Source: Mesostigma viride (Eukaryota > Streptophyta > Mesostigmatophyceae > Mesostigmatales > Mesostigmataceae). From it: a stretch of 64,000 nucleotides of DNA. The stretch lies in contig RPFO01000132.1 in assembly GCA_009746045.1 (NCBI GenBank), positions 286,517 through 350,516 of the forward strand, read 5' to 3'. The translations under genes were made by a program, and so were the position numbers. Position 1 is the first letter of the stretch. Each line of letters begins with the position of its first letter. Below the pieces are notes generated by a model. It was given only the letters and a program-made list of their open reading frames with translations, was not told the origin of the DNA and searched no databases. Shown one piece after another: positions 1 to 64,000 of this stretch.

Positions 1-1
1 T

Positions 2-3000
2 GCCGGCGAGGTGGGGGAGGGCAGTGGAGCGACGGTGGGGGGAGACGGGAGCGGGGTGGTTGCGATGGATTCCAGCCCCCACGCTTCTCGCATGCCCAGC
101 CGTGATGGATATTTAACAGGGGAAGGAAGAGGCAGCAGCCGTGCAGGGGATGGTGGCCGCAGCCGGCGTGCCGAGTTCCTGCACTTGTTCCTGGGCGTGG
201 TGGCCAAACTGCTTCTGCACCCGGCGTTGCAAATGGGAGAAGGCATTTCTGGAGCAACGCCTTTCGGAACGACACCTTTCAGAGCAGCACCTTTCGAAGC
301 AGGCACGGGAGCGGGCCGCGAGGAGCAAGCGACAGCTGGGTGGCATGCGAGTGGTATGGATGCAATGGTGGCCCGGCACACCGGTCCGAATGTGACCACT
401 GGTGGGCCTGCAGGCGGGGCAGGGCAGGCGTGGGAGGAGCCTGGAGGGGGACAGGAGCAGCACCTGGAGGAGCGCGCCAGGCAGGCCTTGGCTTACGAGC
501 GGTCTTCTCACCGTTTGGGCTGCGGTGCAGTAGGAAGGAAGGAGGGAGGGACGTTGGAGGGAGCCACCGATGAAGGGGACGACGCGGGGGTTGTTAAGAC
601 TCTTGCCAACTCTGCGCTTGGCGAGGGGGGGCCCTTCTCTGGCGCGAGTGCGGGCGCCAGCGCAGTGGATTCCGTCGCGTTGCTGTGGGAGGTGGTGGCA
701 GAGCTGTTGCTGCCCTGGGTGTCCCCCATGCGCGTCGCCAGCGAGGCCCCTGCCGTGTCCCTGGCGGTGCTTGGATCGGCCTCCTCCTTGGAGGGTGTCT
801 GGTCCCCCGCCAGTGACGTGGAGGCCTGTGCGGTGCTCCAGATGGTTGAGCGCGCGGTGCAGCGGGCGCTGTTGCCAAGGAATGAAGCTCGTCGTAGTTC
901 AAGCTCTTTGGCGACGATGACAAAGAGGGAAACGAGGTCTCATTCTCCTTCCGCTGCCGTGGGTGCGGCTGCTCCCGTCCCCGTGGGCCCTGTGTCTGCT
1001 TCTGGCGCCACTGGTGTCGCTGCAAATGTTTCTGCTGGCGCAGGTGCTGCTGCAAATGGTGCTGCTGCACCTTTCCTTTCATCCTTTTTAGAGAGTATCC
1101 CTCCTAGGGGGGGTGAAGATACAGGATCTTCCCCTCCCTCTCCTCCCTCTCCTTCTCCCGCTCCCCCTAAAACCTTATCACCCTCGGAGCAGTCCTTGCT
1201 GCTCAGCCACGTGTGGGCGGTCTACCACACCACGCTCGCGGCGCCTGGCGCGCCCCCCAGGGTGCTGGAGCTGGTTCACTGCCAGCTGGCGGCGCTACCC
1301 TGGGCGCTGTGGCGTCCGTCACGGGTGGAGCTGGAGCAGCTATGCTCGCGTGTGGGCATGGGCGCTACTGTACCGGTGGGCGCAGGCGTGGGCGTGGGCA
1401 CAGGCACAGGCATGGGCACGGCAACGACATGGCCGGTGGGATCGCCTGCTACCCCCTTCGCAGCGTCCACCACTCCTTTGGCATACGCCACATCAGGCAT
1501 GGGCCAGCTGGACATCGGCAGGGATGGCGCGCGGGGGGCGAACGCGGCCAGTAGCTTGCCGGGGTATGGGAGCGGGGGCGGGGCTGATACGCAACACGCG
1601 CCGCCACAGGCCAAGGTGACATGGTATGGCGACATTGGAGGGTATAGTGATGTTGGGGGCGTGGGTCGATCGGACAATGGAGGGTATAGTGACGTCGCGG
1701 AGCCAACGGGGGCACCGGCCCCTGGCATGGGTCGCAGGCATCCTGGTGCTGCTGCTGCTGGTGGTGGTGCTGCTGGTGGTGGTGTTGGAGTGGTCAAACG
1801 GGTGGGACGAGAGGCCGAGGCCCGACAGGCGGTCGCGTGCCAGGCCGCGTTTGCGTTGGGCGTGGCGGCGGCGCTACCGTGGCGGATGATGGAAGAAGAG
1901 ATGGCGCGTCGGCAGCAGGAGGCGCGACGTGCCGACGAGCGGCTCTTCTGCATGTCGCCCACACGAGGTGCCAGCGGTGGATACGAGGCCGATTGGGGAA
2001 ATCGTGGTGGCAGTAGCGGCGGTCATAGTAGGGGTGGTGGAGGCAACAGTGGTGGCGGCAGCAGTGGCTGTGCAGGAGCTGGCAGTCAGGGCGTTCTGGG
2101 TCATGGCAGCACAGCGGCTAGCAGCTACAACGCAGGGGAGGCATCACACCCACTTCCCACCCAGGGCTGGGTGTCAGGTATGGCGGGGCCCCAGGCATCA
2201 CGCGGCGGGCACAACCTGCCCCACGTCGCTGCGATGACGCCACCGCAGCTGAGGGAGTTTGCGTTGCGGCTGGCGGTGGCGGCGCTGGTGCGCGCGCCTC
2301 CGTCGCTCGCGGCCACGGGCATGGGGGAAGCCTTCACCGGCTCCGCTGATGATGTTGCCATTAGTAGCGATGCCATTAGTAGCGATGATGGAATCATTGA
2401 TGCCAGTGACAAATATGTTCGTGATGTCGTTAGTCAGGATGCCGGTAATGGATGTGGCCGCAGGATGGGGCATGAGGTCATGGGATGCTCCACCGGGGGA
2501 CGTAGCACCCTGGAGGCCCGGCCCCGCGATATGCCCCGCTCGTCCGATGAGGCCCCCCCCCTCGTTTCTCTCATGCAGCAGGTGCTGATGATGAGGTGGG
2601 ATGCCAAGTCCACCTGCACCGTGGACGCGTTGCAGGCCGCCATGAGGACGGCTCCATCATGCCTGTTGAGCCAGCATCCTCTGCCACCTGGCGCCAGCGC
2701 AGGCCGCTTCCCTTGTGGGCTGCCGGCATCCGTCACGCTCCCCTTGTTGCTGGCAAACGTCGCTTTGGATCCCTCGGTGGTCGGCTGGGTCGCCGATGAC
2801 GTCAGCGCGGGGCGTATCATCCACGCGCTGCTGACATCAGCGCCGGCCGGCGCAATGTCAGCACGGGAGTGGGAGGCGACAAGGATGCACGCGCTGGAGC
2901 TCCTGCTGCTGGGTGTGTGCTGCCGCTGCAGTCACGGTGAGGCCACGCCGCCCGTTGCGGCGACATGGACAAGGGCTGCAGCCATGGTGAATGGGACACC

Positions 3001-6000
3001 GCCGACGAGCGGGGCCGCCGAGGACATTAATAGCCTCACGCTGTTGCAGTCACGCCTGCAGCAGCATCATGGCCATGCTGACGCGGTCGGCCAAGGTCCA
3101 TCCTCGAATGTCAGCCATGGCCATGGGCATGCGATGCAAGAAATTGATGTTGGGCTCGCGGGGCAAGGCGGCCACCGTGGCAACGAGGTAGCAGGGCATG
3201 GAAGGCAAGGGAGCGAGGTGGGTGGGCATGGAAGGCAAGGGACAGGGGGGAGGGGGCCACGCACTCCGCCATGGGCTTTCCTGTCGACTCGCTGGGATGC
3301 TCGCTGGCCCGCGCCACCATGTCCCATCCCCGTTCTGCTGATGAGTCCTCAAGGGATCTTGGCCGTAGGCATGGGCGGTGTCGATGGGCCGCACTGTGCC
3401 TCGTTCGGACGAGGGGCACGCGACAGGTGGCGCGCACTCGCGTTGCCCCCCACCCGCCCAGTCGGCTGCGCGGGGTATCCTCCCCCTTCCCCTAATTGCC
3501 CACAGGGCAGATCCCAACCTTCTGACCATGGCCCTGCTGGGGTGCAGCTGGACTGGGATGAATGGGTCTCGGGGGGAGTCGCCATGAGGCAGTCCCCCTC
3601 GCATGGGGCCGTAGGAGGACCCTCGATGCCACTGGCGACTGCTTCTGCTGGATTGTCTGGAGACCCTCTTGAGTGTTCGGGTGCAGTCTCGGATACTCGC
3701 TCGGCTCCGTCGTTCGGGTCCTTGCTCCCGCTCATGCAAGACTCCTCTCTCCCGCGTCCCTTGTCGGGGGACCAGCTCGTCTCGGTCGTGCGGCGGCTCA
3801 GCTGGTTCTTCCTTGTCCGCGTGTCCTCCTTCGCCGACGCGCTACTGATGCACGTCACGCCACCAACGACATCAACCCCATCCTCAGCACTACGTCCAAG
3901 TGGGCCCCACAGACCTGCCGCCCACACCCCAGGCCACTATCCATCCGCAAACGCGGACGTGATTGCCGGGGTCGCTTCACACGGTCTCACACCACCGACC
4001 CCCTCCTTATCCGCGCGCTGGCAGTTGCCGGAGGCGAGCGAGAGGAGCCGGCGGCTGCTGGAAGAGCTGCTGGGGATAATATCCTGGCTAGCGAGGGCGC
4101 AGGGGGGGGGGGCGGGGGGGATACCCTCCTTGGACACTGCTGGGAACGGCACCGGTCTCGGCAGGGGCGGCGCTAATTCTGGCGGTGGCGCCGTCTGGGG
4201 CGACATGTTGGGTGGTCTCATGGCCTCAGCCTTGTCACTGCTGGAGCGAGTGGAGGTGATGGCCCGCACGGTGGACGCGAACGCGTGTGGCGCGGCTTCT
4301 TCATCGACCACTTCCTATGACGCCTCTCATGTATCTGCCTCGTCCCCCGCGCACCCACCACGTCCAGACCCACATGATGTGGCACGCGGCAGCAGGGGCA
4401 ACCTCGCTGCTCCAGGGGATGCGGTCGCACGGAATGCGGCTGCAGGGGGGTACGCAGCAGGGCATGTGGGCGAGGGCAGGGCTCTAGGGGAGAGCGGCTC
4501 GCCCACCATTGCCCCCGCAGCGACGTTACGGACGATCGAAATGGCGCTGGCGGATGTCGTCTGCAAGTGGCTGGTGAGCGAGGGCGGCCTGCACCGCGGT
4601 GTGGTTGCATCTGCCAGCAGCGACGTGACGGCACATCGCGGCATTGAGGGAGCAGCACCAGATGGGGCAGAGGGCGACGAGGAGGAAGAGGCGGACGAGG
4701 AGGACGGAGGCTTTGTGCTCTGTTCCCCAGCCGGAAGTGGTAGCATCCGGCGCCAGCAGAAGGGCCTGCGGCGCCAGGGGGGTTGTCTTGGGGACCTGGT
4801 GTTAGGCAAGGTCAGGCAACTGCAGCTCCACGCTGACGTCATCGCAGTGCTGGCAGACGCGGCGGTGGAGGCGTGCCTGATGGGAGCTGGCGCGGGGGCG
4901 GGGGACAGGTTGAGGGCACTCGTCCCCACAAGTCAGGGCGAGATGGGCGTGAATTTGGCGGGGATGGGGGCCGGCCGCTGGGAGTGCGTGCGTGAGATAT
5001 GGACGGTACGGCCTTGTTTTTTGCCATCTGGTTCTTACCCTCTTGTCCTTTTCCTTTAGCGGATTTTGTAGTACCTGTGTGCACTGCTTGTGCGTCCATT
5101 CTCTGTCGTCACCACCCGCAAACCACAACAGAGCAAAACTAAAATCTCTGATTGTATACGCCATGCTTCCACAACGCATGCTTTACAATGGGGGGAGGTC
5201 GTGCCCGGTCGACTGGCAAGGGGAACTCGCCCGCTGACTGTCCCCAGAAGTCCATACCCCCCGTGCCGCCAGCACAACTTTACCCTCTGTCTTCTCCCTG
5301 ATGATCGATGATTTGACGATGGAAACACCAGCTTTCTGATGTCTCTACACTAATATCTGACAGGTATCTAACAGGTATGAGGTATCTCTATATCTATTTG
5401 ATATCTCAATGAGGCACCCAGGCTTATCTACCCTCTTATCCTGACCGGTCGCCGCGCCTTTCCCCGGCTTTATGTCCACAGGAAACCGCGGGCAGTCCCT
5501 GGGACCACCCAGGCACCCGCTCGGCCGTGCGGTCTGCCTGCGTCCCCCACCGCTGCGTGCTGGCGCTGTACGCGTTCTGGTCAGCCCAGATGCAGCCCCT
5601 CCGTTTGGCATGGCGAGGCGTCGCAGATATCGTGGCCATGAAGGCTGAGGTGGACGACGCGGTGGAATGGGGGGGGGGGGGGGGGTTGGTCGAGAGAGGG
5701 GGATGCTGGGGAACGTTTCACGATCATGGACAGCGTTGCGGCTGCTTGTGAGCTGGTCAAGGGGATGGTGGAAATGACGGCATCGATGCCGGACGGAAGC
5801 GGCAAGCGCCCTCAGTTGGTGCCGCTGTGGGCGCTGAGTGGGGAGGCGCTGTGGGCGTCCGGGATGGCGGTGCATGCAGATCCGCGCACGCACCCGCAGG
5901 ACAAGGTAGGGCTTGAGGTAGGGCTTGAGGTAGGGCTTGAGGTAGGGCTTGAGGTAGGGCTTGAGGTAGGGCTTGAGGTAGGGCTTGAGGTAGGGCTTGA

Positions 6001-9000
6001 GGTAGGGCTTGAGGTAGGGCTTGAGGTAGGGCTTGAGGTAGGGCTTTAGGTAGGGCTTGAGGATGGATTTGAGGTAGGGCTTGAGGTAGGGCTTGAGGTA
6101 GGGCTTGAGGTAGGGCTTGAGGTAGGGCCTGAGGTAGGGCTTGAGGTAGGGCTTGAGGATGGATTTGAGGTGGCTCTGTGATTGCTTGTAACGGGTCATG
6201 TGGGGTTGAGAGGAGAGCCTTTTGGTTCCTGAACTTGCGCTGGGCCAAGTGTGGCAGGGGGGGGGGGGCATGAGGAAAAGAGAGAGGGGGGGGGGGACGT
6301 ATGAGGCTGTGAAGCTGCTTGTGTGGGCACGCAACGTAGAGTTCAGGTTGCACAAGGGCTGGTGTGTGGTTACCGACGGCTGTGTGGTAATTATCACCTA
6401 GGCAGGTTGTGGGGGGGTTATTTTGGTAATGTTGGGTGGAATAGTCGCGGAAGCCCGCGAGCTGGTTCCCTATTGGCTACCTGGGCTGCACCACAGGACC
6501 TCTTCTATGTGTGTTGAGCTACTTCTTCTTCATGGCTGTTCTGCATGACCTTCTTTGCGTTGTTGAGCTGCTGCCGCTTCATGACTGTCGTTACCACGCC
6601 CACCTTGTCTTCTCGGGCCATCCCTCTTGGAAAGCCATCCTGTTTCACAAGGTGTTTGTTTCGTTGCCTCTGGACATGGCATAGACCCATGAGTTCACTC
6701 CGTGGGTGCTCCGACCATGCGTGCCGTAGCCGGCTCGGCACGTTCGACCATGCATGCCATGCACCTGATACGAATCATGTGCACCACGGCTTGGTTTGTC
6801 ATGTTGAGTATCGCTCCCTATTCCCTTCCTGGCCACCGCCCACGGCTCCGTTCCTGTGCAGAACAACGCGCTGTCCTTGCTGCTGCACTGTGTGCTGGCG
6901 CTCGGTGAAGAGCTGGTGCTATCCACGGGGGCGGAGAGGGGTGCGGATGGGGCGCTCGCGGTGGCCCCCGAGGACGGCGGGCATGAGGACACCGGGGTGC
7001 TCTCCTCTGTGAAGACGTGTGAGTAGAGATTCATGAAACCTGTATGTTTGATGCATATATCAAGCAACAATCTAATTATTTTCAGTGATTCCTAGTAATC
7101 TCATAATTTCCTAGAAATTGACACTACTACCATGATTCTGTCGCCCGCTCCTCCATCCTATTCTTATTACCGGAGAAGCTCGCAATCGTAAGATCCATCG
7201 GGCGCACGGTCGTGAACAGATTCTGAGTTGGGGGCTGGGGGCGCAAGAAAGGTCCTTTCAGACAGGTAGGCGGTGCCTGGGTGCACTATTAATTAATTAA
7301 CTAATTGATTAAGAACATACCTCCGTGGGGAGGATATGTAACACATAAAGAAGGGGCATATGGTCTTAAATACATTATAGGCGACAACCCGCAGGTGATG
7401 GGTGTAAACTGCCACCTACTCGGGGTGCACAACTGAGGTGCACGTGCACCACCATGTATTCCAGCAGCTGTGCAAAGTTGCGGACATGGGGTGGAAGATG
7501 ATCATGGCTAGGCAATGGCTAGGGCATGATGGCGTCTCAGCAGGGAGTGGCTGTCTGCACGGGCAAAGCATGGCTGACTCATAGCGGATGCAGTAAGGCT
7601 GCCCCATGGTCCAGAGCCCACAGTTAGGCTTGGAACACATTTAGAGGCGCCGGTTTGGGAGAATATAAAGGCCTCTCCCGGAGCCTGAGGGTTTTTAGGG
7701 GCATACCCAGGGTTAACCCACAACCCACTGCGGTGCTCTATTGCTGTGCACTGAAGTGTGCGTTACCATCAGGCCCGTTTCAACTCGGTGTGCTCCGCGC
7801 TCTCAAACAGGCGTGACCCGCTCTAACCTCTATATGTAGCTATTTTGCGAATGCGGGGTTTAGAGATGGCCAGCTGCGCAAAGTGATGCCTCGTCCCTGT
7901 ACATGGGCATCCCTATACTTGCAGGTGTGTATGAAGGAACTTGTTGATTAGTGGGTCTTAATAGAAGGGATGCAATGGCTATGTAGTCGGTGGGTTTTGG
8001 TACATGCGCAGAATGGTGTTGGGGTTTTTACAACGATGATTATAATGATGATATGTACTCTAGTGATGATAATAAGTACTCTAGTAATGATAATAAGTAC
8101 TCTAGTAATGATGATAAGTACTCTAGTAATGATCATAAGTACTCTAGCAATGATGATAAGTACTCTAGTAATGATGATAAGTACTCTAGTAATGATGATA
8201 AGTACTCTAGTAATGATCATAAGTACTCTAGTCATGATGATAAGTACTCTAGTAATGATGATAAGTACTCTAGTAATGATAATATGTACTCTAGTAATGA
8301 TGATAAGTACTCTAGTAATGATAATATGTACTCTAGTAATGATCATAAGTACTCTAGTAATGATAATATGTACTCTAGTAATGATCATAAGTACTCTAGT
8401 AATGATAATAAGTACTCTAGTAATGATGATAAGTACTCTAGTAATGATAATAAGTACTCCAGTAATGATAATAAGTACTCTAGTAATGATAATAAGTACT
8501 CTAGTAATGATGATAAGTACTCTAGTAATGATAATATGTACTCTAGTAATGATCATAAGTACTCTAGTAATGATAATAAGTACTCTAGTAATGATGATAA
8601 GTACTCTAGTAATGATCATAAGTACTCTAGTAATGATAATAATTACTCTAGTAATGATGATAAGTACTCTAGTACTGATCAGCTGTTGGTGTGCAGCTGC
8701 CTGTGCAAATGCAGAGGCCATGCCAGACAGGGATCGCCCACACGCTGACTCTCCAAGTTTTCACGGTTTCAAACTTTTTGTGCCATCTGCAGGGCTCAGC
8801 GGGGCAGTCAGCGCATGGATTGGTGGCGGCAACGTCAGCAGCGGTGAAAGCATGGTCGTCACCCCGCCAAGCCATGGCACCATTGTAGGGGCGGGTGCAG
8901 GAACCTCACGTACCCCAGGCCCCTCGCCCCGGCTGCATGCGCTAGCAGCCGTGCTGGGCACGTTCCTGATGCAGCAAGCCGACCACGCCAGGTTGGAATT

Positions 9001-9358
9001 GGACCATGCCAGGGGGGCGGAAGATGTGTATACTACTACAACTGCAAATAAAGAACCCGTTGCCTCTCCGGCCAGTCACCCGCCGCCACCTGTCCCCCAC
9101 CGGTCCCTCTTCTTCCTGGACGCGTGCGTGCGGTCCCACCGCTGGGCGCACGTGCGGCGCGAGCTGCAGCACCTTTCTGCTTACATCCGCGCCGGCTGCT
9201 GCGCCCGGTGCACCAAGGCGGGGCGGAGCCCCAACGGGCGGACCCGCTGGGGGGCAAGAGACGGGCGGCAGCATGGCAATGGGTGCCGGTACTGCCCGCC
9301 CCATGTGGTGGCCCAGTGGCGGCGGCTGGTGCAGGTGGCGACGTCGATGCTGCTGTAA
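2..9358 (+). CDS. Gene A: very long low-complexity protein, 5'-partial, four exons
   Basis: The reading frame is already open at the window edge and continues without a stop past 5005, so the true start lies upstream. Proposed exons are 2-5005, 5476-5905, 6862-7018 and 8793-9358 (stop TAA). Donor phases fit acceptor phases: 5005 ends phase 0 (ACG then GTACGG), 6862 starts phase 0, and 7018 ends with one T that completes a TGG codon at 8793. The second exon needs a one-base correction in a G-run (5671-5685) to keep one frame. Composition is rich in Gly, Ala, Ser and Pro with short predicted helical blocks (LLWEVVAELLLPWV, LLMQ-type stretches, about residues 225 and 850), an acidic run near 4676-4710 and a repeated GHGRQG motif near 3200. 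The C-terminal exon has a Cys-rich patch (CCARC, CRYC) that could bind metal. I do not recognise the family. The continuous frame and phase agreement make it a real gene; unseen in-frame introns in exon 1 are possible. Confidence 0.7.
5671..5685 (+). other. Homopolymer G-run breaking the frame of gene A exon 2
   Basis: Upstream of this run the frame reads ETAGSPWDHPG...DDAVEW; downstream the neighbouring frame reads MDSVAAACELVKG...THPQDK up to a good donor at 5906. The two halves are in different frames and the only low-complexity sequence between them is the G-run. A sequencing indel is the simplest explanation; a true frameshift is possible. Confidence 0.6.
5906..6177 (+). repeat. 12-bp minisatellite GTAGGGCTTGAG in intron 2 of gene A
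   Basis: About 22 tandem copies of GTAGGGCTTGAG start exactly at the proposed splice donor (AAG, then GTAGGG). Variants include GTAGGGCTTTAG and two GATGGATTTGAG units. Each unit contains GAG-GTAGGG and so carries its own potential donor. Confidence 0.9.
7285..7590 (-). mobile_element. Group C retroposon 3' end in intron 3 of gene A
   Basis: TTAA-type tail, then a stem-loop (ACATACCTCC / GGAGGATATGT), then about 280 bp of 3' UTR shared with copies at 17910-18105, 21380, 50660 and 61408. It has no coding potential and is truncated at its 5' end. Confidence 0.75.
8038..8680 (+). repeat. 21-bp minisatellite in intron 3 of gene A
   Basis: About 30 copies of a 21-bp unit built on AAGTACTCTAGTAATGATNAT. 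It stays open in several frames on both strands (YSSNDDK-like or LVMIIST-like translation). It lies inside the intron 7019-8792 and is not read as protein under the exon model. Confidence 0.9.
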
Positions 9359-9569
9359 CGATGCTAGGCTTTGCGAGGGCTACCCCTTGAGTTGTCAAGA
9401 GGTGTGGGTTAGGTGAGATCTGGGGGCAGTGGTGATGCAGATCTTCTGCTGCAGCTGAGGGGAAGCATGATGTAAGGATGGCTTGGTGTGGGATAGGGGA
9501 TGTGTCTGGATGTGCATGTGCCCGCATGGCACCATTTGGTGAAGATGCATACTCCATCATCAGCTCGTC

Positions 9570-9690
9570 CCATCATTGATCTTCCGGAGCGACTCAACAA
9601 TAGCACGGATAAGATAACGGCAGTCTTGAGCGGCCATGGCCTGGATTTTCCCGGGGTTTGCCTGCGCTGGTTGTCTCGTTGATACTGCTC
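9570..9690 (+). repeat. Dispersed SINE-like repeat, partial copy
   Basis: Shares the core GATAACGGCAG ... CCATGG ... TGCGCTGGTTGTCTC with copies at 21820-22016, 47455-47670, 48690-48840 (reverse) and 60450-60512. The fullest copies are about 200 bp. No open frame and no RNA promoter that I can point to. Confidence 0.6.
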
Positions 9691-10069
9691 TGCTGCACAA
9701 TCGCAGTGTCCCTTGTGTGCCTGAAAATCATACCAGATGGCAATGCCCATCCGCGGTTGTAAATACAGTGGCCAAGCAACATCCAAACACTGAAAACCTG
9801 CGGTCCGGGCAGCAGCAATCTTGCTGTAGAACAATCCAGCATTGCTGTGTGTGTATTGTGGGTGCCAGATCCCGAGCAGACTTTTATAGCCAGGTGCATG
9901 TGTATGGCTCAATAACATGCCGCATGCTCACAAGTCTCAATCCCTGGTGCATGTCATCCAACATTGGGTATAGGGCAGTGTTAAAAGATTCGGCAAATAT
10001 CACTGAATTATAGAGTGAACTGGTGTGTAAATATAGGAAATTTTCTCTGTTCCATCATTCATTCGTTCG

Positions 10070-10254
10070 GTCGAGCGTTCGGTCGGTCGGTCGGTCGGTC
10101 GGTCGATCGGTCGGTCGGTCGGTCGGTCGGTCGGTCGGTCGGTCGGTCGGTGGTCGGTCGGTCGGTCGGTCGGTCGGTCATTCATTCATTCATTCATTCA
10201 TTCATTCATTCATTCATTCATTCATTCATTCATTCATTCATTCATTCATTCATC
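10070..10254. repeat. Compound (GGTC)n and (ATTC)n microsatellite
   Basis: About 26 units of GGTC (10070-10176) switch abruptly to about 19 units of ATTC. No gene here. Confidence 0.95.
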
Positions 10255-10369
10255 TAATATTTTGTTGATCAATGCATATTCATTTATTTTTCACGTGAGC
10301 ACTTGAATTGGAAGCTTGTGCACACATTCGAGCTGACTTGCTTGTGATCGATGTCAGTAAGTAAATATA

Positions 10370-10862
10370 TAGGTGCTGAAGCTAAGGTCCATTGGAGTGC
10401 CTTCCTACCAGAGAAACAAGTTTATTACAATAAGTGAGTGCAGGCTTTAACAGTTGAGCCTAGCCACACCCTCAAAATCATTGTCACACGTCATTGTCAA
10501 GTTAGGCCAGTTCACCATGCTGGGGCCCAGCACATGCCCCCTCGGTCCAATCTTGTCCCCAACAGCAGCGAGGGTGCCCAGGTGGGTGGGTGGGAGCTGC
10601 AAAAAGGCCTCCGTACATTGTGAAAATGAAAAACAAAGCACATGTCTCAAGGCGCCGCGCCCCCCTCAATCAAGGGCGGGCACGGTTGCCCGTAGGCACT
10701 GGTACCGGCGCAACGCCGCGGTCCCCTTCTCTGTAGTCCTATGTAACAACAAGCACCTTACATGGTGTGGGTGACGTACGGTAGAGCTACGCTACATGCG
10801 GCAGATCGGCCCCCTTTGAGCCCACCGCAACATAACTATAAAATGAGCAGATAGCTCAAAAA
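10370..10862 (-). repeat. About 500-bp dispersed repeat, copy 1 (inverted partner at 16900-17412)
   Basis: The reverse complement of nearly all of this stretch recurs at 16900-17412. Shared landmarks are the end GGTGCTGAAGCTAAGGTCC, GGGGCCCAGCACATG, and ACTATAAAATGAGCAGATAG at the other end. Read on the minus strand it contains TGTAATAAA near the end. No convincing ORF. It could be a SINE-like element, a solo terminal repeat, or one arm of a larger foldback unit. Confidence 0.7.
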
Positions 10863-11036
10863 ATAATACGGTCTGGCCACCATGTTGTGAGCGAACTACT
10901 ATATAACATAATGGCTGCCTGTGAGGATAAAATTATCGTACAGCAGGTATATCCACAATAAGAATGCTCCGTGGTGCTGTCGATCCCGATGATAACGGCT
11001 CATAGGTAACATTATACGATATATGTGTAGGTTCCT

Positions 11037-11914
11037 GAACGTAGGGTTTTCAACACTTGGTCGTCTGAGTCTTTGTATAAGGGTATGCCTCGCATTACGT
11101 GGACAAGATGAGGCAGCGTAGGATAGCATTCGTAGGACATCTTGCTCGCATTCAGGTAGCTAGACACCGCACTCGGTCTGGCCAGCCCACAGCGGCTTGG
11201 CCAGCCAGGGCGGCATATCCTGCATGACCTGGCCTAGCCCGCCAAGGACATTCCTAGAAATTGATTGGTAAGCCTGCCATGAACTGTACACAGCATGGTT
11301 GCTGCTGGCCGACTTAGTGGTCCCAGCCCAGTTTGAACACCGCATTTCCTCCCTCTCTCTTGCTTGGACTGCAATGCAGAGCAAGAAATAGGTAGTGAAA
11401 CCATTGTCCAGGCCCACGGCACGCCAGCCCCTGTGGGCAAGCCCCCACTCACACAGGAGGAAGGGGCGCTCAGTTTGCTGAGTAGAGTAGGTAGGATTTT
11501 TTCTAGATGAGCTTAGAGTTAGCTTCGTAGTTAGGTTTCGCGGCTTCGCCCACCTCCATCTATCACGCAAGGGTTAATACGTGCTACATGATCTCCTCAC
11601 AGAGTCATGTTATAATGGTATAATTCATTCATTCATTCATTCATTCATTCATTCATTCATTCATTCATTCATTCATTCATTCATTCATTCATTCATTCAT
11701 TCATTCATTCATTCATTCATTCATTCATTCATTCATTCATTCATTCATTCATTCATTCATTCATTCATTCATTCATTCATTCATTCATTCATTCATTCAT
11801 TCATTCATTCATTCATTCATTCATTCATTCATTCATTCATTCATTCATTCATTCATTCATTCATTCATTCATTCATTCATTCATTCATTCATTCATTCAT
11901 TCATTCATTCATTA
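11037..11914 (+). mobile_element. Group A LINE, 3' end with (TTCA)n tail
   Basis: Decayed C-terminus of an RT-type ORF2 plus 3' UTR, parallel to copies at 49190-50272 and 62546-62900. The 3' end holds the stem-loop ACATGATCTCC...GAGTCATGT and is followed by about 72 units of ATTC (11622-11914), a short tandem-repeat tail typical of LINEs that use a 3' stem-loop. Confidence 0.75.
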
Positions 11915-11920
11915 AAACCC

Positions 11921-12291
11921 AGTTGATAATTAATTAATAGACACGTGACTGCGTCACGTACGTGAGCATAACGGTCCTCAGTGGGAGGGGAACATGGGAT
12001 GGAATGGATTATGTAAGCTATCTAGGTCCTAGTTACAGGGTCGTGCATGGGCCTCGACTGGGCATCATGGCCCGAATCGCTATGAATGCCACACGCGGTC
12101 ACACGCGCGGAGCCCCCACAGACTGAGGGGGGGGGTCTTTTTCATCACTACTTGCCATCTACTATCCTTGCGTACCATCTGCCTCCATGCTACAGACAAA
12201 CCAGGAGGCTGCCCGGGTGTGAGCCCGTCACGTCTATAGTAGGGTAGCACATGTCCGGCCATGCCGAGTCTATCACGAAAAGTCCACGGAA
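11921..12291 (-). mobile_element. Group D LINE 3' end
   Basis: TTAATTAAT tail followed by the perfect hairpin ACGTGAC-TGC-GTCACGT, then the group D 3' UTR (AGTGGGAGGGGAACATGGGATG) and C-terminal coding remnants. Its right part faces an inverted copy of the same segment at 12325-12530. Confidence 0.75.
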
Positions 12292-12324
12292 CATGGGATG
12301 GGATGGATCATGTATATTAAGCTA

Positions 12325-12530
12325 CCCTCACATCAGGTCGACACATCAGATAGACTAGCTGGCACCAAGCCCGCCCAGCCTGGGCGATATGTCCTCACCT
12401 GGCGTGGGCACCCCAGTCCGCGCGCGGCAGGGCCGCCACCCGTGGACTTTTCGTGATAGACTATAGGCATGGACATGTGGCTACACTAGACGTGACGGGC
12501 TCACACCCGGGCAGCCTCCTGGTTTGTCTA
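12325..12530 (+). mobile_element. Group D LINE fragment in inverted orientation
   Basis: Repeats the 12197-12290 segment in the opposite direction (GTGGACTTTTCGTGATAGAC through GGCAGCCTCCTGGTTTGTCT). The head-to-head arrangement forms an inverted repeat of about 92 bp arms and could come from twin priming or two insertions. Confidence 0.65.
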
Positions 12531-13606
12531 AGTAAGTAAGTAAGTATACTTGCGTGTCATGCGCAAAGGCATGCCATGCGGATCGAGTACTACGCTAATC
12601 TCATTAGAAAAATAATTACACAAAAGTTTAAACAAATATCGTCTGCATCATCCCCCAACCGTTAAGCACTAGATGGGGATTAACCCTCATCCGAGCTCAG
12701 TCCTCTACTGTAATGGCAGACGAGGCGGTAGTGTAGCGGCTATCCTCAGGACCAATAACCTCCACCTGCGGACTTCTACCCTGGCTAGCAACGGGCCGCG
12801 GGGCCCGTGGGGAGAAAACAGGAGCATACCCCTCAGGAAGGTGCTTATCGCAGATGGCAGCCCATTTCTCCTTGTCAATCATGCGGGCGCGGAGTACGGA
12901 TAGTCCCATGCAGAAGCCCTGCATCTTCAAGCAGTTGTGTCACATAGGTCCGGGTCGCGCCGCGCCGGTGCCCGGCGCGCGCAAGTTTGCCAGTGGGTTG
13001 CGATGGGACAAGGGGACCCTGCCATAGGAGGAGGTGTCTACCTGGTTGGCCCGTCTTGAGCCCCCCGGCAGGGCCCACATCGGTATTCGCCTGGTCTGTG
13101 CGGGCAAGATGGCCGGCAAAGAGGAGGCGGCGGTGTCGGATAGTATGGGTGACAAGAGGGCGGCTCGCCGGTAGAGCTCGGCCCGGGTGCGGCGTTCTTG
13201 GTAGCCGGGACGCCGAGGATATGACGGACTCATTCGAGTGACGGTGCCGTCAAGCTGCTGGCTCAGCCCCTGGTCCAGGGTCCACGCCTCGCAGGAATAA
13301 AGGAGGATGCTGACGGACAAGGGCCTTGAACAGAATGCGCTTGCGTCGCTCACTCAGGTAGCGGCAGGTCCAGAACCTGTCGAGGCGCGGCGGAGGGCCG
13401 CCCAGGCCTGGCCAATGCGGCCGGGTGTTGATGTCGTCGGCCGTGGAGGGAAGCCTGGCAGCTGCCAAGGAGCTTGAAGCGAGTCGCCGGGGGGACGGGG
13501 CTGCCATCCAGCAAGAGGAGGGTGGGTGGGGCTATCCCAGCAGGCCAGCCGATGGCCATGACCTCCGTTTTCTTGCTGATCATAAGCCCCACCGCCCAGC
13601 CAGACC
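12531..13606 (-). mobile_element. Group E LINE, ORF2 3' half, decayed
   Basis: The left end is a (AAGT)n tail. Reading the minus strand gives GLMISKKTEVMAIG (after the RT core), then LLLDGSPVP...FKLLGS, then LSERRKRILFKALV and ILLYSCEAWTLDQGL, the usual order after the catalytic block of a non-LTR RT, but spread over three frames. The C-terminus has MIDKEKWAAICDKHLP, similar to DKAKW motifs in group B. A related 3' end is at 60300-60780. Confidence 0.75.
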
Positions 13607-13850
13607 GCTTGTCGGTGGCGCTGACTCAGGTCATGGCTGACATCATGCTCCGCCGTACGCGGGCTGATTTTGCGGTGCAGCAGGGCTAGTAGGTTCCCCC
13701 CGTTCGAAGTTTCCATTGGTCTTATTGTAGTATAGAGCTTTGACATGGCTCTGTATATAGGTTTATTATAGCTGCATGGCCGTTTGCTTTGGTTTGAGTG
13801 ATTTCACTCTGCTGTAAGTAATTATATTTTTTATATATATGCGTACGCGT
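13607..13850 (+). mobile_element. Group F LINE, 3' end only
   Basis: Last 25 codons of the ORF2 found intact at 15052-16707 (ending RTRADFAVQQG) plus the same 3' UTR, including GAGTGATTTCACTC and TGTAAGTAATTATA. It abuts the group E element, so one inserted into or next to the other. Confidence 0.8.
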
Positions 13851-14204
13851 CCCGGATCATCAACCTGGCCGGCTGGGCCGACTAGCTTACAGTAGGTACA
13901 CACACAACGATCCAAGTAAATTAAATAATTATGATGATGCAAGTGTGCTGCCCTGTTATGCTTGAACGGAAATGAGTTCGATTGGGATTGTTGGTGGCCA
14001 CGGAGGCGTGTATAGTGATGACCGGCGCACGTATTATGTGCTTGCAAATTGCTAGCAAAGCCCCAGTCCTTTCCCGAGAGGACTGGCAGTTTTTGGCGTG
14101 TTTCAGGCAGCGGCAGCCGTGCATGGCCAAATTGAGCCCATGCAGTTTTCAGTGCCACGTTTCAAGTGTTTATGATTTTTCTGCATGCATGCGGAAATGC
14201 ATGA
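13851..14204. other. Unassigned AT-rich spacer
   Basis: No gene or known repeat found. It contains a clean hairpin near 14062-14085 (CCAGTCCT / AGGACTGG). Nothing further can be supported. Confidence 0.4.
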
Positions 14205-15014
14205 TTTTATTACACGTGTATATACAGTATTCATTGAGAATGATAAGTTACGGAGGTGAGAGGGGCATGAAACATAAGGAAAACCCGGAAAATAAGAAGA
14301 ACCCTGAAGAAATTAATAGGAATCTGACACGGACATCCAAGGATCACGCCAGCTGCACAAGGTACAACTAACTACATCACAAAACTACGACACGCAGCAA
14401 CATCGCTGCCGGCCCACCATGCAGGCCTGGGAGGGATCTAGACCGCATGGGTCGCGACAAAGTCGGCCCGGGTGCGGCGGAATAACACATCAGCCGCGGT
14501 GCGAGTGAGGGCGAGTGACAGGCGCTGCCGCCAATACGAGGACGGCACGTGCGGGCAGACCACGGGGCGGTCTGACCCTCGAGGTCGAGGCGGTCTTCAC
14601 GGCGCTGGCAGCACTCGTGGAAAAACTCCGCTGTCTTGGGGTCCATGGCCCCGAACTCCTCAAGGACAAAGCGGGGGATGATCCGGTGGGGCCCCACATT
14701 GCCGTAGGAGGCAAACTTGTCGCGCTCAGCCACAGCGGCAGCTAGCAGCGCCGGCATCCACAGCCGCCCGGAGGATGTGGCAACCGCGGAGAGCGGCCCA
14801 GCCACGGAGACATCGATGATCGAGCAGGTGGCAACCCTGCCCGTCGTAGTCAAGCACGGTAATGTCGGGGCGGTGGTTGGGTGAGTATAGAGGGCGGCCC
14901 GGCCGCCCTCTATGGATGGGCCATCCGCGTCCTCGCACTTGATGGTGGAGTGGGGAAAGACCGACCGAACCACATGGCACACACCATGCACCCGGATCGA
15001 GGAGAGCGGTATAC
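14205..15014 (-). mobile_element. Group F LINE, inverted 3' copy, decayed
   Basis: Minus-strand translation matches the C-terminus of the 15052-16707 protein: VRSVFPHS, IDVSVAGPL, FVLEEFGAMDPKTAEFFHECC and REDRLDLEGQ, with frameshifts. The 3' UTR runs to about 14205. It sits head-to-head with the next element. Confidence 0.75.
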
Positions 15015-15029
15015 CATATATATGGAGAT

Positions 15030-16839
15030 TATATATTAAATATCTATTCAGGCCTACTTGGATGATATCTACCTTCTGGGCCCTGTGCCGGACACCACCG
15101 CGGCTCTGCTGGCACTGCAGACTGCGGTGGCCGACATCAACCTCCAGTTGACCCTTGCCAAGTGCGCGGTGTACTCGCCCCAAGGTGATTGCTCCGGCTT
15201 TCCGCCCCAGCTCTTGGGCCGGGACGAGCGCCTCCATGGGTTGGATGTCCTCGGCGTTCCGGTTGGCGACCCCGCGTTTGTCATCGATGCTCTGCGGGCC
15301 GCCCTCGAGGCACGCACTGAGGTACTGCCCTTGATTGCGCGCCTTCATGATTCGCAGACCAAGGGTCTGCTTCTGTGGTTTTGCGCTCACCCTCGCGTCG
15401 TTCACTGGCTCCGGGGCGCTCTTCCGTCTCAGGTCCGGCTGGCCGCCGAGGGCCACGACGAGCGCATCCAGTCGGCCTTGGCGCAGCTGGTCCCGGGCCC
15501 CGACCTCCCGCCACATGCTATTCGCATTGCCTCCCTGCCTGCACGGATGGGTGGCTGCGGTCTGACTCGTGCCGCCCGGCTGGCCCCAGCAGCCTTTTTG
15601 GGCTCCGTCGCTCAGTCGTGGGCGGAAAGCTGCCGGCTTCTGCCCCTTTTGGCAACGGCAGCGCCTGACCTCCTGGACCCCAGCAGCCCTTTGCCCTTCG
15701 TCACCGCCATCCAGGAGGCCTATGCTGAGATCCAGCAGGCCTGTTCTCCCGTCCGTGCCGCTCAGGCGGTACAGCGCCACCTCCCTCGCGGCACTCCCTC
15801 GGTCGCCTCCGTTCAATCTCCCGCCGCATTCCCTGCTCGCGTCATCGATAAACACCAGAAAACCTACGCGGGTATTCTGCACACGGCTGATTGGATTGCT
15901 CTTTTCGCGGACCTCAACGCCCAGGGACGTGCGTGGCTGTTCTCGCTTTCCTTGCGGAGTGTGGGCTCGGCGTACCTTCGTGCTCTTCCCATGGCCCCCC
16001 CATTCGCCTTGGCTCCCAGCCACTACTCGGTGGCGCTCCGGCACCAGCTATTTGCCCCGCAGCCTCTTGTTCCGGCCGGGCGGCCTTGTGGTAGCTGTGG
16101 GCAGCCGCTGGATCCCACGGGGACTCACTACCTTGCCTGCATGGGGGGCCAACAGAATCAGAATTGGTATTTGTATTTGCACACTGTCCTCCTGACGGTG
16201 GTGCTCGCCATGATTCGGTCGGTTTTCCCCCACGCGAACATCCGGTCCGAGGATGCGGATGGCGCTGCCTTCTATTCCCCCAACCACCGGCCTGACATCG
16301 TGGTGCTGGACTTTGAGGGGGGTGGCCGGCATCTGCTTATTGACGTTTCGGTGGCGCGGCCCTTGGCTCTTAGCCACGTGGCTGGGGCCTCCCTCACGGC
16401 AGGTTACACGGCGGACCGGGCGGAGCGGGCCAAGCTCCTGGCCTACGGCGACGTCGGGCACCATCGTGTGGTGCCCTTTGTCCTGGAGGAGTTTGGGGCC
16501 ATGGGGCCCCTGACCTCCGCCTTCTTCAAGGAGTGTTGCCGGCTCCGGGAGGACCGGCTGGACCTGGAGGGCCAGCGGGCCCCATGGTCGGCGCGGACCT
16601 GGACGTCATATTGGCGTCAGCGCTTGTCGGTGGCGCTGACTCGGGCCATGGCTGACATCATGCTCCGCCGTACGCGGGCTGATTTTGCGGTGCAGCAGGG
16701 CTATTAGGTTCCTCCGTTAGGCGTTTCCATTGGTCTTATCGTAGTATAGAGCTTTGACATGGCTCTGTATATAGGTTTATAGCTGGGCGTTTGCTTTGGT
16801 TTGAGTGATTTCACTCTGCTGTAAGTAATTATATTTTTA
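15030..16839 (+). mobile_element. Group F LINE, 5'-truncated, with 14-bp TSD
   Basis: The insertion is bracketed by the perfect duplication ATATATATGGAGAT at 15016-15029 and 16840-16853. It carries an uninterrupted 551-codon ORF2 fragment and a 3' UTR with two stem-loops (AGAGC...GCTCT and GAGTGATTTCACTC) followed by TGTAAGTAATTATATTTTTA. An open frame and an exact TSD argue for a fairly recent insertion. Confidence 0.9.
15052..16707 (+). CDS. Non-LTR retrotransposon ORF2 fragment (C-terminal half of RT protein)
   Basis: The open frame begins right at AYLDDIYLL, the catalytic [F/Y]xDD block of reverse transcriptase, so the N-terminal part and most of the RT palm were lost by 5' truncation. 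Downstream come the RT thumb-like region, a CX2CX9HX3C zinc motif (CGSCGQPLDPTGTHYLAC, about 16087-16140) and a conserved terminal block RPDIVVLDF...LLIDVSVARPL (about 16285-16365) that resembles the C-terminal part of LINE-type proteins in many eukaryotes. Reading that block as a PD-(D/E)XK-like nuclease is inference. There are no internal stops over 551 codons. It lacks a start and the full catalytic domain, so it is not functional alone. Relatives lie at 13607-13850, 14205-15014 and 18650-20690. Confidence 0.85.
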   Translation, partial: AYLDDIYLLGPVPDTTAALLALQTAVADINLQLTLAKCAVYSPQGDCSGFPPQLLGRDERLHGLDVLGVPVGDPAFVIDALRAALEARTEVLPLIARLHDSQTKGLLLWFCAHPRVVHWLRGALPSQVRLAAEGHDERIQSALAQLVPGPDLPPHAIRIASLPARMGGCGLTRAARLAPAAFLGSVAQSWAESCRLLPLLATAAPDLLDPSSPLPFVTAIQEAYAEIQQACSPVRAAQAVQRHLPRGTPSVASVQSPAAFPARVIDKHQKTYAGILHTADWIALFADLNAQGRAWLFSLSLRSVGSAYLRALPMAPPFALAPSHYSVALRHQLFAPQPLVPAGRPCGSCGQPLDPTGTHYLACMGGQQNQNWYLYLHTVLLTVVLAMIRSVFPHANIRSEDADGAAFYSPNHRPDIVVLDFEGGGRHLLIDVSVARPLALSHVAGASLTAGYTADRAERAKLLAYGDVGHHRVVPFVLEEFGAMGPLTSAFFKECCRLREDRLDLEGQRAPWSARTWTSYWRQRLSVALTRAMADIMLRRTRADFAVQQGY

Positions 16840-16899
16840 ATATATATGGAGATATATACACCATCTTCCATGCACCCCATGTCCGCAACTTTGCATAGA

Positions 16900-17412
16900 T
16901 TTTCTGAGCTATCTGCTCATTTTATAGTTATGTTGCGGCGGGCTCAAAGGGGGCCGATCTGCCGCCTGTAGCGTAGCTCTACCGTACGTCACCTACACCA
17001 TGTTAGGTGCTTGTTGTTACTTAGGACTAGAGAGAGAAAGGGACCGGCGGTGCGCCGGTACTAGTGCCTACTGGCAACCGTGCCCGCCCTTGATTGAGGG
17101 GGGCGCGGCGCCTTGAGACATGTGCTTTGTTTTCCATTTTCACACCGTACTTAGAGTGGTGTCGGTGAACGTAGGGAGGCCTTTTTGCAGCTCCCACCCA
17201 CCCACCCTCGCTGCTGTTGGGGACAAGATTGGACCAAGGGGCCGGGCATGTGCTGGGCCCCAGCATGGTGAACTGGCCTAACTTGACAATGACTTGTACA
17301 ATGATTTTGAGGGTGTGGCTAGGCTCAACTGTTAAAGCCTGCACACACTTATTGTAATAAACTTGTTTCTCTGGTAGGAGGGCACTCCAATGGACCTTAG
17401 CTTCAGCACCTA
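16900..17412 (+). repeat. About 500-bp dispersed repeat, copy 2
   Basis: Inverted copy of 10370-10862. It interrupts a group C element, so it behaves as a mobile insertion and not merely as a static inverted repeat arm. The plus strand ends with TTATTGTAATAAAC...CTTCAGCACCTAT. No ORF of note. Confidence 0.7.
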
Positions 17413-17420
17413 TGCTGCAT

Positions 17421-17909
17421 TAATTTAATTAAACTCGTGCGGCTCCCGTTGGGGAGACTGTCACGGAGCATTAACCCCGATGGATGGATGGATGGATGGA
17501 TGGATGGATGGATGGATGGATGGATGGATGGATGGATGGATGGATGGATGGATGGATGGATGGATGGATGGATGGATGGATGGATGGATGGATGGATGGA
17601 TGGATGGATGGATGGATGGATGGATGGATGGATGGATGGATTGATGGATGGATGGATGGATGGATGGATGGATGGATGGATGGATGGATGGATGGATGGA
17701 TGGATGGATGGATGGATGGATGGATGGATGGATGGATGGATGGATGGATGGATGGATGGATGGATGGATGGATGGATGGATGGATGGATGGATGGATGGA
17801 TGGATGGATGGATGGATGGATGGATGGATGGATGGATGGATGGATGGATGGATGGATGGATGGATGGATGGATGGATGGATGGATGGATGGATGGATGGA
17901 TGGGGACAG
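17421..17909 (-). mobile_element. Group B retroposon 3' end with expanded (GGAT)n, 9-bp TSD
   Basis: Flanked by ATGCTGCAT at 17412-17420 and 17910-17918. It consists of a TTAA-like tail, a stem-loop (GTGCGGCTCCCGTTGGGGAG) and about 106 units of GGAT (17479-17902, one GATT variant near 17640). Other group B copies hold only 4-6 such units at the same place, so this array expanded after or during insertion. Confidence 0.85.
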
Positions 17910-18105
17910 ATGCTGCATGGACTGTACATGGTGGTGCAGGTGCACCTCAGTAGTGCACCCCGAGTATAGTAGGTGGCAGTTAATTTACACCTACCACCTG
18001 CAGGTTGTCGCCTATAGAATAGTAATGTAGTGCCCCTTCTCAGGGATATGTGGTTACATATCCTGCCCACGGAGGTATATTCTTAATTAAGTAATTAATT
18101 AATAT

Positions 18106-18600
18106 ACACCAAAAAATGCGAAATCGTGAGCAAGGGCCAATGTCGATCTCGAGTAAAATTCTACATGATTCATGTATGGTCCATGTATGACTTTTTTCTC
18201 ATCATATTCCAGTCACAGATTAAGATCATTCATGTACACGTGAAGTAACGTTAAGTGAGATGCCTTCGGATCAGGAGACTCACACAGCCGCGAAATCATG
18301 CCAACGGTCCTATGTTCGATTCATTGCTGGTAGCTTCTAGGCTTTCTTACTTTCTGTGTTCCGCGGAATCTCAGATTTGGGCAGCTAGCGTTTTCACGTT
18401 TGTTGCTTTCTGACGAGAATGTACACGTGAGCATAAGTCCTTGAAGATCGATTTTGTCTGCTAATATATTAGGCACCTCAACTGAACATATACAGTATGG
18501 GGTACCTCCAGACCAGGGCTGCCCTTTTCGCTACTATGTACAACATCTCAAAATCCGGATCAACTCAGTCCTCTGGAGAGAACACACTGCCGGAGTTGCT
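18106..18600. other. Unassigned spacer
   Basis: No coding region supported. Near 18295-18345 there is a weak tRNA-like stretch with a B-box-like GTTCGATTCATTG, but no acceptor stem. Otherwise AT-rich unique sequence. Confidence 0.35.
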
Positions 18601-20690
18601 ACAAACGACGTGTTAACCCCATGATTAAGAACATATCTCCACGGGGAGTACACGTATTCATCGAGAATGACATATACTACGGAGGTGAGAATGGCATGCA
18701 ACATAAGGAAATTCAACCATAAAACTCTCACTGTGTATATAGGGTTGAAGGTTCCTTTACTCTGTATTGGCACCCACGTGACGCAGTCACGTGCTTATTA
18801 ATTAATTCATTAATTAATTAATTAATTAATTAATTAATGAATTAATTAACCCCGAACTGAAAAGAAGAACGGCCTCAAGACAATAATAAGAATCCGCCCA
18901 GACGCGGGCATGCAAGTATCAAGCCTGGCAGCGCAAGGTACAACTTAAACTATACAACGTACACCAAACTACGACACGCAGTGCTCAACACCTCTGCCGT
19001 GGCCCACCAGGCCGGGGTCGAAGTGCATTCATGACCTACTACACCGCCTGGGTCGCGATCGACAAAGTCAGCCCGGATGCGGCTGATTGAATAACACATC
19101 AGCCACCGTGCGAGTGAGGGCGAAGGACACTGAGGCGCTGCCACGCCAATACGAGGACAACTGCATGATGTCCAGGCAGACCATGGGGCAGTCTGACCCT
19201 CGCGATCGCCGGTCGAGGCGCGGCCTTCCTGTCGCTGGCATGGAGCACTCGTGAAAAACTCCGCCGCCTTTTGGGCCCATGGCCCTGAACTCCTAACTAA
19301 AGGACAATGCTAGGGGATGACCCGGTCACTGGGGCCCCACATATTGCTGTAGGAGGCGAACTTGTCGCGCTTGGCCATGCATGCACAGCGGCAGCAGCAC
19401 CGGCATCAACAGCCGCGCCCGGAGGATCTGTGGCGCCGGACCGGAAAGCGGCCGAGCCACAGAAACATCAATGAGCATGCAGCCTGGTGCCCGGGCTGGT
19501 GGCAACTGAACCCTGCCGGCCATCGTAGTCCAGCACGGTTATGTCGGGCCAGTGGCGGGTCCATGCAATTAATGGGGGGAATATAGACGGGGCGGCCCCA
19601 ATGGGATGTCCGCGTCCAGTCACCGGCACTTGATGAGTGGATCGAGTGTGCACAGGGAAAGACCGACCCGGAACCAATGCACACACCGTCCGGAGCCAGA
19701 GCTAGCTAGAGCGGTAATATAATGGAGATAGAGAAACCAGTTCTGGTTCTGCACTGGCAAGACTGTCGGCCATGCATGCACGCGATGTAGTAGTATCGAG
19801 AGCGAGCTAGTAGTATCGAGAGCAATTCGCAGCTGCCGCAGCTAGCCCCCCCCCCCCGGCCGTGATGAGAGGTTGCGGGGCAAACAGCTCAGTGCATGGC
19901 GGATGGCGATGGCGTAAAGGGCCGGAAACAGCGTGAACAGATGGTTCTGGGTTCATGATTGATTGGTGAGGGCGCGCAGGAAGGCGGACGTACCCCACGC
20001 TCCCCTCAAGGGCCCCTTGAACCGAGCCGAAGCCAAGCCGGCCCGCCCCTGATCTTTCAACCTCAGGCGTGCAGACCCATCCAGTCGGCACAGCTAGTGT
20101 TACTAGTCACCCGGGTAGGGCTTTCAGCTGTTGTTTTTCATGAACGCAGGCAGGGATTAGACACTAGCTGGGACTGACAACAGTGGACAAACTGGGCGTG
20201 CCCCGGGGAAGGCGACGGTCAAACGGCTTGCATGCATGGGCGGGGCGGACGAGGTCGCAGGCCAGTATAGCTACTGGATCCCGAGGTAACCGGACCCCTA
20301 GGCACAGCGGCCGGCCTGCACGAATTAAGTGTTAAGGGGGATGGGGTGACCAAGTCAGGGATGGCGATTATGGCGCTGGGGATTGACCAAATGGCGGGTC
20401 TCCGCCTGGCAGGACCGAGCAACGCGGAGCCAAGTCAACAGCCCGGCCCGGCGGAACATGTGGACGGAGCGACTGAGCTTGATTTTGCCGAGACCGCCGG
20501 AAGTGAAAGCAGCAAGGGCCGGACTCGGGTATAGCCAGCGATTCAATAATCTGGGTGGTTTGCTGTAGCATTGCGGGCATTTTTTCGTTTCCTGCCGTCC
20601 TGCTTCATTTCCATCATTGAGGGCTTGCATTGCCTGCTGCCGGCGGACTATGGCATTTCGTTTTCCCAAGACTAGACTCCGTCTAATTGG
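18601..20690 (-). mobile_element. Group F LINE, decayed long copy with nested insertion
   Basis: Minus-strand fragments match the 15052-16707 protein in order: LFAPQPLITAGG (about 19870), DITVLDYDG, IDVSVARPL (about 19470) and the tail near 18950-19280, with many frameshifts and stops. The 3' UTR matches 14205-14400 and is interrupted at about 18712-18846 by a short group D-like end with a CACGTGACGCAGTCACGTG hairpin and an AATT array. The far 5' boundary near 20690 is approximate. Confidence 0.65.
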
Positions 20691-21365
20691 ATGCGTTTCA
20701 TACTAATCTACTGCCAGCTTGGGCACTGCGTCTAAGATTATTATGTGTTTAAAATAAAATCTTTTGTGCAGGGAGGCCGTTCCACTAGGTGTCAGGAAGA
20801 AGTTTTGGGCGCAGTTGCAAGGGAGCGAAGGGAAATTAAAGAAGAAGTTTTGCGTGCGACATCAACCAGGCTGGTGTCGCTGTATTCCAGCTTGTCTAGC
20901 TAGAGTCTCGTTTCAGTTCTAGCTGGGCATAACATGCTTGATGGAAACGTAACATGTCCAGGAGAGTTGGATTTTGGAAGGGTGCACCATTATAGCATTA
21001 TTAACAAATTATGAAATGTGACATATGCCGTGTGCAGAACAACACTGGATTGCCTGATGCTGACCCCCATGCATGCGCCCGCTACGCTTTGCGGATCGAG
21101 AGCAAACATTCCATTGCAGTTGTTGACGATCGACAATGTGCTTTTATTACTTGACCGTGGATGTAGAGGACGGTAACTTGTGGTGACATTGATGATGAAC
21201 CCGTTTCGGTCTTTAAAATTTGGACAATCTATCGGTTGATGCGCAGCCAAAGGATTACGCTGGATTTGTCGTAGGGCAGTGGTGCATGCAAAGGACTCAA
21301 TTTTATGATTAGGACTCAAATGTGGTCTGGCAACAGGCCTGATGTGGATGCGTTTCTGGACACCA
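20691..21365. other. Unassigned spacer
   Basis: No ORF, repeat match or RNA gene that I can support. Confidence 0.4.
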
Positions 21366-21379
21366 AAATTAAATGAAAT

Positions 21380-23330
21380 GAAATTGGAACATATCTCCGT
21401 TGGGAGTTAACATGTAGCACATATAGAAGGGGCATTATAATGGCTTTTAATACATTCTGGGCTGCATGCTTCCTGCAAGGCCGGGTAGGGTGTAAACTAC
21501 ACCAGCTCTGGGTGCACAAAGTGCACATGCACCACTATGTATTCCGGCAGCTAAGGTGCGGACATAGGGTGGAAGATGATCATGGCTAAACAATTAATGG
21601 CTAGGGCATGGCATCTCCGCAGAGAGCAACTCTCTGCATGGGCAAAGCATGACTCAATATTTCTATGCATGCGTCATCTGGTGTGGAGCCCATCATAGTA
21701 TACGGGCACACATGTACATGATGATCATCATACCGGGCACACATGTACATGGCCAAATAACACTAATTCATCATCTGAGAGGTATGGCGGGGCCCATAAT
21801 AGGCGTACATGTATACAAGGCCCCACCGTCTAGGTCATCTAGTCGCTCTACACGTAAGCCAGCCATAATTTCAATGCACACGGATACACATTTCCATCAC
21901 CATTCATATTCATCATCCTGAACGACTCGAACACGCGGACAAGATAACGGCAGGCTCGAGCTACCATGGTCCGGATTCTCCCGATTTCTGGCCTGCGCTG
22001 GTTGTCTCCTTGATACAAGGCCACGTTGGCTAAGCCTTACTATTCGACACTACTGCTGCTTTAGTACCCCGCTAGGCTGGGCCGGTTGCTGACTGGGTGC
22101 TGGGGCAGCAGGGGTTGTTTGCCAGGGCTTGCCGACGTAGCTGATGGCCATTCCCTTCCAGTACACTGACCGGCTTCCCTGCCGATGTCTGCCGGAGCTG
22201 GAGGTAGGTTGCCGGTTGGCCATAGATATAGCTCCCGTCGCCGTTCATTGCTGCGCCAGGGTCATGAGTCGTCGTCCAAAGTGTAGTGAGTCCTCTCGAG
22301 CCGCTTTGCGGTGTCTGAGGAACGAAATCTTGTCCGCCGGGTTCTCAAAGATGAGCAGCAGCGGGGGCGGTCCCGCCTTACCCCGCGAGCGCGGGGAAGG
22401 CGGTGGGCCTCTAGCTTGATCTCACCAATGAGGCCCATGCAGCCAAAGATTTCGTTCTCAAACGCATGTGCAAGCTTCACGGAGTTCTCACCTTCCACCA
22501 TGCAGGCCCGGAAGTTCTTGATGATGACTCAGCGGCTGTGCTTGTCGAGCTGGATCGGCCTCTTCGCGGAGGTCAAGCGTCTGCTGCTTGAGCTGTGCTG
22601 CGACTGTCAGCGGAGGTGGTGGTGGTCGGGTGTGGTTCAGCAGCATGGCTGCCAGCAGGTCTGGGGGCCGGGGAGGAGCATCCGGCCAGCCGGGCTAGCG
22701 CCGGGAGCTGCCCGGCTTATTAATAATGCAGCAAAAATAAATTGGCGGCAATCGGTCCTTCACCACCTGGGCGGTGAGGCCTTCGGTGTTTTGCAGGCAC
22801 TCGATGGCGATGGCGTTGTCCTTGAGGCGCTGGTTGAATCCGCGGATCGAGCTGGGTGGTGATGGCGCCGGTGAGTGGGGCCGGGTGGTGGCAGTGGAGG
22901 AGGCGAGGAGGGTGGAGCTGGCGTTCAGTTGGAGATGGTGGACAGGAGGGGGAGCTCCGACGGCAGCCAGCGTGCTGCCTGCATGTATGGCTGCCACATC
23001 TGCAGCGATGGGAGTCACGTGCTGTGCGAGGGCCTCATTGAGGAGGGAGCGGATGGAGGCCTCGGTCAAGGTTGTGGTGAGGGCCATCTGGAGCTCCTCG
23101 GTGGAGCATCCAAGAAGGGCCGGAGAAGACTCAGAAGAAGGCGTATATTGCTGCAGTACGTTTGGGGCGGGGGGCGGTGGTGATGTATTCGTATGTGGGT
23201 GGCTATGGACGGCGGACGTATGGCTGACGGCCCGGAGCTCAGAACTGTTGCCGTCTGAGCCCCTTGGAAATTCAGTCAGATCACTTGCATTCGATGCGCC
23301 TTTGTAAGACGGCACTCACCAGTATAATCC
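21380..23330 (-). mobile_element. Group C ORF1-only retroposon, decayed, with nested SINE-like repeat
   Basis: The group C hairpin and 3' UTR (21380-22070) are followed upstream by ORF1-type coding sequence parallel to 61887-62414: the motif region for LWPTYLQL...VYWKG lies near 22130-22230 and the ENEIFG/ENKIL region near 22440. An open N-terminal part of about 200 codons (22695-23315) is rich in Ser, Thr and Pro and contains LTTTLTEASIRSLLNEALAQ, a likely coiled-coil start. The SINE-like repeat at 21820-22016 lies in its UTR. No RT ORF lies between ORF1 and the 3' end. Confidence 0.7.
21820..22016 (+). repeat. SINE-like dispersed repeat, near full length
   Basis: About 200 bp from GGCCCCACCGTCTAGGTCAT to CTGCGCTGGTTGTCTCCTTG. 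Best partner is 47455-47670; partial copies at 9570, 48690 (reverse) and 60450. Confidence 0.7.
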
Positions 23331-23639
23331 GGGCTGAAACGCAGTATCGAAATAGTTACTCATGTGACAAGATTCATGCATGAGACGACTCCGAAAGCCA
23401 AACCGGGGGTCTGGAAAAGGAGCTTTCTGGCTCCCAGCCTGGGCAAGTTCAGTACCCACTGGCCATTGTCCTCGCCCAGCCGTCTGCAAACCGGCATCGC
23501 CAAGCGCCTCGCCTGAGCCCAAGAAACCCTGCGCCTACGACCAATTAATGAAATGGCAACAGTACAGTACCTAGTCTACGCAAGCTTTTCTTTCAGCGGC
23601 TGGCCGGGCTGAAACCAACGAAGAATGTGCCGAGATACG

Positions 23640-25285
23640 GCCCAGATCTTAGTTAGCACTGGAACGCAAGCTCCGTGGGCCCGTTCTGAGCCCATCCCCG
23701 CCGACAACCTGGAGGAATTCCTCGCGCCCCTGTCAGAGCTCAACCATCGCCCCGCTATCCTTTTCAGCTTCTACCAGCTAACTCAGTGAACGCCGGCGAC
23801 CTTGTCGCTAAGCTCCGCAACCCAGCTAGCCCGGCCTGCGCAGCCGGCAGGCTGCTCGGGCACATCGGCTCCCTCCCTCTGCAAGGATGACATCCGTGCA
23901 GTGCTGGAGGAGCACGTGACCTGGCCGTTGGCCGAGAAGCTGACCTCGCTGAACACAAAATTACGCTCAACACGGTGGACCGGGCCCACGCGGGTCTCCA
24001 ATGTGGAAGCCAAGGTCGTCCATGCACAAGCTCCAACCTCAGTTCACGGTGCTGCAGACCGCGGCGCAGGCATCTGAGGCGCACTCAGTGGCTGCACTTG
24101 TCTCTAGCTCGCCTAAATCAGGTGACGGGCAAGTGCGGCCTGCTCGTCAAGAAGCTAGAAGCCATCACCGCCCAAACCAACGCCTTGGCCGCGCAGCTCC
24201 CGGCGGTTGCAGCGCAGACGGCCACCATCGCAGCCCAGCCCACCCGCGGCCGTTGCCCAGACCGATAGCCTCTCGCCGCACTCCTACGTACGCGGACCTG
24301 CTGCTGGGTCAGCGACCGTCTCATGCAACCGCAGACGCGCTACGAAACTCCAGGAGCTTGAGGGCCTTCGCCATGCAAAAGGCAACGGGAGGCCACCGAC
24401 CGCGCTCGCCGTGAATGGTGAGTGCAGTGCTGCATCGCTCCCCCCAGAAGCCAGGTGATCGACGTCAACTACCCTTGCCGACGAGCAGTCAAGGACCAGC
24501 TTCTTACCCTCATGGCGGGCCTGGCTGGTACTGTGAGGTAGCCAGAACTGTGCGGGTGCCACCGCCTTCACCACTCACGGGACAAGGTGGCCCCCCCACC
24601 AGTCCTGCTCACCTTCCCCTCCCCTGAGGACAAGCAGCGGTTCCTTTCTCGTCGCAAGAGGTTGCACGACCTCACCTCGATCAATGGACGCTGGACAACG
24701 ACCTGACCCCCGCTCAGCATGCAGCAGCAGCGAGGCGACCTGTGGCCTGAACTGATACCTCCGCCACAAGCAGGACCCGGCCCCAGAAGCCCAAGATGTA
24801 TACTGGAGGGGCGGGGACCTGATGATCAACCACAAGATGTGGACGCCCCCTGCGGGCTAGAATAGCCCTAGCTTGTAATCCTTGGTAGTCACTGCCGCCA
24901 TGGCAGCCATGCCTAGAATGTTAGCATTGCCTAGCCTTGCCACCATACCTCAGTAGTCCCGTGCACGGCTAACGCACGGTACACAATCAGCCATAGCCTT
25001 AGCTCAGTTAGCCCTTGTACACTGAGCCAGCCATGCTACGTCCTGGCTATGATTAGCTCACATCATGCCCATGCTCCTTGTTATGATATGCTCACACGGG
25101 TCTTATTGCACCGGCACAGAACTTGCTGGATTGTCTATCGTGTCCGATTGCTGTTGTGGCATGCCTCTGGCATGAAGGAGAAAGGGGGTCTCTGCCCTTT
25201 CTTCCTGTTGTCCATATACAGGGATTTAAAGCACTCCGGTGCTCCGTGACTCCCCAATGGGAGCATGAGTTTAATTATTTAATAA
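23640..25285 (+). mobile_element. Group B ORF1-only retroposon, decayed
   Basis: Plus-strand fragments give DDIRAVLEEHVTWPLAEKL (about 23885) and near the end LWPEL and VYWRGGDLMINHKMW (about 24740-24845), the order seen in LINE ORF1 proteins and parallel to the 61887-62414 protein, with several frameshifts. After the stop comes about 420 bp of UTR that matches 60800-61060, then the group B stem-loop (GGTGCTCCGTGACTCCCCAA...GGGAGC) and an AT tail at 25285. No RT domain separates ORF1 from the 3' terminus. Confidence 0.7.
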
Positions 25286-25674
25286 ATGGGCGCCGGCTTC
25301 TGAGGAATTCCCTCGTAAGGAAGGCATCGCAGAGGCGCCCGGGCTGGTTGAAGAGTTGCTTCCACATTTCAATAAGCAAGGCGTGCTCCCCCCAAACCAC
25401 GTAGGTCAGGATTTGGTCGTGGTTGAGCTTGTAAAAAAAGCCGGGCTGGCTGGCGAGTCAAAGTCCTGCTCTTCCCAGCGGCTCGGCAGGGCGACTGCGC
25501 TTGGGCTCAGGCGAAGCTGCTGGCCAGGCGAGCCCGGGGCGCGGGGCGACCACTAGTGCTTGGCTAGTGTCGCCGCTGCCTTTTGTTCAGGGCCGAAGGG
25601 CGAAGCTGCAGCCGGAGCTGCAAACGTATTTTCAGGGCTTATTAGCGCAGCCGCCAGGCTGCGATGCGCAGCGA
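25286..25674. other. GC-rich unassigned stretch, possible decayed coding remnant
   Basis: GC-rich compared with its surroundings. On the minus strand short pieces such as FFYKLNHDQILTYVVWGEH are open, but no domain can be recognised. Confidence 0.3.
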
Positions 25675-25683
25675 AGCGTCCAA

Positions 25684-25967
25684 TTAATTATAATAGACAC
25701 GTGACTGCGTCACGTGAGCATAAGTCCTCAGTGGGAGGGGAACATGGGATGGAATGGATGGTGTAAAGTAAGCTATCTAGGTCCTAGTTACAGGGTTGTG
25801 GGCACCGCGGCCCGAATCGCTATGAATGCCATACGCGGTCACACGCGGAGCCCCCACAGACTTGGGGGTGGTCTCCTTCATCACTACTTGCCATCGATCC
25901 TTGCGTACCATCGGCCTCCATATAACAGACAAACTCAAAGGACATATAACAGACAAACGCAATTAGG
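25684..25967 (-). mobile_element. Group D LINE 3' end with 9-bp TSD
   Basis: Flanked by AGCGTCCAA at 25675-25683 and 25968-25976. Contains the TTAATTATAA tail, the ACGTGAC-TGC-GTCACGT hairpin and about 250 bp of 3' UTR only, a severely 5'-truncated insertion. Confidence 0.9.
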
Positions 25968-25976
25968 AGCGTCCAA

Positions 25977-26295
25977 GCTCGTCATAATATTGGGTGATAG
26001 CTTCGGGACAATATATCAGCCTGTGCGTCTTAGAAAGACGAAGCGATTGTGATATTCACGACCGAATTCGGTGCCCATTTACGTGAAAGTTATGGGCTCC
26101 GCCATCAGCCATGGCTACCTAGCTCGTGGCTCGTGGCTCGTGCATGGACAAATTGGACAAAAGCGCTTCCATGACTTGGGTATGGGGAGCGTGCTAGCTA
26201 GCTTGGGTTTGTGACCCATGCCAATATGCATGGGCATGCGGCATGCCCATATTAATTGCATGTGCGTGCAATTGGCATTGATTAGGTACCTTATT
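25977..26295. other. Unassigned AT-rich spacer
   Basis: Short palindromic motifs around 26210-26290 (GGGCATGCGGCATGCCC) but no gene or recognised repeat. Confidence 0.35.
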
Positions 26296-28095
26296 AATCA
26301 ATTAAGTGAGACAATGTACATGTGACTGCGTCACGTGAGCATAAGTCCTCAGTGGGAGGGGAACATGGGATGGAATGGATGATGCTAGCGATATAGTTCC
26401 GAGTCAGTACAGGAACCTTGTGGGCACCACGGCCCCGGAATCGCTATGAAGGCCTAACTGGGTCACACGGCGGAGCCCCCACTGACTTGGGGGTGGTCTC
26501 CTTCATCACCGCTACTTGCCACCTATCCTTGCGAGCCATCTGCCTCCATACTACAGACAAACCAGCTGAGGCTGCCCGGTCGTGAGCCCGTCCCGTCCAG
26601 GGTAGCACATGTCCATGCATAGTAGCCGATCACGCCGGGAAAGTCCACGGATGGCGGCCTGCCCGCGCGCGGCCTGGGGCACGCCATGTGAGGGGCAAAA
26701 TGCCCGGGCTGTGCGGGCTTGGTGCCAGCTAGTCTATCTGATGTGTCTACCTGATCTGTGCGGGCCAGGTGCCCGGCTTGGCCCAGAGGCGCCTGTGCCT
26801 AAGAATGCATGTGGGAAACGTATGGCAAATCAGCGTACAAATCCTCATTGCTGATGTGCATGACCAGAGGGGATGTAATTAAAGTGCCTTGCGCAGCATC
26901 TTGGTGACGTTGCCGTTGAGTTGTTTCTCCAGCTCCTGCGTCAGCGTCCAATGTCCATGCATTGCATGTCTCGGCGCCGTAGGTCAGGATCGTTAGAATG
27001 ATGACCTTGAACAGGTCGCGCTTGACGGAGTTCACTTGCTCCACCAGCGGCGGTGGTCATGTCCAGAGTTGCGTCCACGCCATGCCTATCCGGGTCGTCA
27101 TGTCGTCCTCGCACTGCCGGTTCCAAGCCAACTGCCTAGCAACTTGAAGCGGCCTGCATGAAGCAGGGTAATTGACCTCGGTCAGTCGTCTAAGAGCCCG
27201 CCTGGAGTGGGGGCGGGGGCCCGGCCAGACCGAGGGCCAGGGCCTGCGTTTTGGGGCTGATTTCTAGACCAACAGCACGAGCCTCGAGCGCCAGGCAGTC
27301 CAGCCAAAGTTGGGCAGACTCCGGCTTCTCAATGAGCGTGTTGTCGTTGGCACTTAATTAATGAGGTCAGCTAGTAAATTCTGCTGGTTGGCCCGCCCCC
27401 AACCTTCCCAAAGCTCGTTCGTGATCACTAGGCCAGATGCGCGGCCAGCCAGCAGAGTGAAAGCGGGCACGTGCCTGGCGCATAGCCACTTCAATAATAA
27501 ACAGGTACGGTGACAGGACGCAACCCTGCCAGACGCCTGTCTGCAGTGGACATGGCGGGGTAAAGCCGTGTTGAGTGCGCGCACCGAGGTGGTTGACCCC
27601 TCATATAGCGTGCGAATGACAGTTATCAGGGGAGTGGGGACGCAAGCGCGAGCATTAATTAATTAATTAATTAGACTCGTGCTCCCGTTGGGGAGGGCAC
27701 GGAGCATTAACCCCGATGGATGGATGGATGGGTGCAAACAGTCCTACCGGTCTAATCTATCTACATCATCTACCTACAACATCTACATCATCACTAACTA
27801 CAACATCTATCTAAACAACATCCCGCTACCCTAGGGGAGCTGTCTGCCGTGTCTCCCGCGGGTTTGCACACGCGTGCGCTTCCCCACGGGGGGGGGCTCG
27901 TTGTCCTCTACGACCTGGGCCCACTTGGCCTTGTCCATCATCTTCTTCGAAATCACGGAGAGGCCTAGGCCCCCCATGTCCTCTACTAGCTGTTCTTTGA
28001 AGGTGCGGGCCTTGCGGCGTCTAGCATCACGGGGCCCGGCCCACGTCAGGAGGTGCCGGCCAAGCTGAGAAGCGCGAGCATGATACCAGCATCTT
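26296..28095 (-). mobile_element. Group D LINE with RT domain, split by a group B insertion
   Basis: The longest group D copy. The hairpin end (GTGACTGCGTCAC) is at the left. Minus-strand coding includes HISNEDLYADLPYVSH (about 26820), FKVIILTILTYGAE (about 26985), AVGLEISPKTQALALG (about 27250) and, at 27505-27550, TGVWQGCVLSPYLFIIE, the RT block usually written GxxQGxxLSPxLF. The YADD position is degraded to SANDNTL. Frameshifts and an inserted TTAATTAATGA near 27355 break the frame. A 414-bp group B element interrupts it at 27656-28069. Confidence 0.8.
27656..28069 (-). mobile_element. Group B LINE 3' end with 12-bp TSD
   Basis: Flanked by AAGCGCGAGCAT at 27644-27655 and 28070-28081. Order from the left: TTAATTAATTAG tail, stem-loop (GTGCTCCCGTTGGGGAG), a short GATG run, an ACATCTA-rich UTR, then the ORF2 C-terminus on the minus strand with GLGLSVISKKMMDKAKWAQV ending in RTRVQTRG. 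Nested in the group D LINE. Confidence 0.9.
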
Positions 28096-28981
28096 TTACA
28101 TTATTTTTTGAATAAGTGGCATAACATGCGTTTTCATTATTTCTGACTGATTTTCATTGACGACTTTATTCGGGGCCTGATTTCAATTAAATATAATGAT
28201 TTCCAAGCTAATTGCAAAGGATTTTTTTTTTTCGCGACTTCCGAACTAAAACCGCCATCCAATAGCTAGCTGGCGCGTAGCAGTGAGAGAAGCTACCTTG
28301 AGAGCTGTAGGTGAGATGGCGCCCTGCCTCCTCAAAGTGGATAGGGTTTCTTTCTTGGTAACCTACATGATGCAGCCGCGTGTTAGCCCAGTGCAAAGCT
28401 CATGGAGTCAAGGCCGATACACAGACTTTACATCAGTGTGCACCGTCTCATTCATGGACAAAGCAAAATCAAGCATTGATCATTCCAAATACCAAGTAAA
28501 ATCCATTCCAAATCCCGCGAGTTCAAAACCACGGCAAGAGCCGCAGATAACGTTAAAAAAACAATCCAGCGGTCCCCCAAGAAGGGAGTCCCCGGCAGTG
28601 GCAAGGTTGCCGTTGCAACTGCCGCAAATAAAACCTTAGGACCAAGCAGCAGAGCTGCAACTGCAAGCACAACCATGCAAAGAATATGACGCTTCTCTCT
28701 GTACAGTGGTATACAACCGATGTAAATAAATACACGTGGCTGTCGGCACAGGGCCGCTGCCTGAACAAGACAACCACCAATATCCGGACGTAGCTCTGCC
28801 ACTAAGTTTAAACAGTTCACCTCTTTGCTGCCCCTAGTCCACAAATGCAATTCATCGAGCCACTTTGGCAACCTGCTAGGATGTAAGCAGCCAATCAATG
28901 CCAAAACGGAAGCATTGACCGCGCTACAGGTCTTTAGAAGGGTCGAATACCCCATGTCCTACCGAGCTGTATTCCTTACGG
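28096..28981 (-). other. Putative 3' UTR and downstream flank of the Dof gene
   Basis: AT-richer than the CDS. A TGTAAA (the algal-type poly(A) signal is TGTAA) occurs on the minus strand near 28425-28430. A minus-strand ORF of 167 codons (28955-28452) with two hydrophobic stretches lies here but has no other support. Confidence 0.4.
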
Positions 28982-30701
28982 TCACGACGTCGTCCCCATC
29001 ATCCCCGGGCCGGCTCCATTCCCAGGGGAGTACGTCGTGAGATGCTGCCCCATCTCCCCCGGCATGTTTGCTTCCTTCTTCGCACGCTGGCCCTGCGCCC
29101 CCGCGCCTCCCCAGAGACCCAAACTCTCTGAAATCGCGCTCCACAGGGACGCCGGGTTGGCAGGGGTGGGCATCGGCCATGCCGAGGGAGGGCCCCCCAT
29201 GTTGAACCCGTTGCCGTAGCTCCCTGGCCAGCCGTTCCCATTGGGGTGCACCCCCCAGGGCGCCCCCGTCGAGTCCTGCATGGTCCCGCTGGGGACACCG
29301 CTGCCGGGGGCCACCCCCGAACTCGCGGTCGCCCCCCACGCGGCATTAGAGGACATCATGGGCCCTGACCAGGGTGGCTGGGAGGCAGGAATCTGCATGC
29401 CGGCCATCGGATTTGGCGGCATGTGTGCCTGCATGCCGGGCCCCCCATGCATGACGGGCGGCATGCCCCCGCCTTGACTCCCCATGTTGTACGAGGGGAC
29501 CTGCGCACTGCTGCCGACTGCACCCGGGTTCTTCGGGGGCGCGAAGCTTGACAGCGAGGCCGCCGCCATGGCCGCGAGTGCCGCCGCGTTCATGTTGGAA
29601 CCCAGCAGATTGCTCATGAGCGCGCTCGCCGAGGCGCCGTGGCCATTGGACGCCATGTTCAGCGCGGCGGCCATCTCCATCATGCCCAGCGGGCGATGTC
29701 CCCCCGCCATCAAGCCCCCGTTCCCGCCACCCATCATCGCGTTAGACATGGCGCTCGCGGCTGCAGATGCAGTGCCACCATACAGCGTGATTGGGCCGTT
29801 GCCGCTGCTACCGTTGCCCATCCCGCTGGCGGGCTCGGCAGGGCCGTGGTCCTGGGCTTCCCGCGCCATGCCGCCACCGTACATGTTCCCACTGGTGTCT
29901 GCCACCGGGCCTGCCCCGCCCATGCCCATGTGCTGGGGCATTCCACCGTGGTCACCATTCGAGGACCCAAAGTACGTCCCGGGTGAGAAGACCTGGGGGC
30001 GCAGGAGGGACCCGGCGTTGTTCCCTGACCGGAGTGGTGGCTGGGGGGCGGCATCCGTCGCCTCTTGCTGATCGTGGCTGCGCTTGAGGTGGTTGGCGTG
30101 GACCATGTCCATCGGGCTAGCACCGCCGCCTGTCACCGCCGCGTCGCGGAACGCACGCATAACCTTCATGCCCTCGTCCACGCCAGCTGGCACACGCTGG
30201 CTGGCCCAGGGGTCGGCGCCGCGGGCATCCCCGCCCATCGGCATGCCCCCTCCGGCCCCAGCGCCCATGTGGGGCGGCACGACGTTCCCTTGGCTCAGGT
30301 TCTTGACCTGGTGGAACAGAGAAGCTGGCTGCGCGCCCGCCATCATGGCGACAGCTGCTGCAGCCGCTGCCATCGCCTGCGTGACGTTGCTGTTGGGCTG
30401 TGCGCCCATGCCGCGGAACAAGTTGTCCAGACCCATGCCGAGGTTCATGCCCACGCCCATCCCATTGTCCATCCCTCGCGGCTGCTGGTGCGGCTGCGAA
30501 TGGAACGGGGGCACCTGTCCGCCCTCACCACCCATCGGCTGTGACTGCGGTGCTCCCCCCTGGAACATCTCGCGGCCGACCATCCCGTTGCCGTTGGCGT
30601 TGTTCCCTCCGACCAGGCCACCCGGCACGTTCGCGGCGGCTGCCGCGGCGATCATGGCCTCATGTTGCGGCGGAGAGAAGGCACGGTGGCGCTGGAAGTG
30701 G

Positions 30702-30733
<32 letters not shown>

Positions 30734-33249
30734 CTGCTGGGATGGGATGTTTGGCTGCTGCTGCTGCTGCTGCTGCTGCAGGTGTTGCTGCTGGGGTGGG
30801 GAGAACCCGCGCGGTCGCTGGTATGCTTGGATCTGCGGCGGTGCCTGCTGCATGTTCAGTGGCGCCATCGGCTGCGGCTGCTGCGGAACCTGTTGCGCGG
30901 GCGCCTGAGGGGGCGTGTGCATTTGGAGCCTGTGCGGTGGCTGCTTGCTGCCGCCGGATGCCAGCAGATGCGGCCCCTGGTTCGCAAGAAGCGACGCCAT
31001 GCCAGGTTGAGCGTTCCCATAGGTCGGCCCTAAACCTGGCGCTGCCTCCACGTGCGCCCCTGACCAGCCATCATCCCTCACCCCTGGGTGCACCCCCATG
31101 TCCACGTTACCGTCCTCGTGACCGTGCGGCGCGTGCCCCCCCCCCACGGGGTCATGCATGAGCGTGATGGCCTTCTGCTTGCGACGCCCCGCGCCAACGG
31201 GGACGTTCCTCAGCGTGCCGCCCGCGGTCCAGTAGCGCTGGCACCGCTTGCAGTAGTGCCGCGGCTGGTTGATGTTGTAGTTGTTGTAGTAACAGAACTT
31301 GGTCTCCAGGGACGAGCAGCGCGGGCAAGGGACTGCCTCCTTGGGCTTGCTGTCATCACCGTCCGGCGCCTCCGCGCCTTCCCCTGCCGCAGCGACTGCC
31401 ACCGCCGCCGCCGGAGCCTGCGCGCTCGCGACCCCGGCCCCTCCGCCGCCATCATTCGCCGCCTTGTCGGCAGTATTATCTGCCGCAGCGCCGGGACCCG
31501 CCGATGCCTCTGCAGCATTCGCGGTCGACCCCTGCTTGTCAGGAGCAACGGAGGGCGAGCTGCCGCTCCCACTCCCGCTCCCCCTCGGGGTCGTCAACGT
31601 GGGCACGCTGGGGGCGACTGCCCCGGTGCCGCTTGCCCCCGCAGGCACCGCCGCCCCTCCGTTGGCATGATGGTGGCGGTAATGGTGGTGGTGGTGCGTG
31701 CCGTGGTGGCCGTAATACTCCTGATTGGCCGCCTCAATGCCACCATTGCCCCCGCCATGCCCGTTGCTTCCCTCCCCCCGGTCCTCCGCCTGCCCCCCAT
31801 CCTCCCTGGCCTCACCCTCGTCCCCGAAATCGTTCCCGTCCGTGCCACCTGGCGCCCCACGGGCGGCCTCCTGCTGCCCCTGCTGCTGCGCGTCGGCCAT
31901 GGGCTCGTCCTGCGCCGCCGCCTGGGCCTGCTGCGACGGCGCGGCCACCGCGATCGCCTGCCCTGCGGCCGCGCTGCCTTCCGCCGACCCACTGCTCTTG
32001 GTGGGTTTTGACCACACGGCAGGGGCCGCGTTCCTGGCCACGCCGCGCCCTGGCTGCTTGCTGCTCGACTTGCCGTTGTTGCTGCTGTCCGAGTTGTCGC
32101 TCCCCGACCCCGAGTTGTCCGCGTTGGCGGTCGTGTGGTCCGGCGACCCGTCCTGGTTCTGTGGGCCCTGGCCATCACTGGAGGAGTTGGAGCCGGAGGA
32201 GGACCCAAACTCTTCGCAGTTGGGCGGCGCCTGCTGCCGTTGCAGTGCCAGCTTCGCCGCGCTGGGGCCGCACTTGGCCTTGACAGGCTCCCCGCCCTCG
32301 CCCGGCGCGTTCGCAGCATGAGCGTTCCGGGCGCCGTCTGACGAGTTGCCGCCGTCACCGGGGGAGGCCGTCCGCTGGTTGCTCCCGTGGCTGCTCCCGT
32401 GGCGGTTGCGGGCGCCAGCAGGGTTGGAGGGCTCGGCGCCGCGCTCCGCCCCGCCCACGCTCCCGCCGCCGCTCCCAATCTGCCGCGCGCCGTCGCTCCC
32501 GTTGTCACCCTTGCGCACATTCTCATTCGCGGCCGTGGTGTACGCGGTCGTGTTGATCGAGGTCGTCGTGGCCACCGCCGTGTCGTTGGCACCGTCCACG
32601 CACTTCTGGCTGCCCTGGGGTTGGCGAAGCGGCTCCGCCGGGCACGCGTCCGCACGCACCGTCTGCTCGCGGTGCTCGCCCGATTGGGTCGGGCCGTCCG
32701 GCTGGCGACCCTGCCGAGCGGGAGGGGGGACGAGGGAAGCAGGCGCGGGCGCCGTGTCAGTGCAGGAAAGCGGGAAGAAAGAGGAAGGACAGGCATTTCC
32801 CTACATTTTGGCGATGACAAGGAGGCCCATTGGACAGAAATGAGGCAACTGCGAATGAAAAGAGGGAATTTAATCACCTGCGCAGAGTCGTCTTTCCTCA
32901 GACTGCTGCTTCGAGAGGTGGACGCGCCGTCGTCCCGGAGCCAGCGGCGGTCCTTCTTTCCTCGATACAGCATGGAAGTTTTTTGACTGCCATCCTCAGC
33001 CGCTGCCAATTTGGCCTCCTCGTTCGGGGCCGCGCGGTCCAAGGTGGCCACGGTCAAGCCAGATTCGGGCTTTTCGGACAAGCAGGCCACCCTGCCCTCG
33101 AGATTGTCCGCACAACCCTGCCTTCTGAAGGCGCTCGGGGCAGTCGCCCCGCACATGTTCTCGTCGCGTGTCGTGCACGCTTTCCTATCGTTGTTGTTTC
33201 CTTCTCCTACCAAGCCATCGTTACACGCGTCCGCAGTCATGTTCGGCAT
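28982..33249 (-). CDS. Gene B: Dof-type zinc-finger transcription factor, two exons
   Basis: Exon 1 is 33249-32878 (ATG to CAG, then GTGATT) and exon 2 is 32710-28982 (after ...CTCGGCAG, a pyrimidine-rich acceptor); both sides are phase 0 and the intron is 167 bp. The protein is about 1366 residues, far longer than typical plant Dof proteins (roughly 200-500). A single Dof domain near residue 585 (31327-31170) shows CX2CX21CX2C: CPRC...[19 protein letters not shown], followed by [20 protein letters not shown]. Dof proteins bind AAAG-core DNA in the nucleus. The flanks are low complexity: an acidic and Ser/Gly-rich N-terminal half, a His-rich run (about 31700), two poly-Gln tracts (about 30700-30790) and a Met/Gly/Ala/Asn-rich C-terminus. 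A basic patch GRRKQK follows the finger and may aid nuclear import. Target genes are unknown. Confidence 0.93.
32711..32877 (-). other. Intron of the Dof gene
   Basis: GT at 32877-32876 and AG at 32712-32711 on the minus strand. The tract before the acceptor is pyrimidine-rich (TTCCCTCGTCCCCCCTCCCG). Confidence 0.8.
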
Positions 33250-35599
33250 CGTTTTCCCTCTACGTTTCTACCGTTTGAGCTTCGATCTGCCGCTACTTAC
33301 CCTGTTGGTAAGTAAGGACCCCACAGCCGTAACCCGATAATGGAATGTGTGTGATACGACCAGCAGTACGCGTTCATTTTACTCTCAAGTTCATGAGTCC
33401 TTCCAAGCAATGGCCGAGCTTTTCACGTCTTATGCGCTACCTGTGTGTAAAGAAAAGAGCACGCATCGTTAAAATTACCAAGTGCACGTCCTTTTGTGTG
33501 GATGTTCACCACGGTCAGCGAGACGAACTAGGTACCGCGCATCTCGGGAGGTAAGCTGCGCACCACAAATTGCTGTTGGACGTGATTCGGAGGACGCTTT
33601 TGGCCACAGGTTGAGGCGTCCGAACCTTTGCATTTGAACGGAGATCCTATTGCAACACTGCTGGCGGGTTAGCAGCCACGAGTCGATGTCCCAATGGGTA
33701 AAGAGCAAGCAGGGGCAATCAGTTCTTGTGGCCGGCATCTGCAGTGAATCCAGTCAGCGGCATCCCTGAACAGGCGTCCAGCTTTTGAACCTTTCGTGGA
33801 TCTGCGGAATCAATTCGCTGGCACGGCGACCTCTCCGCTTACAGCTTCTGATTTGGGTGAATCCCGCTAAAACTTTGCGCAGCCAGCCTCAGCGCTGGCG
33901 ATTTCATACTTATTCGTTCTTGATCCTCAAATCAATTTCTCTTACTTGTGTGGACAACTCAGATCTCAATGGCAACGTGGAGGCAAGATGCTTAGTTTAA
34001 TGATTCTATCGTACCTGTGACGACATCAATTACAAATGCTTGTAGCGACGCCAGGCGTCGACCGGACAGTTTGAGACCATGCAATTACTTTTCCCTCCGC
34101 GGCTCGCCTTTTCGGTCACGCTTTTGTCCGGAAATGGGCCGGGCCTACCCTTTTGCGACGTTTCGCGTCACCCACTGCGCAGCTTTTTCTGGCACACTTG
34201 CACAGGCGTGGAATGGCTGGTCGCTTCTACTACGAGCGCCGCTCAGTTGGGGTTGTCAGAGACGTTATTAGGTAGTTAGTTAAGCTGAATAGCTGAATCC
34301 CACGCCGCACATTGCCACACCACGCAACTCAACTCACTGCAACGCCGCACATGGTCAGAGACGTAACGGGTTAATAACGTCTTCTCGTTCAAGCTTCAAA
34401 CTCAACTGAAGTTGACTCTGATCAAAGAGAATATTTGCTTAATATAACTTGGTTCGGAACATGTGCTGAACTGAAAAAATGACGGTATTATTACGGCCTT
34501 GCAATTAGTAATTGGCATCTGGACATCCAACTAGTAATTGGCTCCTGAGGCCTGACATCCCGGATAACGGGATAAGCCTTCTTTAGTTAGTCCGCAACGT
34601 TCAGTTCAGTTCAGTTTAGTTGGATCCCACGCCGGTGATACCTCCGCAGTCCGCAATTTGTCGCACAACGCACAAGCTTATCCGGCGGAAGAATCATTAG
34701 GTTCGAAGAAGGGGCGAACATGGAGAGGTGCGTGAAGAGCGGACACGCTGAGACGATTTCCATTGGCGTTTGCTAATTGGACGATGGATCTTGGCGCAAG
34801 ACTCCCTAGTCTGCGGCCAAGCTGGTACAGAAAAACAGGATCGAAGGATTTCGGGGACACGGCACGTCAAACTGTAACCCATCTATCGCGCCGCGCCGGC
34901 TGTCCGGTGTTGTGACGTGTTCCATGAGCTGTTCCATGCATGCACCTCATGCACCCCCAGCACCCCCAGCTCCTGATCAACCTTGAACGTATGACTGATG
35001 AGACGCCCGCGGCCACCAGCCACGTGACATACATAATGGACCTGCGCATGCGCGCCACCACTGACCACTGACCAGCTCCGCCGTAGCTAGGAATTGGCCC
35101 CTCTATCTTGCATTGTCACGCTGAATGGCGTGAAGCTCGAAGAAAAGGATCTTGAACTTGCCTTCACGAAGACACGGAGTCACGTAAGACGTTCCACAAC
35201 TTGAAATCAATTGTCCGAGGTAGTATGTACGTACACGAATGCTCAGTGACTGCTGACCTCGATGATGTTATGTATTCCTACCACAGGTGAGTAGATAGCT
35301 ACTCAGCTAGGCTGGCCCTGCAACTCGCGGCAAAATTCGCGGCAAAAATTTGAAAAAGAGTTTGAGAGGGCGACGCCAGGTTTGCCATGACTGGGCACGC
35401 TACCGTCACAAGGCGATGCACGCTTGCCGCGCGCGAAGCCTTAATTCGGAAGGCCAACGCCGGTTAGCCGCCGTGCTTTTCAACTGCCGGAGGTGCTCGC
35501 CGGTTCTGATTTCTCAGATGCTGGTTGCGTTTACTTGGTACTGAAGGACGCCTTGTACGCCTGGAACCATTGTCAATCTGTAAAGCCCCGTATGCTGCC
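33250..35599. promoter_or_regulatory. Divergent intergenic region between genes B and C
   Basis: Holds the upstream regions of both the Dof gene (leftward) and the LOTUS gene (rightward). I see no coding region, no LINE match and no clear TATA box. AT-rich and mostly unique sequence, unlike other intergenic stretches here. Confidence 0.5.
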
Positions 35600-45660
<10,061 letters not shown>

Positions 45661-45792
45661 TCGAAGGCAATTTTTTTATGTCAAGAACGGCCGTAGCAGG
45701 GCTGGGTTTCCAGCTAGCTGCTTCGTCGACTCACGCACGCTCCTGTTTTATGCCGATGTTTCCGCATTAGTGCTCAGTGTTGGACACTGTAC

Positions 45793-45804
45793 ATATAGTT
45801 TAAC
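45793..45804 (+). repeat. Left target-site duplication of tandem retroposon array 1
   Basis: ATATAGTTTAAC, repeated exactly at 46727-46738. Five bases (ATATA) could also belong to the element end, so the duplication is 7-12 bp. Confidence 0.85.
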
Positions 45805-46726
45805 TTTGGTGCGAGAGGTTCCCAGTTCGATTCCGGTCAGATTCATTTGCAGATCGCGTTTTTCCGCGTTTTCCGCGGCCCACCACTGACCGCAAATGGT
45901 TTTCACCTTTGCGGAGTGTCTGATCAGAATATACGCTTGGCTGATTTCGATAGTACCGGCTACGCCCCCTTCTACTCAAAGAAGGATTCAGCCGTGTTCA
46001 GCCCGTCTCACGGTGCGAGACTGAACAAGTCTCGCGTGCAGACACGTGTGTAGTACTCCTACACACAGATCTCGAGTGATTTATCTAGTACCAAATCCGA
46101 AAGGCTTGCATCACTCCCCGGACAGGAGAACTTTTGCGGATGACTGTAGGTGTAAGTTGGCGATGCCATGGTAACCGGAGACGTCCGTCCTATAGTCAGC
46201 AAAATTGGTGCGAGAGGTCCCCAGTTCGATTCCGGTCAGATTCATTTGCAGATCGCGTTTTTCCGCGTTTTCCGCGGCCCACCACTGACCGCAAATGGTT
46301 TTCACCTTTGCGGAGTGTCTGATCAGAATATACGCTTGGCTGATTTCGATAGTACCGGCTACGCCCCCTTCTACTCAAAGAAGGATTCAGCCGTGTTCAG
46401 CCCGTCTCACGGTGCGAGACTGAACAAGTCTCGCGTGCAGACACGTGTGTAGTACTCCTACACACAGATCTCGAGTGATTTATCTAGTACCAAATCCGAA
46501 AGGCTTGCATCACTCCCCGGACAGGAGAACTTTTGCGGATGACTGTAGGTGTAAGTTGGCGATGCCATGGTAACCGGAGACGTCCGTCCTATAGTCAGCA
46601 AAATTGGTGCGAGAGGTCCCCAGTTCGATTCCGGTCAGATTCATTTGCAGATCGCGTTTTTCCGCGTTTTCCGCGGCCCACCACTGACCGCAAATGGTTT
46701 TCACCTTTGCGGAGTGTCTGATCAGA
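45805..46726 (+). mobile_element. Tandem-multimeric tRNA-related retroposon, array 1 (2.3 units of 399 bp)
   Basis: Bracketed by ATATAGTTTAAC at 45793-45804 and 46727-46738. It begins TTTGGTGCGAGAGG, a tRNA-Pro-like segment from the anticodon loop through the variable loop, followed by CAGTTCGATTCC (Pol III B-box-like). It ends with the palindrome TCTGATCAGA. Repeat period is 399 bp (the GATTCCGG motif recurs at 45829, 46228 and 46627) and the units look identical apart from one base. Each unit contains hairpins: GCGAGACT-GAACA-AGTCTCGC, GTGTAG-TACTC-CTACAC, CCTTC...GAAGG, and CCGCAAA...TTTGCGG. No ORF of note. It lies 145 bp after the stop of gene C, probably within its 3' UTR. Confidence 0.85.
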
Positions 46727-46738
46727 ATATAGTTTAAC

Positions 46739-47454
46739 GGTCTCCGGCCTGGAGCGGAACACTGCTGCACTCATTGATGCATTTCGGGGTGGGAGCATCG
46801 ATTGCATGTTCCTAGCTGCTCAATAAAGTACATTGTCGCTGGCGCAGTGCCGGCCAATTAGAGGCCTTCAAGGCGGGCTGGAGTCCTGCAAGAACCGAGC
46901 AAGGTTTGTAGGCTCAACAACACAATTGATCGCGTTATTAACTCCTTCACCAATTTTGCTGTTATTAGCCTATCTAGTTCTTGCGATACCAACAGTTCTT
47001 AGTAGAAATGCAGAGGACGGCTCCCGGGAATCGCTAGCTAGTCCGCGGCAGATGGTGTTCGGCCATGCATGCATTACAACAAAGGATACTTCCAACGAGG
47101 ACGACCTCCCCATGGCCTGCCGCCGGCCATTTGCAGCAGGGATATCGTGTCTATAGAGCAGTCACGTGTCTATTTAATTAATCCTGTAGGTAGAGCTGTT
47201 TCAAATCATACTACTGCAGTCCTCCGGATTTTTGCCTTTGCATCGTGTGCATGCAGTTCTTGGACATTTGGAAACATGGCATGGCTAACGTAATGACTGA
47301 CTGGCTAGACCTTTTCAGTGGTTTTCGATCCATTTGCGGGTATTTCCTCGCAAATGGTGGGAGAGCGGTTGCAGCAATGGTGCCCACCACTAGACACAAC
47401 CGGCCAGTTAATTAGGCTCGAAACACACGCCCTGATCAAGCAAGCTGTTTCCGG
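46739..47454. other. Flank downstream of gene C
   Basis: Contains AATAAAGTACATTG near 46822, a possible poly(A) region for gene C. No other coding or repeat signal that I can support. Confidence 0.35.
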
Positions 47455-47670
47455 CCCCACCGTCTAGGTCATCCAGTCGCTCTACACGTAAAAAGCCAGC
47501 ATAATGCATATTGCATTGCCATAATTTCAATGCACAAGGCTACACGTTTCCATCTCCATTCATATTCATCGTCCATGAACGACTCGAAAACGCGGACAAG
47601 ATAACGGCAGGCTCGAGCTACCATGGTCCGGATTCTCCCGATTTCTGGCCTGCGTTGTTTGTCTCTAAAT
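47455..47670 (+). repeat. SINE-like dispersed repeat, full copy
   Basis: Matches 21820-22016 from CCGGCCCCACCGTCTAGGTC to GGCCTGCGTTGTTTGTCTC with small indels. Confidence 0.7.
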
Positions 47671-47704
47671 GATAATACTATAGTTATGCCCAAGCAAGCT
47701 GACC

Positions 47705-47800
47705 CCATAAATAAATGAACACGTAACGTACGACTGCGTCACGTGGGTGCCAGTACAGAGTGAAGGAGCCATCAACCCCTAAACACAACGAGAGGAGGAT
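47705..47800 (-). mobile_element. Group D-like retroposon end
   Basis: AACACGTAACGTACGACTGC then GTCACGTGGGTGCCAGTACAG matches the reverse of 18740-18795, including the CACGTGAC hairpin. Very short fragment. Confidence 0.6.
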
Positions 47801-48317
47801 CGAGCTATATAGGGCGCCCTAGCTTCTCTCACTGCCATGCATGCACAAGTGGGCAGAGCGCTCTCTCCACAGCACGGTGCCGGGGCGCAATTAATTTGCT
47901 GACCCCATATGGTGGGGCAGTCCTCGTGAAACGTAGTAATTGACGTCCACAGATTACCTTTCAGGTATACATGAAGTGAGACAACTATGCCTGGACGCAT
48001 GGCGATCCAACGCCGTGGAAGGACTAGGCCATGTTGTCCATATGTCCAGAATAAATATATGCCAGATCAGAATATGCCAGTCAGAATATGCCAGTCAGTG
48101 AACTAGCTGCAGGATCAATGCCATGCGCCGTGATGTGCACTGCATATGGGTCATGAACGCCATGCACCATGGGTGTTGATCTCAAGTGGTCAGTTGAAGC
48201 TAGAGAGACGACGGCACATGCATGCACTCTTTGAATACCCTTACTAGCCTGGGATTGAGTCTAAGTACCTCATCGGGTACTCCGGCCGTGGCATGCCTTC
48301 GATCAGTGCATACATGT

Positions 48318-48319
48318 TC

Positions 48320-48393
<74 letters not shown>

Positions 48394-48412
48394 GTACTTA
48401 TTACTTACTTAT
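48318..48412 (+). repeat. (TTAC)n microsatellite, probable retroposon tail
   Basis: About 23 units of ACTT/TTAC. The same unit ends the group E elements at 12531 and 60300, so this is likely the tail of a truncated copy. Confidence 0.85.
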
Positions 48413-48639
48413 GGAGTCTAAATAGCCTGTCAATCATCCATCGATATTTTTTGCCACTAAATAGTAGCAAGGAAGCCCACCCTCGCTCCAAATCTCGATC
48501 TTTCAGCAGCACTTCGTGAACTTATGTGCGCAAAGCAAAACTATTCTACAGGCGCAACAGCAATGATAAAAAAGGAACTAGCATTCAGTGTACACAACCA
48601 GGGTGGATGATTGTGCGTGACCCTACCTAGTAGGGGGTT

Positions 48640-49000
48640 GTGGGTAAGCACTTGTGTATCATGCGCAGAGGCATGCATGTCACGGCAGGAGTACTATCAA
48701 TGAGACAACCAGCGCAGGCCAGAAATCTGGAGAATCCGCGGCCGGACCATGGTACCTAGCTCCAGCCAGCCTGCCATTATCTTTTTCGCGTTTTCGAGTG
48801 GTTCAGGATTATGGATATGAACGGAGATGGAAGTGTGTATACTAGCCTTCTTCGTTGAAATTATAATAGCTTGCTAACGCTATAAGACTGAGTTGGTGAC
48901 AAGATGACATATGTAGTAGACGGTTCGGCATGTCACTGAGTACTATGCTTATTTCATTATAAAATAATTACACCGAAAAGTTTAAAACATGAAGCTCGGG
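48640..49000 (-). mobile_element. Group E 3' fragments with a reversed SINE-like repeat inside
   Basis: Group E end sequence (CATGCGCAGAGGCATGC, and GAGTACTATGCTTATTTCAT further on) is split by a reversed SINE-like repeat at about 48690-48840 (GAGACAACCAGCGCAGGCCA). No coding frame. Confidence 0.6.
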
Positions 49001-49189
49001 CAGCAGCCAGGAAACAGCTAGGCAGTGCGGACAAATGCCAGGTTGCACAGCCACAGGCGTGCTAATTACACATGCATATTCCCCATCGGTGTAAAATACC
49101 TGCCTATGGGAGCCTCCCATTGAATAGGCCATGAATATGCCATAGCAATCCACGGGTGGTATGCATGCGCATGGGATGGGATGGGATGG

Positions 49190-50272
49190 GATGATACCAC
49201 CCTCATCGAGCGCCCCGAGCACATTCAGACCTCAGTGGCTGGACTGACATGTCTGGGCTTGGAGGCGCGGGTGGCGGTGGGGTTGGAGATTAGGGTCAAA
49301 ACTGAGGCGATGGTGGTTGGGGCAACCAGTCGCCCGCCGCTGCCGCGGCTGCTAGACGGGAAGGAGGTCGAGTTCCGTGATCGCTTCAAACTACTGTCTG
49401 CTGTGGAGCATGCATGCATGCGCTCCCTGACACCGCCGGCCGATGTGGACATCCGCATCGGCCTGGCCTGGGCTAGGCATCGTTCGCTCTAAACCTACTG
49501 GCACTCGAAGGACCTGCCGGCGAGCACCGCAAGCGCATGCTCCTCACGGTCCCAGGGTCCTCACGGTGCTCACCTATGGCGCCGAGGCATGGACGCTCAC
49601 GGACACGCTGGCCACACGGCTGAACGGCACGTACGGTAACTACTACTATAAGGATGCTCTGCCACTGAGGCCCTAGCTAGTAGTAACCTAGGGTTTTCCA
49701 CACATGGTAGGTCTTTAGAATCTTTGTACCAGGGTAATTATTTGATGCCTCGCATTTCGGACGAGATCGGACAGCGTGAGGATAGCATTCGTAGGATCGA
49801 CATCTTGCTCGCACCAGTCTGACAGGTAGACACCGACCTCGGCCTGGCCGGCCAGCCGGGGCGGCACTATATCCTGACGTGGCCTGGCCCCAAGGACATT
49901 CCTAACTAAAAGGGTAGGTAAACATGTCATGACCTACGTACCACAGCAGTTGCTGGCTGACCTAGTGGTCCCAGCCCCGTTTGAACATCGCATTCACTCC
50001 CTCTCTCTTGCTTGGACTGCTATGCAGAACAAGAAGAGGTGGAAGACGATTGTCCAGACTCACACGCCACTAGCCCCTGTGGGCAAGCCCCCCCCCCGGC
50101 CCCAAGAGGAAGGGGGGCTTTGCTGAGTAGAATAGTTAGGGTTTTCCTAGATTAGATTATAGATTTGAGTTAGATATTTACGTTCGGTTTCGCGGCTTTG
50201 CCCCCCCTCCATCCATCCAAGGGAATATGTGCTCCATGATCTCCCAACGGAGTCATGTTATAATTTAAATTT
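49190..50272 (+). mobile_element. Group A LINE, ORF2 3' part, decayed
   Basis: RT-downstream block GLEIRVKTEAMVVG...LLDGKEVEFRDRFKLLSA (about 49280-49400), then LTVLTYGAEAWTLTDTLATR in another frame (about 49560), then a C-terminus open for 65 codons (49929-50126) with LVVPAPFEHRIHSLSLAWTA and VGKPPPRPQEE. The 3' UTR ends with CATGATCTCC-CAAC-GGAGTCATG and TTATAATTTAAAT. Confidence 0.8.
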
Positions 50273-50660
50273 TATTTAAACTACGGGTCTACGTCGAAGA
50301 GTAACATCCGCGATTCAGAAGGGTTAATTTATCAGCCCACCAGTTTTTGCCGCACAGCATAGCTAGCCGCACGACTAAGTCATGGCTAGTGAGTGAAAAA
50401 AGGCCTTTCATAGTCCCGATTGCGAGCTCGCTAATAAACATATACTCAAGAAAGGCGGGACGTACGTGACATTGCAGGCCGAGGCCCAGGCCTAGAAATG
50501 GTCAAGTTCGCGCACTACTAGCTTGCAATTGTCTTCCTATTTGCACGCACGTACGTACTAGCTACGGAAGTAGCTAGTGCCAGTGTCGCTGCAGACCAAC
50601 AACCTAGTATTATCAACCATGTGCTCCTGCATCGTTTACTAGCGCTCCACCTGACAAACG
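50273..50660. other. Unassigned spacer
   Basis: No supported gene. AT-rich with short CATG/GTAC palindromes. Confidence 0.35.
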
Positions 50661-50815
50661 CTATTAATTAATTAATTAGGAACATAACTCCGTTGGGAGT
50701 AAATGTAGCACATATCCCAGAGAAGGGGCATGCATATGGCTTTTAATACATTCTAAGCTACTTCCTGCAAGGGTGGGAATGTAAACGACACTTGCTCTAT
50801 AGGTGCACCAATGCT
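50661..50815 (-). mobile_element. Group C retroposon 3' end, very short
   Basis: TTAATTAATTAG tail, AACATAACTCCGTTGGGAG hairpin region and about 110 bp of group C UTR. Confidence 0.7.
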
Positions 50816-51530
50816 ATACTGTTGCATGTACTAATGATCGTAAGCTTTTCTTTGAAAAAGTCGTCGGCGCGGCGGGCACATAATGCGGCTCCCTTAATCT
50901 AAACAGATCACCTACCACATTATACACAGTGGGTCGGTAACCAGCTGGTCGCTACTTGGTACCCCTTTACCTAATGATATCCCCATTGGTTAATAAAAAT
51001 ACCCATTTATTTACCCGGGAAAAAAATCGTCGGCACTACTAGTGCAGTTGTCATGGGATAGCCGCTTGGGTGCTGATACTCTGAAGCGGTCGGTGGCGTA
51101 CTGAGTCCGGCATGCTTCACTTAGTCGGTTGTCAGTGGCCGGGTAGTCACGTAGTACACGGCAACCTACCAAATACCATCGCCTAATTTGCCTCCTGCTG
51201 CTTTGCGCACATCATGCACGCATATGGGCCGGGTAGGGCCTACCGACAGATAGTAATAATTGGAGAATCCAGCACTTCACCTGCCCCTTGGGGGCAATCA
51301 ATCCGGCTGTTGTACTGTCTGCATGCAGCTGCTCTGATGTTTCAACTCATTAATTAATACTTGGCTCTGAAGTAGCTAGGCCCGGCAACGTGGGCGTTAG
51401 CCGCATAGCTAGGCCTAGTCTATGTAGGGGTCAAGTATCTCACCGCTCTCACCTCGTTTGCCACGCCATAAGGCAGGACCAGCCGTTGGATCCATTATTA
51501 ATAACCCTGTCGGTTCACGGGCGTGGGAAT
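50816..51530. other. Unassigned spacer
   Basis: No ORF, RNA gene or recognised repeat apart from short TTAATTAA motifs. Confidence 0.35.
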
Positions 51531-52317
51531 AAACTCAACTCAACTCAACTCAACTCAACTCAACTCAACTCAACTCAACTCAACTCAACTCAACTCAACT
51601 CAACTCAACTCAACTCAACTCAACTCAACTCAACTCAACTCAACTCAACTCAACTCAACTCAACTCAACTCAACTCAACTCAACTCAACTCAACTCAACT
51701 CAACTCAACTCAACTCAACTCAACTCAACTCAACTCAACTCAACTCAACTCAACTCAACTCAACTCAACTCAACTCAACTCAACTCAACTCAACTCAACT
51801 CAACTCAACTCAACTCAACTCAACTCAACTCAACTCAACTCAACTCAACTCAACTCAACTCAACTCAACTCAACTCAACTCAACTCAACTCAACTCAACT
51901 CAACTCAACTCAACTCAACTCAACTCAACTCAACTCAACTCAACTCAACTCAACTCAACTCAACTCAACTCAACTCAACTCAACAACTCAACTCAACTCA
52001 ACTCAACTCAACTCAACTCAACTCAACTCAACTCAACTCAACTCAACTCAACTCAACTCAACTCAACTCAACTCAACAACTCAACTCAACTCAACTCAAC
52101 TCAACTCAACTCAACTCAACTCAACTCAACTCAACTCAACTCAACTCAACTCAACTCAACTCAACTCAACTCAACTCAACTCAACTCAACTCAACTCAAC
52201 TCAACTCAACTCAACTCAACTCAACTCAACTCAACTCAACTCAACTCAACTCAACTCAACTCAACTCAACTCAACTCAACTCAACTCAACTCAACTCAAC
52301 TCAACTCAACTCAACTC
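51531..52317. repeat. (CAACT)n pentanucleotide array
   Basis: About 157 units of CAACT. The only interruptions are two identical CAA insertions (CTCAACAACTC) near 51984 and 52077, about 93 bp apart, pointing to an internal duplication of that block. Confidence 0.97.
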
Positions 52318-52433
52318 ATGCAACCGACAGATCTATAGCCACGCGGCTCACACAGTCTGCGCGTCTTTCCTCTCAGACAACTACCCTAGTCCTTCGACTA
52401 TGACGTTGTCGGATCGCCATGCGTCCAAGCCAT

Positions 52434-52548
52434 TAATTAATTAATTAATAGACAGGTGACTGCGTCACGTGAGCATAAGTCCTCAGTGGGAGGGGAACAT
52501 GGGATGAAATGGATGGTGTAAGCTATCTAGGTCCTAGTTACAGGGGGG
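52434..52548 (-). mobile_element. Minimal group D retroposon insertion with 11-bp TSD
   Basis: Only 115 bp, flanked by GTCCAAGCCAT at 52423-52433 and 52549-52559. It consists of the TTAATTAATTAATA tail, the hairpin GTGAC-TGC-GTCAC and about 80 bp of 3' UTR. It proves that the tail and hairpin are the true 3' terminus. Confidence 0.92.
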
Positions 52549-52559
52549 GTCCAAGCCAT

Positions 52560-53384
52560 AGGTGTCTCAATAATTGGCTCGTAATTAGGCCAGGGTTCAG
52601 CGAATGACCGGCAGACATGCAACGGGCCGGCATGATGAGTGAGGCCGGCTGCATCATGCATTGCGGCCTGGTCCCTCGACTAGGGCGCATTTCCCCCTCG
52701 ACCGGAGCCCTGACTACATCCCCCCCCCCCCCCCCCCCCACGTCATTTAAGATTGGGGTCCGACCAATCCAGGGCTCACGATCTTAAAAATCTCATATTA
52801 CTGTGATTCGAGTCTACTAATTCCTACTACATTCTACTACAATTATACTAATAGTAGAGGTCAAATCCAGGCCGGGTCTCATGATCTTAAACCTGAGAAT
52901 CTTAAACGTCAGTGGGGCTGGGGGTGTTGTTGTTGTTGTTGTTGTGTCCACGCCGCACATGGGCAGCAAAGAATCTGTAGTGCTATCTTGGTGCTGTGTA
53001 GGTGCTATGATATAGGTGCCGTAAGGTCACATTGCCAACCACTCGGATTCTCTGCTGCCCATGTGCGGCGTGGGACACAACAACAACAACAACAACAGCA
53101 ACAATGCCAACCGCATCTCGATTTCCCGCGCTAACCGTATTTGGTGCTCGCAATCTCGTGCAACCAGCGTGGCTAATGTCAAGTGATGTGCCACAGCGAC
53201 GACGTGGCGTGGTGCTCGAAATGGTACTGATTACTGAATTGTACACATCACATCGTCGCCGACGTCGCGACACGTGGATCTAATGACACGGCCTCGCTGA
53301 GATGCTGTCTGTGCGCTGCCTCGCTGAAGGTGTCGCTGAAAGCGCCCCTCGTTGACAACTACCCGGAAGTGGGCACTTGACACC
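52560..53384. promoter_or_regulatory. Upstream region of gene D with long hairpin
   Basis: Holds a C-run (52721-52739) and a long imperfect inverted repeat. Left arm 52925-52977 (TGTTGTTGTTG...GGGCAGCAAAGAATC) pairs with 53044-53097 over about 54 bp, with a loop of about 66 bp. No core promoter motif identified with confidence. Confidence 0.6.
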
Positions 53385-56300
53385 ATGTCTGCCCAACCGG
53401 CTGCTAACCGAAAAAAGAGTAGTGAGGTCAGCGTCACATCCCCAATGGAGGACGAGACTGTCAATCATATCTCTCCGTCCTTCGTGAGGCTGACCGAGGA
53501 GAACACATATTGTATGAAATCCTCCTCGCTGGGCTCTTTGTCCGTCTGTTGCCCACATTTTGTTTGTTGGAAATGGTATCGCTCTTCTTAGATGGCTCAA
53601 ATGCGCAGGATATGCTCTTCCATGCTGCCGAACTTGGCAGTCGCGTTTTGGTTCTTCAGTCGATAGACGCGGGCGCACGCATCGACTGTAGAGACGAGGT
53701 TTGTAGCTTTGGAACTTGCAATGATGGCACGGGTGGGAGGCAAAGTCGTCTAGGGTTTTTCACTTATAAACGTCGGTTTCCGTAAGTAGTAGACATTGGG
53801 ACTCGCTCGTGCGTAATGAATGGGAGGAGTCAAGTTTAACAAATCGGATTACTACGTACTGACGAATGCAGCTTCCTTGCTGCATGCATGCAACTATCAG
53901 GTTGGCTGGACGGTGCTGCATTGGTGCGCGGGGAGTCAAGGGCCGGGACACACGGATGTGGCGAACATCCTGTTGAGGGAGGGAGCCGACCCTAACGTAC
54001 AAGACCAATGGGTAAGTTTGCTGTGAAAAGCGTTTCGTTGTGAATTGTTAGCATGCCATCTCGGCAAGCGTGACGATTGCTGCGCGCACGTGCATGTTGT
54101 TCCGTTTCACCCAATGTAGATATCAGATATGCAGCGTCGTGAGCTCTGTTGATCTGAATATTCATCCTCGTTAGTGCAGTTTTTCCTGCTTTCACCACAA
54201 TTTATTCCAAAACGTGGGCAATTTACTAGTGTTGTTTGTCAATTATCACCGCCGTTTTCATGGCAATCCTGACGCCTCCCATTTGACGTGCAGTTTGTAC
54301 GTGTTGCCCCCCTGACATGTCTGCCTTGCTAACCTGGCACCGCCTGTCAGAAATGATTTTTCCTGTTATATCCTCCATGTAGTCCCTTTATATCCCCGTG
54401 TAGTATGCGGATGTTTCCCCGCTAAATTAAGCACACTAATGTATCCTTGCTCTATAGTATCCGTATACTCAAGCATTTCCGGTCCTTGTCTGGCCAATGG
54501 CGTGGTGCACCTCTATGATGGTAATCCAAATACCAGAGTGGGCACACTCCCCTCCACGTGGCTGCGCTGAGGGGTAATGCGCGGGTGGCGGCCGCTCTCC
54601 TCGCGCACGGGGCTAATCCAGAGTCTCGGGATAAGGTGTGCGCGTGTTCTGATCGCACCATGGTGTAGAGCGGGCATAGGAAGTGGGAATTCAATTGTTC
54701 CTCCCAACCACCACCCCCGTGTGCTAGTTTGTAAGATCCCTGCCCTGACCCGACAGCGGCCACCATGTGGCTCGGACCGTAGGACGCATGCTACCTGCAA
54801 GGGGAACATGATGGAGCACCGGCTTCCTACTGAAGATGTCCAAGGTGCCACTTCCTACTAGAAACTTTGTGCCGGCCCCACCCACGCTTTGTTTAGACAG
54901 GCTCCAGGCACTGGGGGGGCTGTATGGACTGTGCCTGCAACATGTAGGGCAGTTGGCAATGGGAGCTCGAGGGGCGTGGACAGGAGTGTCACACGGGGCG
55001 CGGGCACACCTTGGCTGCATGGAGGCTTGCCGCGGAAGACATGAGCCACAGGTGAGGGGCCTGGGCAGACTCGGCCATCTTGCATGCTCCTGTCAGCCCA
55101 AAGCCGCGCATGGCAGTATCGTTACAGGGTTCATGGCCTGGCCCCATGAGCAGGGCTGGCTAGGGGTCAAGTTGGGTGGGCACGCATGCGCTTTCCTATT
55201 GAAGGCAGGTGGGCAGGAGGTTGACACAGTGGGTGGGTGTCACGCTGAAGGTCGACATGGGCAGGTGGTACGGCGGAGCTTGCAGGGTGGCTGCAGAAAA
55301 GCGATAGGCATGGGACTGCTGAGCTTAGTGATGTTGTGGTGTTCGATTTCAAAGGACCCTTGGGTATTTGGGCAGTCGCGCCCCCCGCCCCCCGACCCCC
55401 GACCCCCCTGCAGGTGTGACTCTATTCGCTTCCAGGAAGACAGGCTAGAATGACACGCGATGGTCGTTTCCATCAGTGCTGGGGGTCGCAACGAAGATCG
55501 AGGGGGTAGAGCACATGGCTGTATGCGAAGCATAGGCATACTATACAGGACTGTCCGACTGTACTATATACAGGACCCCGACCCGAGTCACATGACAGGA
55601 TGGCACGCACAGGGTGGTAGCAGGCAGCGTGGACATGGGCGCCACATTGGTGTACACTAGATGGGATGCAGGCAGGCAGGCACGGGGCGGGCCCCAAGTG
55701 TGCATGAGACCAGGGGGGCAGTCGGCACATGTTAGGGGGGTATTCTGCAGTCCAAGGTCGTCCACACGCAGTTTTGTTATCTCGGAACCTATTCCAATAT
55801 TCGTTGTTGTCCCAGCAGTACTTGCTACAGGTACAAACTAAAGCATAGTTTCTTATGTCCTTGATCGATTGACTCAGTAATCAGCAATAAGAAGCTGCTG
55901 ACCATTCAACAGCTGAGCCTACCTTATTGGAACCCGGCCCCTAACCATGGGGTTTGCCCTGCGATGCGATAGCTGCATCCTGCCTAGGACACCGTACGGT
56001 ACATGACGTGGCTTGCCCCTAGCAATGCCCTCCTTTCCCCTTCCTCCGCTTTAGGGCAACCTTTCCCACAGCCCAGCTGCTTTGTTTCTGTCTGGATCAC
56101 CGTTCCCACTGTTCGTGTACCCTCGCCCTTTGGTCAACTGGCAGAGCCTGCGCACGCCGCTCCACCTGGCGTCGGCGCGCAACCACGTGTGCATATTGCG
56201 CCACCTCATCAGCGTGGCCAGCAGCACGGGCGTGGTCAACGCGCGCGACAACTACGACGGATGGACGCCGCTGCACCACGCGGCCAGCGGCGGCGCGATG

Positions 56301-58302
56301 GAGGCCTTCGAGTTCCTGCTGGCGTACGGGGCCGACCCAGAGATTCGGGACAAGGTGTGTGTGGGGGGGGGGCGCTTCAATCGGGGTGATAAAGTGGGTG
56401 GGGTGGGGAGGCTAGAGGGGTATAAGAGAGGCAGGGGGGGGGGGGGGGGGAAATTGGGTGCCGGGGGGGGTGTATGGTGCAAATTGAAGGGAGGGAAGGG
56501 GGAAAATGGGAGTGACGGTGTGGGGAGAGGAGAGGCGGATGTGGTTTGGGGAGGTTGTGGAGGGAATGAGGGTTTGGTGGGGTGAGCGGGGTAAGGATGG
56601 GGCCGGGAGACATATGGGCAGAATTTGTTGTTGGGTGATGGCAAAGTGGAAAAGAAAAAGGGGGTAAATGACAGGGGCTCAGGGAGGTTTAGTCACGGTA
56701 GAGGAGAAGAGGGTGGTAGAAAGCAGGTTAGTGGACAGATGTGTGTTGGGGCAGGGGGCAAGGGGGGGGGGAAGCTGGGGCGGAAGGAAGGGGAGCATCT
56801 TTCCTCCCCTCCACGCAGCAGTGGTGGCAGCGCATGATCCTGATGGAGGGCGCCGGGTTGGACATGGCAGCAGCATGCTGGGGAAAATAACATGTCGATG
56901 TGGTAGCTGCAGAGCACTCATCCCACACTTCATGCTAGCTCTTCTCTGCAAAACGCTGGCAAGATTGCACCTGTAGCACATTGAATAAATTTGCAGCATG
57001 GCTAACGAACATTCGAGTAGTTTTTGTAGTAGAGGCGTAGTTTTCCGTCGTCAATATATCTAACACAGTGCCAATCTCTGTATTTTTTATCCTGCCGTAC
57101 ATGCGTGTGTCTGCGTGTGTGTGCAGCAAGGCAGGCGCGCCATTGACGTAGCCACCGACTGCGTGCACAAGCGTCACACGCGCGAGTCAGCCGAGCACCC
57201 TAAGGAGGTCAAGCATGCCCACCGCAAGGGGCACACGCCGAGGGGGTCACCGCCAGCAGGGCACAGCCCAGTGCCTCGCTGCTTCCGCCGGTTCGATGAT
57301 GTGCTGGCGGCGCTGAGCCGGCCGGGGAGCCCCGCAGCGCGTGCAGCATCCTACGCATTGGGGGCGCACACAGGCTCAAATGATTGCCGTTCGCCAGCAT
57401 TCTGCATGACCCGGCAGGTATGTGCCTGCCACTAGCCTGGTTGCCCACGTTGCACCCAGCGAGAATAGTAGATGCCTGCCCGGGGATTTTATCAATGCTT
57501 CTGTGGTGCGTGGGGTGCGTTCGCGGTGGAGTGCGCGAGAGTGTCTGATGTGACATTGTGTGCTGCATGGGTGGAACAGGGTGTGCTCATCCCGGCAATA
57601 CGTGGCTCCCCAACAGGATCGCGGAATCAATCGGCCATGCGTGCGCGCGTGGGTGGCCTTCTGTTCTCTACGCCGTGTTAGTTGGGCGCAGAGGCTCACT
57701 GGATCATTGGTTGGAAATGGCCGCGTTGAAACTAGCCACTTCCTACTAGTTTCTGTAAGATCTTGAAGTTCGGCAGCCTAACTTTTGCATTAGGGGATTG
57801 AGCAAGTCTATGTGTTGGTTCTTGCCGGGAGGCATGTAGTCATGCACATGAGCGGTGCCCACCGTTTGCACCTAATGGATCATGAATATGTACGTGGCAC
57901 AACTATAGTACAGTAGGCGAGTCCTTTTCTGCTCAATGGTGTATTTGACAACGTTGCTGCTTGCTGCGAATGTATTATTTGGCATTTGGCTGTGTGTGTG
58001 GCCACTTGCATCTTCCCAACCACTACATCGAACACTGTTTGTGATCGGCCCGGATGCAACAGACTGGCACGCCAGACTGCGAGAGCGGGCCATCGGTGAC
58101 TGTAGACGACGTTGACGTGAGCACGAGCGATCGCTCCCTGTCCATCGATTCACCCACGCTCCCACAGCCAGCCACCACCACAATTGATTGTGACGGGGAG
58201 CAGAAGATGGGGTCCCCTCTGGGAAAGCGAGTGCGCACGGGGTCAGCATGGGCCAGCTTCCTGCGGCGGTTCTCAAGCAGTTCTAGGGCGGCAGAATCGT
58301 AG
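53385..58302 (+). CDS. Gene D: ankyrin-repeat protein, 394 residues, seven exons
   Basis: Exons 53385-53511, 53592-53698, 53901-54011, 54537-54635, 56145-56354, 57127-57417 and 58063-58302 (stop TAG) join with matching phases (first junction phase 1, all others phase 0). ATG at 53385 (MSAQPAANRKKSSEVSV) is the first in the frame. About five to six ankyrin repeats cover residues about 45-260: MLFHAAELGS, VGWTVLHWCA, SGHTPLHVAALRGN, LRTPLHLASARNH, DGWTPLHHAASGG and QGRRAIDVATD, each ending in GADPN, GANPE or GADPE turns. Ankyrin repeats mediate protein binding; no enzyme domain is present. The C-terminal third (His, Lys and Ser-rich, ending KRVRTGSAWASFLRRFSS) is basic and unrecognised. Partner and process are unknown. 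Introns at the repeat boundaries suggest growth by exon duplication. Confidence 0.93.
54636..56144. other. Intron 4 of gene D
   Basis: 1.5 kb with GT at 54636 and AG at 56143-56144. It contains an unsupported 205-codon open frame (54836-55453) and a C-rich run near 55380-55410. No transposon recognised. Confidence 0.6.
56355..57126. other. Intron 5 of gene D, G-rich 5' half
   Basis: The donor GTGTGTGTGGGGGGG is followed by about 430 bases of strongly G-rich purine sequence, with G-runs of 8-14. The 3' half is ordinary and ends in GTGTGTGTGCAG. Confidence 0.8.
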
Positions 58303-58563
58303 TTTCTGCTCGTGAGACAACTATTCCTGGACGCATTGTTCAAAGCTTGTTGTAGTAAGTGGATATCAAGACAATGCAGACCTAGTGCGTTTGCTTTGGG
58401 ACCATGTTTGTGTCATACTAACTATGTATGCAAGTGTGCACCTGCATGGCCCGTGAGGGTCCCATCAGAATTGCAGAGCAAGCTTTCGGGGCCCACTGAC
58501 AGTGCATGGATGGTCTGTATAGTATCGTAAGCCAATCACAGGGACCGTACGTACGTTGGATTC

Positions 58564-58573
58564 ACATGCCTAT
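58564..58573 (+). repeat. Left target-site duplication of tandem retroposon array 2
   Basis: ACATGCCTAT, repeated exactly at 60064-60073. Confidence 0.85.
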
Positions 58574-60063
58574 TCTGATCAGACACTCCGCAAAGGTGAA
58601 AACCTTTGCGTTCAGTGCCGGGCCGCGGAAAACGCGGAAAACGCGATCTACAAATGAATCCGACCTGAATCGAACTGGGGACCTCTCGCACCAAATTTTG
58701 CTGACAATAGGACGGACGTCTCCGGTTACCATGGCATCGCCAACTTACACCTACAGTCATCCGCAAAATTTCTCCTGTCCGGGGAGTGATGCAAGCCTTT
58801 CGGATTTGGTACTAGATAAATCACTCGAGATCTGTGTGTAGGAGTACTACACACGTGTCTGCACGCGAGACTTGTTCAGTCTCGCACCGTGAGACGGGCT
58901 GAACACGGCTGAAACCTTCTCTCGAAGGGGGCGTAGCCGGTACTATCGAAATCAGCCAAGCGTATATTCTGATCAGACACTCCGCAAAGGTGAAAACCTT
59001 TGCGTTCAGTGCCGGGCCGCGGAAAACGCGGAAAACGCGATCTACAAATGAATCCGACCTGAATCGAACTGGGGACCTCTCGCACCAAATTTTGCTGACA
59101 ATAGGACGGACGTCTCCGGTTACCATGGCATCGCCAACTTACACCTACAGTCATCCGCAAAATTTCTCCTGTCCGGGGAGTGATGCAAGCCTTTCGGATT
59201 TGGTACTAGATAAATCACTCGAGATCTGTGTGTAGGAGTACTACACACGTGTCTGCACGCGAGACTTGTTCAGTCTCGCACCGTGAGACGGGCTGAACAC
59301 GGCTGAAACCTTCTCTCGAAGGGGGCGTAGCCGGTACTATCGAAATCAGCCAAGCGTATATTCTGATCAGACACTCCGCAAAGGTGAAAACCTTTGCGTT
59401 CAGTGCCGGGCCGCGGAAAACGCGGAAAACGCGATCTACAAATGAATCCGACCTGAATCGAACTGGGGACCTCTCGCACCAAATTTTGCTGACAATAGGA
59501 CGGACGTCTCCGGTTACCATGGCATCGCCAACTTACACCTACAGTCATCCGCAAAATTTCTCCTGTCCGGGGAGTGATGCAAGCCTTTCGGATTTGGTAC
59601 TAGATAAATCACTCGAGATCTGTGTGTAGGAGTACTACACACGTGTCTGCACGCGAGACTTGTTCAGTCTCGCACCGTGAGACGGGCTGAACACGGCTGA
59701 AACCTTCTCTCGAAGGGGGCGTAGCCGGTACTATCGAAATCAGCCAAGCGTATATTCTGATCAGACACTCCGCAAAGGTGAAAACCTTTGCGTTCAGTGC
59801 CGGGCCGCGGAAAACGCGGAAAACGCGATCTACAAATGAATCCGACCTGAATCGAACTGGGGACCTCTCGCACCAAATTTTGCTGACAATAGGACGGACG
59901 TCTCCGGTTACCATGGCATCGCCAACTTACACCTACAGTCATCCGCAAAATTTCTCCTGTCCGGGGAGTGATGCAAGCCTTTCGGATTTGGTACTAGATA
60001 AATCACTCGAGATCTGTGTGTAGGAGTACTACACACGTGTCTGCACGCGAGACTTGTTCAGTT
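58574..60063 (-). mobile_element. Tandem-multimeric tRNA-related retroposon, array 2 (3.8 units of 394 bp)
   Basis: Opposite orientation to array 1. Flanked by ACATGCCTAT at 58564-58573 and 60064-60073. On the minus strand it ends at the same TCTGATCAGA terminus as array 1 (58574-58583), while its other end falls inside the GACTGAACAAGTC hairpin, so one end is fixed and one varies. The TCTGATCAGACACTCCGC motif recurs every 394 bp (58574, 58968, 59362, 59756). Units look identical to each other but differ from array 1 at roughly 20 positions. Hairpins are kept: CGCAAAGG-TGAAAA-CCTTTGCG, GCGAGACT...AGTCTCGC, and CCTTC-GAGA-GAAGG with a GNRA-type loop. The tRNA-Pro-like part reads TTTGGTGCGAGAGGTCCCCA. 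It lies 271 bp after the stop of gene D. Confidence 0.87.
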
Positions 60064-60299
60064 ACATGCCTATACTCAGCTGGGAGTATACATCAGGGAC
60101 AGCTCGATCTGCAGGGCGCCCGAGGATCCAATACCCCCTGGCGCTGGGCGGGCGTGCTTGGTGCTAGGTCTGTCAGATTGAAATTAATGTATCGATATGT
60201 GCCTGGACTATGCGGGGGCCGACCAGATGCAGGTCAGCCAGGCAGCCCAGGTGCCAGCTAGTGTCCCTTTAAGAAGGCGGCTCGATGGGACATTGCGCA

Positions 60300-60780
60300 T
60301 ATAAAGTATGCAAGTAAGTTTAAGTAAGTAAGTACTTGCGTGTCATGCGCATGGGCATGCCACGGAGTACTATGCTAATCTCATTAGAAAATAATTCCAC
60401 GAAAGTTACAAATATCGTCTGCATCATGCCCGAAACATCTAGTCACTAACGAGCTACCATGGTCCGGATTCTCCCGATTTCTGGCCTGCGCTGGTTGTCT
60501 CCTTGGTATAGTCACTAACTAACTTTATAAAGTCACTAGAGGGGGATATAATTAATCATCATCTGAGCTGTCCTATCTAGAGCTACTGTGATGGCATGGA
60601 CGAGAGGTAGTGTAGCGGCTATCCTCAGGGGCAATTTAACCTCCACCTATAGCTGCGGACTTCTACCCTGCATTCTAGCAATGGGCCGCGGGGCCCGTGG
60701 GGAGAAAACAGGAGCATGCCCCTCAGGATCTTCGAAGGTGCTTATCGCAGACGGCAGCCCAGTTCTCCTTGTCTATCCTT
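60300..60780 (-). mobile_element. Group E LINE 3' end
   Basis: AAGTAAGTAAGTAC tail, hairpin GTGTCATGC-GCATGG-GCATGCCAC, then UTR and a C-terminal coding remnant parallel to 12540-12900 (GGGCCGCGGGGCCCGTGGGG). A SINE-like fragment interrupts it at about 60450-60512. Confidence 0.75.
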
Positions 60781-61065
60781 AATTAATTAATTAATTAAAC
60801 ACGTGCTCCCCTTGGGGAGTCACGGAGCACCGAAGTGCTTTTAATCCCTGTGTGTTCACTTCAGGAGAAAGGGCAGAGACCCCCAGTCTCCTTCATCATG
60901 CCAAAGGCATGCCACAGCTGCATTCGGGCGCGCTAGCTAAAAGGACAGGCTAACGATCCGGCAAACTGTGGGTGCAATAAGACCCATGTAAGCGTGGCAT
61001 AATTAATTAATGTAAGCGTGGCATAACAAGTAGCGTGGGCAAGTAATCTGAACATAGCCAGGGCG
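60781..61065 (-). mobile_element. Group B ORF1-type retroposon, 3' UTR only
   Basis: TTAATTAATTAAAC tail, stem-loop GTGCTCCCCTTGGGGAG...CGGAGCAC, and UTR that matches the end of the 23640-25285 element (AGGAGAAAGGGCAGAGACCC). Confidence 0.75.
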
Positions 61066-61407
61066 TAGCATGGCTGTACTAGGACATCTATCCTTGCGTA
61101 CCATCTGCCTCCATGCAGCTACCAAATTAATTGATTAATTTATTTATTAATTAATTAGACTCGTGCTCCCGTTGGGGAGTCACGGAGCATTAACCCCGAT
61201 GGATGGATGGATGGATGGGTGCAAACAGTCCTACTGGTCTAATCTATCTACATCAGCTACCTACCGGACATCTACTTAACAGCATTCTACCTACAACATC
61301 TATCTGGACAGCCGCACGCTGCCCTAGGGGAGCTGTCTGGCGTGCCTCCCGCGGGTTTGCACACGCGCGCGCTTCCCCACAGGGCCCGGGGGCTCGTTGT
61401 CCTCTAT

Positions 61408-62468
61408 TATAATTAATTAATTAATTAAAATCATAGCTCCGTGGGGAGCATATGTAACACATAGCCCTGAGAAAGGGGCATCTATGGGTTTGTAATACAA
61501 TCAGGGCGACAACCTGCAGGTGTAGGATGTACAACTATCACCTGCCCTGGGTGCACTAGGTGCACCTCAGGTATAGCCTAGCCTATACCATCATGGAGGT
61601 GCGGCACCTCCATGATGGTTCATGCCTCCTAAACAAGCACAGGCACCCAGGGGGGGCTTGAGGAGAGGGCCTAGAAGGCCTGCATGACATATATGGGGTG
61701 GAAGGTATGTGGCTAGGCTATAGCTAGAGTACACATGACCTCTCAGCAGGGAGTAACTCCCTGCATGGGCAAAGCATGACTCGAAATTGCTACGGCTATT
61801 GCAAGGGCGGGTGTGGGCCCATCACGTAGGCATACATGGCCACGTCACTACTAAGCTTTCTAATCTACACTACTGCTATATATTCCCTAGGCTGGGGTGG
61901 CTGGGGTGGCTGGGGCGGCAGGGGTCGCCTGCCAGGGCTTGTGGGCGACGTAGATGTCCGCCCCCTTCCAGTAGACCGGCTTCTGCCCCGCCGTCTGCCG
62001 AAGCTGGAGGTAGGTCGGCCATAACTCCCGTCGCCGTTGTTGCTGCGTCAAGGTCAAGTCGACGTCCAGCGTGTAGGCGGTCCCCCCAAGCCGCTTGCGA
62101 CACTTGAAGAACTCCATCTTATCCGCCATGGTGTCAAAGGTGAGGAGCAAGGGGGAGGGGCCGGCCTTACCCCGCGAGCGGGGAAGGTGGGTCACCCCCC
62201 GCGGCTTGCCCTTACCAGTGATAGCCATGGGGACAAGGATTTTGTTCTCAAACGCCAGGGCAAGGGTCTCGGGGGTCTCGTCCTGCAGAGTGTCAAAGTG
62301 CTTGACTATGACGTTAAGGCTGCGCTTGGCGAGCTCGGCCTCCTCGCGGAGGTCCAGCGTCTGCTGCTGGGCGGCGACGGCAGAGGTGGTGGAGGTGGCG
62401 TGCTGCTTAAGCATGTCCGCCCAGGTCGGGATGGGAGGAGCATCGCCGGCATGGCCAGCAGGGGCTTT
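61408..62468 (-). mobile_element. Group C ORF1-only retroposon with 13-bp TSD
   Basis: Flanked by CGTTGTCCTCTAT at 61395-61407 and 62469-62481. From the 3' end: TTAATTAATTAAAA tail, stem-loop CATAGCTCCGTGGGGAGCATATG, about 480 bp of UTR with a 33-bp perfect palindrome near 61588, then a single open frame to the truncated 5' end. No RT sequence is present. Confidence 0.9.
61887..62414 (-). CDS. LINE ORF1-type protein (RNA-binding/chaperone-like), 5'-truncated
   Basis: At least 175 codons; the frame stays open to the element edge at 62468 (PPIPTWADMLKQHAT), so the start shown is the first in-frame Met only. Features in order: a helical region (LREEAELAKRSLNVIVKHFD), LALAFENKILVPMAITGKGK, LPRSRGKAGPSPLLLTF, then DKMEFFKCRKRLGG, LTLTQQQRRRELWPTYLQLR and KPVYWKGADIYVAHKPW. 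The order of a FDT-xDK-MxxFKxRKxL segment and a RRxLWPxYLxLR...KPxxWxGxDIxV segment resembles the RRM-like and C-terminal parts of L1-type ORF1 proteins, which coat retrotransposon RNA. Stop is followed directly by the 3' UTR. Decayed relatives lie at 22130-23315 (-) and 23640-24850 (+). Confidence 0.75.
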   Translation of the reverse strand: MLKQHATSTTSAVAAQQQTLDLREEAELAKRSLNVIVKHFDTLQDETPETLALAFENKILVPMAITGKGKPRGVTHLPRSRGKAGPSPLLLTFDTMADKMEFFKCRKRLGGTAYTLDVDLTLTQQQRRRELWPTYLQLRQTAGQKPVYWKGADIYVAHKPWQATPAAPATPATPA

Positions 62469-62545
62469 CGTTGTCCTCTATGACCTGGGCCCACTTGGCC
62501 TTGTCCATCATCTTCGTCCAAATCACGGAGAGGCCTAGGCCCCGG

Positions 62546-62900
62546 CCAGCTACCAAAGGCCGGTAGGGAAACATGCCACGAACTACACCCAGATGTTGCT
62601 GGCGCCGACCTAGTGGTCCCAGCCCAGTTTGAACACCGGCCGCATCCACTCTCTCTCCCTTCTTTGGACTGCCATGCAGAACAAGACGCGGTGGCAGAAG
62701 ATTGTCAAGGCTCACACGCCAGCCCCTGTGGGCAAGCCACCTCCCCCCAAGAGGAGGAGGCGTTTTGATGAGTAGTGTAGTTAGGATTTAATTCTAGACT
62801 AGATAGCTTAGAGTTAGGTTAGTTCGATTACGCGGCTTCCTCCACTCCACCCATCCATCAAGGAATATGTGCTACATGATCTCCCAAGGGAGGCATGTTA
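62546..62900 (+). mobile_element. Group A LINE, C-terminus and 3' end
   Basis: Encodes the end of ORF2 (TAMQNKTRWQKIVKAHTPAP, then PKRRRRFDE and stop at about 62774) and the 3' UTR ending in the CATGATCTCCCAAGGGAGGCATG hairpin and TTATAATTTAATTT. Confidence 0.8.
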
Positions 62901-62904
62901 TAAT

Positions 62905-63545
62905 TTAATTTAATTTTAATCTGCCTCCATATTACAGACAAACCACGAGGCTGCCCGGGTGTGAGCCCGTCACGTCTAGTGTAGCACATGTCCATATGCC
63001 GAGTCTATCACGAAAAGTCCACGGGTGGCGGCCCTGCCGCGCGCGGCCTGGGGCTCGCCAGGTGAGGACATATCGCCCAGGTTGGGCGGGCTTGGTGCCA
63101 TGCAGCTAGTCTATGTGATGTGTCGACCTGATCTGTGCGGGCCAGGTGCCCGGCTAGGCCCACTGCGCCTGTGCCTAATGATGTGGGAAACATAGGGCAA
63201 ATCAGCGTACAAATCCTCATTACTAATGTGCAAACCAAAGGGGATGTTGAGGGCCTTGCGCAGCATCTTGGTGACGTTGCCGTCGAGTCGTTGCTCCAGC
63301 TCCTGCATCAGTGTCCAGGTCTCGGCGCCGTAGGTGAGGATCGTCAGAATGACGACCTTGAAGCGCTTGACGATCCGGGGTAGGGCGGGGTTGCTCCACC
63401 AGCGGCGGTGGTCATGGAGGTGCGCCCACGCCATGCCGATCCGTGTCGTCAGGTCGTCCTCGCAGTCGGGAAGCCAACTGCCGAGCAGCTTGAAGCAGCC
63501 TGAAGTAGGGTAGCTAGTTGACCTCGGTGTCGTCTAAGAGGCGGA
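62905..63545 (-). mobile_element. Group D LINE, C-terminal ORF2 part
   Basis: Minus strand reads FKVVILTILTYGAETWTLMQ, LEQRLDGNVTKMLRKALNIP, HISNEDLYADLPYVSH (one frame, 63111-63434) and, in a neighbouring frame near 63085, PGRYVLTWRAPGRARQGRHP. Best preserved copy of this part in the window. Confidence 0.8.
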
Positions 63546-63730
63546 GTGTGGGGTGGATGGTGCTAATTATCTCAGACCTAGTTACAGGGTTGTGGGCACC
63601 ACGGCCCAAATTACTGTGAATGCCATACTCGCTCACACGCGGAGCCCCCACTGGCTTGGGGGTGGTCTCCTTCATTGCTACCTGCCACCTATCCTTGCAA
63701 ATTAACCATCTGCCTCCAGATTATGGTGGA
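63546..63730 (-). mobile_element. Group D 3' UTR, second tandem copy
   Basis: Matches 25750-25920 and 26400-26540 (GTTGTGGGCACCACGGCCC, GCGGAGCCCCCACTGGCTTG) and lacks its own hairpin and tail. Confidence 0.65.
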
Positions 63731-64000
63731 TGGATGGAGGCAAACAACCCTACGGTTCTCATGCAGTAAGCTATCTATACTAAACTACCTTTATGCTTTC
63801 CTTGTGTTGCATGCCGCTCTCACCTCCCTAAGTTATCATTATCAATGAATCTCAATGTGCCCTACGGCCCCGGCCCTGCGCACATGCAACGTACTCCCCC
63901 ATGGCTCTATATGCACATGGATCATAAAAAAGCCTGCAGAGGTGCGCATCACAGGTAAGCCACATGTCTAAAGAATCTCTCAAGACTTGCCAATCCTTCA
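63731..64000. other. Unassigned window end
   Basis: Short GGAT run at 63727-63740; nothing else that I can support. Confidence 0.3.

Follow-up and report, generated by a model that had tools for sequence, protein, structure and literature searches.

A dispersed retroposon of Mesostigma viride that inserts as homogeneous tandem arrays and may be copied from a circular RNA

Here we describe a non-coding repeat family of Mesostigma viride. Each of its insertions is one unbroken string of near-identical repeats, with a length of roughly one-tenth of a unit to six units. The anatomy of these insertions is that of target-primed reverse transcription from a nick with sequence preference. The uniform 3' end, the statistics of the number of laps and the seamless, homogeneous units indicate that reverse transcription is target-primed and that its template is continuous across unit boundaries; a circular RNA is the most likely template of this kind, and a multimeric RNA or template jumping are less likely. 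On balance, we lean towards a non-autonomous retroposon that would be copied in rolling-circle fashion from a circular RNA by target-primed reverse transcription.

The window, that is the whole stretch of 64,000 nucleotides that was analysed, holds two arrays of the family (Table 1). The sequence-only reading had described array 1 (45805-46726, plus strand) as a homogeneous multimer between target-site duplications, and this was confirmed: it has 2.3 units of 399 bp each inside perfect 12-bp duplications, with ATATAGTTTAAC on both sides, and its two full units are identical. A partial unit comes before them and matches the full one over 123 bp with one mismatch. The proposal that the multimer had been integrated whole between its own target duplications was borne out in dozens of insertions. 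Array 2, which was absent from that reading, contains 3.8 copies of a 394-bp unit of the same family on the minus strand, and its three full units are identical. Both arrays have the common end TCTGATCAGA and differ in their start phases (276/277 vs 91/92); lying 12 kb apart, they belong to one dispersed family. The window also contains a long ORF (28982-32659, minus strand) that encodes a zinc finger of the Dof type (Pfam PF02701, E 4.1e-31), a plant-specific domain that fits a host of the green-plant lineage, as well as long near-pure micro- and minisatellites at 5904-6158, 8043-8679, 11623-11913, 17479-17903, 39599-40427 and 51532-52318, with periods of 4, 5, 6, 12 and 21 and a maximum length of about 790-830 bp.

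Table 1. Features of the two arrays, in coordinates of the window
Feature	Position	Strand	Remarks
5' target-site duplication ATATAGTTTAAC, array 1	45793..45804	+	
Partial 5'-truncated first unit, array 1	45805..45928	+	Start at unit phase 276/277
Full unit 1, array 1, 399 bp	45929..46327	+	
B-box-like motif AGTTCGATTCC	46223..46233	+	Unit phase 295; one mismatch to GGTTCGANTCC; present in each unit
Full unit 2, array 1, 399 bp	46328..46726	+	Finishes at the family 3' end CTGATCAGA
3'-terminal hairpin and palindromic tail TCTGATCAGA	46679..46726	+	
3' target-site duplication ATATAGTTTAAC, array 1	46727..46738	+	
3' target-site duplication ATAGGCATGT (10 bp), array 2	58564..58573	-	
Array 2: 394-bp units, three full and one 5'-truncated from phase 91/92	58574..60063	-	
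5' target-site duplication ATAGGCATGT (10 bp), array 2	60064..60073	-	

Searches of the source assembly (440 Mb, 2,243 contigs) with a 22-base tail returned 2,144 sites at no more than one mismatch, and these matches are not due to chance, since the reversed control gave 0. Head-to-tail junctions occur at 449 sites, which leaves approximately 1,700 young insertions when they are subtracted from the tails and puts the junctions at about a quarter of that number, both figures being approximate because the counts come from two patterns. Units measure 387-412 bp with a GC content of 51.6%, and at least two full units were present in 40 of the 41 arrays examined. The 39 loci L009-L047 were chosen by score (40 of 1,604 candidates were scored) and are biased to arrays of at least two units; L049-L060, single-tail loci taken in list order, are the sole order-based sample. 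L048 was retrieved and holds no counted array, and the analyses of unit length, column variants and types leave aside L001-L008, which are shorter fetches of refetched loci or of the window. The longest array retrieved (L033:2565-4970, minus strand, contig C34) comprises a partial unit in addition to six full ones; no target duplication was detected around it, and it may have been expanded or rearranged after insertion. An older subfamily, whose tail ends in GTGCCAAATCAGA or GTGCCACATCAGA, is represented by 1,289 tail sites, and six tandem pairs with a spacing of 396-409 bases lie among the first 100 of these sites listed. Six 81-base stretches retrieved for a missing CTG before ATCARA proved to be three head-to-tail junctions of the older subfamily, one junction of a related variant and two array starts. 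Because the older subfamily also forms tandem copies, multimeric insertion was not one recent event.

Boundaries were mapped for 56 insertions: the two of the window, 42 in the 39 score-chosen loci, including three older copies, and 12 at single-tail loci. Of these insertions, 46 terminate in TGATCAGA, six in TGATCAAA, three in an older-type ATCAGA end and one (L042) in a variant, and target duplications of 7-17 bp flank 47 of the 56. The remaining nine stand outside the target statistics: no duplication was found at L013, L014, L033, the old copy of L027, L059 and L055 (the last merged with an older neighbour in boundary mapping), the duplication of L028 has 6 bp, and L024 and L041 have microsatellite targets. 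The target is Y|ATA, with A, T and A at positions +1 to +3 in 38 of 47 sites each and C or T at -1 in all 47. A short repeat with ATAACTCCGTTGGGAG, seen at 50663-50718 of the window, recurs in several retrieved flanks and is the target of insertions such as L047. The 5' ends are scattered along the whole unit and differ from site to site; where the duplication fixes the boundary, 0-18 extra bases separate it from the unit, and no long 5' transduction was found there. The insertions at the 12 single-tail loci that came first in list order are all truncated to less than one unit, with a duplication called in 10. Thus the common 3' end, 5' truncation, duplications of variable length and preferred nick of non-LTR target-primed insertion were all found in this family. 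Past CAGA the template reads AUAUACG, and the ...TAT end of the nicked strand may pair with the template AUA after CAGA. At positions 4 and 5, however, no more than 19 of the 47 targets still agree with the template, so that ATA may also be a plain preference of the endonuclease.

Paralogous empty sites, defined by at least 88% identity over 40 bases to the left and 12 to the right of the join, were recovered for 13 of 48 joined flanks. Only the alignments of L025 and L060 are gap-free, that of L012 having 21 gap positions, and the best one (L025 vs L029) reaches 99% over 300 positions. The two checks named in the sequence-only reading turned out in its favour: arrays at other loci are mostly homogeneous, with duplications at both flanks, rather than made of gradually diverging units without duplications, and empty sites exist, those obtained here being sites of paralogues, not strains.

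Among the first 100 of the 2,144 tail sites, each a perfect match, 75 clusters were sampled, and one to seven tails were counted in 57, 15, 2, 0, 0, 0 and 1 clusters, so that 18 of 75 have at least two; a geometric law with q = 0.25 expects 56.2, 14.1, 3.5, 0.9, 0.2, 0.1 and 0.0 and fits except for the seven-tail array, which is unexpected under this value. Arrays with mutated tails are undercounted because the sample holds only tails with 0 mismatches. The geometric series suggests that drop-off is blind to the end of the unit, the seven-tail array aside. The junctions themselves are seamless: every non-first unit aligns from unit base 1, all 103 units selected as full begin with ATATACGCTTGG, and one of the 103 retrieved full units deviates from ATCARA. 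The length differences in L023, L041, L042, L043 and L045 lie within units or at the array end. An RNA monomer starting at phase 1 was considered and yields no sizeable class of insertions, given that 533 of 540 phase-1 sites are preceded by A and seven by C, G or T; a phase-1 start with a flanking A stays hidden, which allows for at most about nine such sites.

Units of one array also resemble each other far more than units of different arrays. At ten diagnostic columns the type is identical in 60 of 62 neighbouring pairs vs a chance figure of 0.167 for two random arrays, and both discordant pairs differ by one column each and match no other array's type. For column variants common to at least two arrays, with linked columns tallied separately, 155 array-cases are uniform and 10 are mixed. 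Four of the mixed cases are from L041 and reflect one indel, and those of L012, L040 and L023 resemble boundary or alignment effects. A further 56 private column variants occur in some units only, many of them derived from indels in L042 and L045. These patterns suggest that arrays drift after insertion and that drifted mixtures would seldom be passed on.

The 5' ends may cluster just past a completed lap. The phase-1 motif has 540 sites, 533 with A at position 399 and 530 with RA; further upstream, CARA is retained at 482, ATCARA at 470 and CTGATCARA at 441 sites. Between RAATATACG... (530) and CARAATATACG... (482) there is therefore a step of 48 sites at phase 397/398 in the motif counts, which hints at further array starts there, where a smooth drop-off with a quarter surviving per unit predicts a loss of three or four of 530 over two bases. 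Any copy with phase 1 should hold the 21-mers of both phases 1-21 and 12-32, yet these have 540 and 515 sites, so some tens of sites are lost by mutation, and this limits every count difference, the step of 48 included. Of the first 100 phase-1 places, 13 do not appear in the ATCARA list; RA without CARA is found at 11 of them. For two places, C2:3817136 (tail 3817510) and C59:18536 (tail 18142), the distance to the tail end is one unit plus 2 nt; a zero-mismatch tail upstream was not listed for either, and they may be junctions with mutated tails rather than array starts. Phases 397-399 do not serve as the start of any of the 52 young mapped insertions, and every one of the 62 retrieved junctions contains CARA. 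Five array starts at phase 391-394 were seen in sequence (L009, L012, L017, L062 and L065), their exact base blurred by overlap of flank and unit; those of L009, L012 and L017 correspond to n units plus about 6 nt. The histogram of start phases, based on the 52 of 56 mapped insertions with more than 92% identity, shows no clear departure from uniform (chi-square p = 0.076). A ligation scar, displacement of the enzyme's own cDNA, the 5' end of a linear RNA or a failed jump would each fit such near-lap ends, which leave the linear-multimer and template-jumping explanations in play and mark the boundary as a site of interest.

The unit is strongly folded when treated as a circle, with an MFE of -133.9 vs a mean of -112.9 (sd 5.8) for 200 shuffles (z -3.6). 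The 3'-terminal hairpin has an MFE of -15.4 kcal/mol (z -2.38) in the 399-bp type of the array 1 unit and of -20.4 (z -4.35) in the 394-bp type of the array 2 tail, and together with the tail TCTGATCAGA it could be the start signal of reverse transcription. At Rfam gathering thresholds the window gave 0 hits, ribozymes included, and scans by E-value yielded nothing beyond weak similarities to SNORD99, mir-2511 and Histone3, each scoring far under the gathering level. The exact hammerhead core CUGANGA is absent from both strands of the unit, in agreement with the sequence-only reading, in which no canonical hammerhead core had been found; a minus-strand CUGAUCA followed by GAAA was rejected as a hammerhead, being without the required G. 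The description of the element as tRNA-related is weakly supported: each unit has the B-box-like 11-mer, one mismatch away from GGTTCGANTCC, which we take to be the B-box consensus, but all A-box-like strings in the unit have a mismatch and neither ARAGORN nor Rfam found a tRNA. This one B-box-like motif hints weakly at tRNA kinship.

Repeats with an ATCAGA end were searched for a partner LINE by way of duplications in the retrieved loci and the window (~0.3 Mb); none was recognised, and apart from the family itself only repeats that could not be linked to it turned up. One ORF of the window (15058-16707, plus strand, within 14377-16707) resembles, on visual inspection, a LINE C-terminal region, and a similar stretch seems to be present in the flank of L054. 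Pfam named no domain in this ORF; it was considered as the partner, and no CAGA end was recognised in the sequence to 17500.

We propose that the element is transcribed into an RNA of ~393-400 nt per unit and that a LINE- or Penelope-like partner would supply the reverse transcriptase. The insertion ends show that the nick falls at Y|ATA and that copying begins at CAGA, possibly with the freed end annealed to the RNA as described above. The template would most likely be a covalently closed circle, on which the enzyme would travel until it falls off, and such continued circling would yield all that is observed: a single 3' end, 5' ends anywhere, a geometric number of laps, units that are identical and junctions that are seamless. 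Whatever its truncation phase, any copy that exceeds one unit would hold a whole unit and could give rise to the next RNA. It is possible, and we suggest it only tentatively, that a new ribozyme or a host enzyme of the tRNA type cleaves the RNA near CA/GAAUAUACG and closes it there before rolling-circle copying directly into the nicked chromosome, a cycle that would be proof against truncation; a ligation scar near CA/GAAUAUACG might then, more speculatively, be where 5' ends cluster. The circularity of the template RNA is suggested by sequence data.

Near-lap 5' ends are not expected from random drop-off on a smooth circle, but an RNA with a real end there, together with multimers or template jumping, would produce them. 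If longer arrays were transcribed into a linear multimeric RNA that starts or is cleaved close to the unit boundary, and copied from the CAGA end with 5' truncation, both the ends near the boundary and the uniform arrays would be accounted for, and an array of suitable length does exist in L033. A copy made in this way is never longer than its source, however, so that arrays could not lengthen again, although arrays of 2-6 units occur in several sequence types. Unit-specific differences do accumulate, yet variants shared between arrays are rarely mixed, and the 0-18 extra bases at duplication-fixed boundaries, with no long transductions, do not fit either; we consider a linear multimer unlikely. 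The enzyme could instead jump from the 5' end of a linear RNA, near GAAUAUACG, to the 3' end CUGAUCAGA of the same or another molecule. Non-LTR reverse transcriptases are known to jump between templates, and the step at phase 397/398 would represent a defined 5' end that has GA in common with the 3' end. Nevertheless, if the 48 sites are ends, ~91% of boundary passages (482/530) must be jumps, altered junctions number 0 among the retrieved units, and jumps to other molecules should mix types where neighbours match in 60 of 62 pairs vs 17% by chance. Only a jump back onto the same RNA fits well, which is functionally a circle, and template jumping as such seems distinctly improbable to us.

The tandem structure could also have arisen in DNA, by unequal crossing-over or replication slippage after a copy had been inserted as a retroposon. 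Such expansion could cover some long arrays in which no duplication was found (L013, L014 and L033), but most copies start mid-unit and an overlap of more than one unit would have to pre-exist. Most arrays retain duplications adjoining their ends, the 5' ends vary by site and the series of tail numbers declines smoothly, all of which makes this origin very improbable. An ordinary satellite, or a DNA transposon with an internal tandem repeat, would explain the tandem structure only; it is contradicted by the common 3' end, the variable 5' truncation, the 7-17-bp duplications and the empty sites at 13 of 48 flanks, and we give it hardly any credence.

SINEs as a rule insert as single copies. The Mesostigma element resembles them in being short, non-coding and present in many copies, with a B-box-like motif, a structured 3' end and target duplications; unlike them, about a quarter of its insertions exceed one unit, its 5' ends vary along the unit and it has no clear A box. 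In the sections available of the papers on metazoan non-LTR retrozymes, these are described as non-coding tandem units of 150-450 bp without LTRs, from dimers to large multimers, defined by a type I hammerhead, with a unit GC below 50% and duplications of more than 4 bp when present; copying of circular RNA into multimers was proposed for them and Penelope-like helpers were suspected (PMC7229834, PMC7761336). They come nearest to our element, whose unit size (387-412 bp), tandem form and duplications (here 7-17 bp) are similar, as is the circular intermediate proposed here. Our element differs in its GC content (51.6%), its host from the green-plant lineage and the lack of a type I hammerhead in Rfam and exact core searches of the unit, and for that last reason the element can be said to work like a retrozyme but is not classed as a member. 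Its common 3' end with 5' truncation, which points to a target-primed, open-ended template, is not described for metazoan retrozymes in those sections. For plant LTR retrozymes, the portion of the source at hand reports LTRs, PBS, PPT, 4-bp duplications and type III hammerheads, and multimers proposed to come from reverse transcription of circular RNA with a length set by processivity (PMC4918200). In contrast, the Mesostigma arrays are direct repeats of the unit with no separate central region, their duplications have 7-17 bp and no hammerhead was found. The SINE-derived satellites of scaled reptiles, tandem repeats which come from portions of SINEs according to the part of the report available (PMC10702118), likewise connect interspersed and tandem repeats, whereas the Mesostigma arrays arrive ready-made at dispersed sites. 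Among the open-licence papers listed in searches on tandem SINEs, circular RNA, template jumping and algal retrozymes, none has a title or abstract opening that describes the element.

Dozens of mapped insertions and ~450 junctions counted genome-wide provide genomic evidence that a reverse transcriptase primed at the target site passes uninterrupted from one unit into the next. Multimeric cDNA made from circular RNA is also what the retrozyme model proposes, with no comparable insertion anatomy as far as the accounts at hand extend. With the start (CAGA) and the target (Y|ATA) known and a closure site suspected, circularity and a possible new ribozyme can both be tested directly. The finding would suggest an origin for dispersed short arrays and perhaps for some satellites and, if true, copying from circular RNA would connect dispersed retroposons with circular-RNA elements.
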